From positions 43,864 through 107,863 of the forward strand of contig CALVMD010000006.1 in NCBI GenBank assembly GCA_944342025.1: 64,000 bases of DNA. Reading direction: 5' to 3'. Below the pieces are notes generated by a model that was not told where the DNA came from, searched no databases, and saw nothing but the letters and a program-made list of their open reading frames with translations. Source of the DNA: an uncultured Clostridia bacterium. Its GTDB lineage: Bacteria; Bacillota; Clostridia; Christensenellales; Borkfalkiaceae. This document shows, one piece after another, positions 1-64,000 of the stretch. Both the position numbers and the translations under genes were made by a program. The stretch's first letter is position 1, and every line of letters begins with the position of its first letter.

Positions 1-1
1 C

Positions 2-622
2 AAGGGCTTTGCCGAACTCATCGCGGCGGGCGCGGTGCCGCCCGAGCGGGTGCAGGGCATGGCGAAAACGATCATCAAGCAGAGCGACCGCCTTGCAAAC
101 CTCATCCGTTCCATCATCAATTTTTCCGCCATCGACAGCGACGAATTGCCCGATTGCGAGGTGAACGTCTCCGAACTCATCGCCGAGCTGATCGGCGCGT
201 TCGAGCCGAAACTCAAAAAGAAGGAGATCGCGTTAAAGCTCGACGTCGCCAAGAACGTGACCGTCATGTCCCGCCGCGAGCGGCTTGTGGAGATTTTGAA
301 CAACCTCATCAGCAACGGCATCCGCTACAATAAAGAGGGGGGCACGCTCGAAGTGATCCTTCAGGGGGGCGAGCGCCCCCGCCTCACGGTGCGGGATACG
401 GGCGTCGGCATTTCGGAAGAGGACAAAAAGCGCATTTTTGACCGCTTTTACACCGTCGACAAGTCGCACAACGGCGGGGGCGGCGGGTTCGGTCTGGGGC
501 TTGCCATCGTTAAAAAGCTGTGCAAGCGCGCGGGCTGGCGGCTGGAAGTGGACAGCGTCCTCGGCGAAGGCACCGCCTTCACGATCGAATTTTGCCCTGA
601 TACGGAGGATAAAAGCGTATGA
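2..622 (+). CDS. Sensor histidine kinase, C-terminal part (cut by window start)
   Basis: This is the kinase core of a membrane two-component sensor; its start lies before the window. The first ~50 residues look like the end of the HisKA dimerisation helices (a run ending in LANLIRSIINFS), so the phosphoacceptor histidine is probably just outside. The HATPase_c domain follows. It has an N box (EILNNLISNGIRYN), a G1 box (DTGVGISEED), an F box (IFDRFYTVD) and a glycine-rich G2 box (GFGLGLAIVKK). This layout fits PhoR/WalK-type kinases. The stop overlaps the ATG of the next gene by four bases, so the two are translationally coupled. The stimulus and partner regulator cannot be seen here. Confidence 0.93.
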   Translation, partial: KGFAELIAAGAVPPERVQGMAKTIIKQSDRLANLIRSIINFSAIDSDELPDCEVNVSELIAELIGAFEPKLKKKEIALKLDVAKNVTVMSRRERLVEILNNLISNGIRYNKEGGTLEVILQGGERPRLTVRDTGVGISEEDKKRIFDRFYTVDKSHNGGGGGFGLGLAIVKKLCKRAGWRLEVDSVLGEGTAFTIEFCPDTEDKSV

Positions 623-1788
623 AGATCGACGAAAAGGGCTTGAAACGCGCGCGGGAACTGTGCGCGCAGGGAAAATACGTCGCTGCAAGAAGGATCTACG
701 CCGAAATCCTGCAAAACGACCCGAAAGACCTGAACGGGCTTTTGGGCATGATCCGCATTGCGTCTCGAAACTATACGGTATATGACGGGCAGGAGATCGA
801 AAAGGCGATCGCCGCGGCGCGCACCGCCGCGGGCTGGGTCGGAAAAGTGTCCGACAGGGAGTACGACGATTATGCGGCATACGCCGTCGGCAGGAGGGAT
901 GCCTCGGCGAGGCGGGCGGCTTATCTGAAAGCGCACGCGGGCGAATTTGTCGTAACAGGCGGCGTGCTGAAAGAGTATAAGGGGGTCGGAGGAGAGATCT
1001 ACATCCCGGACGGGGTAAAAGAGATCGGAGATGAAGTGTTCAGGTTAAAATATTCGCTGACAAAGGTCATTTTCTCCGACGGGGTGGAAAAAATCGGGTC
1101 GTATTCGTTTGCCTTTTGCAGGAAATTGCAAGAGGTGACGCTGCCCGAGGGGTTGACCGTATTGGACCAGGGTGCCTTTTCGGGGTGTGTATCTTTGGAG
1201 AAGATCAGGCTTCCGCAAACTTTGACGAAGATGGATGCCTATGCTTTCAAAGACTGTAAAGCGCTTACAGAGATCGAACTCCCCGCTGGCGTCAAAGAAA
1301 TCGGGCAGGGCGTGTTCGAAAAGTGCAGTCCGCAGTTACGGGTGCGAGTCGCCGCCGGGAACGCGTCGTTTTACATCAAGGGGAACTGCCTGATCGGAAA
1401 GCAGGACAAAACGCTGTATTGGGCGGGCGATAAATTTGCGATCCCGTCGGGCGGCGAGGCGGAACGCATCCGCTGCGGCGCATTTACCGGTCGCGAAGAC
1501 CTGCGCTCGATCGCCATTCCCCCGGGGGTCAAGACGCTCGACCTGTTCGCTTTTAAAGACTGTATCGCCCTCGAAGAGGTCAGCCTGCCCGAAGGACTGG
1601 AAAAGATAGGGGACGAAGGGTTCAGAAATTGCAAAAGCCTTCGGCGGCTCGTAATCCCTTCGACGGTCAAAGAGGTCGGGCCAGACGCCTTTAAGGGCTG
1701 TGAAAGTCTTAAAAGCATCCTTGCTCCGGAAGGGCTGTCTCTCATACATTGCAACAGGCCCGCAGGATGTTTTGTGTCCCGCAGATAA
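619..1788 (+). CDS. TPR-like plus BspA-type leucine-rich repeat protein
   Basis: A 389-residue protein of unknown function. Residues 1-60 are helical and resemble a tetratricopeptide repeat. From about residue 115 onward there are repeated ~23-residue units of the BspA/LRR_5 type, recognised by recurring I-x-x-x-A/V-F-x-x-C/K and LPEGL/IPxGVKEIG segments. No signal peptide or membrane segment is visible, so it is probably cytoplasmic, unlike the surface BspA proteins. It overlaps the upstream sensor kinase gene by four bases, which suggests a shared operon. The last ~15 residues after the final repeat do not look repeat-like, but I found no continuation in another frame. A strong terminator follows. 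Confidence 0.8.
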   Translation: MKIDEKGLKRARELCAQGKYVAARRIYAEILQNDPKDLNGLLGMIRIASRNYTVYDGQEIEKAIAAARTAAGWVGKVSDREYDDYAAYAVGRRDASARRAAYLKAHAGEFVVTGGVLKEYKGVGGEIYIPDGVKEIGDEVFRLKYSLTKVIFSDGVEKIGSYSFAFCRKLQEVTLPEGLTVLDQGAFSGCVSLEKIRLPQTLTKMDAYAFKDCKALTEIELPAGVKEIGQGVFEKCSPQLRVRVAAGNASFYIKGNCLIGKQDKTLYWAGDKFAIPSGGEAERIRCGAFTGREDLRSIAIPPGVKTLDLFAFKDCIALEEVSLPEGLEKIGDEGFRNCKSLRRLVIPSTVKEVGPDAFKGCESLKSILAPEGLSLIHCNRPAGCFVSRR

Positions 1789-1839
1789 GTGCGGGTTAGA
1801 CTGTCTTTCCGCGCATTGCGCAAAAAACGCAAAAGATAA

Positions 1840-1878
1840 GCCCGCCGCGCAAGGTATCCTTGCGCGGCGGGCGTTTTT
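1840..1878 (+). terminator. Rho-independent terminator
   Basis: A perfect 15-bp stem (1840-1854 with 1858-1872) has a 3-nt loop and is followed by five T on the + strand. It ends the kinase/LRR operon and lies between converging genes, because trxB ends at 1919 on the other strand. Confidence 0.92.
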
Positions 1879-1918
1879 ATGCCGCGGCAAAAATTATTTC
1901 AAAGCGATCGGCAGGGGA

Positions 1919-2836
1919 CTAGCCTTCCAGGCTTTCCAAATACAGCGAGGCGTTCGTCGCGGCGATCGCCCCGTCGGAAACGGCGGTGGAAACCTGCCGC
2001 ACCGCCTTCGTACGGCAGTCGCCCGCCACAAACACGCCGGGCGTGCGCGTCTTGCAGCTCTCGTCCGCGATGATGTAGCCCGCCTCGTCCAGATCGGCGA
2101 CGTTCGCAAACGCCGCGTTGTCGGGCACCTGCCCGATCGCCACGAACACCGCGGGGATCTCCTGCCGGCAGAGGTTTCCGTCCTTGTCGGTGTACTCGAT
2201 GGCTTCCAGCTCGTTTTCGCCGATAAAATCGACGACGCTCGTGTTCGGGCGCACTTCGACGTTTTCCTTGGCGCGCACCGCCTTTATGAGGTTCGCGTCC
2301 CCGAAAAATTTGTCGAACAGGGTATACATGTACACCTTTTTGCAGTAGCCGGAAAGCAGCAGCGCGTATTGCAGGGCGGTGTTGGCGTCGCCGACCAGCG
2401 CCACTTCCCGTCCCTTATAGAACGGCCCGTCGCACACGGCGCAGTAGTAAACGCCCTTGCCGATTAAATCCTCGCGCTCGCGCCTGGTTTTCAGGTGCTT
2501 GTGTTTCACGCCCGCGGCGATGATCACGCTCCTGCCCTCATACTGTCCGTATTCGGTATGCACGGCAAAGTCGCCCTCCGCCCGCTTTTCGATGCGGACG
2601 GCCCTGTCGATCTCCACCTCCGCGCCCAGCGCGTCGATCTGTTCGTACAGATTGTCCGCAAACGCCTCGCCGCTGATCTCTTTGATGGAGGGAAAGTTTT
2701 CAAGGCGGGGGGACGTTGCGATCTGCCCGCCCAGGCTCTCTCCTTCCAGGACCAGTACTTTTTTTCCGTTGCGCAAAGCGTAGAGCGCGGAGGTCATGCC
2801 TGCCGCGCCCGCGCCGATGATGATCATGTCGTACAT
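1919..2836 (-). CDS. trxB: Thioredoxin reductase
   Basis: FAD- and NAD(P)H-dependent thioredoxin-disulfide reductase of 305 residues, the normal length for the low-molecular-weight family. An N-terminal Rossmann motif (GAGAAGMTSA, residues 8-17) binds FAD. The redox-active pair is Cys132 and Cys135 in CAVCDG. A second nucleotide-binding loop (VGDANTALQ) and the terminal FAD motif (GVFVAGD) follow. The gene begins one base after the nrdD stop, so both are on one transcript. NrdD carries a fused thioredoxin-like domain, so the most economical reading is that this enzyme re-reduces it. General thioredoxin or glutaredoxin-like proteins could also be substrates. Confidence 0.93.
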   Translation of the reverse strand: MYDMIIIGAGAAGMTSALYALRNGKKVLVLEGESLGGQIATSPRLENFPSIKEISGEAFADNLYEQIDALGAEVEIDRAVRIEKRAEGDFAVHTEYGQYEGRSVIIAAGVKHKHLKTRREREDLIGKGVYYCAVCDGPFYKGREVALVGDANTALQYALLLSGYCKKVYMYTLFDKFFGDANLIKAVRAKENVEVRPNTSVVDFIGENELEAIEYTDKDGNLCRQEIPAVFVAIGQVPDNAAFANVADLDEAGYIIADESCKTRTPGVFVAGDCRTKAVRQVSTAVSDGAIAATNASLYLESLEG

Positions 2837-2837
2837 A

Positions 2838-5201
2838 TCAGCCGATACTCTCGATGTATTTGCGGATCTCGCTCGCGTTGTCGTACGTCTTGAACCCGTC
2901 GCCGTCCGGAACGAGCAGGGAAGGCGCCTTCTTCACGCCGTATTGGCGCGTCGCCGCCGCGTCCTGTTCGGCGTTGACGATCCTGTACTTGACGCCTGCC
3001 TTGTCCAGCATCAGTTTGCTCGTCTTGCAGTTGGGGCAGCCGTCGCGCGTGAACAGAACGGGGCCGTCCAGCGCGGGCGCCGCCTTATCCGCGCACGCTT
3101 CCGCGTGCAGGGCGTGCGAATGTTTGAGTGTGGAGTGCGAGATGTCGTATACCTTTCTGTCCTTGAACTCCTGCGACTTGCCGTCGTTCCAGTTCTGCAC
3201 GGGGCGGTAATAGCCGGTTATGCGGCTGTACACTTCCGTCTTTGCGCCGCAGTGCGGGCAGGTGAACTGTTCGCCTGCAAGATAGCCGTGCTCTTTGCAG
3301 ATGGAATAGGTGGGCGAAAGGGTATAATAGGGCAGTTTGTAATTTTCCGCGATCTTTTTCACCAGCGCCGCCGCCGCTTTCCAGTCGGGCAGCTTTTCCC
3401 CGAGGAAGGTATGGAACACCGTGCCCGAGGTGTACAGCGTCTGCAATTCGTCCTGAATATCCAAAGCGTCGAACACGTCTTCGGTATATCCCACGGGCAG
3501 GTGCGAGCTGTTCGTATAATAGGGGGTGCCGTTTTCGTTGGCGGTGATGATGTCGGGGTACTGCTCCTTGTCGTGCTTGGCAAAGCGGTAAGCGGTGGAT
3601 TCTGCGGGGGTCGCTTCCAGATTGAAAAGATCGCCGTACTCTTCCTGATAGTCCGAAAGCCGCTCGCGCATGTGGTTGAGAACGCGCTTTGTGAACTCCT
3701 GCGCCTCTTTATGCGTCATGTCTTTGCGGATCCAGCGCGCGTTGAGCGCCGCCTCGTTCATGCCGACGAGGCCGATCGTCGAAAAGTGGTTGGCAAAGGT
3801 GCCGAGGTACCGTTTTGTGTAGGGGTACAGCCCCTCGTTGAGAAGTTTCGTGATGACGGTGCGCTTGGTGTTGAGCGAGCGCGCCGCGATGTCCATCAGC
3901 TTGTTCAGGCGGCGCATGAACTCCTCTTCCGTCTGCGAAAGGTAAGCGATGCGCGGCATGTTGATGGTCACGACGCCGACCGAGCCCGTCGATTCGCCGC
4001 TGCCGAAATATCCGCCCGACTTTTTGCGCAGTTCGCGAAGGTCGAGGCGCAGGCGGCAGCACATGCTGCGGATGTCGCTCGGTTCCATGTCCGAATTGAT
4101 GTAGTTGGAAAAATAGGGGGTGCCGTACTTCGAGGTCATCTCAAACAGCAACCGGTTGTTTTCGGTGTCCGACCAGTCGAAATTTTTGGTGATGGAATAG
4201 GTGGGGATGGGGTACTGGAACCCACGCCCGTTCGCGTCGCCTTCGATCATGACTTCGATGAACGCCTTGTTCACCATGTCCATCTCTTTCTGGCAGTCTT
4301 TGTATTTGAAGTTCTGTTCTTTGCCCCCGACGATCGCAGGCAATTCCGCAAGGTCGTTCGGCACCACCCAGTCGAGCGTGATGTTGGAAAAAGGCGCCTG
4401 CGTGCCCCAGCGGCTGGGGGTGTTCACGCCGTAGATAAAGCTCTCGATGCACTTTTTGACCTGATCGTAGCTGAGATTATCCGTCTTTACGAAGGGTGCG
4501 AGGTAAGTATCGAAAGAGGAGAACGCCTGTGCGCCCGCCCATTCGTTCTGCATGATGCCGAGGAAGTTGACCATCTGGTTGCAAAGCGTTGCAAGGTGCT
4601 TTGCGGGCGCCGACGTGATCTTCCCCGGGATGCCGCCCAGCCCTTCCTGAATGAGCTGTTTCAGGCTCCACCCCGCGCAGTAGCCCGTCAGCATCGAGAG
4701 GTCGTGGATGTGGATGTCCGCGTCGCGGTGGGCGCGGCCGACCTCTTCGTCGTAGATCTCCGAAAGCCAGTAATTGGCGGTGATGGCGCCGCTGTTGGAG
4801 AGGATCAGCCCGCCGACCGAATAGGTGACGGTGGAGTTTTCCTTCACGCGCCAGTCGGTCGCCTTCACATAGCTGTCCACGAGCTTTTTGTAGTCGAGGA
4901 CGGTGGATTTCATGTTGCGGATCTTTTCGCGCTGTTTGCGGTAGAGGATGTAGCACTTGGCAACGTCCGAATACCCCGCCTGGATAAGCACGCTCTCCAC
5001 GCTGTCCTGAATGTCCTCCACGGCGATCTTTTGGTTTTTGATCTTGGGTTCGAAATCCGCCGTCACTTTCAGCGCGAGCATGTCGATGATGCTCGGGTGA
5101 TACTGTTTCGCCTGCGCTTCGAACGCCTTGGTGATCGCAGCCGAGATCTTTTTTATGTCGAACTCCGATATTTTGCCGTCTCTCTTGATAACTTGGTACA
5201 T
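2838..5201 (-). CDS. nrdD: Class III anaerobic ribonucleotide reductase with fused thioredoxin-like domain
   Basis: Oxygen-sensitive ribonucleoside-triphosphate reductase of 787 residues that makes dNTPs under anaerobiosis. An N-terminal ATP-cone (about residues 1-90, beginning MYQVIKRDGK) provides allosteric control. The catalytic barrel follows. The C-terminal region has a Cys-rich metal site (CPHCG) and the glycyl radical loop, with the radical glycine near residue 663 in ITGYYRPV. After the loop, about residues 713-787 form an extra thioredoxin/glutaredoxin-like domain with Cys722 and Cys725 in CPNC. Class III enzymes of the E. coli type use formate as reductant; other subgroups use thioredoxin or NrdH. 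The fused domain plus adjacent trxB argues for the second type. The gene has its own promoter, with NrdR and DnaA sites upstream. Confidence 0.95.
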   Translation of the reverse strand: MYQVIKRDGKISEFDIKKISAAITKAFEAQAKQYHPSIIDMLALKVTADFEPKIKNQKIAVEDIQDSVESVLIQAGYSDVAKCYILYRKQREKIRNMKSTVLDYKKLVDSYVKATDWRVKENSTVTYSVGGLILSNSGAITANYWLSEIYDEEVGRAHRDADIHIHDLSMLTGYCAGWSLKQLIQEGLGGIPGKITSAPAKHLATLCNQMVNFLGIMQNEWAGAQAFSSFDTYLAPFVKTDNLSYDQVKKCIESFIYGVNTPSRWGTQAPFSNITLDWVVPNDLAELPAIVGGKEQNFKYKDCQKEMDMVNKAFIEVMIEGDANGRGFQYPIPTYSITKNFDWSDTENNRLLFEMTSKYGTPYFSNYINSDMEPSDIRSMCCRLRLDLRELRKKSGGYFGSGESTGSVGVVTINMPRIAYLSQTEEEFMRRLNKLMDIAARSLNTKRTVITKLLNEGLYPYTKRYLGTFANHFSTIGLVGMNEAALNARWIRKDMTHKEAQEFTKRVLNHMRERLSDYQEEYGDLFNLEATPAESTAYRFAKHDKEQYPDIITANENGTPYYTNSSHLPVGYTEDVFDALDIQDELQTLYTSGTVFHTFLGEKLPDWKAAAALVKKIAENYKLPYYTLSPTYSICKEHGYLAGEQFTCPHCGAKTEVYSRITGYYRPVQNWNDGKSQEFKDRKVYDISHSTLKHSHALHAEACADKAAPALDGPVLFTRDGCPNCKTSKLMLDKAGVKYRIVNAEQDAAATRQYGVKKAPSLLVPDGDGFKTYDNASEIRKYIESIG

Positions 5202-5254
5202 AACCTCTCCTTTCCCCGCAAATTGTGGATGATTTCCTTTGTCGGTAGGCTTTC

Positions 5255-5283
5255 ATTATAGCACCGCCACCCCGCAATGTCAA
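5255..5283 (-). promoter_or_regulatory. Consensus sigma-A promoter of nrdD-trxB
   Basis: Read on the minus strand, TTGACA (5283-5278) and TATAAT (5260-5255) are both perfect and are separated by 17 bp. It lies about 55 bp upstream of the nrdD start, so nrdD-trxB can be transcribed independently of nrdG. The NrdR boxes lie directly upstream of the -35 element. Confidence 0.88.
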
Positions 5284-5290
5284 CAGGTTG

Positions 5291-5306
5291 TGCCAAAATC
5301 TTGTAT
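5291..5306. promoter_or_regulatory. NrdR box, promoter-proximal
   Basis: The 16-mer TGCCAAAATCTTGTAT fits the core of the NrdR consensus (acaCwAtATaTwGtgt). It starts 32 bp from the second box, i.e. with 16 bp between boxes. That is the three-helical-turn pairing known for NrdR operators. It sits just upstream of the nrdD -35 element. Confidence 0.7.
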
Positions 5307-5317
5307 AAAAAAATAAA

Positions 5318-5350
5318 GTTATCCACAATATCTTGTGTATTGTGGATAAC
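5318..5350. promoter_or_regulatory. DnaA-box palindrome overlapping a second NrdR box
   Basis: A perfect 13-bp inverted repeat (5318-5330 with 5338-5350, 7-nt centre) contains two perfect DnaA boxes, TTATCCACA at 5319-5327 and its complement at 5341-5349. A 16-mer NrdR box (CCACAATATCTTGTGT, 5323-5338), differing from consensus at two weak positions, overlaps the left DnaA box. A further DnaA-like 9-mer with one mismatch lies in the nrdD leader at 5224-5232. DnaA control of RNR genes is known for E. coli nrdAB; its use here is inferred from the sites. Confidence 0.75.
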
Positions 5351-5445
5351 TCTCGATGTTTCCCGCCGTTTCACGCATGAAAGAGAATCACATATGCGTT
5401 TTTTGTATCGCCGCTTTTTGCGCCGCGGGAGGGACCCGTTTATCG

Positions 5446-6129
5446 TCATTCTCCGCGGATCTTCGCGCTCGGGATATAGGGCAAAAGCAGCCGTTTGAAC
5501 GCCTCCAGTTCTTCGTCCGCAAAGGGGGTCAGCCCGCGCCGCAAAACGGCGTCCGAATCGCGGAAGTTCTGCAAAAAGTAGCGTTTGGCCCCTTTCAGCC
5601 ATTGTCCGATGCGAACCATGTCTTCCCCGCGGTGCAGTTCCTTTACGACGGTCGTGCGGAATTCGTACTCCGCGCCGCCGTTCATGAGGAATGCGGCGCT
5701 CTCCCGTATCTTTTGAAGGTCGACGGGCGCACCCGCCGTCTTTTCGTACTTTTCGGGAGAGTTTTTGATGTCCATCGCCACAAAGTCGACGAGTTTTGCC
5801 TCGGCAAGCGCTTTCAGCCTGTCGGGGAAGGAACCGTTCGTGTCCAGTTTCACCGCATAGCCCAGCTTTTTGATCTTTTCGAAAAAGGGCGCAATGTCCG
5901 CGTGCACGAGCGGTTCGCCGCCCGATACGCACACTCCGTCCAAAAGCCCCCGCCGCCTTTCGAGGAAAGAGAAAAACTCTTCCTCCGCCATGCCGCATAC
6001 GCCCGCGTCGAGGATCTCGCCGTTCTGGCAAAAAGGGCAGCGGAAATTGCACCCGCTCAGAAAGACTGTGCAGGCAACTTTTCCGGGGTAATCCAAAAGA
6101 GTGGTTTTCTGCAATCCCGCGATCTTCAT
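5446..6129 (-). CDS. nrdG: Anaerobic RNR activating protein (radical SAM)
   Basis: Radical-SAM activase that installs the glycyl radical on NrdD using S-adenosylmethionine and a 4Fe-4S cluster. The cluster motif is Cys27, Cys31 and Cys34 in CNFRCPFC, and a SAM-binding GGEP segment (VCVSGGEPL) follows. At 227 residues, with an opening of KIAGLQKTTLLDYPGK type, it matches the longer NrdG2-like activases rather than the ~155-residue E. coli NrdG. That fits the non-formate type of NrdD encoded next to it. It is transcribed toward nrdD on the same strand with a 244-bp gap, and has its own promoter. Confidence 0.93.
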   Translation of the reverse strand: MKIAGLQKTTLLDYPGKVACTVFLSGCNFRCPFCQNGEILDAGVCGMAEEEFFSFLERRRGLLDGVCVSGGEPLVHADIAPFFEKIKKLGYAVKLDTNGSFPDRLKALAEAKLVDFVAMDIKNSPEKYEKTAGAPVDLQKIRESAAFLMNGGAEYEFRTTVVKELHRGEDMVRIGQWLKGAKRYFLQNFRDSDAVLRRGLTPFADEELEAFKRLLLPYIPSAKIRGE

Positions 6130-6153
6130 CGTTTTTCCTCCGTGTTCGGGAAC

Positions 6154-6182
6154 ATTATACCCCCTTTCCCTGAAAATGTAAA
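6154..6182 (-). promoter_or_regulatory. Promoter of nrdG
   Basis: On the minus strand, TTTACA (6182-6177) and TATAAT (6159-6154) are spaced 17 bp, about 25 bp upstream of the nrdG start. A GGAGG ribosome-binding site lies between the promoter and the start. Confidence 0.75.
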
Positions 6183-6247
6183 CCGAATACAGGGCGCGAT
6201 TTGAGGGAAAAAGCCCCCGAATTTTTCATAAAAACATCAAAAAAAAC

Positions 6248-6276
6248 GTAACATTTTAACAAACAAATGATATAAT
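6248..6276 (+). promoter_or_regulatory. Promoter of the HtrA-like lipoprotein gene
   Basis: A perfect TATAAT (6271-6276) has a weaker GTAACA -35 element 17 bp upstream. A GGAGGG ribosome-binding site and the ATG at 6306 follow. Confidence 0.65.
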
Positions 6277-6305
6277 GTGCATATAAAAAAGGAGGGCTCG
6301 GGAAT

Positions 6306-7760
6306 ATGAAGAAGGCCCGTATCGTGCCGGCGCTTTTCGCGCTTATTCTTTCTCTCGCGCTCGTGCTTTCGGGCTGTTCGTCCGGGGGCGAGGAGCCGCA
6401 GGGGGTATATGTCGTCTCCATCCGGCAGACGGACACGTCTGAAGAGGCGAACGAATTTACCGTTACTTATTCGGACGGCACCACGTCGACGTTCACCGTG
6501 AAAAACGGTCAGGACGGACAGGACGGCAAAGACGCTGCCGTTTCCGCCGCAGATCTGTATGAAGAGTATAAAAACATCTACGGCGAAGACCTTACATACG
6601 ACGAGTTCCTGCAAAAATATCTGCAGGCATCGTCCGACAATTCGTCCGCGGTCGCGGGGGCGCTCCGCTCTTCGGTGCGCGTATATTCCGAATTCAGGAC
6701 GACCGAGTATTCCTCCGTCGGTTGGGGCGTGCAGGCGAACGACGTTACAAGTTATTCCACGGGCGGCGGCGTCGTATGCGAAGTGGGCGAAGAGTATACT
6801 TATATCATCACCAATTATCACGTCGTATACAGCACCGACGCGAACGAAGACAACGGGTCCGACTTCGGCCGCAGGTTTTACGTCTATCCTTACGGATCCG
6901 TCGACGTGCCGGCCGATACGGGACAGAAAGACGAAGACGGTTACGAGATCCTCGAATACGGAGAAAGCGCCATCGAATGCACGTATGTGGGCGGGGCGGC
7001 GTCTTTGGACATCGCGGTCCTGCGCGCGGAAACGGCAGACGTTCTCGCCGTCAACGAAGATATTTGCGCCGTGACCTATGCGGACGGTTACAGTGTGGGC
7101 GAAACGGCGATCGCCATCGGCAATCCCGAAGGCGAGGGCATCAGCGTGACCGAAGGCATCGTCAGCGTGGACAGCGAGTATATCTCCCTTCAGACGGACG
7201 GCACCGTCCGCCGCCACCGTTCCATGCGCATCGATTCGGCACTGTACCACGGCAATTCGGGCGGCGGCCTGTTCAATACGTCGGGCGAGCTGATCGGCAT
7301 CACCAATGCGGGCGACGAAGAGGATCAGAACATCAACTACGCCATCCCCGTGTCCGTGGTGCGCGGCGCGGCGGAAAACATCATCGCGTACGACAAAGAC
7401 GGCGACGATTCGACGGCCGGCGTCTATCGTCCCACTCTGGGTGTCACCGTGAACATCGAGAGCAGCAAATATGTATACGATGAAGAATCCGGCACCGGTT
7501 CGATTCTGGAGACGGTCGTCGTGAGCGAGATCGCCGAAAGTTCGATCGGTTCGCAGATGGGCCTTGCGGCGGGGGACGTGCTGGTCTCGTTCGTCGTCAA
7601 CGGCACGGCGTATTCCGTGTCCCGCTCTTTCGAGGTCAACGACCTTCTCCTCACCGTCCGCGCGGGAGACGCGGTGTCTTTCACGGTCGAACGCGACGGC
7701 GAGACCGTCGAATGCACGGCGTATACTTTGACTGCCTCCGATTTTTCGGCAGTGGAATGA
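6306..7760 (+). CDS. Lipoprotein serine protease, HtrA/DegP-like with PDZ domain
   Basis: A surface-anchored trypsin-like protease of 484 residues. The signal peptide ends in a lipobox (LSGC, Cys24). Residues 40-65 form a small beta-rich segment typical of clostridial lipoproteins, followed by a short collagen-like stretch (GQDGQDGKD). The protease domain carries the triad His172 (NYHVV), Asp235 (LDIAVL) and Ser318 (HGNSGGG). A PDZ-like domain occupies roughly residues 365-475 and likely binds exposed C-termini of substrates. HtrA proteins usually handle misfolded envelope proteins. The lipid anchor in place of the usual N-terminal transmembrane helix is the main oddity. It is flanked by its own promoter and a downstream hairpin. 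Confidence 0.9.
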   Translation: MKKARIVPALFALILSLALVLSGCSSGGEEPQGVYVVSIRQTDTSEEANEFTVTYSDGTTSTFTVKNGQDGQDGKDAAVSAADLYEEYKNIYGEDLTYDEFLQKYLQASSDNSSAVAGALRSSVRVYSEFRTTEYSSVGWGVQANDVTSYSTGGGVVCEVGEEYTYIITNYHVVYSTDANEDNGSDFGRRFYVYPYGSVDVPADTGQKDEDGYEILEYGESAIECTYVGGAASLDIAVLRAETADVLAVNEDICAVTYADGYSVGETAIAIGNPEGEGISVTEGIVSVDSEYISLQTDGTVRRHRSMRIDSALYHGNSGGGLFNTSGELIGITNAGDEEDQNINYAIPVSVVRGAAENIIAYDKDGDDSTAGVYRPTLGVTVNIESSKYVYDEESGTGSILETVVVSEIAESSIGSQMGLAAGDVLVSFVVNGTAYSVSRSFEVNDLLLTVRAGDAVSFTVERDGETVECTAYTLTASDFSAVE

Positions 7761-7786
7761 TTTTGATAAACAGATGACGATATAGA

Positions 7787-7809
7787 GGGGCGGTCGAAAA
7801 GACCGCCCC
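7787..7809. terminator. Terminator hairpin between converging genes
   Basis: A perfect 9-bp GC-rich stem (7787-7795 with 7801-7809) has a 5-nt loop. The downstream T content is weak, so it is a probable rather than certain terminator. It lies between the converging protease and pyrophosphatase genes. Confidence 0.55.
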
Positions 7810-7827
7810 GCTTTGTGTACTTTCGGG

Positions 7828-9906
7828 TCAGACGATCGCCACGGCCAGGATGACCTGGGCGAAGACGATCGCGACGACGGAGATGAGCTTGATGAGGATG
7901 TTGATGGAGGGGCCGGACGTGTCTTTGAACGGATCGCCCACCGTGTCGCCGATGACGGCGGCCTTGTGCGCATCGCTGCCCTTTCCTCCGAAAAATCCGC
8001 TTTCCACGTACTTTTTCGCGTTGTCCCACGCGCCGCCGCTCGTGGACATGGTGACGGCGAGCAGAAAGCCCGTCACGCTCGAGCCGAGCAAAAGTCCCAT
8101 CACCCCGTTTACGCCGAGGAAAAACCCGACGATGAGCGGCGAGACGACGGCAAGGACCGAGGGCAGGATCATCTGTTTTTGCGCCGAGCGGGCGCAGATG
8201 CTCACGCACCGCCTGTAATCGGGTTCGGATTTGCCCGCGAGGATGCCGGGATCGGCCGCAAACTGGCGGCGCACTTCGAGCACGACGCGCTGTGCGCTTT
8301 TTCCCACCGAAGACATGGTGAGCGCGGAGAAGAGAAAGGGGAGCATCGCGCCGACGAACACGCCGACGAGCACGACGGGGCTTGTGATCTCCAGCGCGAA
8401 CGAATAATCGGGCGCGAGGCTCTGCACCTGCACATAAAAGGAGGAGAGCAGTGCCAGCGCCGTGAGCATTGCGGAGCCGATGGCAAACCCTTTGCCCGTC
8501 GCGGCGGTCGTGTTTCCGAGCGAATCGAGCGCGTCGGTGCGCTCGCGCACCTTTTCGTCCATGCCTGCCATCTGCGCGATGCCGCCCGCGTTGTCCGCCA
8601 CGGGGCCGTACGCGTCGGTGGACAGGGTGATCCCGAGAGTGGAGAGCATCCCCACGGCCGCAACGCCGATGCCGAACATGCCCATGTTCCCGCCGCCGAG
8701 GATAAAGTAAGAGCCGAGCACCGCCGCCGCGATGACGAGCACGGGCGCGAGCGTGGAGAGCATGCCGAGCGCCAGCCCGTTGATGATGACCGGCCCCGCC
8801 CCGCTCTCGGACGATGCCGCCAGCTTTTTGGTCGGGCGGTAATGATCGCTCGTGAAAAATTCGGTAAAGAACCCGATCAGCACCCCCGCCGCCAGCCCGA
8901 TGACGACGGGCAGGATGACGAGTGCGTTTTCGGGCGAGACCAGCCAGATGAACAGGGCGGAAACGCCCGCCGTCGCCGCGGCGGCAAACCACGTCCCCGT
9001 GCGCAGGGCGCGCAGCAGGCCTTTCTGTCCTGCGCCCTCTTTGGTGCGCACGAGGAAACTGCCGACGATGGAAAACACGATGCCGATCGCCGCGATGCCG
9101 AGCGGGATGAGCGCACCGATGTATTCCAGTCCCGCCGCCACGCCGAGCGCCATCGCCGAGAGGATGGACCCGACGTACGATTCGTACAAGTCGGCGCCCA
9201 TGCCCGCAACGTCGCCCACGTTGTCGCCCACGTTGTCCGCGATGACGGCGGGGTTTCTCGCGTCGTCTTCGGGGATATTCTCTTCCACTTTTCCGACGAG
9301 GTCGGCCCCGACGTCGGCCGCTTTCGTAAAGATGCCCCCGCCCACGCGCGCGAACAGTGCCATAGACGACGCGCCCATGCCGAAGGTGATCATATTCTGC
9401 GCGATGAACTGCGCTTCGGTCAGCGCCGTCTCCGCGATCCCGTAAAACCCTTTGAGTACGAAATACCAGAGCGAGAGGTCCAAAAGCCCCAGTCCCACGA
9501 CGACGAGCCCCATCACACTCCCCGCAGAAAAGGCGGCGCGCAGCCCCTTGTTCAGGCTGCTCTCGCACGCCGTGGCGGTGCGCGCGTTGGCTGCGGTTGC
9601 GATCTTCATGCCGAAAAATCCCGAAAGGCCGGAAAAGATCCCGCCCGTCAGAAAGGCGAAGGGCATAAAGGGCGACACCAGCCCTGCAAGGGCGAGCGCA
9701 CCCAAGAGGACGAACATGCACCCGAAAAACACCGCCACGACGGTGTACTGCCTCTTTAAAAAGGCATTCGCGCCCTTGCGTATGACGGCGGCAATGCCCG
9801 AAGCCTTTTCGTTTTCGGGCATTTTCAGCACCCGTCTTGCCGTAAAAAGGGCAAACAGGAGCGCCGCCACCGCGGCGCAGGGCGCGATGAGAACGACATA
9901 TTTCAT
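7828..9906 (-). CDS. hppA: Membrane-bound ion-translocating pyrophosphatase, K+-dependent type
   Basis: Integral membrane pump of about 692 residues that couples pyrophosphate hydrolysis to H+ and/or Na+ export. I place the start at the ATG at 9906, which has a GGGGG ribosome-binding site, rather than at a longer upstream reading frame that lacks one. Signature acidic motifs are present (AADVGADLVGKVEENIPEDD and DNVGDNVGDVAG). The loop GNTTAATGKG has Ala where K+-independent enzymes have Lys, marking the K+-dependent class. The gate glutamate lies in ADLYESYVG, the position seen in Na+-pumping members. Choosing between H+ and Na+ transport needs experiments. Many transmembrane helices are evident. 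Confidence 0.93.
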   Translation of the reverse strand: MKYVVLIAPCAAVAALLFALFTARRVLKMPENEKASGIAAVIRKGANAFLKRQYTVVAVFFGCMFVLLGALALAGLVSPFMPFAFLTGGIFSGLSGFFGMKIATAANARTATACESSLNKGLRAAFSAGSVMGLVVVGLGLLDLSLWYFVLKGFYGIAETALTEAQFIAQNMITFGMGASSMALFARVGGGIFTKAADVGADLVGKVEENIPEDDARNPAVIADNVGDNVGDVAGMGADLYESYVGSILSAMALGVAAGLEYIGALIPLGIAAIGIVFSIVGSFLVRTKEGAGQKGLLRALRTGTWFAAAATAGVSALFIWLVSPENALVILPVVIGLAAGVLIGFFTEFFTSDHYRPTKKLAASSESGAGPVIINGLALGMLSTLAPVLVIAAAVLGSYFILGGGNMGMFGIGVAAVGMLSTLGITLSTDAYGPVADNAGGIAQMAGMDEKVRERTDALDSLGNTTAATGKGFAIGSAMLTALALLSSFYVQVQSLAPDYSFALEITSPVVLVGVFVGAMLPFLFSALTMSSVGKSAQRVVLEVRRQFAADPGILAGKSEPDYRRCVSICARSAQKQMILPSVLAVVSPLIVGFFLGVNGVMGLLLGSSVTGFLLAVTMSTSGGAWDNAKKYVESGFFGGKGSDAHKAAVIGDTVGDPFKDTSGPSINILIKLISVVAIVFAQVILAVAIV

Positions 9907-10027
9907 TTTTCCCCCTTCAAAAGCGGCAAACGCGCGGGCGAACGCCGCTTTTTTTTCATAATACCACGAAAAACCGCCGCGGTCAAGCCTTGCGGAAAAA
10001 TAGCCGGAGCCGTGCGGCGGGATTTTC

Positions 10028-10056
10028 TTGCCCTGCAAAAAAAATTATGCTATAAT
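10028..10056 (+). promoter_or_regulatory. Promoter of the small membrane protein gene
   Basis: TTGCCC (10028-10033) and a perfect TATAAT (10051-10056) are separated by 17 bp. The AAGGAG ribosome-binding site at 10074-10079 follows. Confidence 0.75.
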
Positions 10057-10087
10057 CACTGTAAAATATGCGCAAGGAGAAAATTCC

Positions 10088-10330
10088 GTGAAAGAAAACG
10101 ATGCGCCCGCGTACTACAAAAACATGATCGCGGGGCTTGTGCCTCCCTTTATACTCGTCGAGAGCATGTTCGTCGCCCTGGCGGTCTATCTGTTCGTCGC
10201 TTATTCCGACCGGCCGGTATACGGCGCGGTCTTTCTCGGCATCGCGGCCGTCGTGACGGCGGTCTTTGTCGCGGTCTTGCTCGTCCTCAGGCACAAGGCG
10301 AAGAGGGCCGAACAGGACCGGAAAAAATAA
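10088..10330 (+). CDS. Small two-helix membrane protein, unknown function
   Basis: I do not recognise this 80-residue protein. The start is taken as GTG at 10088, preceded by AAGGAG with good spacing; a longer in-frame reading overlaps the promoter and is unlikely. It has two hydrophobic helices, about residues 12-38 and 45-68, and a basic C-terminal tail (RHKAKRAEQDRKK). The ends are therefore probably cytoplasmic. It is monocistronic, with a promoter upstream and a strong terminator downstream, and sits between the pyrophosphatase and the sporulation cluster. Confidence 0.7.
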   Translation: MKENDAPAYYKNMIAGLVPPFILVESMFVALAVYLFVAYSDRPVYGAVFLGIAAVVTAVFVAVLLVLRHKAKRAEQDRKK

Positions 10331-10349
10331 AAATGTTTTAGCCGTGCGC

Positions 10350-10388
10350 CCGTGCGTTCCGTATGAAACGGAACGCACGGTTTTTTTT
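10350..10388 (+). terminator. Rho-independent terminator
   Basis: A perfect 13-bp stem (10350-10362 with 10368-10380) has a 5-nt loop and eight consecutive T. It separates the small membrane protein from spoIIR. Confidence 0.95.
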
Positions 10389-10430
10389 GCGGAAAATACT
10401 GATCCTGCCGCCGTTTTCGTGAGAGGGAAA

Positions 10431-10460
10431 GTATAAATCCTTTCAGACGGGGCAATAAAC
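10431..10460 (+). promoter_or_regulatory. Candidate forespore (sigma-F type) promoter of spoIIR
   Basis: GTATA (10431-10435), a 15-bp spacer and GGCAATAAAC (10451-10460) match the sigma-F pattern (GYATA, 15 bp, GgnrAnAHTR) at all five -35 positions and eight of ten -10 positions. It lies 28 bp before the spoIIR ATG. spoIIR is a sigma-F gene in Bacillus. Confidence 0.5.
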
Positions 10461-10488
10461 CTTTCAAATTTTTATCGGAGAAAGAAAG

Positions 10489-11016
10489 ATGAAAAAATAC
10501 TGCATAGTTTTCGCTCTGCTCATCATAATAATCGTGACGGCGGCGGTATTCGCGCAGAAAGAGCCCTCCGCAGAGTCGGCGTATCTGCGCCTGCACATCC
10601 GCGCCGATTCCAATTCTGCGGCCGATCAGGCGGTCAAGTACGAGGTCAAAGAGGCAATCGTCGAGTATCTGGCGCCCGTCGTCGCGGGCTCGGAGAGCAA
10701 ACAGCAGGCCGTCGCCGCGCTGAAAGCCGCGATCCCCGGCATCGAAGAGACGGCAAACGCCGTCCTCGCGGAGGGCGGGTTCGCCTATCTCTCGCACGCC
10801 GAGATCAGGAAAGAAGAGTTTCCCACCCGCGTGTACGAGGGCGTCACGCTCGAGGCGGGCGTATACGACGCGCTCATCATAGAACTCGGCTCGGGGAAGG
10901 GGGATAACTGGTGGTGCGTCGTGTACCCGCCCCTGTGTTTTGCGGGCGAAGCGGGCGTCGGCGTGCAGTACCGCTCCCGTATTTGGGAAATCATACGCAA
11001 CTTTTTCGCGGACTGA
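10489..11016 (+). CDS. spoIIR: Stage II sporulation protein R
   Basis: Secreted forespore signalling protein that triggers SpoIIGA processing of pro-sigma-E in the mother cell. The product has 175 residues. A single N-terminal hydrophobic segment (residues 5-22) acts as signal peptide or anchor. The family signatures follow: LRLHIRADSNS near residue 33, an FPTRVYEGVTLEAGVYDAL block, and the GDNWWCVVYPPLCF box near residue 145. A candidate sigma-F promoter precedes it. sleB follows after 63 bp and ypeB after that, so three spore genes are grouped although their usual timing differs (early forespore versus late forespore). Confidence 0.95.
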   Translation: MKKYCIVFALLIIIIVTAAVFAQKEPSAESAYLRLHIRADSNSAADQAVKYEVKEAIVEYLAPVVAGSESKQQAVAALKAAIPGIEETANAVLAEGGFAYLSHAEIRKEEFPTRVYEGVTLEAGVYDALIIELGSGKGDNWWCVVYPPLCFAGEAGVGVQYRSRIWEIIRNFFAD

Positions 11017-11079
11017 ACGGGCAAATCCTTCTGTCCTTGCGGAAAAGCGGAAAAAGTTTTTATCGGAGGACAGAGAAAA

Positions 11080-11814
11080 ATGAAAAAGATCATGGGCAGG
11101 CTCGCCCTGGCGCTCGCATTGGCGGCGCTCGTCGCAACGGGCGCGTTCTTTGCGGTGCAGCGCGCCGAAGTTCTGCGGCAGGAGACGGCGTGGGCGGCCG
11201 TGCAGGAAGCGGCCGTACTGAAACAGGGCAGCACCGGCAGCGAAGTCAGAACGGTGCAGACCAAACTCAAACGCTGGGGGTATTACGGCGGCGCGGTAGA
11301 CGGTATTTACGGCCCGCAGACCAAAAAGGCGGTCATTTATTTTCAGCAGAAGAACGGGCTGAAAGCGGACGGCATCGTGGGCAAACAGACTTTTGCCGCC
11401 CTCGGAATGAACGCCTCTTCCGGCTCTTCGTCGGGTTCTTCGTCGGGGACGAACGGATATACGAGTTCAGACGTGTACCTTCTGGCGCGCTGCATTTACG
11501 GCGAGGCGCGCGGGGAGAGCTACGAGGGGCAGGTCGCCGTCGGGGCGGTGGTGCTCAACAGGGTCAAAAGCCCGAGTTTCCCCAATACCATTTCGGGCGT
11601 CATCTATCAGAAAGGCGCGTTTACGGCGGTGGACGACGGGCAGATCAACCTTACGCCCAATCAGACGGCGATCAACGCCGCAAAGGACGCGATGAACGGC
11701 TGGGACCCGACCTACGGATGCCTGTACTATTATAACCCCGTCACGGCGACGAGCCAGTGGATCTTTTCGCGCGAGACGGTCGTGACCATCGGCAAGCACG
11801 TGTTTGCCATTTAA
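11080..11814 (+). CDS. sleB: Spore cortex-lytic enzyme SleB
   Basis: Germination-specific lytic enzyme of 244 residues that degrades muramic-delta-lactam-containing cortex peptidoglycan. It has an N-terminal signal/anchor helix (residues 4-24). A peptidoglycan-binding domain 1 (about residues 46-108) contains GSEVRTVQTKLKRWGYY. A serine-rich linker follows, then the Hydrolase_2 catalytic domain (about residues 125-244), with the conserved glutamate in YGEARGE and the downstream NRVKSPSFPNTISGVIYQ segment. The C-terminus is complete. ypeB starts 12 bp downstream with its own GGAGGG site, the standard sleB-ypeB pairing in spore formers. Confidence 0.95.
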   Translation: MKKIMGRLALALALAALVATGAFFAVQRAEVLRQETAWAAVQEAAVLKQGSTGSEVRTVQTKLKRWGYYGGAVDGIYGPQTKKAVIYFQQKNGLKADGIVGKQTFAALGMNASSGSSSGSSSGTNGYTSSDVYLLARCIYGEARGESYEGQVAVGAVVLNRVKSPSFPNTISGVIYQKGAFTAVDDGQINLTPNQTAINAAKDAMNGWDPTYGCLYYYNPVTATSQWIFSRETVVTIGKHVFAI

Positions 11815-11826
11815 GGAGGGAGAAAG

Positions 11827-13677
11827 ATGAAAAAAGAGGAACTTTCCAGCGGCGCGGAAAAAGTGGAGCGCATCGCCCGCGAAAAGGGCGGGGTGTTTGA
11901 AGATTCCGCTCCCGGCAGCGAGATGCAGGCTGCCGCCGGCGGCAGCGCACAGAAGAAAGACGAATCGGAAGCGCTTTCCGAACGCGCCGAAAGCGAGCGC
12001 GAACGCATACAGCGCATGAAGGAGGAGCGCGAAAAGCAGCGCGCCGAAAAGCGCCTGGAGATCGCAAAGCTCAAAGAAGAAAAGAAGGAAAAGAGGGCGC
12101 AGTCGAAACTGGACGCGCAGGAAAAGCGCCGTTACCGCGAGGAGGAGCGCCGCGCCCGCCGCGAAATATTGAAGAGCGAGACGGAAGAGGAGAGGCAGGT
12201 GCGCCTTGCCGAAGAGCGCGCCGCACGCGGTCGCGACGGAGAGAGACAGGCACGCGACAAGAGCCGCGCCTATTTAGAAAAGAGGCGGCAGAAGGAGGAG
12301 GCGAGGCGAAAAAGGCACGAGCTCCGCGAAGAAAAGAAGAAAAACCGCCGCGATCGGGCGCCGGGGTTCGGCGGCTGGCTGGCGGCGGTCATCTCCCTCG
12401 GCGTTGCGGTGCTCGCCCTCGGCGCGATCGTCACCGTCGGCTATTTCGACCTCACCGAGGCGAAGGCGGGGCTGTACAACGGCTATCAGAGCGCCCTGTA
12501 CGAGTTTGCGGAGCTTGTGGACAACATGGACGTCAACCTTGCCAAAGCGCGCGTGGCGTCGGGCACGTACGAGATGCAGAAAGTCCTCACCGACGTTCTC
12601 GTCGAGAGCGAGCTTGCGGAAAGCTGTCTCGAATCTTTCCCCGTGGACGCGCACAGGACGGAAAACCTGACCGCGTTCGTCAACCGCGTGGGCGACTATT
12701 CGCGCAGCCTCGTCAACAAACTCGCCCTCGGCGGAGAGATCTCCGCGGAAGAAGAGGCGGTCATCGAATATATGTACGAGACGACGGAAAAGATCAAAGC
12801 GGAGCTTTCCGAAGTCATCGCGGGCGGCAAGGAAAAGAATATCGGCGAGGTGCTCAGAGAGGGCGGGCTTGCCGACAGGATGGACACGCTCGAAAACAAT
12901 ACCATCGAGACGCCCAAGATGATCTATGACGGGCCGTTTGCGGCGTCAGAGCAGGGCGGTGCGGGCAAAATGCTCGAATCCATGCCCGAAGTGTCCGAAA
13001 AAGAGGTTGAAAAGATCGCGGCGGACGTGTTTTCCGGCTACGGCGTGACGCGCCTTTCGCACGCGGGCAAAACGGAGCGCGGCGGCCTTTCCCTGTACGG
13101 CATAGAATTTGAAACGGAAACGGGGGACAGATACTTCGCGCAGTTTACGGAACGCGGCGGAAAACTCATGCTGATGGACAGCTTCAGGCCGTGCAAGGAC
13201 AAAAATTTCGATTCGGACGCGTGCATCGGCATCGCGGAGAGCTTTCTCAAAAAACTCGGGTACGAAGGGCTGGAGCCTGTCTGGGTGAGCGAATCGGGCG
13301 TGCAGTGCGACATCAACTTTTCCTATACCGAAGGCGGCGTCGTGTGTTATAACGACCTCGTCAAGGTCAAGGTGTGCGAAGAGCGCGGCGCGGTGACGGG
13401 CGTAGAGGCGAGGGCATATCTCACCAACCATACCGCGCGCAACATCCCGTCTCCCGCGATTTCAAAGAGCAAGATCGAGCGGGCGGCGGCAAGCCGCATG
13501 GATCTTGCCGGCGTGCGCCTGGCGCTTATCCCCGTAGAGGGGAAAGAGACCCTCTGCTTCGAGGTGAACGGAACGCACGGCGGCAGGGAATATTACGCAT
13601 ACCTCGACGCGAAGAGCGGCAGGATGGTCGAACTGTTTACCGTCGTCGATTCGGGGTCTGGCAGGAGCGTCATGTAA
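11827..13677 (+). CDS. ypeB: Germination protein YpeB with long charged N-terminal extension
   Basis: Inner-spore-membrane partner required for SleB localisation and stability. The product is 616 residues against about 450 for typical YpeB. The extra length is an N-terminal block (about residues 1-178) dominated by Glu, Lys and Arg (e.g. EEREKQRAEKRLEI), predicted to form a long single helix or coiled coil. One transmembrane helix (about 182-205, WLAAVISLGVAVLALGAIVT) follows. The canonical YpeB region begins at FDLTEAKAGLYNGYQ and ends in PepSY-like repeats. The reading frame and GGAGGG site support the long start. If the usual topology holds, the extension faces the forespore interior. Confidence 0.9.
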   Translation: MKKEELSSGAEKVERIAREKGGVFEDSAPGSEMQAAAGGSAQKKDESEALSERAESERERIQRMKEEREKQRAEKRLEIAKLKEEKKEKRAQSKLDAQEKRRYREEERRARREILKSETEEERQVRLAEERAARGRDGERQARDKSRAYLEKRRQKEEARRKRHELREEKKKNRRDRAPGFGGWLAAVISLGVAVLALGAIVTVGYFDLTEAKAGLYNGYQSALYEFAELVDNMDVNLAKARVASGTYEMQKVLTDVLVESELAESCLESFPVDAHRTENLTAFVNRVGDYSRSLVNKLALGGEISAEEEAVIEYMYETTEKIKAELSEVIAGGKEKNIGEVLREGGLADRMDTLENNTIETPKMIYDGPFAASEQGGAGKMLESMPEVSEKEVEKIAADVFSGYGVTRLSHAGKTERGGLSLYGIEFETETGDRYFAQFTERGGKLMLMDSFRPCKDKNFDSDACIGIAESFLKKLGYEGLEPVWVSESGVQCDINFSYTEGGVVCYNDLVKVKVCEERGAVTGVEARAYLTNHTARNIPSPAISKSKIERAAASRMDLAGVRLALIPVEGKETLCFEVNGTHGGREYYAYLDAKSGRMVELFTVVDSGSGRSVM

Positions 13678-13709
13678 ATAAAATATTAAAATTTGCAATT
13701 GATTCACGT

Positions 13710-13739
13710 GGAGCGCAAAGACACTTGTTTTTGCGCTCC
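13710..13739 (+). terminator. Terminator hairpin after ypeB
   Basis: A 10-bp stem (13710-13719 with 13730-13739) has a loop of about 10 nt, followed by TTTGC. It is a moderate terminator candidate 33 bp after the ypeB stop. Confidence 0.5.
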
Positions 13740-13775
13740 TTTGCAATGATCGTGTTTTTATGAAAAATTAAATTA

Positions 13776-13816
13776 AAAAGCCCCGCCGCCGAATACAGAT
13801 CGGCGGCGGGGCTTTT
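13776..13816. terminator. Bidirectional terminator
   Basis: A perfect 17-bp stem (13776-13792 with 13800-13816) has a 7-nt loop. It carries an A-run on one side and a T-run on the other, so it can stop transcription from both ypeB (+) and the kinase gene (-). Confidence 0.9.
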
Positions 13817-13845
13817 GTCCCGGGCGGCATATAGAGAGCTTGTTT

Positions 13846-14364
13846 TCAGCGGGGCGGGCCGTTTTCGCCGCGCACGTAAGCTGCGATCTTTTCGGCGGCC
13901 TCTTCGGGGGAGAGGCGGGTCGTGTCGATCTTGACCGAGCGCATCGCCGCAAAATGTTTTGCCCGCTCTTCGCTCCGCGCAAAGATCCCGCCGCTGCGCG
14001 CGCCCTTTTCCACGTCTTTGGCAAGGCGTTCGCGCAGCGTATCCCGGCCGCATTCGAGGGTAAACAGGAAAAAGCGGAAATCTTTTCGGGTAAGGCGTGA
14101 GAGGATGTCCTCTACGATGCTCTCTTCGTGCATGACCCAGCAAAAGAGGATGTTTTCGAACAGTCCGCTTTGCAGAAATCCCGAAAGGACGGCGGCGATG
14201 TTGGAAAGCACCATCTCTTTCGACCGCCCGTTCACGATAAAGGGGCACATGTCCCACAGGTCGTCGCCGTCGGCAAAGACCGAGGGCGGCAGTTTGTTTT
14301 TTAAAATGCGGCACACGGTCGTTTTGCCCGCGCCCATCGTGCCGTTCACAAAAATGAGATTCAT
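13846..14364 (-). CDS. P-loop nucleotide kinase-like protein
   Basis: A 172-residue ATP-binding protein of the AAA_33/shikimate-kinase-like fold. The Walker A motif is GTMGAGKT (residues 8-15), and an acidic DGDD segment follows near residue 33 where such kinases bind substrate. The C-terminal half (a lid-like segment with RERLAKD and a terminal KIDTTRLSPEEAAEKI stretch) matches small-molecule kinases that phosphorylate alcohol or sugar groups. The substrate cannot be inferred. It is monocistronic and points toward ypeB, separated from it by the bidirectional terminator; the glm operon starts divergently. Confidence 0.75.
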   Translation of the reverse strand: MNLIFVNGTMGAGKTTVCRILKNKLPPSVFADGDDLWDMCPFIVNGRSKEMVLSNIAAVLSGFLQSGLFENILFCWVMHEESIVEDILSRLTRKDFRFFLFTLECGRDTLRERLAKDVEKGARSGGIFARSEERAKHFAAMRSVKIDTTRLSPEEAAEKIAAYVRGENGPPR

Positions 14365-14478
14365 ATCCTTTCTCCCGCTGTCAGTGTATCATATTTTTCC
14401 CGCAAAGTAAAGCGTGCGGAAACAAGCGGCGGCCGCGGCGCATAGTATGGAATGATTTCATTCGGGAGGAAAAAGCGT

Positions 14479-15102
14479 TTGTATAAAGTCATTTCGCCCG
14501 GTACGGTCACCGTCGGCGAAGAGGTCGTCATCGAAGACGGCGCCGTGATTCATCCGGGCAACGTGCTTTCGGGCAGGACCGTCGTGCGGCGGGGCGCCGT
14601 GCTGTATCCCAACAACATCGTAGAGGATTCCGACATCGGCGAAAACGCGGAGATCACCGCAAGCGCCGTGCGCGGCGCGGCGGTGGGGGCGGGCGCAAAG
14701 GTGGGGCCGTTCGCCAATCTCCGCGCGGGTACAAAAGTGGGCGAAAATTGCAGGATCGGCGATTTTGTCGAACTGAAAAACGCCGAAGTCGGCGCAAATA
14801 CCAAGATCTGCCACCTCGCCTATGTGGGCGACGCGCGCATAGGCCGCGGGGCGAACGTCGGGTGCGGCGTGATCTTCTGTAACTTCGACGGAAAGGATAA
14901 GCACTTTACCGAAGTCGGCGACGGCGCGTTCATCGGCAGCAACGTCAACCTCGTCGCGCCCGTCAGGGTGGGCGCCCGCGCCTTTATCGCGGCGGGCACG
15001 ACCGTCACGCGCGACGTGCCCGAGGGCGCGTGCGTGATCGGGCGGGTGCGCCAGCAGGAGAGCGAGGCGATCCGGAAAAAGAGGGAGGGGCAGGATGGGT
15101 GA
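14479..15102 (+). CDS. Stand-alone GlmU-type acetyltransferase (left-handed beta-helix)
   Basis: Probable glucosamine-1-phosphate N-acetyltransferase corresponding only to the C-terminal half of bifunctional GlmU, about 207 residues. The uridyltransferase domain is absent. I choose TTG at 14479 as start because GGGAGG at 14464-14469 lies at the right distance; an ATG at 14452 would put that site inside the coding sequence. Hexapeptide repeats fill the protein. Counterparts of GlmU catalytic residues are visible: Arg in NLRAGT, Lys in ELKN, His and Tyr in CHLAYVGD, and Asn in CNFDG. It overlaps glmM by eight bases, so product and substrate steps are encoded side by side. Confidence 0.85.
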   Translation: MYKVISPGTVTVGEEVVIEDGAVIHPGNVLSGRTVVRRGAVLYPNNIVEDSDIGENAEITASAVRGAAVGAGAKVGPFANLRAGTKVGENCRIGDFVELKNAEVGANTKICHLAYVGDARIGRGANVGCGVIFCNFDGKDKHFTEVGDGAFIGSNVNLVAPVRVGARAFIAAGTTVTRDVPEGACVIGRVRQQESEAIRKKREGQDG

Positions 15103-16387
15103 ATTGTTCGGTACCGACGGCATCCGCGGGGTCGTCGGCGAGGGGCTGACCTCGCGCACGGCGTTCGCGCTCGGCAACGCGCTCTCCCGCCTGAAATCCT
15201 CCCCCGCCGTCGTTTTGGGGCGGGATACGCGCGTCTCGTCGGATATGCTCGCCCTCGCCGTGGCGGCGGGCGTCACTTCGGGCGGGGGCAGGGTGCTGGA
15301 CGGGGGCGTTCTGCCCACGGCCGCCGTCTCTTATTTTGTGCGAAAGCGCGGCGCTGACCTCGGCGTCGTCGTCAGCGCGTCGCACAATCCCGCCCGCTAT
15401 AACGGGCTGAAAGTGTTCGGCGGAGACGGCAGAAAACTTCCCGAAAAGCAGGAAAAGCGGGTCGAAAAGACGATGGGCGAGTACGTGTTTGCAGGGCCGC
15501 TCTCGATGGGCAGGTGCTCTCCTCTCGACGGGCGGGAGGAATATGCCGACAGCCTGGCGTCGGCATGCCCGCATTCGCTGAAAGGCAAAAAGATCGCCCT
15601 CGACTGCGCCAACGGCGCGGCGGGCGCGGTCGCGCCCGCCCTCTTTGAACGGCTGGGCGCGAAGGTTTTTTCCGTCTGCACGGGCGGCGGGGCGGACATC
15701 AACGAGGGCTGCGGCGCACTGCATCCCGAACGGGTGCGCGCGCTCACGCTGGAGACGGGCGCGGACGCGGGGTTCGCGTACGACGGCGACGCCGACAGGC
15801 TGGTCGCCTGCGACGAAAAGGGAAACATCGTGGACGGCGACAAGATCCTCTGCGTCTTCGCGGCAAAGCTCGAGCGGGAGGGGAAACTGCGCGAAAAGGT
15901 CGTCGTGGGCACGGCGCACACCAATACGGGAGCGGAAAACTATCTCAAAAAACTGGGCGTTCGGCTTATCCGCACCGACATCGGCGACAAATTCGTCTCC
16001 GAGGCGATGCAAAAGAGCGGCGCCGCGCTCGGCGGCGAACAGTCGGGGCATATCATCCTCGCCGATCATGCGGTCACGGGCGACGGGATCCTCACGTCCG
16101 TCTGCCTTGCGGGGCTTCTGGCGGAGAAAAAGCTGTCTAAGCTCGCCGACATCCGCCTCATGCCCCAGGTCAACGCCTGCGTGAAGGTCAAAGACAAGGT
16201 GCGCGTCCTCGGCGACGAATATCTGCGCACGGTCATCGACCGCGCACGGCAGGGCGTGCTGCGGCTGGTCGTGCGCGCGTCGGGCACGGAGCCGGTCGTG
16301 CGCATCTTTGCGGAGGCGGAGAACAAAAAGGCGGCAAAAGCCGCCGTCGAGCGGGTCAGGGCGGAGATCCTCGCCCGGGAGGGTTAA
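15095..16387 (+). CDS. glmM: Phosphoglucosamine mutase
   Basis: Interconverts glucosamine-6-phosphate and glucosamine-1-phosphate for cell-wall precursor synthesis. The 430-residue length is normal for the family. The N-terminus has the family opening GELFGTDGIRGV. The phosphoserine loop is SASHNP (catalytic Ser near residue 96). The magnesium loop is DGDADR, the sugar-binding loop is GGEQSGH, and the phosphate-binding loop near the C-terminus is VRASGTEP. It sits between the acetyltransferase gene and glmS with overlap or near-zero spacing, forming one hexosamine operon. Confidence 0.96.
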   Translation: MGELFGTDGIRGVVGEGLTSRTAFALGNALSRLKSSPAVVLGRDTRVSSDMLALAVAAGVTSGGGRVLDGGVLPTAAVSYFVRKRGADLGVVVSASHNPARYNGLKVFGGDGRKLPEKQEKRVEKTMGEYVFAGPLSMGRCSPLDGREEYADSLASACPHSLKGKKIALDCANGAAGAVAPALFERLGAKVFSVCTGGGADINEGCGALHPERVRALTLETGADAGFAYDGDADRLVACDEKGNIVDGDKILCVFAAKLEREGKLREKVVVGTAHTNTGAENYLKKLGVRLIRTDIGDKFVSEAMQKSGAALGGEQSGHIILADHAVTGDGILTSVCLAGLLAEKKLSKLADIRLMPQVNACVKVKDKVRVLGDEYLRTVIDRARQGVLRLVVRASGTEPVVRIFAEAENKKAAKAAVERVRAEILAREG

Positions 16388-16390
16388 ACC

Positions 16391-18166
16391 ATGTGCGGCA
16401 TCATCGGCTATGTGAGCGAGGGGGACTGCTGCGGCGCCTTATTCGACGCGCTCAGGCGGCTCGAATACCGCGGCTACGACTCGGCGGGGATCGCCGTGCT
16501 CGGGGAAAAGGGGTTCAGCGTCTGCAAAAAGCAGGGCGGGGTCTCAAACCTGGCATCTTTTTATGCGGCGGGCAATACGGGCGTCGGGCATACCCGCTGG
16601 GCAACGCACGGTGCGCCTTCGGACAAAAACGCCCATCCGCACCGCGCGGGCAAGATCGCGCTCGTACATAACGGCATCGTCGAAAATTACGCCGCGCTCA
16701 AAGCGGAGCTGGAGGCGGACGGGGAGCTGTTTTTGTCAGAAACGGACAGCGAAGTCATCGCAAAACTCATCTCCCGCGCCTATCGGGGAGATCTTCTCCG
16801 CGCGGTGCATGCCGCGCTCGGGCGGGCGGAGGGTGCGTATGCCGTCGCCGTCATTGCCGAGGACAGACCGGGCGAAATCGTCGCCGCGCGTTACAAAAGC
16901 CCGCTGATCGCGGGCTGCGGGAGGGAGGGATTGTTTGTTTGCAGCGACATTCCCGCCGTCGCGGCGGGCGCGGGATACATCGCCAAAGCGGAAGACGGAG
17001 AATTCGTGCGCATAGCGGACGGGGAGATCTGTTTTTACGACAGGGATCTGCGCCCCGTGCCCAAGGTGTTTTTCCGCCCGCAGGCAGACCTCGGCGCGGC
17101 GCCGTCCGATGCGGGCGGGTATTGCATGAGAAGGGAGATCGGCGAGATCCCCGCCGCCCTTCGCAGGACGTTTTGTGCGCTCGAAAAGACGGATTTTGCG
17201 CCCTGCGCCCGCGCGCTGCGCGGGGCGAAACGGATATTTGCCGTCGCCTGCGGCACGGCGTACCACAGTGCGCTCGCCTTCCGCGACGCGGCGGAAAGGG
17301 ACGTCGGCGTCCCCGTTCTGTGCTGCACGGCGGGGGAATTCCGTTACCGCCCGCCGTTGACGGAAAGAGGGGATCTGGTCGTGGCTGTCAGCCAGAGCGG
17401 CGAGACGGCGGACACCTTAGAGGCGGTGCGCCTTGCGAAGGAGCGGGGCGGCTACGTCGTAGCCGTCACCAACGCGGGCTGTTCTTCGCTGGCGTCTTTG
17501 GCGGATTTTACCCTCGTCATGCGCGCGGGCGCGGAGATCGCCGTCGCCGCCACAAAAAGCTACAATTGCCAGCTTCTGTGTCTTTGGTACCTGGCGGCGG
17601 AAATGCTCTTTTTCAAGAGGCAGAAATATCCCGATTGGTTTTCTTCGCTGCAAAAACTGCCTTCCGCGGCGGAAGAGACGATTTCCCTCTTTTCCGAGAT
17701 CGACCGCATCGCCGATTCTCTTAAAGATGCGGCGGCGATGTATTTTCTCGGAAGGGGCGCGGACGAATGCACCGCGCGCGAGGGAGCGCTTAAAGTCAAA
17801 GAGATCGCCTGCGTGTTCGCCGAAGGGCTCGCCGCGGGCGAGCTGAAACACGGCCCGCTCGCGCTGGTGCGCGAAGGGTTTCCCGTATTCATGACGGCGA
17901 CGCAGCCGCCCCTGTTTAAAAAATGCGAAAACGCCCTCGCCGAAGTGCGTTCCCGCGGCGGGTTCGCGGCGCTCTTTTCTCAGTCTGAAGAGGCGCTTTC
18001 TCAAAGCTGCGCCGACGTAAAGGTGCGCCTTCCCGCGCTGCCTGCGGCGCTCATGCCGTGTATCGCCGTCATCCCCCTTCAATACTTCGCGTACAGGATG
18101 TGTCTCGAACGCGGGCTGGATCCCGACAAGCCGAAAAACCTCGCCAAGAGCGTCACGGTCGAATAG
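16391..18166 (+). CDS. glmS: Glutamine-fructose-6-phosphate aminotransferase
   Basis: Makes glucosamine-6-phosphate from fructose-6-phosphate and glutamine, the entry step to UDP-GlcNAc. The 591-residue product starts MCGIIGYV, giving the N-terminal nucleophile Cys after Met removal. The glutaminase domain has HTRWATHG. Two SIS isomerase domains follow, with SQSGETADT and the C-terminal LAKSVTVE end that closes the sugar site. The start is three bases after the glmM stop. I see no glmS ribozyme in the intergenic space, and none would fit there. Confidence 0.96.
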   Translation: MCGIIGYVSEGDCCGALFDALRRLEYRGYDSAGIAVLGEKGFSVCKKQGGVSNLASFYAAGNTGVGHTRWATHGAPSDKNAHPHRAGKIALVHNGIVENYAALKAELEADGELFLSETDSEVIAKLISRAYRGDLLRAVHAALGRAEGAYAVAVIAEDRPGEIVAARYKSPLIAGCGREGLFVCSDIPAVAAGAGYIAKAEDGEFVRIADGEICFYDRDLRPVPKVFFRPQADLGAAPSDAGGYCMRREIGEIPAALRRTFCALEKTDFAPCARALRGAKRIFAVACGTAYHSALAFRDAAERDVGVPVLCCTAGEFRYRPPLTERGDLVVAVSQSGETADTLEAVRLAKERGGYVVAVTNAGCSSLASLADFTLVMRAGAEIAVAATKSYNCQLLCLWYLAAEMLFFKRQKYPDWFSSLQKLPSAAEETISLFSEIDRIADSLKDAAAMYFLGRGADECTAREGALKVKEIACVFAEGLAAGELKHGPLALVREGFPVFMTATQPPLFKKCENALAEVRSRGGFAALFSQSEEALSQSCADVKVRLPALPAALMPCIAVIPLQYFAYRMCLERGLDPDKPKNLAKSVTVE

Positions 18167-18204
18167 ACAACGGGGCGGTAAGGTGCGGCGGCAGGATAAA
18201 AAAA

Positions 18205-18239
18205 CGCGCAAAAGAGCGGAAACGGCGCTCTTTTGCGCG
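18205..18239 (-). terminator. Rho-independent terminator for the AraC-family gene
   Basis: A perfect 14-bp stem (18205-18218 with 18226-18239). The run of eight A on the + strand (18197-18204) becomes the U-tract only for minus-strand transcription, so it mainly serves the AraC regulator. It may also slow transcription from glmS. Confidence 0.8.
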
Positions 18240-18267
18240 GCGGGACAGGAAAATCGTTTTACAGAGG

Positions 18268-19080
18268 TCAGCGTTTTGTTTCGGGCGAAGACGCGCGGGC
18301 ATTTTCTCTGTAGGCGGAGGGAGACATCCCCGTCTTTGCTTTGAAAAAGTTGGAAAAATAATACTGGTTCTGGTATCCGAGGCTCAGCGCGATCGCGTTG
18401 ATCTCTTCCGACGTTGTTTCCAGCCGCTCTTTTGCCGAGCGGATCCTGCATTCGGAGATGTAATCCTGCGGGGAAAGCCCCGTCTTTTCCCGAAAGACTT
18501 TTCTGAGGTACCGGTCGCTCACGCCCAGCGACCGCGCGAGCCGCGCAAGCCCCGTTTCCCGTTCGCCGAAGTGTTCCTGAATGTAGCGAACGGCCTGTTC
18601 GGCGACGAGCGTGCCGGGATCGATATCCTTTTCGTCCGCGAATTGCAGCCAGTGCGTCAGCATGGCGCCGAAAACGGAGGAGACGTACGCCGAGCGGCCG
18701 CTGTCCGACAGGGCGGCGTAACACAGTTCGGGCCAATCTTCAGAAGGGTCGGTCACCGTCATCGGGCGGCAGAGGGGGAGAAGCAGGGAGGGGCATTCGA
18801 ATTCGAACCAATAAAAATGCCAGAAATTATCCTTTGTCCCGTATCGCCTGATGTCGGACGAAGAAAACAGCAAAAGGCTGTCCGCTCTCGGGGAAAAAGT
18901 CCCGTTTTTCAGCTCGATCACCCCTTCCCCCTCCATGGTGCGCAGGGCGATCGTGGTCTCGTCCGCGCGCGGCGCGTGCGAAACTTCGTAAGAGCCGTCC
19001 GCGCGTACGCTCCAGATCCTTCTGAGCGTGACGGTCGGGGCGCTGCGGGGCGATTCGGTTTGAGACATCGTGTTGTGCAT
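18268..19080 (-). CDS. AraC-family transcriptional regulator
   Basis: A DNA-binding regulator of 270 residues. The ATG at 19080 has AAGGAG upstream at good spacing; a TTG at 19134 would also be in frame but lacks such a site. The N-terminal ~130 residues form a cupin-like sugar-sensing domain (WHFYWFEFECP region). The C-terminal ~100 residues hold two helix-turn-helix units of AraC type (LARLARSLGVSDRYLRKVF and the INAIALSLGYQNQYYFS motif). It diverges from a UroD-like gene at 19208 with a short shared regulatory region, so it likely controls that gene and perhaps the wider sugar island. Confidence 0.9.
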   Translation of the reverse strand: MHNTMSQTESPRSAPTVTLRRIWSVRADGSYEVSHAPRADETTIALRTMEGEGVIELKNGTFSPRADSLLLFSSSDIRRYGTKDNFWHFYWFEFECPSLLLPLCRPMTVTDPSEDWPELCYAALSDSGRSAYVSSVFGAMLTHWLQFADEKDIDPGTLVAEQAVRYIQEHFGERETGLARLARSLGVSDRYLRKVFREKTGLSPQDYISECRIRSAKERLETTSEEINAIALSLGYQNQYYFSNFFKAKTGMSPSAYRENARASSPETKR

Positions 19081-19152
19081 GCTGAAACTCCTTGCCGCGC
19101 GCCGCCGGGCGGCGCGTTCCGAAAAGTATATCAAATCGGCCGTAAATGTGTA

Positions 19153-19198
19153 TTGACAATTCCCCGCATCGCGGTGTATAGTGTTAAAAAATGCGGGG
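19153..19198 (+). promoter_or_regulatory. Promoter with inverted-repeat operator candidate
   Basis: TTGACA (19153-19158) and TATAGT (19177-19182) are spaced 18 bp and drive the UroD-like gene. An 8-bp inverted repeat, CCCCGCAT (19162-19169) and ATGCGGGG (19191-19198), flanks the -10 element. It is a plausible regulator site or leader element. Confidence 0.65.
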
Positions 19199-19207
19199 GT
19201 TTGCTCT

Positions 19208-20329
19208 ATGGATGATAAAAAACGCAGAGATATAGCGAAATGCAGAGATTTTTATCTGCAAAAACCGGATGCGCCGCTCGTCATGCGCGAATTCGGCTGG
19301 TATACTTTGGACCGTTGGGAGAAGGAAGGGCATATCCGCCACGGGGAAGACATGAGGGCGCTGTTCGGGCTGGACGAGCCCGGAAATTTCTCCGTGCAGG
19401 AGCTGGGCTGGTGCGAAGCGGCTTTCGACCCTTGTTTCGAGGTCAAAGTCGTCGAAGACAGGGGAGACTACGAGGTCGTTCAGGACGTCGCCGGCAGAAA
19501 AGTCCTTTGTTTCAAGGGGCGGCGGAACGGATTCATGCCCGAATACCTCGATCATCCCGTCAAAGACCGCAAAACCTGGGAAGAGGACGTCAAATGGCGG
19601 TTGGATCCGCACAGCAAAGGGCGCGCGGAGCGGTTCAAAAAGACGCTGCCCGCGGTGCTTGAAGCCGTTTCGGAAGGAAAGATCATCACGGAAAAGTCGA
19701 TCGGCGGCTATATGTTTCTGCGCTCTTTGATGGGGCCGGAAAAGCTGCTGTATACTTTTTACGACGATCCCGAGCTGATACACGACTGCATGCGGACGTG
19801 GCTTGCCCTTGCGGATGCGGTGATCGCCGAGCATCAGAAATATTTCGACATAGACGAGCTGTTTATCGCGGAAGACATCTGCTATAACGTTTCCAGCCTC
19901 ATATCGCACGACATGATCCGTCAGTTTTTGTTCCCGTATTACGCGCAGCTGTTGGAAAATATCCGCAAGAGGCAGAAGGATAAGGGCAGAAAACTTTACT
20001 TTCAGGTCGATACCGACGGAGCTGCGCGCACCGTCATCGACCTGTATAAAGAGATCGGCATGAATTTCATGTCTCCGTTCGAAGTCGCCGCCGGAAACGA
20101 CGTCGTGGAACTTCGCAAAAAATATCCCGACCTTCTGATGACGGGCGGATTCGACAAGCGCATCCTGTTTACCGGCAAAGAGGCCATCGACAGAGAAGTG
20201 GACAGGATCATGCCGTTCATGCGCAAATACGGCGGATATATCCCCACGTGCGACCACGGCGTGCCCGAAGAAGTCTCGTTCGAAAATTACGTGCATTTCC
20301 GCAAACGGCTGAAAGAGTTTTCAGAATAA
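19208..20329 (+). CDS. Uroporphyrinogen decarboxylase superfamily protein (UroD-like 1)
   Basis: A 373-residue protein with the UroD/methyltransferase TIM-barrel fold. I take ATG 19208; an in-frame GTG at 19181 overlaps the -10 element. The C-terminal pattern (MTGGFDKR, then YIPTCDHGVPEEVSFENYVHFR) is characteristic of the UroD-like proteins often found in sugar-utilisation loci. The HxC zinc motif of MtaA-type corrinoid methyltransferases is missing: the equivalent strand reads FQVDTDGA. Neighbouring genes are for carbohydrate sensing and uptake, not haem synthesis, so haem decarboxylation is unlikely. The substrate is unknown. It is monocistronic, ended by a strong terminator. Confidence 0.82.
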   Translation: MDDKKRRDIAKCRDFYLQKPDAPLVMREFGWYTLDRWEKEGHIRHGEDMRALFGLDEPGNFSVQELGWCEAAFDPCFEVKVVEDRGDYEVVQDVAGRKVLCFKGRRNGFMPEYLDHPVKDRKTWEEDVKWRLDPHSKGRAERFKKTLPAVLEAVSEGKIITEKSIGGYMFLRSLMGPEKLLYTFYDDPELIHDCMRTWLALADAVIAEHQKYFDIDELFIAEDICYNVSSLISHDMIRQFLFPYYAQLLENIRKRQKDKGRKLYFQVDTDGAARTVIDLYKEIGMNFMSPFEVAAGNDVVELRKKYPDLLMTGGFDKRILFTGKEAIDREVDRIMPFMRKYGGYIPTCDHGVPEEVSFENYVHFRKRLKEFSE

Positions 20330-20347
20330 CGCCGCTCATAAAAACGG

Positions 20348-20375
20348 GCGCCGGGCTTTTGCCCGGCGCTTTTTT
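20348..20375 (+). terminator. Rho-independent terminator
   Basis: A perfect 9-bp stem (20348-20356 with 20361-20369) has a TTTT loop and six T after it. It ends the UroD-like gene and faces the end of the sensor kinase gene. Confidence 0.92.
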
Positions 20376-20389
20376 GCGTCAGCGCCCGT

Positions 20390-22138
20390 TCAGCAGGGGA
20401 TATAGATGAGCAGCACGGTCCCGCCGCCCTTGCGTTTGGAAAATTCCATGCGCGTCTTTTCGCCGAACTGCATGCGCAGGCGCGCGTTCACGTTATAAAG
20501 CCCCAGGTTCGAAGTCGGTTCGCGGTCGGTGAGCGCCTTTTGTATGGCGTCCGGATCGGGGTCTTTTCCGTTGTTTTCCAGCTTGAGGACGAGGAATTCG
20601 TCCTGCAATTGGGTAGACAGCTTTATGAACGGATCGCTAAGCTCGTCCTGACATTCGCGTATCCCGTGTTGGATCGCGTTTTCCACCAAGGGCTGCAAGG
20701 TCAGCTTGGGCAGGTAAAATGTATCCGCGTGCCGCGATTTGACGGTAAACTTAATATCCATGGAGTAGCAGAAATTCTGTATCTGAATATATTTGCGGAT
20801 GTTGTCGATTTCGTTGTCGAGGGTGACGAGCTTATACGGCTCGTAAGTGGCGTAACGCAGCAGATCGGACAGCGTGGCGATCGAGTTTGCGACCTGCGGA
20901 TGCGACCCGATGACGGAAAAGCCGATAGAATCGAGCGTGTTGTACAGGAAGTGCGGGTTGATCATCTTTTGCAGAAGTTTGAGCTCGGCTTCCTGCTTTT
21001 CTCGGTTGCTTCGGTTGATCTCGTCGATCTGCAGGGTGATCTGATGCAGAAGCTGATTGAAAGAGGTGTACAGGGTATAAATCTCCAAACAGGGGTTTTC
21101 CGTTTTGACCTCCTGCGTGTAATCTCCCGAAGCGATGATCGTTTGCATGGTATCCGAAAGTTTTGTGATCGGGGTGCAGATGACGCTGGGGATGAACCGG
21201 TGAGACAGCAGAAAAATGATCAGCACCATGACGACGGTAGAGACCAGTGAGATCAGGATCAGCGGAAGGGTGGAGCTGTTGATCGTGTCGTAGTTGATCA
21301 TGTGCATGATCTGCCAGTTTGTGTTCAGTTCGATCATCTGTACGAGATAGTTGGCAGAACGCGTGCGCAGATCGAAAGACTTGATACGATAATAGTCGAA
21401 GGCGTAGTTCGCGCTTTCGGCAAGGGCATCGTTCACGACCGTGTCGGAAATATTGTCCTGCACGCCGAAAGTCGTCCCGTCGGGCGCGATCAGAAACACG
21501 TTCTGGTCGGACGAACTCATGAAATTTTGCAAAGAATCGGTCAGGTCGGTATAGTGGATGGTGATGTATACCGTTCCGATATAGACGGGGGACGGCGTCG
21601 TGACCTCGGGGCGGTAAAGGATGCCGCGCGAAAAAGTCAGGAACGAGCTGTCGCTCAAAGAGCGGTAGATCTCAATGTCGGAAGTCGCGTTCGGTTCGTC
21701 GGCGCACACGTCGGAGCTCACGATGTTCTGCGTTTCGGAGAGGAAAAGTTCGGAAACGGGATAAGAACTGTCGATCGCGATCTTAAAAGTCGCCGTGTAA
21801 AAATAAGTTCTCGCGGGGATATAGATGTTGAGGAGAAAATAATTTTCCAGCCGCTCTTTCAGTTCGGTCTTTTGCGCGCTGTCCATCTCGTCGGGGTCGG
21901 CGGTGCGGATCGCGTCGACGATGCTGTCTGAATAGGACGGGTAGATGAGGAGCTCGTAAAGCCGGATCAGCCGGTTGTCCACGTTCTGCTTTTGCAGCGT
22001 CATGATGTCGTTCAGGTTTTGCAGGATCTCATTCGTGTACAGAGAGCGGGTAAAAAAGAGAGAAATGATATTGGACAAGAGCATCAGAGAAAGAAACGAG
22101 AGAAAAACGATGCGGAATACTTTGCTTGTCAGTTTCAT
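20390..22138 (-). CDS. YesM-type sensor histidine kinase
   Basis: A membrane sensor kinase of 582 residues. Transmembrane helices at about 8-29 and 292-313 bracket a large extracellular dCACHE-like sensor. A HAMP domain follows (CTPITKLSDTMQTI). The His_kinase domain carries the phosphoacceptor His396 in INPHFLYN. The HATPase domain has an N box (LVENAIQHGI) and a terminal NVNARLRMQFG segment. This is the sugar-locus kinase family paired with AraC-type response regulators. Its start overlaps the stop of the regulator gene by four bases, so the two are co-translated. Confidence 0.93.
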   Translation of the reverse strand: MKLTSKVFRIVFLSFLSLMLLSNIISLFFTRSLYTNEILQNLNDIMTLQKQNVDNRLIRLYELLIYPSYSDSIVDAIRTADPDEMDSAQKTELKERLENYFLLNIYIPARTYFYTATFKIAIDSSYPVSELFLSETQNIVSSDVCADEPNATSDIEIYRSLSDSSFLTFSRGILYRPEVTTPSPVYIGTVYITIHYTDLTDSLQNFMSSSDQNVFLIAPDGTTFGVQDNISDTVVNDALAESANYAFDYYRIKSFDLRTRSANYLVQMIELNTNWQIMHMINYDTINSSTLPLILISLVSTVVMVLIIFLLSHRFIPSVICTPITKLSDTMQTIIASGDYTQEVKTENPCLEIYTLYTSFNQLLHQITLQIDEINRSNREKQEAELKLLQKMINPHFLYNTLDSIGFSVIGSHPQVANSIATLSDLLRYATYEPYKLVTLDNEIDNIRKYIQIQNFCYSMDIKFTVKSRHADTFYLPKLTLQPLVENAIQHGIRECQDELSDPFIKLSTQLQDEFLVLKLENNGKDPDPDAIQKALTDREPTSNLGLYNVNARLRMQFGEKTRMEFSKRKGGGTVLLIYIPC

Positions 22139-23202
22139 TTCAGATTCCTCTGGATATATTTTTTGCGGTAGTCGGAGGGCGACGCGTCGAAATATTTTTT
22201 AAATACCCGCATGAAATAGTGTGCGTCGTAATATCCGACCTTTTTTGCGATCTCCGCCACTTTCATGGAAGTCTCTTTCAGACATCGGCATGCTTCGTCC
22301 ATGCGCAGATCCGTGATGTAAGAGGTGATGCTCATAAAGTTATATTTTTTGAAGATCGTGCACAGATAGCTCTGGCTGATGTTGAAATTGTCGGAAATGG
22401 ACGAAAGAGAGATGTCGGGGGAATCGAAATGCGCCCGGATGTAATCTTTGATGCTTGCGGCAAGTTTGTCCGCCCCGAAATTTCTTGTCTCAATGACGAT
22501 GCCGCATATTTTTTTACACAATTTTCCTAGGAACTCCTGTATGTGCCGAACCGATGCCGCTTTGTTGATCGAAAGAAGCATAAAATCGAGCGAAATTTCC
22601 AGCTCGCTGTCCGCGATGCCGAGTTTGTGCGTAAAATTGAAGAGCACGACCGCCAGATCGGTCGCGATTTTTTTATAGGAATCGTAATCGCCGCTGACTT
22701 TTTCCGCAAGTTCGCCTAAAAGCCGGCAGCAGTCTTCCGCGCGCCCCTCTTTCAGCGCGTCGAGAAGGGCGGTCGTTTTGCCGCTGTCCGCCACCATGTT
22801 GGCGGCGGAGGAAAGGTTGTTCAGCCGCGCGTCCAGTTTTTGCAGGTTTTGCGCAATGTCGTCGATCTTTTCCGAATCGATGGGTTTGAGGATAAAATTC
22901 GAAACGCCGTATTCCATCGCTTTTTTCGCGTATTCGAACTCGTCGTAGGAAGAAATGATCATGAGTTCGATGCCCGGCATCGTCTTTTTCAATTCCCTGA
23001 TCAGGCTCAGCCCGTCCATGATCGGCATTCTTATATCGGTGATGACGACGTTCGGACGGCACTCGGCCGCGGCGGCGAGCGCCTGTTTCCCGTTATAGGC
23101 AACGGCGATCTCCGCGACGGTATCCTTTGCCCTCTCTTCGAGCAGGGCTTTCAGTCCGCGGACGGTGATTTTGTTGTCGTCGACAAGCAATACTTTCAGC
23201 AT
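22135..23202 (-). CDS. YesN-type response regulator (receiver plus AraC HTH)
   Basis: A response regulator of 355 residues. The receiver domain (1-120) has the acidic pocket LLVDDN and phosphorylation site Asp56 in VITDIRMP. A linker follows, then a C-terminal AraC-type double helix-turn-helix (about 250-355; SYLCTIFKKYNFMS and AEIAKKVGYYDAHYFMRVFKKYF). It is the first gene of the pair with the YesM-like kinase and has its own promoter. It diverges from the ABC substrate-binding protein gene, the usual arrangement where the pair activates import of the sensed oligosaccharide. Confidence 0.93.
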   Translation of the reverse strand: MLKVLLVDDNKITVRGLKALLEERAKDTVAEIAVAYNGKQALAAAAECRPNVVITDIRMPIMDGLSLIRELKKTMPGIELMIISSYDEFEYAKKAMEYGVSNFILKPIDSEKIDDIAQNLQKLDARLNNLSSAANMVADSGKTTALLDALKEGRAEDCCRLLGELAEKVSGDYDSYKKIATDLAVVLFNFTHKLGIADSELEISLDFMLLSINKAASVRHIQEFLGKLCKKICGIVIETRNFGADKLAASIKDYIRAHFDSPDISLSSISDNFNISQSYLCTIFKKYNFMSITSYITDLRMDEACRCLKETSMKVAEIAKKVGYYDAHYFMRVFKKYFDASPSDYRKKYIQRNLK

Positions 23203-23239
23203 ACGAGCGCCTCTGAACGGTAAAAAATTTTATAGGCTG

Positions 23240-23269
23240 ATTATAACATTATCTGTCTCGGATTGTAAA
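23240..23269 (-). promoter_or_regulatory. Promoter of the response regulator/kinase operon
   Basis: On the minus strand, TTTACA (23269-23264) and a perfect TATAAT (23245-23240) are spaced 18 bp, about 40 bp upstream of the regulator start. Confidence 0.7.
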
Positions 23270-23321
23270 TAGAGGTGGACATAAGAGTGTAAGATAATCC
23301 ACTTTTTCAAAGAATTGCATC

Positions 23322-23350
23322 TTGTCAAAAGCGGAAAAGTGCGGCATAAT
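23322..23350 (+). promoter_or_regulatory. Promoter of the sugar-import/catabolism gene run
   Basis: TTGTCA (23322-23327) and CATAAT (23345-23350) are spaced 17 bp, upstream of the substrate-binding protein gene. The -10 is sub-optimal, as expected for an activated promoter. The 50 bp upstream are AT-rich and are the likely place for the response regulator to bind. Confidence 0.65.
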
Positions 23351-23396
23351 AGACACGCAAACAAGAAAATTGTTTAGCAATAAGGAGGAACGACGG

Positions 23397-25154
23397 ATGA
23401 AGAAGCTGAGAAGCGTTTTGACAGTCGTGATGGCCGCGATGCTGGCCGCTACGCTGTTGATCGCAAGTGCCTGCTCGGGCGGCGGATCCAAAAAAGAGAT
23501 CGTTGTCATGACGTGGCACGGACCGTACGACAGTACACAGTATTATCAGGGCTATAAGTACCTGGAAGAGGAGTATGAAAAAGAGCATTCCGACGTAGAC
23601 ATCGTTCTGCGCAGCGAGCCCGATTCGCAGTATTCCCAGATTTTGGAAACGGGATTTTCGGGCGGAACGGCTCCCGACGTCATTCTCATGAAATCGGCAC
23701 AGAGAAGCACGTATTTGTCTGACTTGCTCGATCTGACGCCTTATTTCCTTGAGAAGAGCGCCTATTCCGATTCCGACCGCTGGATCGACGATTTTATCGG
23801 CGGGATGAACAGCTTTAAGCTCGAAAACAGCGGCGCGGACGACGAAGCCGCGCTCGGTTACATGTTTGTACCTTTCGACAGCAACCCCAACTTTACGGAA
23901 GAGACGATGTTCATCTTCAACACGAAGCAGATTGCCGAAGCGGGGCTCGATCCGAACGACCCGCCCGAAACGTATGAAGAGTTCTTTACCTGGATGGAAG
24001 CGCTGCGCGTGGATTTCCCCGACGGCATCATCGCGGGCAATTCAGACGTAGGCACGAAACTTTCTCACATTCACTTTGAGTTCGGCAATCATTATTTTGA
24101 CAGCTTTTTCGATGAAAAATACTCGACCGACGATGTTTCCGATGCTCTTTTCTGGGACAAAACGTATATCGTTTTGACCTATTCGCAGGAAGGGTTCGAG
24201 GACGAACTCGACGCTGCAGGACGGCAGGTCCCCATTTCGGGCGGGCCGATGGCGATCGACTCCGCGCCGTATAACGACGCGATGACCGAATTCGGCCGTC
24301 ACTATCTCGAACAGTACCGCGAAGGCTGGATCAGCACGAGCGATACCGACGCTTCCCTGCTCTTTACGCGCGGCGACGTGCCCATGTATACGGTCACGCC
24401 GAACACGTACGATACGCTTTTGAGCGACGTCGCGTCGATGGGCGGCGACAAATTCAACCAGGGCGAAAATGCGACGGGTATGTTCCCCGTGCCGTACCTG
24501 GATGCCGCCACGCTCGATTATGCGGTCGAAAAGGGTTGGATCACGCAGGCGCAGGCCGACAGTGCGGAACCCTGGATCGCGGGCAAATACAGCGCGCAGA
24601 CGGGCGGTCAGTTCGATTTCGGCTTTACCGTTAACAGGAAAGTGGGCGAAAATCAGGAAAAACTGGACATCGTCATCGATTTCCTGCAGTTTGCGACCAG
24701 CAAAGACATTCAGGAAGAGTACGTCGTCAAGGCGAACTCCATTTCCCCGATCGACGGAGTCCCGATCCCCGAGAGCGTTTCCAGATTCAGCTCTCCCGAA
24801 CCCGAAGACGGCTATGCGACGCAGCTTGTCGGCGGCTACGCGTTTGAATGGGGCCTCGGGCCGGACGATAACTGGGGCGTTACGACCTATGACTACATGC
24901 TTGGCGAAAACAAGCACGGTTATAAGAACGCGACCGAGCTGATCACGGCTCTTTCCGATCCGCTTTGGTACGGAGACATTCTCCAGCTGAGCGCCTACAA
25001 AGAGGCGATGGACACGAAACAGGCCGAATACGACGCGACGACCGACGAGGCGATGAAACAGATCAAAGAGCTCGAGCTGAAGATCGCGACGTACCGGTAC
25101 GAGCTTTACAAAGATTATTACTACGAAAAGACGGGCCCTCTGACCTCTAAGTAA
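23397..25154 (+). CDS. ABC transporter substrate-binding lipoprotein (sugar, CUT1 type)
   Basis: Extracellular solute-binding protein of 585 residues that captures an oligosaccharide for the permeases encoded next. ATG at 23397 follows AAGGAGG; the signal peptide (KKLRSVLTVVMAAML) ends in a lipobox at SAC. It belongs to family 1 solute-binding proteins but is longer than the ~420-residue norm, resembling the large binding proteins linked to YesMN systems. Aromatic residues are frequent in the mature part, as expected for glycan stacking. It is the first gene of the import operon. A strong RNA hairpin separates it from the permease genes and may keep its message abundant. Confidence 0.92.
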   Translation: MKKLRSVLTVVMAAMLAATLLIASACSGGGSKKEIVVMTWHGPYDSTQYYQGYKYLEEEYEKEHSDVDIVLRSEPDSQYSQILETGFSGGTAPDVILMKSAQRSTYLSDLLDLTPYFLEKSAYSDSDRWIDDFIGGMNSFKLENSGADDEAALGYMFVPFDSNPNFTEETMFIFNTKQIAEAGLDPNDPPETYEEFFTWMEALRVDFPDGIIAGNSDVGTKLSHIHFEFGNHYFDSFFDEKYSTDDVSDALFWDKTYIVLTYSQEGFEDELDAAGRQVPISGGPMAIDSAPYNDAMTEFGRHYLEQYREGWISTSDTDASLLFTRGDVPMYTVTPNTYDTLLSDVASMGGDKFNQGENATGMFPVPYLDAATLDYAVEKGWITQAQADSAEPWIAGKYSAQTGGQFDFGFTVNRKVGENQEKLDIVIDFLQFATSKDIQEEYVVKANSISPIDGVPIPESVSRFSSPEPEDGYATQLVGGYAFEWGLGPDDNWGVTTYDYMLGENKHGYKNATELITALSDPLWYGDILQLSAYKEAMDTKQAEYDATTDEAMKQIKELELKIATYRYELYKDYYYEKTGPLTSK

Positions 25155-25191
25155 AGCATAAGGATCTTATCGAACAAACACATGTTTTTCG

Positions 25192-25225
25192 GGATAAAGG
25201 CGCAGCGGACGCTGCGCCTTTATCC
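25192..25225 (+). other. Intercistronic RNA hairpin
   Basis: A 16-bp perfect stem (25192-25207 with 25210-25225) has almost no loop and no T-run after it. It lies in the 109-bp gap between the binding-protein and permease genes. Such hairpins commonly block 3' exonucleases and raise the ratio of binding protein to permease. Confidence 0.7.
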
Positions 25226-25263
25226 TAAAAACGAAAGAAACGAAAAAAGCGGCGGGGTTGGAA

Positions 25264-26286
25264 ATGAAAAAATTAAGCGTACTGATAAAAGAGGCGGGAG
25301 GCAAAAAGGGAATTTTGGCTGCCCTGAAAAAGATAGGGCTGCGGTTCAGGAATTACATTTTGGACACGGACGAAATGCTTCCCGGGCAAAAGATAAGGTG
25401 GAAAAGGGTATTCGGGCTGAGTTCGCTGATAGCGTTTTTGTTTGCTTTGCCCGCAATCGTCACGAATGTGATCTTCGACTGGATCCCGATGTTCGACGGC
25501 ATCATCAAAGCGTTCTGCTACGTGGACAGATCGGGCGAGTCGTACTTTATAGGGCTGGAAAACTTTAAGAACGTATTTACCGATCCGATCTTATACAAGT
25601 CCATCGGCAACATGCTGTTCTTTTTTGTCTTTAATCTGATCTTGATGTTTCCGACCATCATCTGTACGGTGGTCATGTTCAGGATGAAAAGCGCGAAAGT
25701 CCAATATGTCTATCGCGTTTTGCTGTGTTTGCCGATGGTCGTGCCGTCCCTGGTGTTCACGCTCTTGTGGATCTTCGTGTTCGGCTACAATTTCGGCGTG
25801 ATGACCGATCTTGCGGAAAAAATCTTCGGCGAAAGATATAATTTTTTGGGCGATCCCGACCTCATCAAATGGACGATCCTCTTTACGGGCATCCCTTGGG
25901 TCACTTCTAACAACGTTCTGATCTATATCGGCGGCCTGAACGGAATCAGCGAGTCGGTCTGGGACGCGGCAAAGCTCGACGGGGTAGGGCCGATCAAAAA
26001 ATTCTTCTCTTTGGAACTTCCGCTGATCGTGGGACAGTTCAAATTGGTCCTCATCGGCGTTTTGGGCGCGTCGATCACCACGTATTCGACGCAGCTGATG
26101 TATTACAACGCGGCGGTGCACGACGCGGTCATGACGCCGGGGCTCCTGATGTATTTCAAGGCGTTCCCGCTCACCACGGTGCCTGCCGATTACGGTTACT
26201 CTTATGCGTTGGGCTTGGTGCTGTTCGTGGTGTCGCTGACTCTGTCGCTGCTGTCGATGAAGTTTGTCAAATCGGCCGATTATTGA
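25264..26286 (+). CDS. ABC sugar transporter permease 1
   Basis: Inner-membrane permease of about 340 residues, CUT1 family (MalF/LplB-like). A cytoplasmic N-terminal stretch of ~55 residues precedes the first helix (GLSSLIAFLFALPAIV). The ATPase-contact EAA loop appears as SVWDAAKLDGVGPIKKFF near residue 240. ATG at 25264 is chosen; a TTG two codons earlier is possible because the ribosome-binding site is weak. It works with the next gene product and a shared ATPase encoded elsewhere, since none is present in this locus. Confidence 0.92.
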   Translation: MKKLSVLIKEAGGKKGILAALKKIGLRFRNYILDTDEMLPGQKIRWKRVFGLSSLIAFLFALPAIVTNVIFDWIPMFDGIIKAFCYVDRSGESYFIGLENFKNVFTDPILYKSIGNMLFFFVFNLILMFPTIICTVVMFRMKSAKVQYVYRVLLCLPMVVPSLVFTLLWIFVFGYNFGVMTDLAEKIFGERYNFLGDPDLIKWTILFTGIPWVTSNNVLIYIGGLNGISESVWDAAKLDGVGPIKKFFSLELPLIVGQFKLVLIGVLGASITTYSTQLMYYNAAVHDAVMTPGLLMYFKAFPLTTVPADYGYSYALGLVLFVVSLTLSLLSMKFVKSADY

Positions 26287-26299
26287 GAGGTGAACGAGC

Positions 26300-27172
26300 A
26301 TGGAAAATCTGAAAACAGAGTCCCCGATCGCACAGAAAATGCATCGGAGGAAAAAATGGATCCCGCAGGATCTCGGAAAACATATCTACATGTGGATCGT
26401 GCTCATCCTGATGCTGATGCCGCTGTACATATTGCTCATTTCCTCGGTAAAAACATCGGCGCAGGTGCTCAACGATTTCTTCGTTCCCACTTTCCCGTTT
26501 GTCTTCTCAAACTTCCCCAAAGCGTGGGAAATCATTTCGCCGTATTTTACGACGACGTTCTATTACGCGGTGCTGAACACGGTGTTAACGACGCTCGTTG
26601 CCGTTCTGGCGGGATATGCGTTCGGCAAACTCAGGTTCCCCGGGCGCAAGCTGCTGTTCATGCTGCTTTTTGCAAAGATGTTTTTGCCGACCGTCATGAA
26701 CCTCGTCCCGTCGTTCATGCTCGCGTCCAAACTCGGCATCCTGAACACCGCATGGGTCATCGTGCTGTTCTGCATCGGACAGTCGCAGCCGTACTGGGTG
26801 TTCGTCATGAAAACGTTCGTCGAGCAGCAGCCCAAAGAGCTGTTTGAATCCATGCGGCTGGACGGCGCGAGCGAATTCCGCATCTTTACGACGCTCGTGA
26901 CGCCGCTCCTTTTGCCCATGATCTCGCTGATGGCGATCAACCTCGTGCTGTTCAGCTGGAACGACTTCGTCTGGCCTCTCGTCACGCTGACCGAGGATTC
27001 CAAGCGCACCATCACGGTCGGACTGTATTGGCTGAGCAAGAGCCAGGTCGGCAGAGATTACGGCGTGCTGATGTCGGGGTATCTGCTGTCCGCTCTCCCG
27101 CTCGTGGTCGTGTTCATGTTCGGCATGAAGGCGTTCATGAAGGGCCTTACGGCTGGCGCTATCAAAATTTAA
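26300..27172 (+). CDS. ABC sugar transporter permease 2
   Basis: Second CUT1 permease subunit of 290 residues (MalG/YtcP-like). Six helices are expected: the first is MWIVLILMLMPLYILLI and the last lies near GYLLSALPLVVVFMFGM. The EAA loop reads ELFESMRLDGASEFRIF. The C-terminus ends in MKGLTAGAIKI, a standard ending for this family. It starts 13 bp after the first permease and is followed after 20 bp by the first glycan-degrading gene, so transport and breakdown are one unit. Confidence 0.94.
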   Translation: MENLKTESPIAQKMHRRKKWIPQDLGKHIYMWIVLILMLMPLYILLISSVKTSAQVLNDFFVPTFPFVFSNFPKAWEIISPYFTTTFYYAVLNTVLTTLVAVLAGYAFGKLRFPGRKLLFMLLFAKMFLPTVMNLVPSFMLASKLGILNTAWVIVLFCIGQSQPYWVFVMKTFVEQQPKELFESMRLDGASEFRIFTTLVTPLLLPMISLMAINLVLFSWNDFVWPLVTLTEDSKRTITVGLYWLSKSQVGRDYGVLMSGYLLSALPLVVVFMFGMKAFMKGLTAGAIKI

Positions 27173-27192
27173 CGGAGAAGAAAGAGAAAGCT

Positions 27193-29394
27193 ATGCTGAA
27201 AATTCTCTACGATAAAGCGGACGGCGCGATCGCGTTCGCCGTCCGCGACATCCTTTCGTTTTCCCGCCGCGATTTCGACGGGGAGCACACCGTTTCCGTC
27301 AAAGTGACGGAAGGCCTGCCCGCGGACATACGCGTTGCCGCGGGCGGGCGCTCGGCGGCGGTCGAAGGCAAAGATTCCGCCTCGGCCGTGTTCGGGCTGT
27401 ATGATCTTCTGAGCAAATCCGGGTATTTGTTTGAGTTTTCGGGCATCGTGCATCCGCGGAAAAAGATCTGCGGGTTTCCCGAACTTTCCTATACGCATAC
27501 GGCGGGCATGCGGGAGCGGGGCATCCGCATGCATCTGAACTTTGTGCAGGATCAAAGCTGCTTTACCGAACAGGAATTTGCCGATTTTATCCGCAGCATG
27601 CCCAGACAGAAGATGAATTTCCTTCTGTTCCATATGTACAACTGCCAGGAGTTTTTCCCTTTTGCGTACAGGGGAGTCAAACATCTCGATCTTGCCATCG
27701 GCAACCTTGAAAAGAAGCCGCTCAGCGACACGATGATCGGAAGGAAGAAGATCAAGGTCAAAAAGTACTGGTATCCGCGCGAATTTGAAGGCATAGAGGA
27801 CAACGAGCAGCTGATGCTCGCCGTTTACGGGCGTTACCGCCGGATGATGTCGCTGGCGAAACAGGCGGGGCTGGAAGTCGCCGTCTCTTTCGAACCGGAA
27901 ACGCTCGGAGAAACGTTCGGCAAGCATCTGCGGGAATGGAGCGAAAATTCCGTTCAGATCAACGAAAAATATTCTCTCACGAACGATTGGCAGGAGGGGT
28001 GGAGCGGAAAGAAACTGGTGGACGCGGACATCCGCAATCCCGTCGTGTTCGACATCGCCGTCGAGCGCTGCCGCGCGATCCTGGACGCCTATCCGATGAT
28101 CGATCAGCTGCACCTCATCTCCAAAGAGGGGGGCAGTTATAAGAGGGATACGGAAGAGGAATACATCGCGGAACTCGAGCGTATTTTCCGCAAATTCGAG
28201 ATAGACGGGTCGCTTTTGGATCTGGACAGCTTGCGCGAAACGGTGCAGGATGACGAAGACGGCAGCGCGGCAAACCCGCGTTCCGCGCAGTACTGGACGG
28301 TTTTGCCGGGAGAAAATCATTTCGCTACGGTCTGCGGCGTGCTTCGGTTTGTGGAATACGCGTACGACGTCTTCCGCGCGGCGCCTTTGGCGGCGCGCAT
28401 GGAGGAAATGCACGTAAAACCCGTGATCACCGTGTATACGCCCAATCCCGCCACGATCGGCAGGATCACGCCCATCGTCGCGGCGATGTTGCCGGAAGGC
28501 ATGGCGTTCCATCTGCTGGCGGACTACGGGGCGGCGGACATCGCGGACAAAATGGATCTGTGGCAGCCGCTGTTCGACAAAAAACTGGATGTCGGCGTGA
28601 TCTCGTGGCTGGAGTTTGACGGCTGCATGATGTTGCAGCAGGGGTGGACGGATTCTATAGAAAAGAATGTCCGCAAAGCGCGCGAGATGGGGGCGCAGAC
28701 GATCTATTTCAATCATTGGCGGGTGCGCGGCAACGAGCACAACGCAGACGCTGCCGCCGAATGCGCTTGGGACCCCGAGGGCTATTCGAAGCGCAATTAT
28801 TTTGCAAAGCTTTACGGGACGGAGGCCGCGGCGCAGGCAGAACGCGCCTATTCGCTGTTGGAAAAGGCGACCGTATACTCCAAACGAAACAATTTCAACG
28901 TCGGCTTTACGACGGACTGGGTCATCAATATCTGTACCGACCCGCCCGGATATTATTGGCGCTGCCTGCTCGTTTCGGCGAAAAATTATGCGGCGGCCGC
29001 AGCCGCGTTCGAACAGCTGCGCGGACTTTGCGAGGGGGTCGGAAAAGTGCGGGCGCACTATCTCGCCGACATGTGCCGCATCTCGAAAGAACATCTGGAA
29101 GCCGTCTCGCTGTTGCAGGACGCCAAACTTCCGCTCGTGGGCTACGGGTGCTGGCCGCTTGACGAAAAAAAGAGGGCCATGCCGCCGCCGCAGCTTTTGA
29201 AAAGACTGAAAGCGAGCGCCGAAAAAGGGCTCGGCAAAGAATACACGTATATGAAAGTTCTTGCCAAATGGGTCAGGACCTGCGATCAGCAGGGTCAGCT
29301 TGCCATGCACCAGCAGGGCCTGATCGAGCCGTTCGAACGGCTTGTGCAGTCGCTTGAAAAATGGTATGAACAGGAGAGCAGCTATGTTTTGTGA
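27193..29394 (+). CDS. Putative glycoside hydrolase with GH67/GH20-like N-terminal domain
   Basis: A 733-residue protein I cannot assign to a family with certainty. Residues 1-95 look like the small alpha/beta domain found before GH20, GH67 and GH84 barrels (ending ASAVFGLYDLLSKSGYLFEF). A TIM-barrel-like region follows (RGIRMHLNFVQ, then MNFLLFHMYN). Acidic strand ends suitable for catalysis include AVSFEPE and HLISKEGG. There is no signal peptide, so it acts on imported oligosaccharides. An alpha-glucuronidase-type activity would fit the uronate genes nearby, but that is inference. The start is ATG 27193 after GGAGAAG; the stop overlaps the next gene by 11 bases. Confidence 0.6.
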   Translation: MLKILYDKADGAIAFAVRDILSFSRRDFDGEHTVSVKVTEGLPADIRVAAGGRSAAVEGKDSASAVFGLYDLLSKSGYLFEFSGIVHPRKKICGFPELSYTHTAGMRERGIRMHLNFVQDQSCFTEQEFADFIRSMPRQKMNFLLFHMYNCQEFFPFAYRGVKHLDLAIGNLEKKPLSDTMIGRKKIKVKKYWYPREFEGIEDNEQLMLAVYGRYRRMMSLAKQAGLEVAVSFEPETLGETFGKHLREWSENSVQINEKYSLTNDWQEGWSGKKLVDADIRNPVVFDIAVERCRAILDAYPMIDQLHLISKEGGSYKRDTEEEYIAELERIFRKFEIDGSLLDLDSLRETVQDDEDGSAANPRSAQYWTVLPGENHFATVCGVLRFVEYAYDVFRAAPLAARMEEMHVKPVITVYTPNPATIGRITPIVAAMLPEGMAFHLLADYGAADIADKMDLWQPLFDKKLDVGVISWLEFDGCMMLQQGWTDSIEKNVRKAREMGAQTIYFNHWRVRGNEHNADAAAECAWDPEGYSKRNYFAKLYGTEAAAQAERAYSLLEKATVYSKRNNFNVGFTTDWVINICTDPPGYYWRCLLVSAKNYAAAAAAFEQLRGLCEGVGKVRAHYLADMCRISKEHLEAVSLLQDAKLPLVGYGCWPLDEKKRAMPPPQLLKRLKASAEKGLGKEYTYMKVLAKWVRTCDQQGQLAMHQQGLIEPFERLVQSLEKWYEQESSYVL

Positions 29395-31651
29395 CAGATT
29401 TTTTCTTCTGAAAAATGTATCGGAGCTCCGCAAAGCGATCGAGACGGGCGCCCAGACGCCCAGGCAGCGCTCTTTATGGAACATGATGCTTTCCTGCGCG
29501 CGGAGCGGGCCGCTGAATTATCCTTGGTTTACTCCCTTCGTCGCCGTCGTCACGCAGGAAAAACAGGATGTCGAAAAAGCGAAGCGCGTCATCGCCACAT
29601 ATGCAGACAAGCTGAATCATCAGAATTATTGCACGGGTTTGCAGTTCCATTTCTGGTGTTTCGCCTTCCCGCACGCGAAATGGGCGATGTATTATCAGTG
29701 GCTTTGCGCACTGGGCGCTTATACGCCGGAAGAGCGCGAAGAGCTGGACGCGGTGTTCCTCAATTATCAGTTCACCAATTTTTATTACGGCATGCGCACA
29801 AAACCCGAGCCGGAGTGCGCGGACAATCAGACGCTTAGCCTGACCCTCTCCAACGTCATCGTGGGGTACCTCTTTTCGGATACGCGTATCGGGAAGATCA
29901 TGCTGCGCGACGGGCTGAAACGCCTGCCCGAGATCATCGGCAGGCTGCCCGCGTCCGGTTATACGGGCGAGGGCAGCGATTATATGGACTGCGTCAACGG
30001 GCCTGCCATGTGGATCTGCTGCGAGGCGCTGGAAGAGATCACCGGCGAAAAGGGCGTGGCGTTCAAGAGATTTGAACCCAACGGCGTGCGCCCCGTCGAC
30101 GTTCTGGATATCTGCGCGCGCGAGTGGATGCCGGGCGGGCTTCTGCTCCCGTGGGACAATTACGGCTATAACTGCGGGGTGAAAGCGCCCGTCGCATACG
30201 CGGCGAAGATCACGGGCAATGCCCGTTATTACGAGATGCTGGAAAAGGACGCGGACTGGGCGTACGACATCGGCACCGGCTGGGCGTACGACGATATGGT
30301 GTGGACGCTCATTTTTTGGCCGACCCAAGCGCCGAGCGTTTGGGAAAAAACGAAAAACTGGTTCGTTTCGGGCGTGGGCGGCGCGCTTGTCGGCGCGGGC
30401 GACACGCAGTATCTCATGCAGATGTGGGACGAATCGGGCGTGGAATGCCCCACGCGTTCCCATGTAAATCCGAACGCGGTCATTTTCAACGCGTATCATC
30501 TTCCCGTTTCGGCCGACGGGTCGAAAATGGAATTCGACTGCACGCGTTTCGAATATCCGGACACGTGGCGGGTCGTCGATTTTCTGTCGATGGATTCCAC
30601 GTCTCGCTACAATTACGGGGACGGCTGCATCGGGGCGCATTCCTGCGTGATCGTGGACGGAAACGAGAGCATGCGCGCCATGACCGAATACCCGCAGACG
30701 AAGAGCGAAGACTGTTCTGCGGAAGAGGGCTATCTCTCCTCGGACGCGACGCCGCTGTATGCGGAGCATTTTCCCGACGCGATCCGCGTGTCCCGCAAAA
30801 GCAGTCTGCACTGCGATCGTTTTTTTGTGATCGAAGACGATCTGCGGTTCGGGGAAGAACATCTGCTCACGAGCCGTTTTCTTCTGAGGCCGGGCGCGGA
30901 ACCGTGCGAAAACGGCGTCAGGATCGTCACCCCGGAGGGCGTCGTGCTCTCTCTGTGCGAAGTAGGCGGCGGAAGCGAAATTTCCGTGGAAAACGTCAAA
31001 AATTACCCGCATAAACCCGATCTTGCGTGCGTCATCGCCGATTTCAACCGGCGGGCGAAAAAGCTCGACCGCCTGTTCGTGGCATTTATGTCCAAGCGGT
31101 TTTCCGATTACGAGCAGATCGGGGGATTCCGAGCGGTCGCCGACGAAAAAGGAGATCTTTGTTACAAAGAGGCCGCAAAACTTTTGTCGGATCCCGGAGA
31201 GACGTTCGACCTTTCTCTCCCTCCTTTTATGGAAAGAGAGGCGAAGATCTGTTCCGTTTGGTGGTTCGGCAAAAAAATCGCCAAAAAAGAAGGGAAGGCG
31301 GTCCTCGTCTTGCCCGCGGGGCTGATCGAGCCGGAACTGTACCTCAACGGCAAAAAGTTCGATCTTTCGCCCTACGACCGTTCGATGCAGCTGATACGGC
31401 CGCATGTCCCGTTGCCGGACGAATTTTCGGGAGAGGGGCAGATCGACGTCGTTCTGAAAACGCGGGTGCCCGTCGACCATTATTACGGCAAAGGATGGGG
31501 CACATACGGAATGAACGGCGGCGTGTCTCTGGCTTACGCGCAGGAAGAGGAGCGGCCCGAAAAGATCGAGTACGACGGCAAAACGCTGCGCGTTTGCACG
31601 AACAAAAAAGAATATGTCACGGAATACGTGCGATCGGGGGATGAAAAATGA
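29384..31651 (+). CDS. Heparinase II/III-like polysaccharide lyase or hydrolase
   Basis: A 755-residue protein without a signal peptide. The N-terminal ~370 residues are helical with many aromatic residues, as in an alpha/alpha toroid. The C-terminal half is beta-rich and contains IGAHSCVIVDG, comparable to the AHNTVxVDG block of heparinase II/III family proteins. Such proteins cleave uronate-containing glycans by beta-elimination. That would feed the KDG kinase and KDPG aldolase encoded downstream. Family membership rests on fold pattern and this motif only. It overlaps the genes on both sides, so it is an integral part of the operon. Confidence 0.6.
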   Translation: MFCDRFFLLKNVSELRKAIETGAQTPRQRSLWNMMLSCARSGPLNYPWFTPFVAVVTQEKQDVEKAKRVIATYADKLNHQNYCTGLQFHFWCFAFPHAKWAMYYQWLCALGAYTPEEREELDAVFLNYQFTNFYYGMRTKPEPECADNQTLSLTLSNVIVGYLFSDTRIGKIMLRDGLKRLPEIIGRLPASGYTGEGSDYMDCVNGPAMWICCEALEEITGEKGVAFKRFEPNGVRPVDVLDICAREWMPGGLLLPWDNYGYNCGVKAPVAYAAKITGNARYYEMLEKDADWAYDIGTGWAYDDMVWTLIFWPTQAPSVWEKTKNWFVSGVGGALVGAGDTQYLMQMWDESGVECPTRSHVNPNAVIFNAYHLPVSADGSKMEFDCTRFEYPDTWRVVDFLSMDSTSRYNYGDGCIGAHSCVIVDGNESMRAMTEYPQTKSEDCSAEEGYLSSDATPLYAEHFPDAIRVSRKSSLHCDRFFVIEDDLRFGEEHLLTSRFLLRPGAEPCENGVRIVTPEGVVLSLCEVGGGSEISVENVKNYPHKPDLACVIADFNRRAKKLDRLFVAFMSKRFSDYEQIGGFRAVADEKGDLCYKEAAKLLSDPGETFDLSLPPFMEREAKICSVWWFGKKIAKKEGKAVLVLPAGLIEPELYLNGKKFDLSPYDRSMQLIRPHVPLPDEFSGEGQIDVVLKTRVPVDHYYGKGWGTYGMNGGVSLAYAQEEERPEKIEYDGKTLRVCTNKKEYVTEYVRSGDEK

Positions 31652-32220
31652 AAGAGACATTGCTGGCGGAAGAAAGCTGTTTTGAAAGCGAAGAATCGCT
31701 CCGTAAAAATGCGGCGCATCCCGACTGGCGGGTGCGCTATGCGGCTGCGGTCGCGATCGGCGAGAGCGGCAACGCCGAATTTCTTCCTCTTTTGGAGCAG
31801 ATCGTAAAGACGGAAAAAACGCGCCCGCTCTATTCGCAGCCGTCCTGTCATTTCGAAAACGCGCCCGACGATACCGCCATGGCGGAAATGGTCGGCCCGA
31901 TCCGCGCCCGATTCGACAAAGAATACGACGATTTCACTCTGCAGGCGTGGCAGTGCCGCGGAAGGGTTTTGCAGGCAGCCTATTTTGCATACGCAAAGCT
32001 GGGAAAAGAGAGCAAATTCCTCAACGAAGAGATGTTCCGCATCCTCAAAGAGGATGTCGACGACGCAGCCATGTCGGCAGGCTATGTTGCGTTTGCCGCC
32101 TGCGGCGGGAAAGAGGTGTATGACCGGCTCGTGGAGATCGGCGGCTGCACGCATTACTGCGCGGGGGTCGAACGCGAAAAAACACTGCGGATTTTGAGGG
32201 AAAAATGCAAACTTCATTGA
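31648..32220 (+). CDS. HEAT-repeat-like protein
   Basis: A 190-residue helical protein with HEAT-type repeats: an early unit HPDWRVRYAAAVAIGESG (residues 25-42) and later units around RVLQAAYFAYAKLG and AAMSAGYVAFAACGG. It shows no catalytic motif, signal peptide or membrane segment. HEAT proteins usually serve as binding scaffolds. It overlaps both the heparinase-like gene (4 bases) and the nitrilase-like gene (16 bases). That tight coupling suggests it acts with one of those enzymes, perhaps as a chaperone or subunit. No closer assignment is possible. Confidence 0.65.
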   Translation: MKETLLAEESCFESEESLRKNAAHPDWRVRYAAAVAIGESGNAEFLPLLEQIVKTEKTRPLYSQPSCHFENAPDDTAMAEMVGPIRARFDKEYDDFTLQAWQCRGRVLQAAYFAYAKLGKESKFLNEEMFRILKEDVDDAAMSAGYVAFAACGGKEVYDRLVEIGGCTHYCAGVEREKTLRILREKCKLH

Positions 32221-33080
32221 AAATGGCGATCGCTTCGGTGCCGTCTTTGCCGGGCGACGTCGAAGGAAACCTGAATAAAATCGAACAGGCCGCGCGGGAA
32301 GCCGCCCGCGTCGGGTGCGAATTTTTACTGACGCCCGAAATGAGCGCGTCGGGCTACGGTTCTTATCCGGAAGTGCTGAAAACGGCTGAGTGCGCGGGGG
32401 ACGGGCCGATCTATCGCGGGCTTGCCAAGATCGCCTCTGCGTACGGCATGGCTGTCGCCGCGGGATTTGCCGAACCGGATGGAGACCGGCGCCTGATCTC
32501 GCATTACTGCGTATTCCCCGACGGGCGTTTCAACGTCACGCGCAAGCACCGCGTGACGCCCGCCGAGTTTCCGCTTTCGCCCGCGGTCAGGCTGTATTAC
32601 GACGATACGGAAGAGATCGGCCACGTGTACGAAGGGGAAGAAAAATTCAACGTTTTCACGGTGAAGGGCATCCCCTGCGCGATCGTCATCTGCGCGGACT
32701 GGGGCATCAAAAATCTGTTGGATAAGTTGCAGCGCCTCGGCGTGCGGCTTATCATGCTGGTCACGGGCGCGGGCGGCACAAAGGACGACCGATATTCGCT
32801 GGAAGCGCTGCGCGATCCGAAAAATACGGTCCTGCGGGAAAAATATCTCAAAGAAATGGGGCACTGCGCTCCCGACGGCATGCTCTTCGAGTGCATGGAC
32901 AGGAATATGGCGTTTGCATGCTGCAATCTGATCGGGGACGACGGCAAGAAATATTGTCACGGCGGCAGCGGCAAGATCGTGAACTGCGACGGAGAACTTC
33001 TGTACACGATGCCGGGCATCCCCGTGATCGAAAAGATGCGTACGACCTGCGGCTTTGCCGAATTGAAGTTCGAACTGTAA
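32205..33080 (+). CDS. Nitrilase-superfamily carbon-nitrogen hydrolase
   Basis: An amidase-type enzyme of 291 residues. The Glu-Lys-Cys triad is complete: Glu45 (TPEMSASGYG), Lys114 (TRKHRVTP) and Cys163 (VICADWGIK). Members hydrolyse amides, carbamoyl or acyl-amine bonds. No other gene here handles nitrogen, so the substrate may be an amide or ureido group on the imported glycan, such as an uronamide. That is speculation from context. The start used is ATG 32205; a second ATG six codons on is possible. It overlaps the HEAT-repeat gene, and the GH116 gene follows 17 bp later. Confidence 0.85.
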   Translation: MQTSLKMAIASVPSLPGDVEGNLNKIEQAAREAARVGCEFLLTPEMSASGYGSYPEVLKTAECAGDGPIYRGLAKIASAYGMAVAAGFAEPDGDRRLISHYCVFPDGRFNVTRKHRVTPAEFPLSPAVRLYYDDTEEIGHVYEGEEKFNVFTVKGIPCAIVICADWGIKNLLDKLQRLGVRLIMLVTGAGGTKDDRYSLEALRDPKNTVLREKYLKEMGHCAPDGMLFECMDRNMAFACCNLIGDDGKKYCHGGSGKIVNCDGELLYTMPGIPVIEKMRTTCGFAELKFEL

Positions 33081-33097
33081 AAGACGGAGAGAAAGAG

Positions 33098-35560
33098 ATG
33101 AATAAAAAATACAGCAAAAAAGTTCTTTACGGGACTCCCGCGCGCACTTTCCGCGGAGAAGATACCGAGGTCGCCTTTCTGATCGGCGGCATCGGCACGG
33201 GCAACTACAGCATCGGCAGCCGCGGCGAAATGAAAGACTGGGAGATTTTCGGCACGGCGGGCAAGGGCAATTATCTGCCCAATACGTTTTTCTGCATCCG
33301 CTGCGCGTCGGAAGGCAATGCGCGCGTGCTCGCGCTGGAAAGCAAGATGCAGCCGCCTTTTTCCAAATCTCACGGGTTCAAAGATTATGAGGTCGGCGGG
33401 ATCCCCCGGTTTGAAAAATCCGAGTTTGTCGGCGAATATCCCTTCTGCAAGGTGATCCTCACCGACAGCCGTCTGCCCCTGCGCGTGGAATTGGAGGCGT
33501 TCAATCCGATGATCCCTCTGAATTCCAAAGACAGCAGCATCCCCGTCGGGATCATGCGCTACCGCGTGTTCAATCTGAGCGATAAAGCGCAGGAAGTTTC
33601 GGTCGCGGGCTCTTTGGCGAATTTCTCCGCTTTGAAAAAATATGAGCGGAAGACCTGGGACTATTACGACGTAAAAGATAAACCGAAGAACACATACGTC
33701 GAGGGCGAAAGCGTGCGGGGACTTTTCTACGAACCGAAAACGATCGCTCCCGACAGCACGGAATACGCGTCGATGGCCCTGACCACGCCCATGCACGACA
33801 TCACATATAAGAGGATGTGGCTCAACGGCGGCTGGTGGGACGGCCTGCAGGACATGATGGACGATTTCTCGGCGGACGGGGATCTGAACGCGGAGTCGCA
33901 CTATACCGCGAAGGATGCGGAAAACGACGATTCGGTGATGGGCTCGCTGTGCGCGAAAAGGGTCATCCCCGCAGGGGAAAGCGCTCTGTTCGAGTTTTAT
34001 ATTTCCTGGCATTTTCCTTACAGGGCGGACAGCTGGAGCGAGGAAATGTATGAAAACGAGGTCCTGAAAAAGGCGGCGGACGGCGACGGAAAGATTATAA
34101 AAAAGAGAAAATATTATGCGACGGTCTGGCGCGACGCGTGGGAAGTTGCGGAGTATGTCGGGAGAAACTTTCCGAGGCTGTACGGCGATACGAAAAATTT
34201 CCACGACGCATTCTTTTCGAGCACGATGCCGAGCTATGTGCTGGACGCCGTATCGGCAACGATGACTGTGTTGCGCAGTCCGACCTGTTTCCGCCTGGAA
34301 GACGGCACTCTGATGGCGTGGGAAGGCTGTTTCCGCGACGAAGGGTGCTGCGAGGGGAACTGCACGCACGTGTTCAATTACGCGCAGACGACGGCGTTTT
34401 TGTATCCCGACCTGGAGCGTTCGATGCGCCGGGTGGAATATCTTGTGGAAACGCGGCCGGACGGCAAGCAGAATTTCCGCAGTTACCAGATGTTTTACGG
34501 CATGGGCGGGCAGGAACACGTTCCTGCGGCGGACGGCCAGCTGGGCACGTTCATCCGCTTCTACCGCGATTGGATGATCAGCGGCGACGACGATTTTCTG
34601 CGCGAATTATGGCCGAAAGTCAAGAGCACGCTCGATTTTGCCTTTACCTATTGGGATACCGACGGCGACTGCGTGCCCGACGGCAGTCAGTTCAATACTT
34701 ACGACATTGCGTTCACCGGTCCGAACGCCATGATCAGCGGGCTGTTTTTCGGCGCGTTGAAGGCTGCGGAACGCATCTGCGAATATCTCGGAGACGAAAA
34801 AGAGGCGAAGCGTTATGCCGAGGCGTTCCGCAAAGGCAGCCGAAAGGCGGACAAACTGCTCTTCAACGGCGAGTATTACGATCAGAAGACGGACGACGTG
34901 GACGAATATCGGTATCAGTACGGCAACGGCTGCCTGTCCGATCAGCTGTTCGGCCAGACGCTCGCGCATATCGCGGGGTTGGGATACGTCTTCCCGCAGG
35001 CGCACGTAAAAAAGAGCCTGCGCAGCATCTTCAATTACAATTTCCGCAAAGGCTTTGCCGATCACATGAATCTGCAGCGCACGTATGCGCTCAACGACGA
35101 ACACGGCCTCGTATTGTGTTCGTGGCCGTACGGCGGCAGGCCGAAGATCCCTTTCCCGTATTCCGACGAAGTGTGGACGGGCATCGAGTACCAGGTCGCG
35201 GCAAACCTGATCTACGAGGGATTCATCGACGAAGGTCTTACCCTCGTCAAAGCCGTGCGCGACCGTCACGACGGCATTCGCCGCAATCCTTTCAACGAAG
35301 TGGAATGCGGGTATCATTATTACAGGAGCATGGCAAGTTTCGGCGTATTTTTGGCGCTGTCCGGCTATCGGTATGACTTGCCGCACGGCGAGATTTCGTT
35401 CGATCCGAAGATCAATGCGGACAACTTTTCCTCTTTCTTTATCAACGGAAAGGCGTGGGGCGTTTACACCCGCAAAAAGAATGCGGACGGCGAAACAGAA
35501 GAAACGACGAAGGTCTTATACGGCGATCTGGGAGACATCAAAGTAAATGGAAGGAGATAA
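33098..35560 (+). CDS. GH116-family glycoside hydrolase
   Basis: An 820-residue enzyme of the GH116 family (GBA2/bacterial beta-glucosidase/beta-xylosidase group). The N-terminal beta-sandwich domain shows the family opening GGIGTGNYSIGSRGEMKDW (residues 30-48). The C-terminal (alpha/alpha)6 domain holds the likely nucleophile Glu419 in CCEGNCTHVFNYAQ and the acid/base region in the segment VPDGSQFNTYDIAFTGPN. Family members cleave beta-glucosides, beta-xylosides or N-acetylglucosaminides. There is no signal peptide, so it acts in the cytoplasm on imported saccharide. ATG 33098 is preceded by GGAGAG. It overlaps the MFS transporter gene by 14 bases. Confidence 0.85.
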   Translation: MNKKYSKKVLYGTPARTFRGEDTEVAFLIGGIGTGNYSIGSRGEMKDWEIFGTAGKGNYLPNTFFCIRCASEGNARVLALESKMQPPFSKSHGFKDYEVGGIPRFEKSEFVGEYPFCKVILTDSRLPLRVELEAFNPMIPLNSKDSSIPVGIMRYRVFNLSDKAQEVSVAGSLANFSALKKYERKTWDYYDVKDKPKNTYVEGESVRGLFYEPKTIAPDSTEYASMALTTPMHDITYKRMWLNGGWWDGLQDMMDDFSADGDLNAESHYTAKDAENDDSVMGSLCAKRVIPAGESALFEFYISWHFPYRADSWSEEMYENEVLKKAADGDGKIIKKRKYYATVWRDAWEVAEYVGRNFPRLYGDTKNFHDAFFSSTMPSYVLDAVSATMTVLRSPTCFRLEDGTLMAWEGCFRDEGCCEGNCTHVFNYAQTTAFLYPDLERSMRRVEYLVETRPDGKQNFRSYQMFYGMGGQEHVPAADGQLGTFIRFYRDWMISGDDDFLRELWPKVKSTLDFAFTYWDTDGDCVPDGSQFNTYDIAFTGPNAMISGLFFGALKAAERICEYLGDEKEAKRYAEAFRKGSRKADKLLFNGEYYDQKTDDVDEYRYQYGNGCLSDQLFGQTLAHIAGLGYVFPQAHVKKSLRSIFNYNFRKGFADHMNLQRTYALNDEHGLVLCSWPYGGRPKIPFPYSDEVWTGIEYQVAANLIYEGFIDEGLTLVKAVRDRHDGIRRNPFNEVECGYHYYRSMASFGVFLALSGYRYDLPHGEISFDPKINADNFSSFFINGKAWGVYTRKKNADGETEETTKVLYGDLGDIKVNGRR

Positions 35561-36815
35561 ACTGCATCGCAACAATTGCATAACGTACGCGATGCAGGGG
35601 ATCCTGTTTGCCGTAGGATTCGTCTTTTTCGACACTTCCGGCATTTTGCCGAGATTTGTCAAAGAGATCTCGGGCAGCGACATTCTTGCGGGCGCACCGC
35701 AGATGGTGCGCCTGATTTCCACGACGCTGCTGCAGGTTTTGACGATCGGATATATAAGAAGGATCAAAAACGTGCGCAGATACCTGACATTCTTTATGTT
35801 TGTCAGCTATCTTGCGCCGATCGTCGTGATCGCGACGCTGCTGCTGAATGCGACGGGCGCGGTCATTATGGTCGGGTTGTTCGTCTCGCTGCTGATCATG
35901 TGGTGTGCGGACGGCTGCATGGTGATTTCTTATTATGCCGTGTTTTCGAGAACGGTGCACGCAAAGACCCGCTCTACCGTGAGCGGCGTCATGCAGACGG
36001 CGGGGGGCATCGGCGGGATCGGTTCTTCCCTCGTGATCAAGGTCCTTTTGGATAACGGATCGATTCCGGACAAATTGGGTTATGCGCTCATCTTTATCAT
36101 CGGCCTGATCGTTCTTGCCTTGGCAGCGACCGCATTTTCTTTTACGAAAGATGTTCGGCCTGAATTGCGCGAGCGGAGCGATGCGACGCTGAAAAGCGAG
36201 TTCAAAAAATTGGGTTCGGTGCTGAAAAAAAACAAAACGTATGTCCTGATATTGATCACGCAGGCATTTTTTACGATCTCAGTGATGATCGTGCCTCATC
36301 TGCTGAACATGTTCGAGGCAGAATTGCAGGTCAGCTCGTCTGACGTTAACACGTTTTTGAATTTTCAGAGCTTCGGCATCATGTTGGGCGGGCTTATCCC
36401 CGTTCTGTGCGGAAAAAAGCTCGGAAACGCGTTTCTCGTCTTGTTTTACAGCGTCTCCGGGCTGATTTGCGGGGTGTTTTCCGTCGTGTGCGTAGCGGCG
36501 CATCTGGCATCTTTCTGGATGTTGGCGGTCATTTCCGTCACCGGCGGGATCACGACCTGTTCGTGGGTCGCTTTCTACAATGTGATCATAGACGTGTCGG
36601 AGGAAAACGAGGTGACGGTTTTTATGCTGGGAAACAGCATCCTGACCTTGGTTTTGTCTTTGGCCACGGTGGTCGGCGGCATGATCATCACCTATGCGGG
36701 ATATATGGCCGTTTTCACGTCGGCACTCGCGTGTGCCGTGATCGGGACTGCGTTTTCGGTCTATGTTATGTATTCCATGAGAAAAAGAAACGGAGAGAAG
36801 CAAAACAATGAATAA
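35547..36815 (+). CDS. Major facilitator superfamily transporter
   Basis: A 422-residue polytopic membrane protein with about twelve helices. The central loop (about residues 205-230) is basic and charged (LRERSDATLKSEFKKLG), as in MFS carriers. It resembles proton- or sodium-coupled sugar carriers more than drug pumps, but no diagnostic motif fixes the substrate. Because an ABC importer is already present, it may import a second saccharide or export a by-product. It overlaps the GH116 gene upstream and the oxidoreductase gene downstream. Confidence 0.85.
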   Translation: MEGDKLHRNNCITYAMQGILFAVGFVFFDTSGILPRFVKEISGSDILAGAPQMVRLISTTLLQVLTIGYIRRIKNVRRYLTFFMFVSYLAPIVVIATLLLNATGAVIMVGLFVSLLIMWCADGCMVISYYAVFSRTVHAKTRSTVSGVMQTAGGIGGIGSSLVIKVLLDNGSIPDKLGYALIFIIGLIVLALAATAFSFTKDVRPELRERSDATLKSEFKKLGSVLKKNKTYVLILITQAFFTISVMIVPHLLNMFEAELQVSSSDVNTFLNFQSFGIMLGGLIPVLCGKKLGNAFLVLFYSVSGLICGVFSVVCVAAHLASFWMLAVISVTGGITTCSWVAFYNVIIDVSEENEVTVFMLGNSILTLVLSLATVVGGMIITYAGYMAVFTSALACAVIGTAFSVYVMYSMRKRNGEKQNNE

Positions 36816-37821
36816 AAGGATGAAAGCGGCGGTAGTAGGGCTGTCTTTCGGCGGCTGGGTAATAGAGAACGAGCTGCTGAAAGAAGGGAGCAAATATTTT
36901 GAGATCGACAGCGTGTGCGATCTGAACGAGGAAAAGGCAAAGTCGTGGGGCGAGCGGCTGGGCGTGCCGTATTACACCGATATGGACAGGCTTTTGGCCG
37001 AGCGGCAGATCGGCGCGTGCGTGCTGATCACGGGTCCGGTGGGCCGGGCGAAGCAGATCGACAAGTGCATAGACCGCGGTATCCACGTAATGACGACGAA
37101 GCCGTTCGAACTGACGGCGACGGAAGCGGAGCGGGTTTTGAAAAGGGCGAGAGAAAAAGGGATCGTTGTGCAGATGAACTCGCCGTCGCCGCGCCCGGCG
37201 TCGTACATGAAGGCGATCCTGGACTATCAGAAGCGTTTCGATCTCGGTCGGCCGATCGCGTATCGCGCGGCAGACTGGTGCAGTTATCGCGAAAAGCCGG
37301 ACGGGCTTTGGTACGACGATCCCGAACGGTGTCCCGTCGCGCCTATTTTCAGGCTGGGGATCTACATGATCAACGAAGTGGCTTCTTTGATGGGGGACGT
37401 CGAAAAGGTGAGCGTGGCGGAAAGCCGGATTTTCACCGGGCGTCCGACGTCGGACAACGCGCTTGTAAGCGTATTGCACAAGAACGGCGTGGTGGGCAGC
37501 ATATTTGCGTCGTTCTGCGTAAACGATCTGCAGCATTACAAGTGTTCGTACGAGATCAATTACGAGCGCGGCACGATCTACAAGGCGGTAAAACCCCGCA
37601 ACAGCGAGACGGCCGGCAACAAAGTTTCGATGCAGGTCGTATATACGAAAGACGGCCGGCAGTACATGCACGAAGAAGAGATCGAGGATTCGTCGAACTA
37701 TCAGTGGGAAGTGTTTTATCGCTGTATCGGCGGAGCGGCGTATGACGATCTGGTCAGCGACGAGCAGATTGTTGCGGGGATCCGGCTGATCGAAATGATG
37801 AAAAAAGAAAAGATGATCTGA
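36808..37821 (+). CDS. Gfo/Idh/MocA-family oxidoreductase 1
   Basis: An NAD(P)-dependent dehydrogenase of 337 residues. The Rossmann start is modified: MKAAVVGLSFGGWVIEN replaces the usual GxGxxG. The central catalytic-lysine motif TKPFELTATEAERV (EKP in most family members) is present, followed by a C-terminal substrate-binding sheet domain. The family oxidises or reduces sugar hydroxyls, inositol and amino-sugars, often creating 3-keto sugars. It is one of two such genes in tandem and overlaps the MFS gene. Confidence 0.85.
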   Translation: MNKRMKAAVVGLSFGGWVIENELLKEGSKYFEIDSVCDLNEEKAKSWGERLGVPYYTDMDRLLAERQIGACVLITGPVGRAKQIDKCIDRGIHVMTTKPFELTATEAERVLKRAREKGIVVQMNSPSPRPASYMKAILDYQKRFDLGRPIAYRAADWCSYREKPDGLWYDDPERCPVAPIFRLGIYMINEVASLMGDVEKVSVAESRIFTGRPTSDNALVSVLHKNGVVGSIFASFCVNDLQHYKCSYEINYERGTIYKAVKPRNSETAGNKVSMQVVYTKDGRQYMHEEEIEDSSNYQWEVFYRCIGGAAYDDLVSDEQIVAGIRLIEMMKKEKMI

Positions 37822-37838
37822 TTGAGGGAGAGAGAAAA

Positions 37839-38792
37839 ATGCTCAACGTGGTGTTATACGGCGGCAACGGCCATCAACTGAGCGAAGAGCAGATAGCGAA
37901 GACGCACGGCGTGCGGCTGTACGGGGTCTGCGGCGCTGAAGCGGGCGCGGGCACGAAAGGATATAAATCGTTGGGCGAGATCTGCCGCGACGAGGCGGTA
38001 GACCTGGTTTCGGTATGTTCGCCGCTCCGTTCCGAACAGGGCCGCGACATACTCGAATTGGTTCGCGCCGGAAAACACGTATATGCGGAAAAGCCGCTTG
38101 CAACGGACAACGCGGAGCTGGACGAGATTTTGACGGCTGCGCGCGAGCGGGGGGTATTTGTCGGCGAGATGTGCGGAACGGCGTTCGACGAACCGTATTA
38201 CAGCGTAAAGAAGATCCTGTCCGAAGGAACGCTGGGCGAGGTCGTGCAGGCGTATATGCAGAAATCGTATCCTTACGGCGAATGGCGTCCGCAGGACGAG
38301 CGGACGGACGGCGGGCTGATCCGCCAGAACGCGATCCACGCGGTGCGCGTGTTGATGCAAACGCTGTCATTGGGCGAAGCAAAGAGCATGCATGCGTCTG
38401 AGACGGTCAAGGGTAATCCGCACGCGGGCGAGCATGCGGACGGCGGGCTCAGGATGGCGGCGTCGTTCCTGCTGACTTTTGCAAACGGAGCGATCGCGAC
38501 GGTGAACGCGAATTACCTGAACCCGAAAGGAAACGGGATATGGGGCAACGAGCGCCTGATCGTGTTTTGCACGCGCGGGAGCGTGGAGACGGATGCCGGG
38601 GCGCGCACGATCCGTGTTTCTACGGACGAAGGCGTGCAGGTTCTTCCGTGGGGAGAAGGAAAAGACTACTTCGGCATGGTGGCGGACCATCTGAACGGAG
38701 AGACCGAGCGGCCTATTCCCGAAGAGATCGAGTTTCTGCCCACCAAGACGGTGAATTTATTGCGCGAAAGGGCGGAGGAGGCGGCAAAATGA
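37839..38792 (+). CDS. Gfo/Idh/MocA-family oxidoreductase 2
   Basis: A second dehydrogenase of the same family, 317 residues. The nucleotide-binding start reads MLNVVLYGGNGHQLS, again not a textbook GxGxxG, and the catalytic motif is the canonical EKPLATDNAELDE near residue 85. It is clearly diverged from its neighbour, so the pair probably performs successive or opposite steps (oxidation then reduction) on a sugar rather than redundant ones. The stop overlaps the next gene by four bases. Confidence 0.87.
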   Translation: MLNVVLYGGNGHQLSEEQIAKTHGVRLYGVCGAEAGAGTKGYKSLGEICRDEAVDLVSVCSPLRSEQGRDILELVRAGKHVYAEKPLATDNAELDEILTAARERGVFVGEMCGTAFDEPYYSVKKILSEGTLGEVVQAYMQKSYPYGEWRPQDERTDGGLIRQNAIHAVRVLMQTLSLGEAKSMHASETVKGNPHAGEHADGGLRMAASFLLTFANGAIATVNANYLNPKGNGIWGNERLIVFCTRGSVETDAGARTIRVSTDEGVQVLPWGEGKDYFGMVADHLNGETERPIPEEIEFLPTKTVNLLRERAEEAAK

Positions 38793-40882
38793 TATTGCTT
38801 GGAGACTGCCTTACGGTGCTCGGGGCGCGGCACGGCCTGGCTCTGAGGCCGCAGGAGCGCTGCGCGTCGCTGGTCCGGTGCGCACGGCATACGGAGAACA
38901 AATTTCAGCTGGAAGTGGGGCTGCGGATCGGGGGACGGGAGTATTATGCCCCGTTTTGTGTAAAATCGGAGACGCATCCCTTTGATTTTGCGGACGAGCG
39001 GATGGGGATCGCGGACACGGAGTTTGATTTTATCGCGGCGGAACACGGGGTCATGGTCACGCTGAAGATGTATATCCCGTTCCGCCCGAAAGACGAGGCG
39101 TATTCCACGGTTCCTGTACTGTATATGTCGGTAAAGGTCCGGAATTTGCGGGGCAACTACCGCTGGACGGAGCGCAAGAGCGAGAAAGCGGCGGGCGAGG
39201 TGTTCGTGGCTTTTGACGATAAATTTTTCGTATCCGAACGCGGCGAGAATATATTGAAACTCTCGTACGATTTACGTGCAGAGCGCAAAGCCGATTTTTA
39301 CGCGGCTGCAGAGGGAACTTCGTCTCGCCAGACGGATGAGATCGATGTGTTGCGCGGAGGATTCGGCGGCAGGGCGAACGAACTTTCAGGCGTGTTCTCG
39401 TTGGACGCGGGGCAGGAATCGGAACCGATCCTCTTTGCCTGGTGCAGCTGTCTGCCGGACGTCTTTCAATACCGCGGCGAGAAATGCCCGTTCACTTATC
39501 GCGACAGGTTTTCCGACCTGCGCGCAGTCTCGTCTTATGCGCGGGAGCATGCGGAGGAGGTCAGGAAAAACGCGCAAAATCTCAACGCGATCTTTCTGGG
39601 CAGCGATCTGGGGACGAATTTTGATAAACTGCTGTGCATGAGCCTGCATTCGTATCTCATGAACACCTGGCTGGTGAAAAAAGGCGAGCGGAAGATCTTC
39701 ACCGTATGGGAAGGAAATTGTTATTTCAACTCCACGGTGGACGTGGAATACACCGAAGCGCCTTTTTATCTGATGCTGTTCCCGGAACTTCTGAAATATC
39801 AGCTGGACATGTGGCCGGAATTTGCGAAGAGGAACAACGAGGGAACGTATCTCTGCCACGACATCGGCGAACTGACGGAAGCGGAGGTGCAGCATTATCC
39901 GCACGACATGCCGATCGAAGAGAGCGCCGATTATATTCTCATGCTGTACATGTATGGGAAAGCGACGGGCGACGAAGGCACGGTTTCGCGGAACCGTGTT
40001 TTCGCGGAAGAGTTGCTGCGGTTTATCCGCCGCTGCGGCGGCGAGAGCGGGCTGGCGCATCTGCACACGGCGAACACGCTGGACGACGCGGGCAGCGCGA
40101 TGCAATACGGCAAAGAGCAAGTCTATCTGGGCATGAAGACGGCGTACGCATACCGCTGCGGCGCGGAGCTGGTTTCCGACCCCGCGGAGCGGAAGGCATA
40201 CCGAAAACTCAGCCGCCGGATCGTGCGGGAGATCGAAAAGAGGGGGTTCGGCGAGGGGCATTACTTCGTGGCGCTGAGCGACGATCACGAGGGCGTGTCG
40301 GACACGTGGAGCAACCGCCCGCTGGAAGGAAAGATCCCCGGTGTAAAGGCATCGCACATCTATACCTTCAACACGTACGCGCTGACGTCGTATGCGGGGC
40401 TCGGCCCGCTGCTGTCGTCAAAACGGGCGAAGTCAGACCTCGACGTGTCGCTGCGCGAAACGCTGCAGACGTACGGCAGCCGGCACACGTCTTATTTATC
40501 GGAAATGACCGCCGACATGGCTGCGGGACTGGCGGGGAATTCGCCCAAATGCGGGTGGATCTCGCTGAACGTCGCGCGGGACATCGCCGCGATGCGGCAG
40601 GGCAAAGATTACAGGAACAATTTCCAAAGATACTGGGATTGGGTCGAAACGGCGAACAGCGGCGAGTTTATGATGTTCATGGAAACATTCTGCGGGAACA
40701 ACCTGCATTATTACCCGCGCGGGGTGGTGCTGTTCGGCGTATTTTCCGCGGTGCGCGGCGTGCGGGTGCGGGACGGCAGGGTCACGTACGACAAAAAGCG
40801 GCGCGGGGATTATCCCGTCATAGAACTGGCGGATTACGCGTCGGGGCATGTGCCCGGCAGAAATAAAGAGCGAAAAGAGTAA
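38789..40882 (+). CDS. Putative (alpha/alpha)6 glycoside hydrolase, GH52/DUF4965-like
   Basis: A 697-residue protein with a beta-sandwich-like N-terminal third and a helical C-terminal part. The segment FTVWEGNCYFNSTVDVEYT (about residues 308-326) and the later HDIGE and DMPIEESADYILMLYMY blocks resemble the catalytic modules of GH52 beta-xylosidases and of DUF4965 glutaminase-like proteins. Candidate catalytic acids are the Glu in WEGN and an Asp downstream. I could not place it in a family with confidence. ATG 38789 overlaps the stop of the preceding dehydrogenase gene; the next gene starts 19 bp later. Confidence 0.55.
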   Translation: MILLGDCLTVLGARHGLALRPQERCASLVRCARHTENKFQLEVGLRIGGREYYAPFCVKSETHPFDFADERMGIADTEFDFIAAEHGVMVTLKMYIPFRPKDEAYSTVPVLYMSVKVRNLRGNYRWTERKSEKAAGEVFVAFDDKFFVSERGENILKLSYDLRAERKADFYAAAEGTSSRQTDEIDVLRGGFGGRANELSGVFSLDAGQESEPILFAWCSCLPDVFQYRGEKCPFTYRDRFSDLRAVSSYAREHAEEVRKNAQNLNAIFLGSDLGTNFDKLLCMSLHSYLMNTWLVKKGERKIFTVWEGNCYFNSTVDVEYTEAPFYLMLFPELLKYQLDMWPEFAKRNNEGTYLCHDIGELTEAEVQHYPHDMPIEESADYILMLYMYGKATGDEGTVSRNRVFAEELLRFIRRCGGESGLAHLHTANTLDDAGSAMQYGKEQVYLGMKTAYAYRCGAELVSDPAERKAYRKLSRRIVREIEKRGFGEGHYFVALSDDHEGVSDTWSNRPLEGKIPGVKASHIYTFNTYALTSYAGLGPLLSSKRAKSDLDVSLRETLQTYGSRHTSYLSEMTADMAAGLAGNSPKCGWISLNVARDIAAMRQGKDYRNNFQRYWDWVETANSGEFMMFMETFCGNNLHYYPRGVVLFGVFSAVRGVRVRDGRVTYDKKRRGDYPVIELADYASGHVPGRNKERKE

Positions 40883-40901
40883 ACGGCGGAGGGAAAAAGG
40901 A

Positions 40902-41885
40902 ATGTCAAAATCAAACGGATGGGCGGCGCTCAACCTTGAAAAGCCGGACACGATCCCGCGGACGGAGTATTCGGCGCATTTTCACTGGGATCTGGTGCGG
41001 CGGGTGACGGGGATAGAAGTCAGCGCTTCCAGTCCCGCCGACGTGCAGACGAAGGCGTCGAACGCGTTCGTCAAGGCATGGGATTACGGCTTTATGTGGA
41101 ACGTGTGGGTGCACAGTCATAACGCGTTCAACGGGTTTTATACAAAAATGGGCCATGCGTCTTATGCGTCGGAAGGGGTCGATTTTTCTGCGGAAACGGT
41201 GTGCCCGTTCGAAGATCCGGAAGAGGTCCTTGCCTTCCGGCCGACGGAAAAATACGGAAAGATCGACCGAGCGGCGGTGCTGCGCGAGATCAATGCGGAC
41301 TATGCGGAAAACTGCCGCAATTATCCCGATTCGGTGAGCATGACGGGGTGCTATGTCAGCTGTGTGAGCGGGCTGATCGAAATGTTCGGCTGGGAACAGT
41401 TGCTGATGGCGGCAGGCATAGACGCAAAGGCGTTCGGAGAAGTCGTAAAAGATTACGGCAATTTTATCATGCAGTATTTCGAAGTGCTCGGCCAAAGCGA
41501 TTCGCCCGTGATCATGATCCACGACGATCTCTGCTGGACGAGCGGTCCGATGCTCGCGCCCGAATGGTACAGAGAATACGTGTTTCCCGTGTTGAAAAAG
41601 GAAGCGCGCCTGCTGAAAGACTGCGGAAAAAAAGTGCTGTTCACGTCGGACGGGAATTTTACGCAGTTTATCGACGATATAGCCGGCTGCGGGATGGACG
41701 GATTCGTTCTGGAACCTTCGACCGACATAAAATACATGGCGGAAAAGTACGGAAAGACGCACGTCATCGTAGGGAACGCGGATACCCGTGTGCTCTTATC
41801 GGGGACGAAAGAGGACATTTATAACGAAGTGAAGCGCTGTATCGACATCGGGCGCGACTGCCCGGGGTACTTTATGGCGGTATGA
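40902..41885 (+). CDS. UroD superfamily protein (UroD-like 2), C-terminus frameshifted
   Basis: A 327-residue UroD-fold protein. The strand that would bear the zinc ligands reads LFTSDGNF, so the HxC motif of MtaA-type methyltransferases is absent. The frame stops at 41885 right after PGYFMAV, where homologues continue with a conserved NHIPxNTPVENA tail. That tail is present one frame over from 41885 to its own stop at 41962, with 25 residues beginning NHIPPNTPVENALYYDE. A single-base deletion near 41880-41885 explains this. Either the gene is recently damaged or the base was lost in assembly; the missing tail belongs to the barrel end and would probably matter. Confidence 0.82.
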   Translation: MSKSNGWAALNLEKPDTIPRTEYSAHFHWDLVRRVTGIEVSASSPADVQTKASNAFVKAWDYGFMWNVWVHSHNAFNGFYTKMGHASYASEGVDFSAETVCPFEDPEEVLAFRPTEKYGKIDRAAVLREINADYAENCRNYPDSVSMTGCYVSCVSGLIEMFGWEQLLMAAGIDAKAFGEVVKDYGNFIMQYFEVLGQSDSPVIMIHDDLCWTSGPMLAPEWYREYVFPVLKKEARLLKDCGKKVLFTSDGNFTQFIDDIAGCGMDGFVLEPSTDIKYMAEKYGKTHVIVGNADTRVLLSGTKEDIYNEVKRCIDIGRDCPGYFMAV

Positions 41886-41962
41886 ATCATATCCCTCCGA
41901 ATACGCCCGTGGAGAACGCGCTGTATTACGACGAGGTCTACAGAAAACTCAGCAGACGCTGA
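41885..41962 (+). pseudogene. Out-of-frame C-terminal tail of UroD-like 2
   Basis: This stretch encodes NHIPPNTPVENALYYDE and ends in LSRR in a different frame from the upstream gene. It matches the expected family C-terminus and is not an independent gene, as it has no start or ribosome-binding site. The following gene has its own AAGGAGG site overlapping this end. Confidence 0.8.
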
Positions 41963-41981
41963 ACGCGAAGGAGGAGAGACG

Positions 41982-43958
41982 GTGAGCATCCCTTACAGAC
42001 AGGTGCATCTCGATTTTCATACGAGCCCGCTGATCGATGAGATCGGCCGGGATTTCGACGGGAAAGCGTTTGCCGAAACGCTGCAAAAGGCGCACGTTAC
42101 GGGAGTGACGGTGTTCGCGAAATGCCACCACGGCTATTCGTATCATCCCGCAAAGGCCGGAGAGATGCATCCGCACCTTTCGTTCGACCTGTTGGGCGAA
42201 CAGCTGAAAAGTCTGCAAAAAGCGGGCATCCGCGCATGCATCTACATCAGCGCGGGTTACGACGAGCGGCTCGCCGTTCTGCATCCCGAGTGGTGGGTCA
42301 GAGACGGGCAGGGCAGGAGCTTTTCTCTCCCCGACGACGCTGCGGCGGGCTATCACAGGCTGTGCTTCAATACGGAATACATGGATATTCTCGAAAGGCA
42401 GGCGGAGGAAGTCGCCGAAAAATACCCCTGCGCGGGATTCTTTTTCGATATTTCCAACGTGGTGCCCTGCCATTGCGAAAAGTGCCTGCGCGATCTGTGC
42501 GCGCGGGGGATCGACCCGGACGACAAAGAGGCGGTCCGGGCGTTTCAGGAAGAGGTATATCTCGAATACGCGTCGCGGCTGGAACGCGCGGTGCATAAGT
42601 ATCAGCCGTCGGCGTCCGTCTTTCACAACGGCGGGCACATGCCGAAGGGCAACGCCCGCATCAACGCCGCACAGTCGCATTACGAATTGGAAAGCCTGCC
42701 GACGGGCGGCTGGGGCTACGACCATTTCCCGCTGTCCGCGCTGTGGGCGGCCGCGGGGGATAAGGAATATCTCGGCATGACGGGAAAATTTCATACGAGC
42801 TGGGGCGAGTTCGGCGGGTATAAGCATCCGAACGCATTGCTCTACGAGGTGCTTTTGAGCGCGGCGCTCGGCGCGAAATGCAGCGTCGGAGACCAATTGC
42901 ATCCGCTCGGCAGACTCGACGCCGAGACCTATAAAATGATCGGCGGGGCATACGGGCGGCTCAAAGAGATCGAACCGTACCTGCAAAACGCGGAAATCGA
43001 CGCAGAGGTCGGGCTGGTGAGCTATGAAAGCGTGCTCAAAGACGTGTATTTCCCGTTCGGGGAAAAGCGCACCGCGGGCGACGTGGGATGCGCACGCATC
43101 TTACTGGAAAAACATGAGCTCTTTCACGTGATCGATGCGGACGCGGATTTTTCGCGTTACCGCATGATCGTTCTGCCCGACAGGATCCGCGCCGAAGGGG
43201 AGATGAAGCAAAAACTGAAAAGATATGTCGCGGGAGGGGGGAAGATTTTAGCAACGGGCGAATCGCTGCTGGACGAAACCGGGCAGCCGATCTTTCCGCT
43301 CGGCGCAAAAGTTTTGGGCAAAGAAGAATATTCCCCCGTCTATTGCCGCATGCCCGCGGGCGCCGTTGCGGAAAACGAAGCGGCATACGTCTTTTATTCT
43401 GAAACGTACAGAACGGAGGGAGCGTCGGGGGCAGGCACCGTCGTATATCCCTATTTCAACCGCACGAAAGAGCATTTCTGCTCGCACCTGCACGCGCCGT
43501 ATTCCGAAAAGACGGGCGGGTGCGTCGTATACTGCAATGCGGAGCGCAGCGTCGCGTGGATCCCGCTGCGGCTGTTCGAAGAGTACGCGCGGGTGGGCAG
43601 TTATTTCTGCAAACAGCTCTTCTCGTTCGCTGCGGACATGATCTTTAAGCCCGGCGCCGAGACCGATTTGCCCGCACAGGGGATCTTCACGCGCATGCGC
43701 GTGCGGGGTGAGCGGAGAGAACTGTATAATTTACTGTACGCCAGCCCCGTGAAGCGCGGGGAAGGCGTGGAGGTCATAGAGGACATTCCCGCGCTGACAG
43801 ACATTTCCGTGCGCATCGCGGCGCACGGCAAGGTGCGGGAGATCCTGCTTCTCCCGCAGAACGCACCACTTGCGTTTTCTCAGGATAACGAAAACGTCCG
43901 CTTTACGCTCCCCAAACTTTCCTGCCATCAGCTTATCGCTGTGGATTTCGAAGATTGA
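41982..43958 (+). CDS. Putative glycosyl hydrolase, GHL6/beta-galactosidase-trimerisation type
   Basis: A 658-residue TIM-barrel protein starting at GTG 41982 after GGAGG. The N-terminal half resembles the hypothetical glycosyl hydrolase 6 family: HLDFHTSP at residue 9, AKCHHGYSYHP near 47, HPEWWVRDGQG near 100, and a Cys-rich CHCEKCLRDLC segment near 160 that could hold a metal. A middle Rossmann-like domain (about 355-450) corresponds to a beta-galactosidase trimerisation domain, followed by a small beta domain. Alpha-fucosidase or beta-galactosidase-like roles are both conceivable. The fucose pathway downstream favours the former, as inference only. Confidence 0.6.
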   Translation: MSIPYRQVHLDFHTSPLIDEIGRDFDGKAFAETLQKAHVTGVTVFAKCHHGYSYHPAKAGEMHPHLSFDLLGEQLKSLQKAGIRACIYISAGYDERLAVLHPEWWVRDGQGRSFSLPDDAAAGYHRLCFNTEYMDILERQAEEVAEKYPCAGFFFDISNVVPCHCEKCLRDLCARGIDPDDKEAVRAFQEEVYLEYASRLERAVHKYQPSASVFHNGGHMPKGNARINAAQSHYELESLPTGGWGYDHFPLSALWAAAGDKEYLGMTGKFHTSWGEFGGYKHPNALLYEVLLSAALGAKCSVGDQLHPLGRLDAETYKMIGGAYGRLKEIEPYLQNAEIDAEVGLVSYESVLKDVYFPFGEKRTAGDVGCARILLEKHELFHVIDADADFSRYRMIVLPDRIRAEGEMKQKLKRYVAGGGKILATGESLLDETGQPIFPLGAKVLGKEEYSPVYCRMPAGAVAENEAAYVFYSETYRTEGASGAGTVVYPYFNRTKEHFCSHLHAPYSEKTGGCVVYCNAERSVAWIPLRLFEEYARVGSYFCKQLFSFAADMIFKPGAETDLPAQGIFTRMRVRGERRELYNLLYASPVKRGEGVEVIEDIPALTDISVRIAAHGKVREILLLPQNAPLAFSQDNENVRFTLPKLSCHQLIAVDFED

Positions 43959-44004
43959 GAGCGCGGAAAGATCGGGCGGAAGACTGCCGACGGAGGAAAA
44001 AACG

Positions 44005-45306
44005 ATGCAAAGCGAAAAGCAGACATTCATCAAAAAATACGGAGAGAAATATTGTGATATCAAGATCAGCGACCGGGCGTCGGAAACGCTTCGCCGGCCG
44101 TTAAAACTCGGAAGGAAGGAGCTTGCGAACCGGATCGTGTTCCAGCCGATGGAGGGCTGCGACGGAACGGCGGCGGGTGCGCCCGCAGAGCTTACCGAGA
44201 GGAGATACCTGCGTTTTGCGGAATCGGGCGCGGGAATGATCTGGCTGGAAGCGGTGGCGGTGAGCGGGGAAGGGCGCGCCAATCCCCGGCAGCTGTATCT
44301 TACGGAAGAGACCATGCCCGCGTTTGCGGAACTTGCGGACAAGATCAAAGAGAGGTGTCTGAAAGTAAACGGCTACGAGCCGGCCGTGGTGCTGCAGGCG
44401 ACGCATTCGGGGCGATACAGCAAACCGAGAGGAGTCCCTGAGCCGATCATCGCGTACAACAATCCTCTGTTCGAAAAGGACGCGCCGATCCCTGCGGATC
44501 GGATCATAAGCGACGAAGCGTGCGACGAACTTCCCGAAAAGTTTGCGGCGACGGCAAGCCTCGCCAAGAGGTGCGGTTTCGACGGCATCGACGTGAAGTG
44601 CTGTCACCGGTATCTTTTAAGCGAATTCATGTCGGCATACGAACGTCCCGGTAAATACGGCGGCGACTTTGCGAACAGGGCACGGCTGTACCTCAGTTGT
44701 ATCGAGGGCGCAAAGACGGCGGAAACGGAAAACTTTTTCGTGACTTCGCGGCTGAACGTATACGACGGGTTCGCGTATCCGTACGGGTTCGGCGTATCGC
44801 CGGACGGCACGCTCGAGCCGGATCTTGCGGAGCCTGAAAAGCTGATCGGGATCCTGTCTGAAAAATACGGCCTGAAACTGTTGAACATCACGATCGGCAA
44901 TCCGTACGTAAATCCGCATGTGAACCGCCCGTTTTTTGCGGGGCCGTACGCGAATCCCGAAAAGCCCGTGCAGGGCGTGGAGCGGATCGCGGCGATCACG
45001 GGATCTTTGCAAAAGAAATTTCCGCAGGTGAACATGGTATTGTCGGGAACGAGTGCGCTGCGCGAATATGCGGCGGCATACGGAGCGGGGATGATCGAAG
45101 ACGGGTCCTGCGCATTGGCGGGGTTCGGCAGGATGACGTTCGCGTATCCGGAATTCGTGCACGACCTGTTTGAGACGGGGAGCCTTCGCCGGGAAAAGTG
45201 CTGCGCGGCATGCTCGAAGTGCTCGGCAATGATGCGTGCGGGCAAAGTGGCGGGATGCCCCGTGTTCGACAAGGACGTATATTCGGAGATCTATAAGAGC
45301 ATATAA
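44005..45306 (+). CDS. Old Yellow Enzyme-family flavin oxidoreductase with Fe-S motif
   Basis: An FMN-dependent NADH:flavin oxidoreductase-like protein of 433 residues. The FMN barrel begins at KELANRIVFQPMEGCDG; an active-site-like pair is LQATHSGRYSKP. The C-terminus bears CCAACSKC with another Cys 12 residues on, which fits the 4Fe-4S site of 2,4-dienoyl-CoA reductase-type members. The NAD(P)/FAD domains that normally follow that site are absent, so electrons must come from a partner, possibly the flavoprotein encoded two genes later. The substrate is probably an unsaturated or keto sugar intermediate; this is inference. The start is ATG 44005 after GGAGG. Confidence 0.82.
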   Translation: MQSEKQTFIKKYGEKYCDIKISDRASETLRRPLKLGRKELANRIVFQPMEGCDGTAAGAPAELTERRYLRFAESGAGMIWLEAVAVSGEGRANPRQLYLTEETMPAFAELADKIKERCLKVNGYEPAVVLQATHSGRYSKPRGVPEPIIAYNNPLFEKDAPIPADRIISDEACDELPEKFAATASLAKRCGFDGIDVKCCHRYLLSEFMSAYERPGKYGGDFANRARLYLSCIEGAKTAETENFFVTSRLNVYDGFAYPYGFGVSPDGTLEPDLAEPEKLIGILSEKYGLKLLNITIGNPYVNPHVNRPFFAGPYANPEKPVQGVERIAAITGSLQKKFPQVNMVLSGTSALREYAAAYGAGMIEDGSCALAGFGRMTFAYPEFVHDLFETGSLRREKCCAACSKCSAMMRAGKVAGCPVFDKDVYSEIYKSI

Positions 45307-45355
45307 CGCCGCGCCGGGTTTGGCCGCGGAAAAGCGAGGGAAGGAGGAAGAAAAA

Positions 45356-46117
45356 ATGCAGAAAGTGGCGATCGTGACGGGATCGGCCCGAGGGATCGGG
45401 TTAGAGACGGCAAAGACCCTGTCGCGTGACGGGTATACGATGGTGCTGAGCGACGTCGTCGCGCCCGAAAATATGGAAAAAACGCTCGGGGAATTTCCGA
45501 AGGGAAGTACGTATATCAAATGCGACATATCGTCGTCGAAAGACCGCGAGGAACTGTTTTCGCAGGTGCGAGCGCGGTACGGCCGGCTGGATCTTCTGGT
45601 GAACAACGCAGGGGTCGCGCCGCGGCAGAGGCTGGACATACTGGAAACGACGGAAGAGAATTTCGACGGGGTGCTGCGCATCAATCTGAGGGGCACGTTT
45701 TTCATGTGCCAGAAGTGTGCGAACGAGATGCTGTCGTATAAAGGCAAAGCAGAAGATTATGCGCCGCGCATCGTGAACATCTCGTCCATGTCGGCGTATA
45801 CGTCGTCGACCAACCGCGGAGAATACTGCATTTCGAAGGCAGGGATCTCGATGATCACGAAACTGTTTGCGGACCGGCTTGCGGAGGAAGGGATCCCGGT
45901 GTTCGAGGTGCGCCCGGGGATCATCATGACGGATATGACGTCGACTGTGCATGAGAAATACGAAAAGCTGATCTCGGAAGGCGTAACGCCGATCCGGCGG
46001 TTCGGGTTGCCGCGGGACGTTGCGAACTGCGTGAGCGTGCTCGCGTCGGGGAAACTGGACTTTTCCACGGGTCAGGTTCTGAACGCGGACGGGGGATTCC
46101 ACATCAGGAGACTGTAA
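45356..46117 (+). CDS. Short-chain dehydrogenase/reductase
   Basis: A classical SDR of 253 residues. The cofactor motif TGSARGIG (residues 8-15), NNAG, the catalytic Ser in NISSMSAY and the YCISK tetrad are present. The C-terminal GQVLNADGG is typical of the FabG/KduD group. In this setting a KduD-like role (keto-deoxy-uronate reduction to KDG, feeding KdgK and Eda downstream) or oxidation of a fucose-type sugar is possible. ATG 45356 follows AAGGAGG. Confidence 0.9.
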   Translation: MQKVAIVTGSARGIGLETAKTLSRDGYTMVLSDVVAPENMEKTLGEFPKGSTYIKCDISSSKDREELFSQVRARYGRLDLLVNNAGVAPRQRLDILETTEENFDGVLRINLRGTFFMCQKCANEMLSYKGKAEDYAPRIVNISSMSAYTSSTNRGEYCISKAGISMITKLFADRLAEEGIPVFEVRPGIIMTDMTSTVHEKYEKLISEGVTPIRRFGLPRDVANCVSVLASGKLDFSTGQVLNADGGFHIRRL

Positions 46118-46122
46118 GGCAT

Positions 46123-48000
46123 ATGAAGCCGAAGATTATCGAACTGGGCGCGGCGGTGATCGGCAGCGGCGCGGCGGCGTACAATGCGGCGGACTGGTTG
46201 TACGATTACGGAAAGCGCGGGATCGCGATCATAACGGAAGGACGGAACGCGGGCACGTCGCGCAATACGGGCAGCGACAAACAGACGTATTATAAGCTTT
46301 CACTGTGTTCCGACGCGCCGGATTCCGTGCGGGAGATGGCAAAGACGCTGTATGACGGCGGGTGCGTGGACGGAGACGTGGCGCTGTGCGAGGCGGCAGG
46401 GTCGGTGCAGAGTTTCATGAAGCTCGTGCAGCTGGGCGTGCCGTTTCCCGCAAACCGATACGGCGAGTATGCGGGGTATAAGACAGACCACGATCCGCGC
46501 CAACGCGCAACGTCTGCGGGCCCTTTGACTTCCAGATACATGACGGAAGCGTTGGAAAGGCAGGTCGCGCAAAAGAATATAAAAATCTACGACGGATATT
46601 ATTGTGCGGAGCTGCTCGTGAAAGACGGCGCGATCGTCGGAGCGCTGGCGCTGAATACGAGCGCCGCGGGGAAGATCGAGCCGGTGCTGTTCCGCACGCG
46701 CAGCGCCGTGCTGGCGACGGGCGGGCCGGCGGGGATCTATGCCGATTCGGTCTACCCCGAAAGCCAGACGGGGAGCAGCGGGCTTGCGATCGCCGCGGGC
46801 GCGGAGATGTGCAATCTGCAGGAGTGGCAGTACGGGCTCGCGTCGACGAAATTCCGCTGGAACGTGTCCGGCACCTATCAGCAGGTGCTGCCGCGCTACA
46901 TCTCCGTGGATAAAGACGGGAACGAGCGGGAATTCCTGCTCGAACGGTACAAAGACCCGTACGAAGCGGGCTATATGGTATTTTTGAAAGGATACCAGTG
47001 GCCGTTCGACAGCGCCAAGCGGCACGGTTCGTCCGAGATCGACATGCTCGTGTACGAAGAGACGATCGTGAAGGGGAACCGCGTGTTCATGGATTTCACG
47101 AAAGACCCTGCGGGGATCTGTTCGGAAACGCTGAAAAACCTGCCCGAAGAGGCGTATGCCTATCTGTCGAAGTCGGGCGCGCTGATCGATACGCCGATCG
47201 CGCGGCTGAAAAAGATGAACCCGAAAGCGATCGAACTGTATCGTTCGCACGGGATCGACCTGGAGCGCGAACCGTTGGAGATCGGCGTTTGCGCGCAGCA
47301 CAGCAACGGCGGCGCGGCGGTGGATATGCATTGGCAGAGCAGCGTCGAAGGGCTGTACGTGGCGGGCGAAGCGGCGGGCACGTTCGGCGTATACCGGCCG
47401 GGCGGCGCGGCGCTCAACTCGACGCAGGTGGGCAGCATGCGCGCGGCGGAAGAGATCGCGTTCGGAAAACATCCCGAGCGGAAACTGCCGGATGACGGCT
47501 TTTACTTCGCCGCGGCGGAAAAACTGGAAGAGGAACTGCGTTCCGCCCGCGGGAAGACGAGCAACATTGCGGAAAAGCGCAGGCATATGCAGCGCATGAT
47601 GAGCCGGGTTGCGGCGTTTTTGCGGGATGTGCCCGCCATGGAAAAGTATCTGTCCGAATTGTACGGCGAATGGGCCGATTTTTATAAGAAAACCGGTTTC
47701 AGCGACTCGTTCGAGGCGGTGGAGCTGTTAAAAAACAGAGATATCCTGCTCACGCAGATCGCCGTATTGGAGAGCATGATCGAGAGCGCGAAAACGGCGG
47801 GCAGCCGCGGTTCCTGCCTCGTATATGACGAAAAGGGCGGGATCGCCGAAGAGGATAAGAGCTGGCGCGGCAGGATCTTGCGCGTCGGGATGCGGGAGGG
47901 GAAGATCGAAAAGCGATTCGTCGGCTGCCGCCCGATCCCCGAAAACGACGACTGGTTTGAAAACGTGTGGGGCGAATTTAACGAGCGGCGGGAGAAATGA
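46123..48000 (+). CDS. FAD-dependent oxidoreductase, fumarate reductase/aspartate oxidase type
   Basis: A 625-residue flavoprotein. The FAD-binding start AAVIGSGAAAYNAA is at residues 9-22, and a fumarate-reductase-like capping domain follows. The C-terminal FAD motif (GLYVAGEAAGTFG and the RPGGAALNSTQVG block) is near residues 407-432. No haem-binding CxxCH or covalent-flavin motif is visible, so electrons are presumably passed to a partner such as the Fe-S OYE-like protein. It starts five bases after the SDR stop. The family contains respiratory-type reductases and aspartate oxidase; the sugar locus points to a different, unassigned substrate. Confidence 0.83.
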   Translation: MKPKIIELGAAVIGSGAAAYNAADWLYDYGKRGIAIITEGRNAGTSRNTGSDKQTYYKLSLCSDAPDSVREMAKTLYDGGCVDGDVALCEAAGSVQSFMKLVQLGVPFPANRYGEYAGYKTDHDPRQRATSAGPLTSRYMTEALERQVAQKNIKIYDGYYCAELLVKDGAIVGALALNTSAAGKIEPVLFRTRSAVLATGGPAGIYADSVYPESQTGSSGLAIAAGAEMCNLQEWQYGLASTKFRWNVSGTYQQVLPRYISVDKDGNEREFLLERYKDPYEAGYMVFLKGYQWPFDSAKRHGSSEIDMLVYEETIVKGNRVFMDFTKDPAGICSETLKNLPEEAYAYLSKSGALIDTPIARLKKMNPKAIELYRSHGIDLEREPLEIGVCAQHSNGGAAVDMHWQSSVEGLYVAGEAAGTFGVYRPGGAALNSTQVGSMRAAEEIAFGKHPERKLPDDGFYFAAAEKLEEELRSARGKTSNIAEKRRHMQRMMSRVAAFLRDVPAMEKYLSELYGEWADFYKKTGFSDSFEAVELLKNRDILLTQIAVLESMIESAKTAGSRGSCLVYDEKGGIAEEDKSWRGRILRVGMREGKIEKRFVGCRPIPENDDWFENVWGEFNERREK

Positions 48001-48021
48001 CCCGCGCGGAGGAGAGATAAA

Positions 48022-48651
48022 ATGGACGTAATAGCGGAGATGGAAAGGCACAAGCTCATGCCCGTGCTGCGGATAGACCGAAAGTCGGACGTGCGGCCGT
48101 TGATGCGCGCGCTGTGCGAGGGCGGGCTTCCCGCGGCGGAGGTGACGTTCCGCACCGAATGCGGCGCGGCTGCGCTCGAAGCGGCGCGGCGGGAGTTCCC
48201 GGAAATGCTGATCGGCGCGGGTACGGTGATCTGCGAAGAGCAGGCGCGGCGCGCGTACGACTGCGGCGCGATGTTTATCGTGGGACCCGGATGGAGCGAC
48301 GAAGTCGCGGCGTTCTGCACGGCGCGCGGGCTCGCCTATATTCCCGGCTGCGTGACGCCGACGGAGGTCATGCGCGCGGTCAATGCGGGGTTTTCGGCGG
48401 TGAAGTTTTTTCCCGCGTCCGCATTCGGCGGACTGAAGACGATCCGCGCCCTTTCCGCGCCGTTCCCCGGCGTGCGGTTCATGCCCACGGGCGGAGTCGG
48501 CGAGGACAATCTCGCGGAATATCTCGGGGAAAAGAGCGTGTTCGCCTGCGGCGGGAGCTGGATGGTCCCCCCGCGCGACGTGGCGGAAGGAAACTTCGAT
48601 AAAGTCGTGTCGCTGGTGAAGAAGGCCCGTGCGATCGCCGCGCAGGCGTAA
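48022..48651 (+). CDS. eda: KDPG/KHG aldolase
   Basis: Cleaves 2-keto-3-deoxy-6-phosphogluconate to pyruvate and glyceraldehyde-3-phosphate, the last step of uronate catabolism. At 209 residues it is the usual length. Glu40 (AEVTFRT) and the Schiff-base Lys128 (AVKFFPAS) are in place, as are the phosphate-binding GGVG and AGTVI segments. It lies directly upstream of the sugar kinase gene that would make its substrate from KDG. Confidence 0.95.
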   Translation: MDVIAEMERHKLMPVLRIDRKSDVRPLMRALCEGGLPAAEVTFRTECGAAALEAARREFPEMLIGAGTVICEEQARRAYDCGAMFIVGPGWSDEVAAFCTARGLAYIPGCVTPTEVMRAVNAGFSAVKFFPASAFGGLKTIRALSAPFPGVRFMPTGGVGEDNLAEYLGEKSVFACGGSWMVPPRDVAEGNFDKVVSLVKKARAIAAQA

Positions 48652-48683
48652 AAACGGAAAACGATAAGGAGAAAACATCGATC

Positions 48684-49703
48684 ATGAAAGCGGTAACATT
48701 CGGAGAGATCATGCTCCGCCTCGCGCCCGAAGGGTATCTTCGATTTTTGCAGGAACCCCGGTTTCAGGCGACGTTCGGCGGCGGCGAGGCAAACGTGGCG
48801 GTCTCTTTGGCTCAGTTCGGCATAGACGCGGAGTTCGTAACGGCATTGCCCGACAACGACATCGGCGAGGCGGCCGTGCGGGAACTGCGCAAGTTCGGCG
48901 TGCAGACGTCCCGCATCGTGCGCGGCGGAGAACGCGTGGGGATCTATTACCTGGAAAAGGGCGCGTCGCAGCGGGCGTCCAAAGTCATTTACGACAGAAA
49001 ATATTCTTCGATCGCGACGGCAAAACCCGGAAGTTTCGATTTCGCCGCCGCGTTCAGCGGGGCGGACTGGTTCCACTTTACGGGCATTACGCCCGCCCTC
49101 TCGGCCGAAACGGCTGAAAATACTCTTTTGGCGGCAAAAGCGGCGAAAGAGGCGGGGCTTACGGTCAGCTGCGATCTCAATTACAGGAAAAACCTGTGGA
49201 GCAGCGAGCAGGCCTGCAAAACGATGGAAAAACTCATGCAATACGTGGACGTGTGCGTGGCGAACGAAGAGGATGCGGACAAAGTGTTCGGCATCCGCGC
49301 GCGCGGGACGGACGTCACGGGCGGAAAGCTGGACAGGGACGGATATATCGAAGTCGCAAAACAGCTTACCGAGCGGTTCGGGTTCCGTGCGGTCGCCGTT
49401 ACGCTCAGGGAAAGCCTGTCCGCGTTCGACAACGTGTGGTCCGCCATGCTCTACTCGGAAGGCGAGGCGGCGTTCTCCAAAAAATATCCCGTTCATATCG
49501 TAGACAGGGTCGGCGGGGGCGACAGCTTCTGCGCGGGCGTCATCTACGGCATGCTGAACGGGTTCGACCGGCAGAAGACGGTCGAGTTTGCCGTTGCCGC
49601 TTCCTGCCTCAAACATTCCATTGAAGGCGATTTCAACCGCATCTCCGCCGCCGAGGCCGAAAAACTTGCCGGCGGCGATGCCTCCGGACGCGTCGTAAGA
49701 TGA
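48684..49703 (+). CDS. kdgK: 2-keto-3-deoxygluconate kinase (PfkB family)
   Basis: A ribokinase-family sugar kinase of 339 residues that most likely phosphorylates KDG for the adjacent aldolase. Family features include the N-terminal GGGEANVAVSLAQFG (residues 32-46) and the ATP/anion-hole motif GGGDSFCAG near residue 275, with its catalytic Asp. The KDG specificity rests mostly on its position beside eda; fructokinase-type activity cannot be excluded from sequence alone. The ribosome-binding site is AAGGAG. Confidence 0.9.
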   Translation: MKAVTFGEIMLRLAPEGYLRFLQEPRFQATFGGGEANVAVSLAQFGIDAEFVTALPDNDIGEAAVRELRKFGVQTSRIVRGGERVGIYYLEKGASQRASKVIYDRKYSSIATAKPGSFDFAAAFSGADWFHFTGITPALSAETAENTLLAAKAAKEAGLTVSCDLNYRKNLWSSEQACKTMEKLMQYVDVCVANEEDADKVFGIRARGTDVTGGKLDRDGYIEVAKQLTERFGFRAVAVTLRESLSAFDNVWSAMLYSEGEAAFSKKYPVHIVDRVGGGDSFCAGVIYGMLNGFDRQKTVEFAVAASCLKHSIEGDFNRISAAEAEKLAGGDASGRVVR

Positions 49704-49749
49704 AAGAGGCCTGATCAAGCAGTTTACTGATTTTGAAGAGGAATGAAAA

Positions 49750-50907
49750 ATGACGCTTTCGGAGCTGAAAGAAACGGCGGAATATGTGCGCTCTTGCATC
49801 GAGAACAATCCGGAGCGCCGCATGGACATCTGCGAAGAATATATACAGAGGAATGAAAAGAGACCGTTTCCCTGTCTCTTTCTCAATATCGGGCCGGATC
49901 CGGCGGAGAGAAAACCCCTCCATACGGATGATTCGGGCAAGAGCGCGGAAGAACGGCTGCGGGACAATCTGATGAGCATGCTCGCTCCGATGCGGCTGAA
50001 CAATCCGATCGCGCCGTACGTCGTGGTGGGCGTGGGGCCCGGCAGTCTGATCCCGTCTTTCGGGGCGGAACTCGATCCGGCGCTCGATTACACGCCGCGC
50101 GGACATAAAACGGCGGACGAGATCATCGCGGCGGGCGTGCCCGATCCCGAAAAGAGCGGCATGATGCCCCGTTTTTTGGAAGACATCGACGCGATCATCG
50201 CCTATACGCCCGAATTTTTCAAGATCGAAAAACCGGACATGCAGGGACCGTTCAACATCGCGCATGCCGTTTTGGGCGACGACGCGTTTATCCTGCCGTA
50301 TACCGAACCCGAAAAGTTCCGCGACGTCATGCGCATCATAACCGAATTTTATATACGGGCGGACAGTCTTTTTCAGGAGCGGATCGGAAAACAAAGGCGG
50401 ATCGCGTTCCCGCGGCACCGCAATATTCTCGCCGAATGTTCCTGCAACCTCGTATCGGAAGATTTCTACCTCGAATTCGTTCTCGAACACGACCTTGAGA
50501 TCTGCAAGCATTACGGCGAAACGTCCATTCATCCGTGCAGCGGGCCGCACGTGTTCTACGAAACGATACGGAATCTGCCCGACGTGATCTATACGGAGGC
50601 GGGAGAAATGCTCGCGCCGATGACGGCGGGTTGCATCAAGGTCGAAGACGCGCTCAAAGAGATCGGCGGGCGGCCGATCGTGCTGAATATCGGGCAGGAA
50701 TTGCCGCATTCGGGCGAATTTGAATTTATCCGCAAAGATTTCGATCTGGCAAAGACGAACAATCGGCTGCTGTTCGGCTATACGAGCGGGCGATTCAGGG
50801 AAAAGGATATTCCGCAGGTTCTGGACCTTCACAAGAGGCTGGACGATTATTGGGCGGAATCTATTTACGGGCAAAAGGAAAACGGACCGTTTTCGGTCAA
50901 AAAATAA
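49750..50907 (+). CDS. UroD superfamily protein (UroD-like 3) with HxC zinc motif
   Basis: A divergent 385-residue UroD-fold protein. Unlike the two other UroD-like products in this window, it retains a metal-site-like motif, His261 and Cys263 in IHPCSG with a further Cys295 in AGCIK. This recalls the HxC...C zinc site of MtaA/MtbA-type corrinoid:CoM methyltransferases. No corrinoid-binding protein is encoded nearby. An internal Cys-rich ECSC segment (residues 229-232) is also notable. It lies between the KDG kinase and fucose isomerase genes, in the same transcription direction with gaps of 46 and 21 bp. Its role in sugar breakdown is unknown. Confidence 0.75.
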   Translation: MTLSELKETAEYVRSCIENNPERRMDICEEYIQRNEKRPFPCLFLNIGPDPAERKPLHTDDSGKSAEERLRDNLMSMLAPMRLNNPIAPYVVVGVGPGSLIPSFGAELDPALDYTPRGHKTADEIIAAGVPDPEKSGMMPRFLEDIDAIIAYTPEFFKIEKPDMQGPFNIAHAVLGDDAFILPYTEPEKFRDVMRIITEFYIRADSLFQERIGKQRRIAFPRHRNILAECSCNLVSEDFYLEFVLEHDLEICKHYGETSIHPCSGPHVFYETIRNLPDVIYTEAGEMLAPMTAGCIKVEDALKEIGGRPIVLNIGQELPHSGEFEFIRKDFDLAKTNNRLLFGYTSGRFREKDIPQVLDLHKRLDDYWAESIYGQKENGPFSVKK

Positions 50908-50928
50908 AAAACAGGAGAGTGAAAGACG

Positions 50929-52701
50929 ATGAAAAACAAGATCGGGATCCGTCCGGTGATCGACGGGCGCTGGGGCGGCATCCGCGAAGGGTTGGAAGAC
51001 CAGACGATGAACATGGCGAAAGCGGCGAAAAAGCTCATCGAAGAGAATGTGTTTTATGCGGACGGAAGCCCCGCGGAAGTAGTGATCTCTCCGTGCACGA
51101 TCGGCGGGGGAAAAGAGGCCGCCGTGTGCGCGGAATATTTCCAGGAGCAGAACGTAACGGCGACGCTTACGGTGACGCCGTGCTGGTGCTACGGCACGGA
51201 GACGATGGACCTGGATCCTCTGACGACGAAAGCGGTATGGGGATTCAACGGCACGGAGCGCCCGGGCGCGGTATACCTTGCGGCGGCGATGGCCGCGCAC
51301 GCGCAGAGGGGGCTGCCCGCCTTCGCGATCTACGGAGAGGACGTGCAGGACATGGGCATGAGCGGGATCACGCCGGACGTGGAAGAAAAGATCCTGCGTT
51401 TTGCGCGCTGCGCATTGGCTGTGGGTCAGATCAAAAACAAAGCGTACGTATCGATCGGCTCGGTGGCGATGGGCATCGGCGGAAGTTTCCTCGACGCGAA
51501 CATGATGCAGAAATATTTCGGCATCCGCGCGGAATGGGTGGACATGTCCGAGATCATGAGGCGGATCGAGCTTGAAATATACGACAAAGAGGAACTGAAA
51601 AAAGAGCTTGCGTGGATCAAGGCGAACTGCAAAGAGGGCAAGGACAACAACGGCGGCGTGTGGGGGCAGAAATATTTCACGCGCGAAGAGCTGGACGGGC
51701 AGTGGGAGTTTGTCGCGAAGATGACCTTGATCATCAAGGACATCATGCTCGGCAATCCGAAGCTTGACGAGATCGACCGGCACGAAGAGGCTTTGGGCCG
51801 CAACGCGATCCTTGCGGGATTCCAGGGTCAGAGGATGTGGACGGATTTCAAACCGAACGGGGACTTTGCGGAGACGATCCTGAACTCCACGTTTGACTGG
51901 AACGGCAAAAAACAGCCCCTTCTCCTCGCAACGGAGAGCGACAACTGCAACGGGCTTGCGATGCTGTTCGAAAACCTTCTGACGGGACAGGCGAGCGCGT
52001 TTGCGGACGTGCGCACGTACTGGAGCCCGGAAGCGGTGGAGCGCGTGACGGGCTGGAAACCGACGGGCAAGGCGAAAAACGGGTTCATGCACCTGATCAA
52101 TTCGGGCGCGGCGGCGCTGGACGCGACGGGCGTGTGCAAAGACAAAGACGGAAATCCCGTAATGAAAAAGTGGACGGACGTGACGGAGCAGGACATTTCG
52201 GCGATGCTGAAAGCGACGGAGTTCTCTCCCGCAAACCGCGGGTATTTCCGCGGCGGCGGATTCAGCAGCACGTTTGCGACGCAGAGCGAAATGCCCGTAA
52301 CGCTGGTCCGCGTGAACATGGTGGACGGGATCGGGTATACGATGCAGATCGCGGAAGGCTGGACGGCCGTACTGCCCGAAAAGGTCAGCAAGGCGCTTTG
52401 GGAGCGCACGGACCTGACGTGGCCTTCGACCTGGTTCGTACCCCGCCTGAACGGCACGAACGCGTTCTCGAGCGTATACAACGTCATGGCGAACTGGGGC
52501 GCGAACCACGGCGCGTTCACGTACGGTCATATCGGGAAAGACCTCATCACGTTGGCGAGCATGTTCCGCATCCCGGTCACGCTGCACAACATCGAGGACA
52601 AGGACATCTGGCGTCCGCACGCATGGAGCGCGTTCGGCACGAAAGAGCTGGAAGGCGCCGATTTCAGGGCGTGCGCGAATTATAAGGAACTGTATAAGTA
52701 A
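50929..52701 (+). CDS. fucI: L-fucose isomerase
   Basis: Converts L-fucose to L-fuculose (often also D-arabinose to D-ribulose). The length, 590 residues, equals that of the characterised hexameric enzymes. The N-terminal region RPVIDGRWGGIREGLE and the metal-site strand YGEDVQDMGMSG match the family, as does the C-terminal end around WSAFGTKELEGADFRAC. Mn2+ is the usual metal. It is followed after 10 bp by the fuculose-phosphate aldolase gene and then the kinase gene, giving the complete L-fucose branch. Confidence 0.95.
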   Translation: MKNKIGIRPVIDGRWGGIREGLEDQTMNMAKAAKKLIEENVFYADGSPAEVVISPCTIGGGKEAAVCAEYFQEQNVTATLTVTPCWCYGTETMDLDPLTTKAVWGFNGTERPGAVYLAAAMAAHAQRGLPAFAIYGEDVQDMGMSGITPDVEEKILRFARCALAVGQIKNKAYVSIGSVAMGIGGSFLDANMMQKYFGIRAEWVDMSEIMRRIELEIYDKEELKKELAWIKANCKEGKDNNGGVWGQKYFTREELDGQWEFVAKMTLIIKDIMLGNPKLDEIDRHEEALGRNAILAGFQGQRMWTDFKPNGDFAETILNSTFDWNGKKQPLLLATESDNCNGLAMLFENLLTGQASAFADVRTYWSPEAVERVTGWKPTGKAKNGFMHLINSGAAALDATGVCKDKDGNPVMKKWTDVTEQDISAMLKATEFSPANRGYFRGGGFSSTFATQSEMPVTLVRVNMVDGIGYTMQIAEGWTAVLPEKVSKALWERTDLTWPSTWFVPRLNGTNAFSSVYNVMANWGANHGAFTYGHIGKDLITLASMFRIPVTLHNIEDKDIWRPHAWSAFGTKELEGADFRACANYKELYK

Positions 52702-52711
52702 GTAAAGAGCC

Positions 52712-53436
52712 ATGAAAACGGAAAGAGAGATCAAAGAAGAGATCTGCGAGATCGGTAAGCGGATCTATGCGCGGGGCATGGTTGCGTCGAACGACGGGAA
52801 CATTTCCGTCAAGCTGAACGAGCACGAGTATCTGTGCACGCCGACGGGCGTGAGCAAGGGATTCATGACGCCCGAGTATATCTGCAAGGTAGACGAACAC
52901 TGCAACGTGCTGGAAGCGAACGAAGGGTTCAAGCCTTCGTCCGAGGTAAAAATGCACATGCGCGTATACAGGGAGCGTCCGGACGTAAAGTCGGTGGTGC
53001 ACGCGCATCCGATGTATGCGACGGCGTTTGCGATCGCGGGGTCCCGCTGACAAAGCCGATCATGCCGGAGGCGGTGATCTTTCTCGGAGGGGTGCCGATC
53101 GCGGAATACGGCACGCCGTCCACGGAGGAGATCCCCGACGCGGTGTCCAAATATCTGCCGTATTTCGACGCGGTTTTGCTCGCCAACCACGGCGCGCTGA
53201 CGTACGGCGAGTCGCTTTTGAACGCGTATCATAAGATGGAATCGGTGGAGTTTTACGCACAGCTGATGTTTTTGTCGATGCAGCTGGGCGGGCCGAAGGT
53301 GCTGGACGAAAAGAAGGTGGAAAAACTCTACGAGATCCGACAGAAATTCAACGTGCAGGGCAGGCACCCTTCGCAGCTGTATGCGGCGGGGCAAACGGAA
53401 CTTCTGAACGAACTGCTGAACGGAAAAAATGAATAA
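52712..53436 (+). pseudogene. fucA: L-fuculose-phosphate aldolase, interrupted by a one-base deletion
   Basis: A class II aldolase that would split L-fuculose-1-phosphate into dihydroxyacetone phosphate and lactaldehyde. The first frame (52712-53050) encodes zinc-site elements SSEVKMHM and VVHAHPMYATAF, then ends in AGSR and a stop. The rest, starting GVPLTKPIMPEAV with the third ligand region LANHGALTYG, continues in the next frame to 53436. Adding one G to the GGGG run at 53038-53041 restores a full ~241-residue protein. The break lies in a homopolymer, so sequencing error is as likely as real loss. It overlaps the kinase gene by eight bases. Confidence 0.85.
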
Positions 53437-54844
53437 GGTGCGGGCGTTGGCGCTGGATTTCGGCGCATCGGGCGGCCGTGCGATCGTGGGCGAATTCGAC
53501 GGGGAACGGGTGGAACTGAAAGAGGTGCACCGTTTCCCGAACGAGCCCGTAGAAGTGAACGGCACGCTGTATTGGGACGTGCTGCGCCTGTTTCACGAAT
53601 TGAAGCGCGGGATCCGCGCGGCGGAAGAATCGGGCGGGGCGGACAGCGTCGGCGTGGACACGTGGGGCGTGGATTTCGGGCTGTTGGACAGGGACGGAAA
53701 ACTTCTGTCATCGCCTCTGCATTACCGCGACCCGATCACCTCGCATGCGCGGGAAGAGATGGAAAAGACGATGCCGCTCGCCGAATTATACCGCGAGACG
53801 GGGATCGCTTTCCAGCCGTACAATACGGTCTGTCAGCTCGCCATGCTGAAAAAGAACGGCAGCGTCGCTCTGGAACACGCCGCGTGTGCGCTGTTCATGC
53901 CCGACCTGTTCACTTATTTTCTGACCGGCAGCAAACTCTGCGAACATTCGATCGCGGGCACGTCGGGGCTGCTGAAAGCGGGCAAGCCCGCTTTCAGCGA
54001 AAAGATCTTTGCGGCGTACGGACTGAAAAACCTGTTTCCGCAGGTATCCGGGTCGGGAACGGTCGCGGGAATGCTGCGGGATGAGATCGTAAAAGAGTTG
54101 GGGCTGAAAAAGAACATGACCGTCATCGCGACGCTGGGTCACGACACGGCGTCCGCGTTTTTCGCCGCAGCGCCTGAAAGGGACGAGGCGGTCCTCTCCA
54201 GCGGCACGTGGTCGCTGCTCGGCGCGGTGACGGACCGGCCGAACGCGTCGGCGGAAGCTGCCGAAGAAGGGTATACCAACGAGATCGGGTTCGGCGGGAA
54301 AGTCCGGTTCCTGCGCAACATCGTCGGGCTTTGGATCATACAGGAATGCAAACGCTCGTGGGAAAAGGACGGGATAACCCTGTCGTTTTCGGAGATCGCC
54401 GCGGGAGCGGAAAGGGAAGAAGCGGGCAGATGCTTTATCGACCCGGATGCGGAAGAATTCTATTTTCCGCACGGCATGCCGCAAAAGGTCTCGGAATATT
54501 GCAGGCGTACGGGGCAATATGTGCCCGAAACGCCGTTTGAGATCGCGCGGTGCGTCTACGATTCTTTGGCGATGTCCTATCAAAAACACTTGAAAACGCT
54601 GGAACGGCTTACGGGAAACACGTATACAACGCTGCGCGTCGTCGGAGGCGGGTCGAACAACGAGGCGCTCAACCGCGCAACGGCGAAGGCGTGCGGCGTC
54701 CGCGTGACGGCTGGGCCCGCAGAGGGCACCGCGCTCGGCAACATCCTCTGCCAGCTCATCGCGCTCGGCGCCGTCCGCGGCGAAGACGAGGCGAGAAAAA
54801 TCGTGAAAAATTCCTGCCCGCTCCGCGATTTCTTCCCCGCGTAA
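53429..54844 (+). CDS. FGGY-family L-fuculokinase/rhamnulokinase
   Basis: A sugar kinase of 471 residues in the RhaB-type branch of the FGGY family. ATP-binding start: ALDFGASGGRAI (residues 8-19). Substrate region: DTWGVDFGLLD. C-terminal adenosine motif: VVGGGSNNEALNRATA. RhaB-like kinases phosphorylate L-rhamnulose and/or L-fuculose; the adjacent fucI and fucA genes indicate L-fuculose here. This is the last gene of the long run; no clear terminator follows it. Confidence 0.9.
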   Translation: MNKVRALALDFGASGGRAIVGEFDGERVELKEVHRFPNEPVEVNGTLYWDVLRLFHELKRGIRAAEESGGADSVGVDTWGVDFGLLDRDGKLLSSPLHYRDPITSHAREEMEKTMPLAELYRETGIAFQPYNTVCQLAMLKKNGSVALEHAACALFMPDLFTYFLTGSKLCEHSIAGTSGLLKAGKPAFSEKIFAAYGLKNLFPQVSGSGTVAGMLRDEIVKELGLKKNMTVIATLGHDTASAFFAAAPERDEAVLSSGTWSLLGAVTDRPNASAEAAEEGYTNEIGFGGKVRFLRNIVGLWIIQECKRSWEKDGITLSFSEIAAGAEREEAGRCFIDPDAEEFYFPHGMPQKVSEYCRRTGQYVPETPFEIARCVYDSLAMSYQKHLKTLERLTGNTYTTLRVVGGGSNNEALNRATAKACGVRVTAGPAEGTALGNILCQLIALGAVRGEDEARKIVKNSCPLRDFFPA

Positions 54845-54912
54845 GCGCCTTTGCGTTCCGCGGAATGATTTTGCGGTTTTCTGCGCATACTGCCTTAAAA
54901 AGGAGGCTTTGT

Positions 54913-55356
54913 ATGGCAGACATCAAAAAGGACAGCGAACTCCTCGCCGAGATCTACCGCAACGCGCATTATGCGCTCGAATCTATTTCGGACATTCTGC
55001 CCGAAACGGAGGACGGAGAGATGTGCGAAGAATTGAAAAAGATGCACGACGATTACGAGCGCATTTCGGGCAGAGCGGCGCAGATCGCCAAGGACGAGGG
55101 GCTGGAACTCAAAGAACCGGGGCCGATCAAAAAGGCGATGATGTGGGGTTCGATCAAAATGAACACCATGAAAGACGGCAGCCGCGAACACATCGCCGAA
55201 ATGATGACGCAGGGTACCGTCATGGGCATCACTGCGCTTGCCCGTTCGATGGGAGATTGCGGCGAGAACTGCGATCCCGAGATCAGAAAGCTCGCGGAAG
55301 AACTCTTAAAGACGGAACAGGACTGCGAAAAGCGGATGAAAACATATCTCAACTGA
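54913..55356 (+). CDS. Small helical protein, unknown function
   Basis: A 147-residue soluble, mostly helical protein that I do not recognise. It starts at ATG 54913 after AAGGAGG. Helical segments such as SELLAEIYRNAHYALESIS and a late cysteine cluster (GDCGENCDPE, then EQDCEKR) resemble four-helix ferritin-like or DUF2383-like bundles. No metal ligand set is certain. It is set apart from the sugar operon by a short gap and precedes the rplU promoter. Confidence 0.65.
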   Translation: MADIKKDSELLAEIYRNAHYALESISDILPETEDGEMCEELKKMHDDYERISGRAAQIAKDEGLELKEPGPIKKAMMWGSIKMNTMKDGSREHIAEMMTQGTVMGITALARSMGDCGENCDPEIRKLAEELLKTEQDCEKRMKTYLN

Positions 55357-55437
55357 CTTTTTCGGGAGGGCGGCATGGCCGCCCTCGGTTTCTATGAAAA
55401 ATATCGTTCGTTTTCGGGTGCGGGCGCGGAAAATCGC

Positions 55438-55466
55438 TTGACTTTTCTCACCGTATATGTTAAATT
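55438..55466 (+). promoter_or_regulatory. Promoter of rplU-rpmA
   Basis: TTGACT (55438-55443) and TAAATT (55461-55466) are spaced 17 bp, starting a leader of about 90 nt before rplU. Confidence 0.7.
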
Positions 55467-55550
55467 AGAATCCGAGCCGCTCGGAACGGGCTTTTATAAG
55501 CGCGCAGATTTTTGCGCCGCCTGATATACGGCGAGACTGGTCAGAGGAGG
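55467..55550 (+). ncRNA. Structured rplU leader, possible L21 leader
   Basis: The 5' untranslated region can form short GC-rich hairpins (CCGAG with CTCGG near 55472-55484, GCGC with GCGC around 55500-55518, GCCG with CGGC around 55518-55532) just upstream of the GAGGAGG site. Its position matches the L21 autoregulatory leader known in Firmicutes; I judged this from position and hairpins, not from an alignment. Confidence 0.4.
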
Positions 55551-55559
55551 TAAAAGATT

Positions 55560-55865
55560 TTGTACGCTATCATCGAAAACGGGAACAAACAGTATAAGGT
55601 TTCCGAAGGCGACGTCGTGCGCGTTGAAAAACTCGATGCGAACGTCGGCGACAGCGTTGAATTCTCCGTCGTGATGGTTGCCGACGACAACGGCATCAAG
55701 TGCGGCGCGGAAGTGGAAAACGCGAAAGTCAGCGCGACGGTCGAGGCGCAGGACAAGTTCAAAAAGATCGTCGTCTTCAAGTACAAAGCGAAGAAGAACG
55801 AGCGTAAAAAACAGGGTCATCGTCAGCCCTTTACGCAAGTCAAGATCGAAAAGATCTCGCTGTAA
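55560..55865 (+). CDS. rplU: 50S ribosomal protein L21
   Basis: A large-subunit ribosomal protein of 101 residues. It starts at TTG 55560, placed 9 nt after GAGGAGG, and reads (M)[17 protein letters not shown] as in other L21 proteins. The C-terminal [19 protein letters not shown] block is canonical. The unusual TTG start may damp translation. It is transcribed with rpmA. Confidence 0.97.
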
Positions 55866-55927
55866 CGCATCCGACCGCGGCATTGCGGTGCGGGAGCGGG
55901 TAAAATTTATCGAAAAGGAGAAAAACA

Positions 55928-56203
55928 ATGATTTTTATCAGTTTGTTTGCTCATAAAAAGGGAACGGGCTCCTCTCACAACGGGCGCGACAGCGAGGCGA
56001 AGCGTCTCGGAGTAAAGCGTTCGGACGGGCAGGAAGTGCTCGCGGGCAATATCCTTGTCCGTCAGCGCGGCACCAAATTCCATCCCGGCAATAACGTCGG
56101 CATCGGCAAAGACGATACCCTCTTTGCACTCGTCGACGGCGTTGTCCGTTTCGAAAGATTGGGCAAAGACAGGAAACAGGTCAGCGTTTACAAAGCGCAG
56201 TAA
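55928..56203 (+). CDS. rpmA: 50S ribosomal protein L27, with short N-terminal extension
   Basis: A large-subunit protein of 91 residues whose N-terminus reaches the peptidyl-transferase centre. The mature part begins [22 protein letters not shown] seven-residue extension (MIFISLF) precedes it, comparable to the nine-residue, Prp-cleaved extension of Firmicutes L27. The protease gene prp, which usually lies between rplU and rpmA, is not here; the gap is only 62 bp. Start at ATG 55928 after AAGGAG. Confidence 0.96.
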
Positions 56204-56219
56204 CCGAACAGAAAAAGGA

Positions 56220-56252
56220 CTCCCGCACGGAAACCGTGCGGGAGATTTTTTT
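56220..56252 (+). terminator. Rho-independent terminator
   Basis: A perfect 11-bp stem (56220-56230 with 56234-56244) has an AAA loop, followed by A and seven T. It ends the rplU-rpmA operon. Confidence 0.94.
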
Positions 56253-56331
56253 GCGCGTTTTTTCCGCGGGCGCGGCGAAATAGGGCGGTTTTCTGTTCGG
56301 CTGGCTGGGGCTTCTCCTTTGCCTTGCGGGG

Positions 56332-56907
56332 GTGATCGGGGCGATCGTTCTTCTGATCAGAGCCGGGGCGCCCTTCCCTTTGTCCGGGCGGGCAAAGGGC
56401 GTGCCTTCCTGCGAGGGGGCTGCGGGCGCGGGCGAGCCCCGCAAACCTGCGGTTTCTTCGGGCCGCCCGTCCGGCGGCGGAACGCAAACGCCGGGGTCCC
56501 GCGGCGGGCAGAGCGGGGACGGAGATACGAGAGAGTGGGCGACGGGCAACCGTCTGCAATCGTATGTGCGTTCGGCGGTGCAGGGCGTCGGGAGCGGGAT
56601 CTTCCGCCTGGGGCATTACGGCGCGATGCGCTTTGACAATATTTCCGTCAGTTACTCTTTCACCACCGTGCATATCGATGCGCGGATGACTTATTCGGTG
56701 AGCAGCGAAAATATGGGAGATTCGCCCGACTTGATCGCCGCGCGGATCAAGGAGGAAATGAACGACTGTCTTTCCGCGGCAAAGAGCGCGCTGGAAAAGG
56801 CCGCCGTGCGCGGGATAGAGGAGGTGAGGCGGAAATACCGCAATTACGACGGAAACATTGCCGTCAATACCGAAGTCAAGATAGAGGCGAGGGGTAAAGC
56901 GGCATGA
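56332..56907 (+). CDS. Membrane-anchored protein of unknown function, start uncertain
   Basis: A protein of about 191 residues. The open frame extends upstream to a stop at 56281 and encodes a hydrophobic helix (GFLFGWLGLLLCLAGV) just before the GTG at 56332. The only possible starts are that GTG or a CTG at 56293, neither with a good ribosome-binding site. The helix is followed by a low-complexity Gly/Ser/Pro/Arg linker (about residues 18-70). A folded domain comes next, with an alternating beta pattern (ISVSYSFTTVHIDARMTYSV) and two helices. No family recognised. It overlaps the next gene by four bases. Confidence 0.55.
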   Translation: MIGAIVLLIRAGAPFPLSGRAKGVPSCEGAAGAGEPRKPAVSSGRPSGGGTQTPGSRGGQSGDGDTREWATGNRLQSYVRSAVQGVGSGIFRLGHYGAMRFDNISVSYSFTTVHIDARMTYSVSSENMGDSPDLIAARIKEEMNDCLSAAKSALEKAAVRGIEEVRRKYRNYDGNIAVNTEVKIEARGKAA

Positions 56908-57227
56908 AAGACACGCTCAGAATCGTTTTCGGTATTTTATGGCTTGCGGCGGCGGTTGCGTACTTTGTCATCGCTGTCAACGGATTGATAGACGGTTTTA
57001 CGTGGGAAAAGCTGTTTCTGTATTTTGCCATTGCTTTCGTTCTGAATTTGTTCGTCATCCCGATCACGGGCGGATATATGAAGCGGGCGGACTGGTCGAC
57101 GGGAGCGAAGATGCTCGTCGGGATCTTTATGACGCTCGTTTTGGCTCCCCTGTGTTTGTTCAGAAACGCCGTGATCGTTCTGTTTCAATTGATCAAAGGT
57201 CTGTTTACGGGTTGGTCTGACCGCTGA
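56904..57227 (+). CDS. Small three-helix membrane protein
   Basis: A 107-residue integral membrane protein with hydrophobic segments near residues 5-28, 36-55 and 68-98. Unrecognised family. ATG 56904 overlaps the stop of the preceding gene, so the two are probably translated together and may function together at the membrane. It ends just before the terminator of the opposing gene. Confidence 0.65.
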   Translation: MKDTLRIVFGILWLAAAVAYFVIAVNGLIDGFTWEKLFLYFAIAFVLNLFVIPITGGYMKRADWSTGAKMLVGIFMTLVLAPLCLFRNAVIVLFQLIKGLFTGWSDR

Positions 57228-57244
57228 AAATGATGCGATACATG

Positions 57245-57277
57245 AAAAAAACGGCTCCGCGCGGATCGCGGAGCCGT
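57245..57277 (-). terminator. Rho-independent terminator
   Basis: A perfect 11-bp stem (57251-57261 with 57267-57277). The A-run at 57245-57250 serves as a U-tract for minus-strand transcription. It abuts the stop codon of the membrane protein gene on that strand. Confidence 0.88.
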
Positions 57278-57841
57278 TCATACTTTGGGGGCGGATTGCC
57301 TTTTTTTCATCTGCTTGACGGTGTTTGCGGTGCCGTCGATGTTTGCGATGACCGTCCGCACGTCTACTTCTTTGCCGTCCTCGTCTTTGACGGGCTGCGG
57401 CACGTAGACCTTTTTGCCGAATCCGCCGAGTGCGTGTTCCAAAAGTTCGGCAAATACGTTTACGAAAAAGCTCCACAGCAGGAAGGGCACCGAAACGGAG
57501 GAGATGATCAGCGAAAACGCGTTTGTGTTTTGCACGGTGGAAATGACGAGGAAGATGGTGATCGCCGATGCGACCAGCTGAAACAGGTATTTCGTCATTT
57601 TGACGAACCGGTGCAGCTTGGGGCGCGCCTTGTCCATCAGGTTGATGCGGTAGCTGACGATCGTGATGAAGATCGAAAGCGCCAGCGCCGCGCCGATCAG
57701 ACACAGGAGGATGGTGCCGATACGGCTGTCCTCGTATCGGGTGTAATAGTATACGGCATATACGGTATACGCCGAGTATCCGGTCAAAAATATACAGCTT
57801 AAGATAAAGCGGGAAAGTTTGATACGCTTTGCGAGACTCAT
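57278..57841 (-). CDS. Four-helix membrane protein, unknown function
   Basis: A 187-residue membrane protein with hydrophobic segments near residues 13-32, 42-60, 85-103 and 112-132. The C-terminal hydrophilic tail is about 50 residues (YVPQPVKDEDGKEVDVRTVI). I start it at ATG 57841. A GTG six codons earlier is in frame, but a promoter-like pair (TTGCAA, 17 bp, TATCAT with its -10 at 57856-57851) would place the RNA start about 3 nt before the ATG, making the message nearly leaderless. Family not recognised. Confidence 0.65.
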   Translation of the reverse strand: MSLAKRIKLSRFILSCIFLTGYSAYTVYAVYYYTRYEDSRIGTILLCLIGAALALSIFITIVSYRINLMDKARPKLHRFVKMTKYLFQLVASAITIFLVISTVQNTNAFSLIISSVSVPFLLWSFFVNVFAELLEHALGGFGKKVYVPQPVKDEDGKEVDVRTVIANIDGTANTVKQMKKRQSAPKV

Positions 57842-58026
57842 AGCATATCTATGATACACAGAAAAAAGTTTTTTTGCAAACGTTTTTGCGCCGTTTGGAG
57901 GCTGAGGAAGATTTTTCCTGCCGCCATCCGGTTTTTTTTGCGGTATTTTGCCGAAAAGCGCTTTCTTTTTATCCTGCGATGTTATATAATATAGGGAAAC
58001 ATGAATATTTATGCAGCGGGGAAAGG

Positions 58027-58884
58027 ATGAAGGAGATCAGATTGCCGTCGGAATATTTTGACCCCGCGCAGACGCTTTGCTGCGGGCAGGTATTCCGTTT
58101 TCGTCCGTGCGGCGGCGGGTTTATCGTATACGCAAAAGACAGGGCGTGCCGCCTGTTCAAAGAGGGCGGCTTTGCGCATATCGTCTGCGGGGATGAGGAC
58201 GCGGATTTTTTTGAAAATTATTTCGACCTTTCGCGCGATTATGAAAAGATCGTAAGAGAAGCAAAAAATGCGGGGGTGCCCGTCCTTTCTGCGGCGGCGG
58301 AATGCGGAAAGGGAATCCGCATCCTCAACCAGGATCCCGAAGAGGCTCTGTTTTCTTTTATCCTGTCGCAGAACAACCGTATCCCGCGCATCAGGGCGAT
58401 CATAGAGCGGCTGTGCGACGCGCTCGGAGAGGAGCGTATGTTTATGGGGGAAAGGTATCGCGCGTTTCCGACGGCGGAAAAACTTGCCGAAAGGGACGAA
58501 GCGTTTTATCTTTCGGCGGGCGCGGGCTATCGCGCGAAATACATGGAAGAAACGGCGCGACGGGTCGCAAAAGCGGGCGTTTCGCCTTTTGCGAAACTTC
58601 GCGGCGGCGAACTCAGGCGGGCGCTCATGCGCTTTCCGGGCGTGGGGCCGAAAGTCGCGGACTGCGTCGCTCTGTTCGGGTTTCACGATTCGGGGGCGTT
58701 CCCCGTGGATACGTGGATCGAAAAGGTCTATCGCGAAGATTTCGGCGGAAAGGAAAAGGACAGAGAGAAGATCGCCGCATATTTCGCCGAAAGGTTCGGC
58801 GAAAACGGCGGATATATCCAGCAATATCTCTTTTATTACAAGAGAGGACGGGAGGTTGCAGATGGCAAACATAACGATCGATGA
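58027..58884 (+). CDS. 8-oxoguanine DNA glycosylase (OGG1-type HhH-GPD)
   Basis: A base-excision repair enzyme of 285 residues that removes 8-oxoguanine opposite cytosine and has lyase activity. The N-terminal OGG_N-like domain (LCCGQVFRF) is followed by the HhH-GPD core. The catalytic Lys209 lies in FPGVGPKVADC and the catalytic Asp228 in FPVDTW. The start is ATG 58027 after GGGGAAAGG; a perfect TATAAT at 57985-57990 lies upstream with a poor -35. Its last 23 bases overlap the ferredoxin gene, so repair and 2-oxoacid oxidation genes share a transcript. Confidence 0.92.
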   Translation: MKEIRLPSEYFDPAQTLCCGQVFRFRPCGGGFIVYAKDRACRLFKEGGFAHIVCGDEDADFFENYFDLSRDYEKIVREAKNAGVPVLSAAAECGKGIRILNQDPEEALFSFILSQNNRIPRIRAIIERLCDALGEERMFMGERYRAFPTAEKLAERDEAFYLSAGAGYRAKYMEETARRVAKAGVSPFAKLRGGELRRALMRFPGVGPKVADCVALFGFHDSGAFPVDTWIEKVYREDFGGKEKDREKIAAYFAERFGENGGYIQQYLFYYKRGREVADGKHNDR

Positions 58885-59068
58885 GAAAGTGTGCAAGGGG
58901 TGCGGGCTGTGCGCGAATGCCTGCCCGAAAAACGTGATCTCTTTGAGCAAGCACAGGATGAACGCAAACGGATATTTCGTGGCGGAAAAAGTCAATCCGC
59001 AGAACTGCATCGGCTGCGCGTTCTGCGCGATCATGTGTCCGGACTGCGCGATCGAAGTGGAAAAATAA
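58862..59068 (+). CDS. Ferredoxin-like delta subunit of 2-oxoacid:ferredoxin oxidoreductase
   Basis: A 68-residue 2[4Fe-4S] protein with two CxxCxxCxxxCP motifs (CKGCGLCANACPK near residue 11 and CIGCAFCAIMCPD near residue 49). It carries electrons from the TPP-containing core to free ferredoxin. It is encoded first in the order delta, alpha, beta, gamma, the usual layout for VOR/KOR enzymes. It overlaps the glycosylase gene by 23 bases, so translation is probably coupled. Confidence 0.93.
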   Translation: MANITIDEKVCKGCGLCANACPKNVISLSKHRMNANGYFVAEKVNPQNCIGCAFCAIMCPDCAIEVEK

Positions 59069-59122
59069 AAAAGAGCTCGCCAATTTCTCGGCAAGCTGTT
59101 GCCTGCGAAATTGTGCGATCTG

Positions 59123-59153
59123 AGGGGAAACCCGAACGGCTTTCCCCTCGCGT
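59123..59153 (+). other. Hairpin in the leader of the oxidoreductase alpha subunit
   Basis: A 9-bp perfect stem (GAGGGGAAA with TTTCCCCTC) has a loop of about 10 nt and no T-run. It is in the 152-bp gap between delta and alpha subunit genes. I see no known riboswitch; it may be an mRNA processing or stabilising element. Confidence 0.4.
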
Positions 59154-59220
59154 CGGCATATCAGAGGGCACGCATATTATGCAATCGCGGAATTTCGTGA
59201 ACACAGACAAGGAGGTCTTT

Positions 59221-60291
59221 ATGTCTAAAATTTTATTGCACGGCACGGAGGCGATTTGTGAGGGCGCCATCCGCAACGGCTGCCGCGCTTTTTTCGGTTA
59301 TCCCATCACGCCGCAGAACGAAGTACCCGAATATATGTCCGTCTATATGCCCAAGGTGGGCGGCGTTTTCGTGCAGGCGGAATCGGAAGTCGCCGCCATC
59401 AATATGGTATACGGCGCGGGCGGCGCGGGCGTGCGCGCCATGACAAGTTCGTCGAGCCCCGGCGTCAGCCTCAAACAGGAAGGCATCTCGTACATAGCGT
59501 GCGCGCGCATCCCGTGCGTCGTCGTCAACATTATGCGCGCGGGCCCCGGTCTCGGCGGCATTCTGCCCGCGCAGGGCGATTACTTTCAGGCGACCAAGGG
59601 GGGCGGCCACGGCGATTATCACCTCATCGTGCTCGCGCCGAGTTCCGTGCAGGAGGCGTGCGACTTCACTTACCGCGCCTTCGATCTTTCGGACAAGTAC
59701 CGCGTGCCCGCGATGATCCTCGCCGACGGCATGATCGGTCAGCTGATGGAGCCGGTCGAGCTTCCGCCCATGCGCCCGCTTTCGGATATCCCCAAAAAGG
59801 ACTGGGCGACGGACGGCGGCTACGGCGAGGACAGACGGGTGCTCAACAGCCTCATCATCAAGCCCGAAGAGCTGGAACCGCATGTGAACGAACTCAAAAA
59901 GACGTACGATCTGATCGCCGAAAACGAAAAATTGTGCGAAAAGTATATGACGGAGGACGCGGAGATCATTCTCACCGCTTACGGCACCGTCGCGCGCATC
60001 TGCAAGAGCGCGGCAAATATCCTCCGCAAACAGGGGATCAGGGCGGGCGTCATCCGCCCGATCACGCTGTATCCCTTCCCTTCGGAAGCGTTTTCCGAGG
60101 CGGCGGAAACGGCGGAGGCGTTCCTTTCTGTCGAATTGTCGCTCGGACAGATGATCGAAGACGTGCGCCTTGCCGTAAACGGCAAAAAACCCGTATATTT
60201 CTACGGCAGGACGGGCGGCAACGTCATGGACGAAGAAGAGGTCGTAAAGGCCGCAAAGAACGCGCTCTTAAAGGTGCGCGCGGGCGAATGA
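59221..60291 (+). CDS. 2-oxoacid:ferredoxin oxidoreductase alpha subunit
   Basis: A 356-residue subunit of a CoA-dependent 2-oxoacid:ferredoxin oxidoreductase (KOR/VOR type). The pyrimidine-binding domain opens GTEAICEGAIRNGCRAFFGYPITPQNEVPEY-like (split here as GTEAICEGAIRNGC and FFGYPITPQNEVPEY). A TSSSSPGVSLKQEG segment follows, with the transketolase C-terminal-like domain after residue 240 (TAYGTVARI). Without the beta or gamma partners it has no activity. Starts ATG 59221 after AAGGAGG. Whether 2-oxoglutarate or a branched-chain 2-oxoacid is the substrate is not decided by sequence. Confidence 0.94.
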   Translation: MSKILLHGTEAICEGAIRNGCRAFFGYPITPQNEVPEYMSVYMPKVGGVFVQAESEVAAINMVYGAGGAGVRAMTSSSSPGVSLKQEGISYIACARIPCVVVNIMRAGPGLGGILPAQGDYFQATKGGGHGDYHLIVLAPSSVQEACDFTYRAFDLSDKYRVPAMILADGMIGQLMEPVELPPMRPLSDIPKKDWATDGGYGEDRRVLNSLIIKPEELEPHVNELKKTYDLIAENEKLCEKYMTEDAEIILTAYGTVARICKSAANILRKQGIRAGVIRPITLYPFPSEAFSEAAETAEAFLSVELSLGQMIEDVRLAVNGKKPVYFYGRTGGNVMDEEEVVKAAKNALLKVRAGE

Positions 60292-60304
60292 GGGAGGTCG
60301 GCTC

Positions 60305-61060
60305 ATGGCAAAAGTATTTACAAAGACGAAAATGCTTACGGACGTTCATATGCATTACTGCCCCGGCTGTACGCACGGCATCGTGCACAGGCTGGTCGCG
60401 GAGAGCATAGAGGAGCTCGGGCTGCAGGATAAGGCGATCGGCATCGCGCCCGTCGGCTGCGCGGTGTTCGCCTACGATTACTTTAACTGCGACATGCAGG
60501 AAGCGGCGCACGGCCGCGCTCCCGCCGTCGCCACGGGTATCAAGCGCTGTCTGCCCGACAGGCTCGTATTCGTCTATCAGGGCGACGGCGACCTCGCGTC
60601 CATCGGCATGGCGGAGACCGTGCATGCGGCGGCGCGCGGAGAGCATATCACCATCATCTTCATCAACAACAGCATTTACGGCATGACGGGCGGGCAGATG
60701 GCGCCCACCACTCTCATCGGACAGAAGGCGACTACCTGCCAGAACGGGCGCGACCCCGCCGTCAACGGTTATCCCATCCGCGTGTGCGAGCTTCTCGCCA
60801 CGCTCGACGCGCCTTATTACATCGAGCGCGTCTCTACGCAGGATGTCAAGCACGTCCTCGCGGCGAAAAAGGCGATCAAAAAGGCGCTCCGCTTTCAGGC
60901 GGAAGGGCGCGGGTATTCCTTTGTCGAAGTGCTCGTTTCCTGCCCGACCAACTGGCACATGAAACCGGTCGAGGCGCTGCGCTTTATGGCGGAAGAGACG
61001 AGCAGGACGTTCCCGCTCGGCGTGTTCCGCGACAAATCGGAGGGGAGGGAAGAGAAATGA
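60305..61060 (+). CDS. 2-oxoacid:ferredoxin oxidoreductase beta subunit (TPP-binding)
   Basis: A 251-residue subunit with the thiamine-diphosphate motif QGDGDLASIG near residue 93 and the Mg2+/TPP-binding NNSIYGMTGGQ. The first Cys pair (YCPGCTHG) lies near residue 19. It forms the active site with the alpha subunit. Its stop overlaps the gamma subunit ATG by four bases. Confidence 0.94.
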   Translation: MAKVFTKTKMLTDVHMHYCPGCTHGIVHRLVAESIEELGLQDKAIGIAPVGCAVFAYDYFNCDMQEAAHGRAPAVATGIKRCLPDRLVFVYQGDGDLASIGMAETVHAAARGEHITIIFINNSIYGMTGGQMAPTTLIGQKATTCQNGRDPAVNGYPIRVCELLATLDAPYYIERVSTQDVKHVLAAKKAIKKALRFQAEGRGYSFVEVLVSCPTNWHMKPVEALRFMAEETSRTFPLGVFRDKSEGREEK

Positions 61061-61593
61061 TCAAGATCTTATTGGCGGGCCAGGGTGGTCAGGGCGTCTT
61101 ATCTGCGGGCAAGATCCTCGCCGAATGCGGGCTGAAAGAGGGGAAGGAGGTCTCGTATCTCCCCGCGTACGGCCCTGAAATGCGCGGCGGCACGGCAAAC
61201 TGCTCGGTCATCATTTCGGAAGAGCCGATCGCCTCGCCCCTTTGCAACGAGCCGGACGTGCTCATCGCCATGAACGGGCCCAGCTTTCATAAATTTACCC
61301 CGCGCGTGAAAAAGGGCGGAATCGTCATCGTGAACGGTTCTATGTCCGACTGTTATGCGGGCAGAGACGACATCACCGTATACGATGTCGCCGCCAACGA
61401 TATCGCGATGGAGGCGGGCGATATCCGCAGCGCGAACAACGTGATCATGGGCGTGCTTGTCGCGGTTACGAAAGCAGTCAAAGACAAGAGCGTGATCGGC
61501 TGTCTCAATGAAAAATTCATCGGGAAACCCGCGCTCATGGAGATCAATGAACGCGCTTTCCGTATGGGCAAAGAGGCTGTGATCTCGGATTGA
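61057..61593 (+). CDS. 2-oxoacid:ferredoxin oxidoreductase gamma subunit
   Basis: A 178-residue subunit that closes the CoA-binding region of the enzyme. The conserved opening is LLAGQGGQGVLSAGKIL, with YGPEMRGGTANCSV near residue 39. It ends the four-gene operon and is followed by a strong hairpin. Together the enzyme oxidises 2-oxoacids to acyl-CoA and reduced ferredoxin in anaerobes. Confidence 0.94.
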   Translation: MIKILLAGQGGQGVLSAGKILAECGLKEGKEVSYLPAYGPEMRGGTANCSVIISEEPIASPLCNEPDVLIAMNGPSFHKFTPRVKKGGIVIVNGSMSDCYAGRDDITVYDVAANDIAMEAGDIRSANNVIMGVLVAVTKAVKDKSVIGCLNEKFIGKPALMEINERAFRMGKEAVISD

Positions 61594-61615
61594 ATTTATA
61601 ATAACGGATGCAGAA

Positions 61616-61649
61616 CGCGCGCCGCATAAAGCGGCGCGCGTCGGTTTTT
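61616..61649 (+). terminator. Rho-independent terminator
   Basis: A perfect 10-bp stem (61616-61625 with 61631-61640) has a 5-nt loop, then a short interruption and TTTTT. It ends the oxidoreductase operon; mutY converges from the other side. Confidence 0.85.
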
Positions 61650-61752
61650 ATAAAAATGACGTTTCGTCGGCAAAAGATTTCGCTTCTGTACTTGCCGGAA
61701 ACAAATTTTTATGCGGCTTGTTCGGCAAAAAAACGGTTTTTTGCCTGTGCGT

Positions 61753-62793
61753 TTACCGTTCGGGGATGAGTGACAGGCACCAGCGGAACGCAGAGGGGAG
61801 AGAGACGTCGTTTTCCGCCTGTTTTGCGGTAAAAAAGCGAAGGGAAGAAAAGGCGGAAAGTGCGGAGAGATCCGCCCGTACGCGTACGGGGTACGCGGTC
61901 ATTTCCCAGATCAGGTGAGTGAACACGTGACGGTGCGCCTTCGGCTTGCCGAGGCAAAAGTCGGTCAGTCCCTTTTCGCTGAGGAAACGGGCGGCGGTTT
62001 CGGGCGTCAGGGCGTGTTCGGCGTTGTAAAACTGCATCATGCCGGACAAAACGCCGCCCTCGCGTTTTTCCAGCCAAATGCCGCCGCGGTCATAAAATAC
62101 GAACACCGTCATGTCCGTTTTTTTGCGTTCGGGCTTGGCGGCTTTCAGGGGCAGCGCGTCGCTCTGCGTTTGGCACAGCTCCCGCGCGGGGCAGAGGAGG
62201 CATTTCGGAGAGGAAGGCAGGCACACGGTCGCGCCCAGTTCCATCAGCGATTGCGTAAAATCTCCCGCCCGGTTTTCGGGATAGGCGGGGACGAGTTCGG
62301 CAAAATACTTTTTACGGAGAAGGGGCTGTTCTGCGGCGTCGCCGAGGATGCGGGACAGAACGCGCACAACGTTGCCGTCCACGGCAGGGGAAGGCTTTCC
62401 GAACGCGATCGAGGCGATCGCACCCGCGGTGTACTGCCCGATCCCGGGGAGTTTTTGCAGCTTTTCCGCCGTGTCGGGAAATCCGCCGAGAGACAGGATT
62501 TCCCTTGCCGCCTTTTGCATGTTTTTCGCGCGGCTGTAATAGCCGAGGCCTTCCCACAGTTTCAGCAGTTTATCTTCGGGGCAGGCGGCGAGGTCTCCGA
62601 CTGCCGGCAGTTCGCGCAAAAAACGGATATAGTAGTCCCGCGCCGCCTCTACGCGCGTTTGTTGGAGCATGATCTCCGAGACCCATACGCGGTAAGGGTC
62701 GGCGTCCCTGCGCCAGGGCAGATCGCGCTTGTTTTTATCGTACCATGCAAGGAGAAGGGGCGGCAGCGCCTTCAGTTTTTCTTCCCGTTTCAT
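61753..62793 (-). CDS. mutY: A/G-specific adenine DNA glycosylase MutY
   Basis: Removes adenine mispaired with 8-oxoguanine; the complement to the OGG1-type enzyme encoded 3 kb away. The 346-residue product has the catalytic Glu in VSEIMLQQTR, the helix-hairpin-helix LPGIGQYTAGAI, the catalytic Asp in PAVDGNVVRVLSR, and the 4Fe-4S loop C-x6-C-x2-C-x5-C (CLPSSPKCLLC). A NUDIX-like C-terminal recognition domain completes it. I start it at ATG 62793: a promoter places the RNA start about one base before this ATG. A TTG start at 62829 in the same frame would lie in the -35 element. Confidence 0.93.
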   Translation of the reverse strand: MKREEKLKALPPLLLAWYDKNKRDLPWRRDADPYRVWVSEIMLQQTRVEAARDYYIRFLRELPAVGDLAACPEDKLLKLWEGLGYYSRAKNMQKAAREILSLGGFPDTAEKLQKLPGIGQYTAGAIASIAFGKPSPAVDGNVVRVLSRILGDAAEQPLLRKKYFAELVPAYPENRAGDFTQSLMELGATVCLPSSPKCLLCPARELCQTQSDALPLKAAKPERKKTDMTVFVFYDRGGIWLEKREGGVLSGMMQFYNAEHALTPETAARFLSEKGLTDFCLGKPKAHRHVFTHLIWEMTAYPVRVRADLSALSAFSSLRFFTAKQAENDVSLPSAFRWCLSLIPER

Positions 62794-62800
62794 AAGCGTA

Positions 62801-62829
62801 ATTATAACAGAAAGGGTTTTCCTTTTCAA
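62801..62829 (-). promoter_or_regulatory. Promoter of mutY
   Basis: On the minus strand, TTGAAA (62829-62824) and TATAAT (62806-62801) are spaced 17 bp. The expected transcription start, about 7 nt downstream, is next to the ATG at 62793, so the message appears leaderless. Confidence 0.75.
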
Positions 62830-62856
62830 ATAAAAAATGTGTCGGCGCGCAAAAAA

Positions 62857-62885
62857 TTGACGAAGGCGGGTTTTTGCGGTATAAT
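62857..62885 (+). promoter_or_regulatory. Promoter of aroK
   Basis: TTGACG (62857-62862) and TATAAT (62880-62885) are spaced 17 bp. The predicted transcription start lies about 3 nt before the ATG at 62895, again giving an almost leaderless message. It is back to back with the mutY promoter. Confidence 0.78.
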
Positions 62886-62894
62886 TTGTGCGCT

Positions 62895-63434
62895 ATGGAA
62901 AACATCGTGTTGATCGGCATGCCCGCGTCCGGTAAAAGCACTGCGGGCGTATTGCTTGCAAAAACTATCGGGTACGGATACATCGATTCGGACCTTCTGA
63001 TCCAAAACGAGGAGAAAGCGCTCCTGTGCGACGTCATCGCACGGGAAGGGGCAGAGGGGTTTATTGCGATCGAAGAGCGTGTAAACGCCGCGCTTTGGGC
63101 GGAAAGATGCGTGATTTCTACGGGAGGCAGCGTCGTTTACGGGCAAAAGGCGATGGCGCATCTGAAAGAGATCGGCCGAGTCGTTTATCTCAAAGTAGGG
63201 CTTTCTGAGCTGGAAAAGAGGCTTGCAGGCAAAGACATTTTCCGCCGCGGCGTCGTAATGAAAAAAAAGGGAGAAACGCTCGCAGAGCTGTACGCCGAGC
63301 GTGCGCCGCTTTATGAAAAATTTGCCGACGTGACGGTACCTTGCGACGGGCTCGGGTTGGACGAAACGGTTTCCGCCGTCGTTGCGGCGGTTTTCGGAAA
63401 AAACGGCCCGCAGAACGAGCGCGCGGCCTTGTAA
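62895..63434 (+). CDS. aroK: Shikimate kinase
   Basis: Phosphorylates shikimate in aromatic amino acid synthesis. The 179-residue product has Walker A GMPASGKST (residues 8-16), the shikimate-binding DSD near residue 33, and the GGSVV segment near residue 77. The lid region is around KKKGETLAELYAERAPLYEK. ATG 62895 is preferred over an upstream in-frame ATG at 62874, which falls between the -35 and -10 elements. No other aro genes are nearby. A dephospho-CoA or gluconate kinase role is less likely given the motifs. Confidence 0.9.
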   Translation: MENIVLIGMPASGKSTAGVLLAKTIGYGYIDSDLLIQNEEKALLCDVIAREGAEGFIAIEERVNAALWAERCVISTGGSVVYGQKAMAHLKEIGRVVYLKVGLSELEKRLAGKDIFRRGVVMKKKGETLAELYAERAPLYEKFADVTVPCDGLGLDETVSAVVAAVFGKNGPQNERAAL

Positions 63435-63518
63435 ACAACGGGAACGGCAGAGAAAAGAGTTTGTTTTTATCGGGAGACAGAATAATCGAAAAAAATTTAA
63501 AAATCCCGATAAAAATGC

Positions 63519-63547
63519 TTGATAATTTTTCCGAACTCTGTTAAAAT
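63519..63547 (+). promoter_or_regulatory. Promoter of tRNA-Gln
   Basis: TTGATA (63519-63524) and TAAAAT (63542-63547) are spaced 17 bp, 18 bp before the tRNA. Confidence 0.7.
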
Positions 63548-63565
63548 AACGTGGTAATTGAAGAT

Positions 63566-63640
63566 TGGGGTGTCGCCAAGCGGTAAGGCAACGGACTCTG
63601 ACTCCGTCATTCGTTGGTTCGAATCCAGCTACCCCAGCCA
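63566..63640 (+). tRNA. tRNA-Gln (anticodon CUG)
   Basis: All stems pair: acceptor (63566-63572 with 63630-63636, one G-U), D stem, anticodon stem ACGGA/TCCGT, and T stem GTTGG/CCAGC with one G-U. The anticodon loop CTCTGAC gives CTG at 63598-63600. CCA is encoded (63638-63640). An integrase gene faces its 3' end, so this end is a likely attachment site. Confidence 0.96.
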
Positions 63641-63645
63641 CGGAT

Positions 63646-63701
63646 ACCATATATTGTATAAGGAATATACCTCCAAATACAATATATGGTTTTTGTTTTT
63701 T
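63646..63701 (+). terminator. tRNA terminator
   Basis: A perfect 14-bp stem (63646-63659 with 63677-63690) has a 17-nt loop, and T-rich sequence follows, starting 6 nt after the tRNA CCA end. Confidence 0.85.
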
Positions 63702-63724
63702 CTGCGGCTTTTTTCTCCCCTTTG

Positions 63725-63758
63725 ATTGTGGGGTGAATTGTGGGGTGAATTGTGGGGT
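63725..63758. repeat. Three tandem 12-bp direct repeats
   Basis: ATTGTGGGGTGA occurs at 63725-63736 and 63737-63748, and a third copy runs from 63749 (ten identical bases). They lie between the tRNA terminator and the integrase gene, the place for integrase or excisionase arm-type sites. Confidence 0.75.
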
Positions 63759-63772
63759 AAAAAAGGCGTTCT

Positions 63773-64000
63773 TTATAGGATATAATCGATCTTTTGTGCT
63801 TCCTGCACGAGATACTCTTGCGAGTAGTCCGTATAGCCTCTGTCTACCGCGGAAGACTTTACGTCTTTGTCGAACGAGTGCCCCGCCCAAAGCATCACCG
63901 CTTCGAGGTTGCACCCTGCCTCCTTCGCCCTTGTGATAAAGTTATACCTCAGCTCGTGGGTATGATGGTTCGGAAACAGGCGTTTGAACGTCGTGTAGAT
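63773..64000 (-). CDS. Tyrosine recombinase/integrase, C-terminal part
   Basis: This is the last 75 residues of a site-specific recombinase whose start lies beyond the window. The box II motif appears as HELRYNFITRA, where Arg is catalytic. The third-box GH is in WAGHSFDKD, and candidate tyrosine nucleophiles lie in GYTDYSQEYL. It ends facing the tRNA-Gln gene about 130 bp away, the geometry of an island or phage integrated in a tRNA. The element body lies to the right, outside the window. Confidence 0.88.
   Translation of the reverse strand: MYTTFKRLFPNHHTHELRYNFITRAKEAGCNLEAVMLWAGHSFDKDVKSSAVDRGYTDYSQEYLVQEAQKIDYIL

Follow-up and report, generated by a model that had tools for sequence, protein, structure and literature searches.

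Is the anaerobic ribonucleotide reductase of an uncultured Clostridia bacterium under the control of the replication initiator DnaA as well as of NrdR? The question is raised by the promoter of its nrdD gene, where NrdR-like boxes and DnaA boxes partly lie on top of each other. Most of what is known on how bacteria match dNTP supply to replication comes from E. coli, whose nrdD has DnaA sites apart from its NrdR sites. A preliminary description of the clostridial DNA proposed that NrdR and DnaA share or compete for this promoter. In what follows the window is the whole stretch of DNA that was analysed, which is 64,000 nucleotides long, and positions without a further label count from its first letter.

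The nrdD gene and its promoter

The nrdD gene is on the minus strand at 2838..5201 and encodes a class III anaerobic ribonucleotide reductase of 787 aa (PRK08270, 1149.5 bits; TIGR02487, 534.5 bits). The protein has an N-terminal ATP-cone and a C-terminal glutaredoxin-like domain (Pfam matches NRDD, ATP-cone and Glutaredoxin), the latter at residues ~715-754. A thioredoxin-reductase-like gene lies directly downstream on the same strand (2836-1919). It scores 276.3 bits against TIGR01292, which is under the cut-off of 343.45 for that family. Since the C-terminal glutaredoxin-like domain is joined by this neighbor, the region 1919-5201 suggests that NrdD has its own electron supply. Upstream of nrdD and co-oriented with it is a gene for an nrdG2-type activating enzyme (5446..6129, minus strand; TIGR02495, 207.6 bits).

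The nrdD promoter is a consensus promoter, just as the preliminary description had it, and is of the sigma-70 type. The -35 element TTGACA (5278..5283) and the -10 element TATAAT (5255..5260), both on the minus strand, are separated by 17 bp and match at 12/12 positions, and there is a TG before the -10. The position of the -10 puts the start site near 5248. Relative to this inferred start the NrdR boxes are centred at about -82 and -50 and the DnaA boxes at about -97 and -75.

A conserved NrdR operator

Two NrdR-like 16-mers spaced 32 bp start to start had also been described, and both are indeed present, with a 16-bp spacer between them. The distal one, box 1 (ACACAAGATATTGTGG; 5323..5338, minus strand), matches at 15/16 positions. 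The proximal one, box 2 (ATACAAGATTTTGGCA; 5291..5306, minus strand), is degenerate and matches at 11/16. All box scores in this paper are measured against a 16-bp consensus that we take to be that of NrdR. Box 2 is weak in the window, yet its position is that of better boxes in the near relatives L002-L004.

The distribution of this pair was examined in 40 congeneric genomes. nrdD is found in 40/40; the upstream sequence reaches the gene start in 38 and could be scored in 37. G016 and G030 were left out because the nrdD start is absent from their matches, and L006 (from G003) because the script found no -35. By eye, the last 270 bases before nrdD in L006 show no NrdR box. The best pair was taken for each upstream, and spacings of 30-33 bp (spacers of 14-17 bp) were tried. 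A tandem NrdR operator is conserved across the genus, in 37/37 scored upstreams. Its boxes are spaced 32 bp in 9 and 33 bp in 28 (a spacer of 16 or 17 bp), and against our assumed consensus box 1 scores 14-16/16 and box 2 10-15/16.

NrdR proteins are reported to bind box pairs with 14-17 bp spacers (PMC12051234). The pair described here resembles the canonical tandem operator of that source in having two 16-bp boxes and in having spacers of 16-17 bp that fall inside this range. It differs in that box 2 does not sit on the -35 in 24/37 promoters but lies further upstream. There are two layouts: box 2 starts either 23-34 bp before the -35 (24/37) or 10 bp before it, overlapping the -35 (13/37). 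Judging by its spacing and its position at a ribonucleotide reductase gene, we argue that the pair is an NrdR operator in the window and in the genus, where NrdR is predicted to bind and repress.

The NrdR gene is present in 39/40 congeneric genomes. It was not found in the window's own assembly, which is 77.9% complete. G018 has two NrdR genes above the curated cut-off (G018:C34:17539-17979 and G018:C71:8862-9299). At L164 an NrdR-like box (986-1003) overlaps the -10 ahead of an NrdR-like frame that was recognised by eye. The place of the box on this -10 suggests NrdR self-regulation at L164.

DnaA boxes on the operator

The window has two perfect DnaA boxes (TTATCCACA) next to box 1. The promoter-proximal one is at 5319..5327 on the plus strand and has 5 bp in common with box 1. 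The distal one is at 5341..5349 on the minus strand and is clear of box 1, and the edge of conservation falls at this box. They form an inverted pair 13 bp apart. Both are held in an inverted repeat (5317..5351) with 14-bp perfect arms and a 7-base loop, which is terminator-like on the minus strand. The two perfect inverted boxes and their overlap with the distal NrdR box were correctly described before, but the palindrome is 35 bp long and not 33. The window has no tandem double DnaA box of the E. coli type (2-3 bp apart).

The word TTATCCACA occurs at 20 sites in the 1.57 Mb genome versus 4 for the reversed word, and 2 of the 20 are at nrdD. DnaA boxes have a degenerate form, TTWTNCACA, in which positions 3 and 5 are variable. 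This looser form is not enriched window-wide (4 found versus 2.19 expected, and 18/100 shuffles reach 4). Elsewhere in the genome four perfect DnaA boxes stand ahead of a Band-7 domain gene (L040 1437-1610; G000:C4:118936-119109).

For the genus, a DnaA box was defined as TTATNCACA, TTGTCCACA or TTTTCCACA within -60..+25 of NrdR box 1. By this definition 18/37 scored congeners have DnaA boxes, from one to five per nrdD promoter, and 19/37 keep the NrdR boxes without nearby DnaA boxes. The preliminary description looked to relatives for conservation of both motifs, and to close relatives for loss of the DnaA boxes alone. The NrdR pair proved to be general, but the DnaA boxes did not. Their absence beside a kept NrdR operator holds for those 19 species, though not for the nearest ones on the nrdD tree (L002-L005 and L008). 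It must be noted that L020 was counted as free of DnaA boxes although it has TTGTCCACA at +43 and, at -84, a perfect box; so was L018, with two off-consensus boxes. The same holds for L009 and L033, each with the off-consensus TTATCGACA, L033 being in the layout where box 2 overlaps the -35.

DnaA boxes are found in 18/24 species with box 2 upstream of the -35 versus 0/13 with box 2 overlapping it. When any one-mismatch box is counted this becomes 19/24 versus 1/13. A tie between promoter layout and DnaA boxes (Fisher 1e-5) is not established against kinship, which leaves 2 independent pairs on supported branches. On a quick nrdD tree the presence of DnaA boxes changes state at least six times.

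The arrangement of the boxes varies too. Tandem DnaA boxes at nrdD step by 11-12 bp, and among the 18 DnaA-box species the tandem gap of 2-3 bp is found in L019, L028, L029, L035 and L037. Tandem pairs are common genus-wide (34/40 genomes). Close inverted pairs of TTATNCACA and TGTGNATAA are found at 30 places in 18/40 genomes, and the reversed control pattern in one genome only, once per strand. Twelve of these places are at nrdD, 12 adjoin a DUF1256 gene (an assignment for which Pfam was run on two of the twelve) and 2 adjoin a SIR2 gene; 1 more has the box spacing of a SIR2 place and 3 are elsewhere. The cluster beside the SIR2-family gene recurs in L125 and L136, and box spacing is identical in L125 and L127. 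The DnaA gene itself is present in 39/40 genomes, in 37 of them above the cut-off.

Ten of the 18 species have an inverted pair around box 1 and were compared column by column. The flank ahead of the distal box (columns -22 to -3) has a pairwise identity of 0.18-0.40, versus 0.64-1.0 inside the box. These species were picked for having boxes, so the identity within the boxes is partly by construction; the contrast with the flank is unaffected.

Alternative explanations

One can imagine a scenario where the NrdR half-site TTGTG has been extended by chance into 9-mers that look like DnaA boxes. Box 1 already provides five bases of the DnaA box that overlaps it, and some of the 200 permuted 9-mers that were tried score high (the highest count is 25 hits and the widest spread 24 of 37 species). 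However, the DnaA word scores 41 hits spread over 20 species, whereas the averages for permuted 9-mers are 0.86 hits and 0.81 species. In the distal 60 bp beyond box 1, TTATNCACA is found in 16/37 species, whereas 500 dinucleotide shuffles give 0.05 on average and never more than 1; this is not a clean probability since the species are related. The paralogue nrdD2 gives a further control. Its upstreams were taken from 19 genomes (L160 was left out), and 15/19 have an NrdR-like box of at least 14/16, yet TTATNCACA is nearby in 1/19. The shuffles, the permuted 9-mers and the nrdD2 control lead us to reject a chance origin, which would be extremely improbable. Judged from sequence, the DnaA boxes at nrdD are not chance. 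Another scenario is that the palindrome serves nrdG, the gene upstream, as an intrinsic terminator and resembles DnaA boxes only incidentally. nrdG is co-oriented and upstream of the palindrome, and the 14-bp stem with its 7-base loop is followed by a T-run (TTTATTTTTTT) on the nrdD strand, so the window does have a stable hairpin directly followed by a T-run. The 81 bases of 5285-5365 fold with an MFE of -20.4 kcal/mol (z -5.24), and the terminator scan gives the stem 4 G-C pairs of 16. A terminator-like hairpin lies on box 1 in 14/37 species (7/18 DnaA-box species, 6/13 in the -35-overlap layout and 1 other), and 5 of the 6 hairpins in the -35-overlap layout, which are without DnaA boxes, have GTGAAAC arms. 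Counted by species, the terminator candidate is the box-1 hairpin only in 7, an independent upstream one only in 17, both in 7 and neither in 6 (n=37). But 11/18 DnaA-box species have no such hairpin, and a terminator leaves the tandem DnaA boxes of several species unexplained. The mismatches point the same way. A single-mismatch scan found 24 perfect boxes, and in 15/17 of the imperfect boxes the mismatch is at position 3 or 5, where DnaA boxes are degenerate (nominal P 1.4e-8, uncorrected for kinship). The box-1 hairpin is retained with other arms in some species and is broken in L008 and L016, where a change at position 5 ends the stem pairing but keeps the DnaA consensus. An incidental resemblance is quite unlikely in our opinion. 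It is plausible that ending nrdG transcripts is an added function of the palindrome in the window's species.

The boxes could also be an origin-proximal DnaA titration cluster, as in Bacillus subtilis, with no part in nrdD regulation. This is possible because the boxes are near the likely origin region. The cumulative GC-skew of the window's contig (C6) has its minimum near 24 kb and the nrdD boxes are at 49.2 kb. The likely origin region has ParA-, YidC- and Jag-like frames (named by eye), a DUF1256 gene and a DnaA-box pair at 13.5 kb, so that the nrdD boxes are ~25-36 kb from it. Among the 29 genomes with a DUF1256 match, 5 have it on the same contig as nrdD, at a distance of 31-48 kb. In Bacillus subtilis the removal of six DnaA-box clusters outside the origin leads to early initiation (PMC5295017). 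The boxes here resemble these oriC-proximal clusters in being groups of DnaA boxes near, not inside, the origin, and differ in being on or beside an NrdR operator and in numbering one to five. The same review also states that no Bacillus subtilis clusters had been identified that play a significant role in the control of initiation. For titration, two boxes would seem a small number. They are locked to box 1, with a box at offset +11 in 12/18 DnaA-box species, including all 10 inverted-pair species compared. By the -60..+25 definition they are absent in 13/13 species of the -35-overlap layout (L033 has one off-consensus TTATCGACA). In G002, G027 and G034, which are 3 of the 5 same-contig genomes, the position is kept and the boxes are gone. 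The placement on box 1 therefore favours a promoter role over titration, and titration without nrdD regulation is an unlikely explanation. As for dnaA, it is on a different contig (G000:C2:143468-144778) from the likely origin region (G000:C6, L170-L172).

Distribution beyond the genus

At least 594 nrdD loci were confirmed outside the genus, and the best 80 of these (74-81% identity in the best segment) were examined. An NrdR pair of at least 25 of 32 is found in 36 of these 80. An upstream DnaA box (TTATNCACA) is found in 1 and not in the other 79. The nearest records outside the genus, among the matches listed, are mostly Clostridia metagenome assemblies. The fused pattern ACAANATNTTGTGNATAA, which is blind to tandem layouts, was found in 9/396 genomes of the order, a sample that included two genomes of the window's genus. 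Among these 9 loci the window alone combines a close nrdD with two DnaA boxes. In L163 and L167 a single TTATNCACA is followed, after ~80-90 bp, by a frame that is only distantly nrdD-like (22% and 33% identity).

A wide distribution of DnaA boxes at nrdD is not borne out by the 1/80 outside the genus, in the best 80 of at least 594, and the 9/396 in the order. Since 19/37 congeners are without the boxes as well, we argue that the NrdR operator is the older element and that the boxes are a lineage-specific addition to it.

A probable composite operator

The reading that fits best is that NrdR and DnaA share the control of nrdD or compete for it, because the 9-mers appear to evolve like DnaA sites and occupy the NrdR operator. 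The earlier proposal of such control survives to this extent, but what it described would be a feature of one lineage. On balance we think that nrdD has a composite operator made of the promoter, the NrdR pair and the DnaA boxes, and that DnaA would bind there and ease NrdR repression.

The steps would be as follows. An NrdR tetramer would grip both NrdR boxes, and DnaA bound at 5319-5327 would lie over the end of box 1. The two could not both be fully seated, since 5 bp are common to the DnaA box and box 1. When DnaA is plentiful NrdR repression would become looser, with DnaA acting as an anti-repressor or as an activator centred near -75 and -97. dNTP supply would thereby be tied to replication. 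The direction of the DnaA effect, which we infer, is the least certain step, and joint repression is possible. In the window's species the palindrome may have a second role in terminating nrdG transcription.

One can take this further. In the fullest version there is one overlapping NrdR/DnaA operator at which DnaA is a direct anti-repressor; it would have changed at least six times in the genus, box 2 would have to clear the -35, and the operator would sometimes be the nrdG terminator too, which makes three tasks. We offer this version only tentatively, and as a whole it is rather doubtful.

Comparison with E. coli

DnaA at nrdD is known from E. coli, where it binds upstream of the gene with a ChIP-seq coverage of 62 relative to control, and according to the authors DnaA sites had earlier been predicted there (PMC11317965). 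NrdR also binds E. coli nrdDG (PMC12176259). Since E. coli nrdD is bound by both, the link between DnaA, NrdR and nrdD is already known; the overlapping layout appears to be new. The preliminary description had thought the whole composite architecture novel, and this would stand for the overlapping layout only. Literature searches of open-licence papers found no published account of DnaA boxes at nrdD in Clostridia. Nor did they find the overlapping inverted-pair layout, its upstream placement or its repeated change within one genus.

The best NrdR-like boxes of MG1655 nrdD (13/16 each against the consensus we assume) start at -208 and -177 from the ATG, and TTATCCACA is at -112 and -35. The DnaA sites of E. 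coli nrdDG are thus downstream of the NrdR boxes with no overlap, unlike those of the window. At the E. coli ChIP site the DnaA boxes form a tandem double, in the window an inverted pair. Both promoters are of class III and have NrdR boxes and DnaA sites (PMC11317965). The 11-12 bp steps of the congeneric tandem forms are also like those of the E. coli double DnaA boxes (PMC11317965). E. coli without DARS2 has more NrdD protein, but in the authors' view DnaA worked unchanged as a transcription factor when its titration or nucleotide state was altered (PMC12371093). E. coli nrdAB is another likeness in that DnaA and NrdR act on one ribonucleotide reductase promoter (PMC12176259, PMC12371093). 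The difference is that nrdAB encodes a class Ia enzyme. Olliver et al. 2010 reportedly dealt with a DnaA-ATP switch at this E. coli promoter.

All this suggests more than one origin for the control of class III reductases by DnaA. The overlapping motifs belong to a group of uncultured gut-type Clostridia. Within it the NrdR operator is conserved while some congeneric promoters have DnaA boxes and others do not, which makes a natural series for the study of DnaA-NrdR competition and of dNTP control in anaerobes.

Other palindromes at nrdD and nrdD2

Palindromes are also found at these promoters without DnaA boxes. In L014, L022-L026 and L036, a long palindrome is centred on box 1 and has arms of the GTGAAAC/GTTTCAC type, mostly with a T-run. 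Operator and likely nrdG terminator would here be one. In the nrdD2 upstreams (L141-L159) the stretch from the NrdR box to the -10 contains an inverted repeat that is conserved and resembles CTGTTGCAAAAGCGACAG. By eye, it usually precedes a T-run in the 19 upstreams. Because it is located before the -10, this repeat may be the operator of an unknown regulator.
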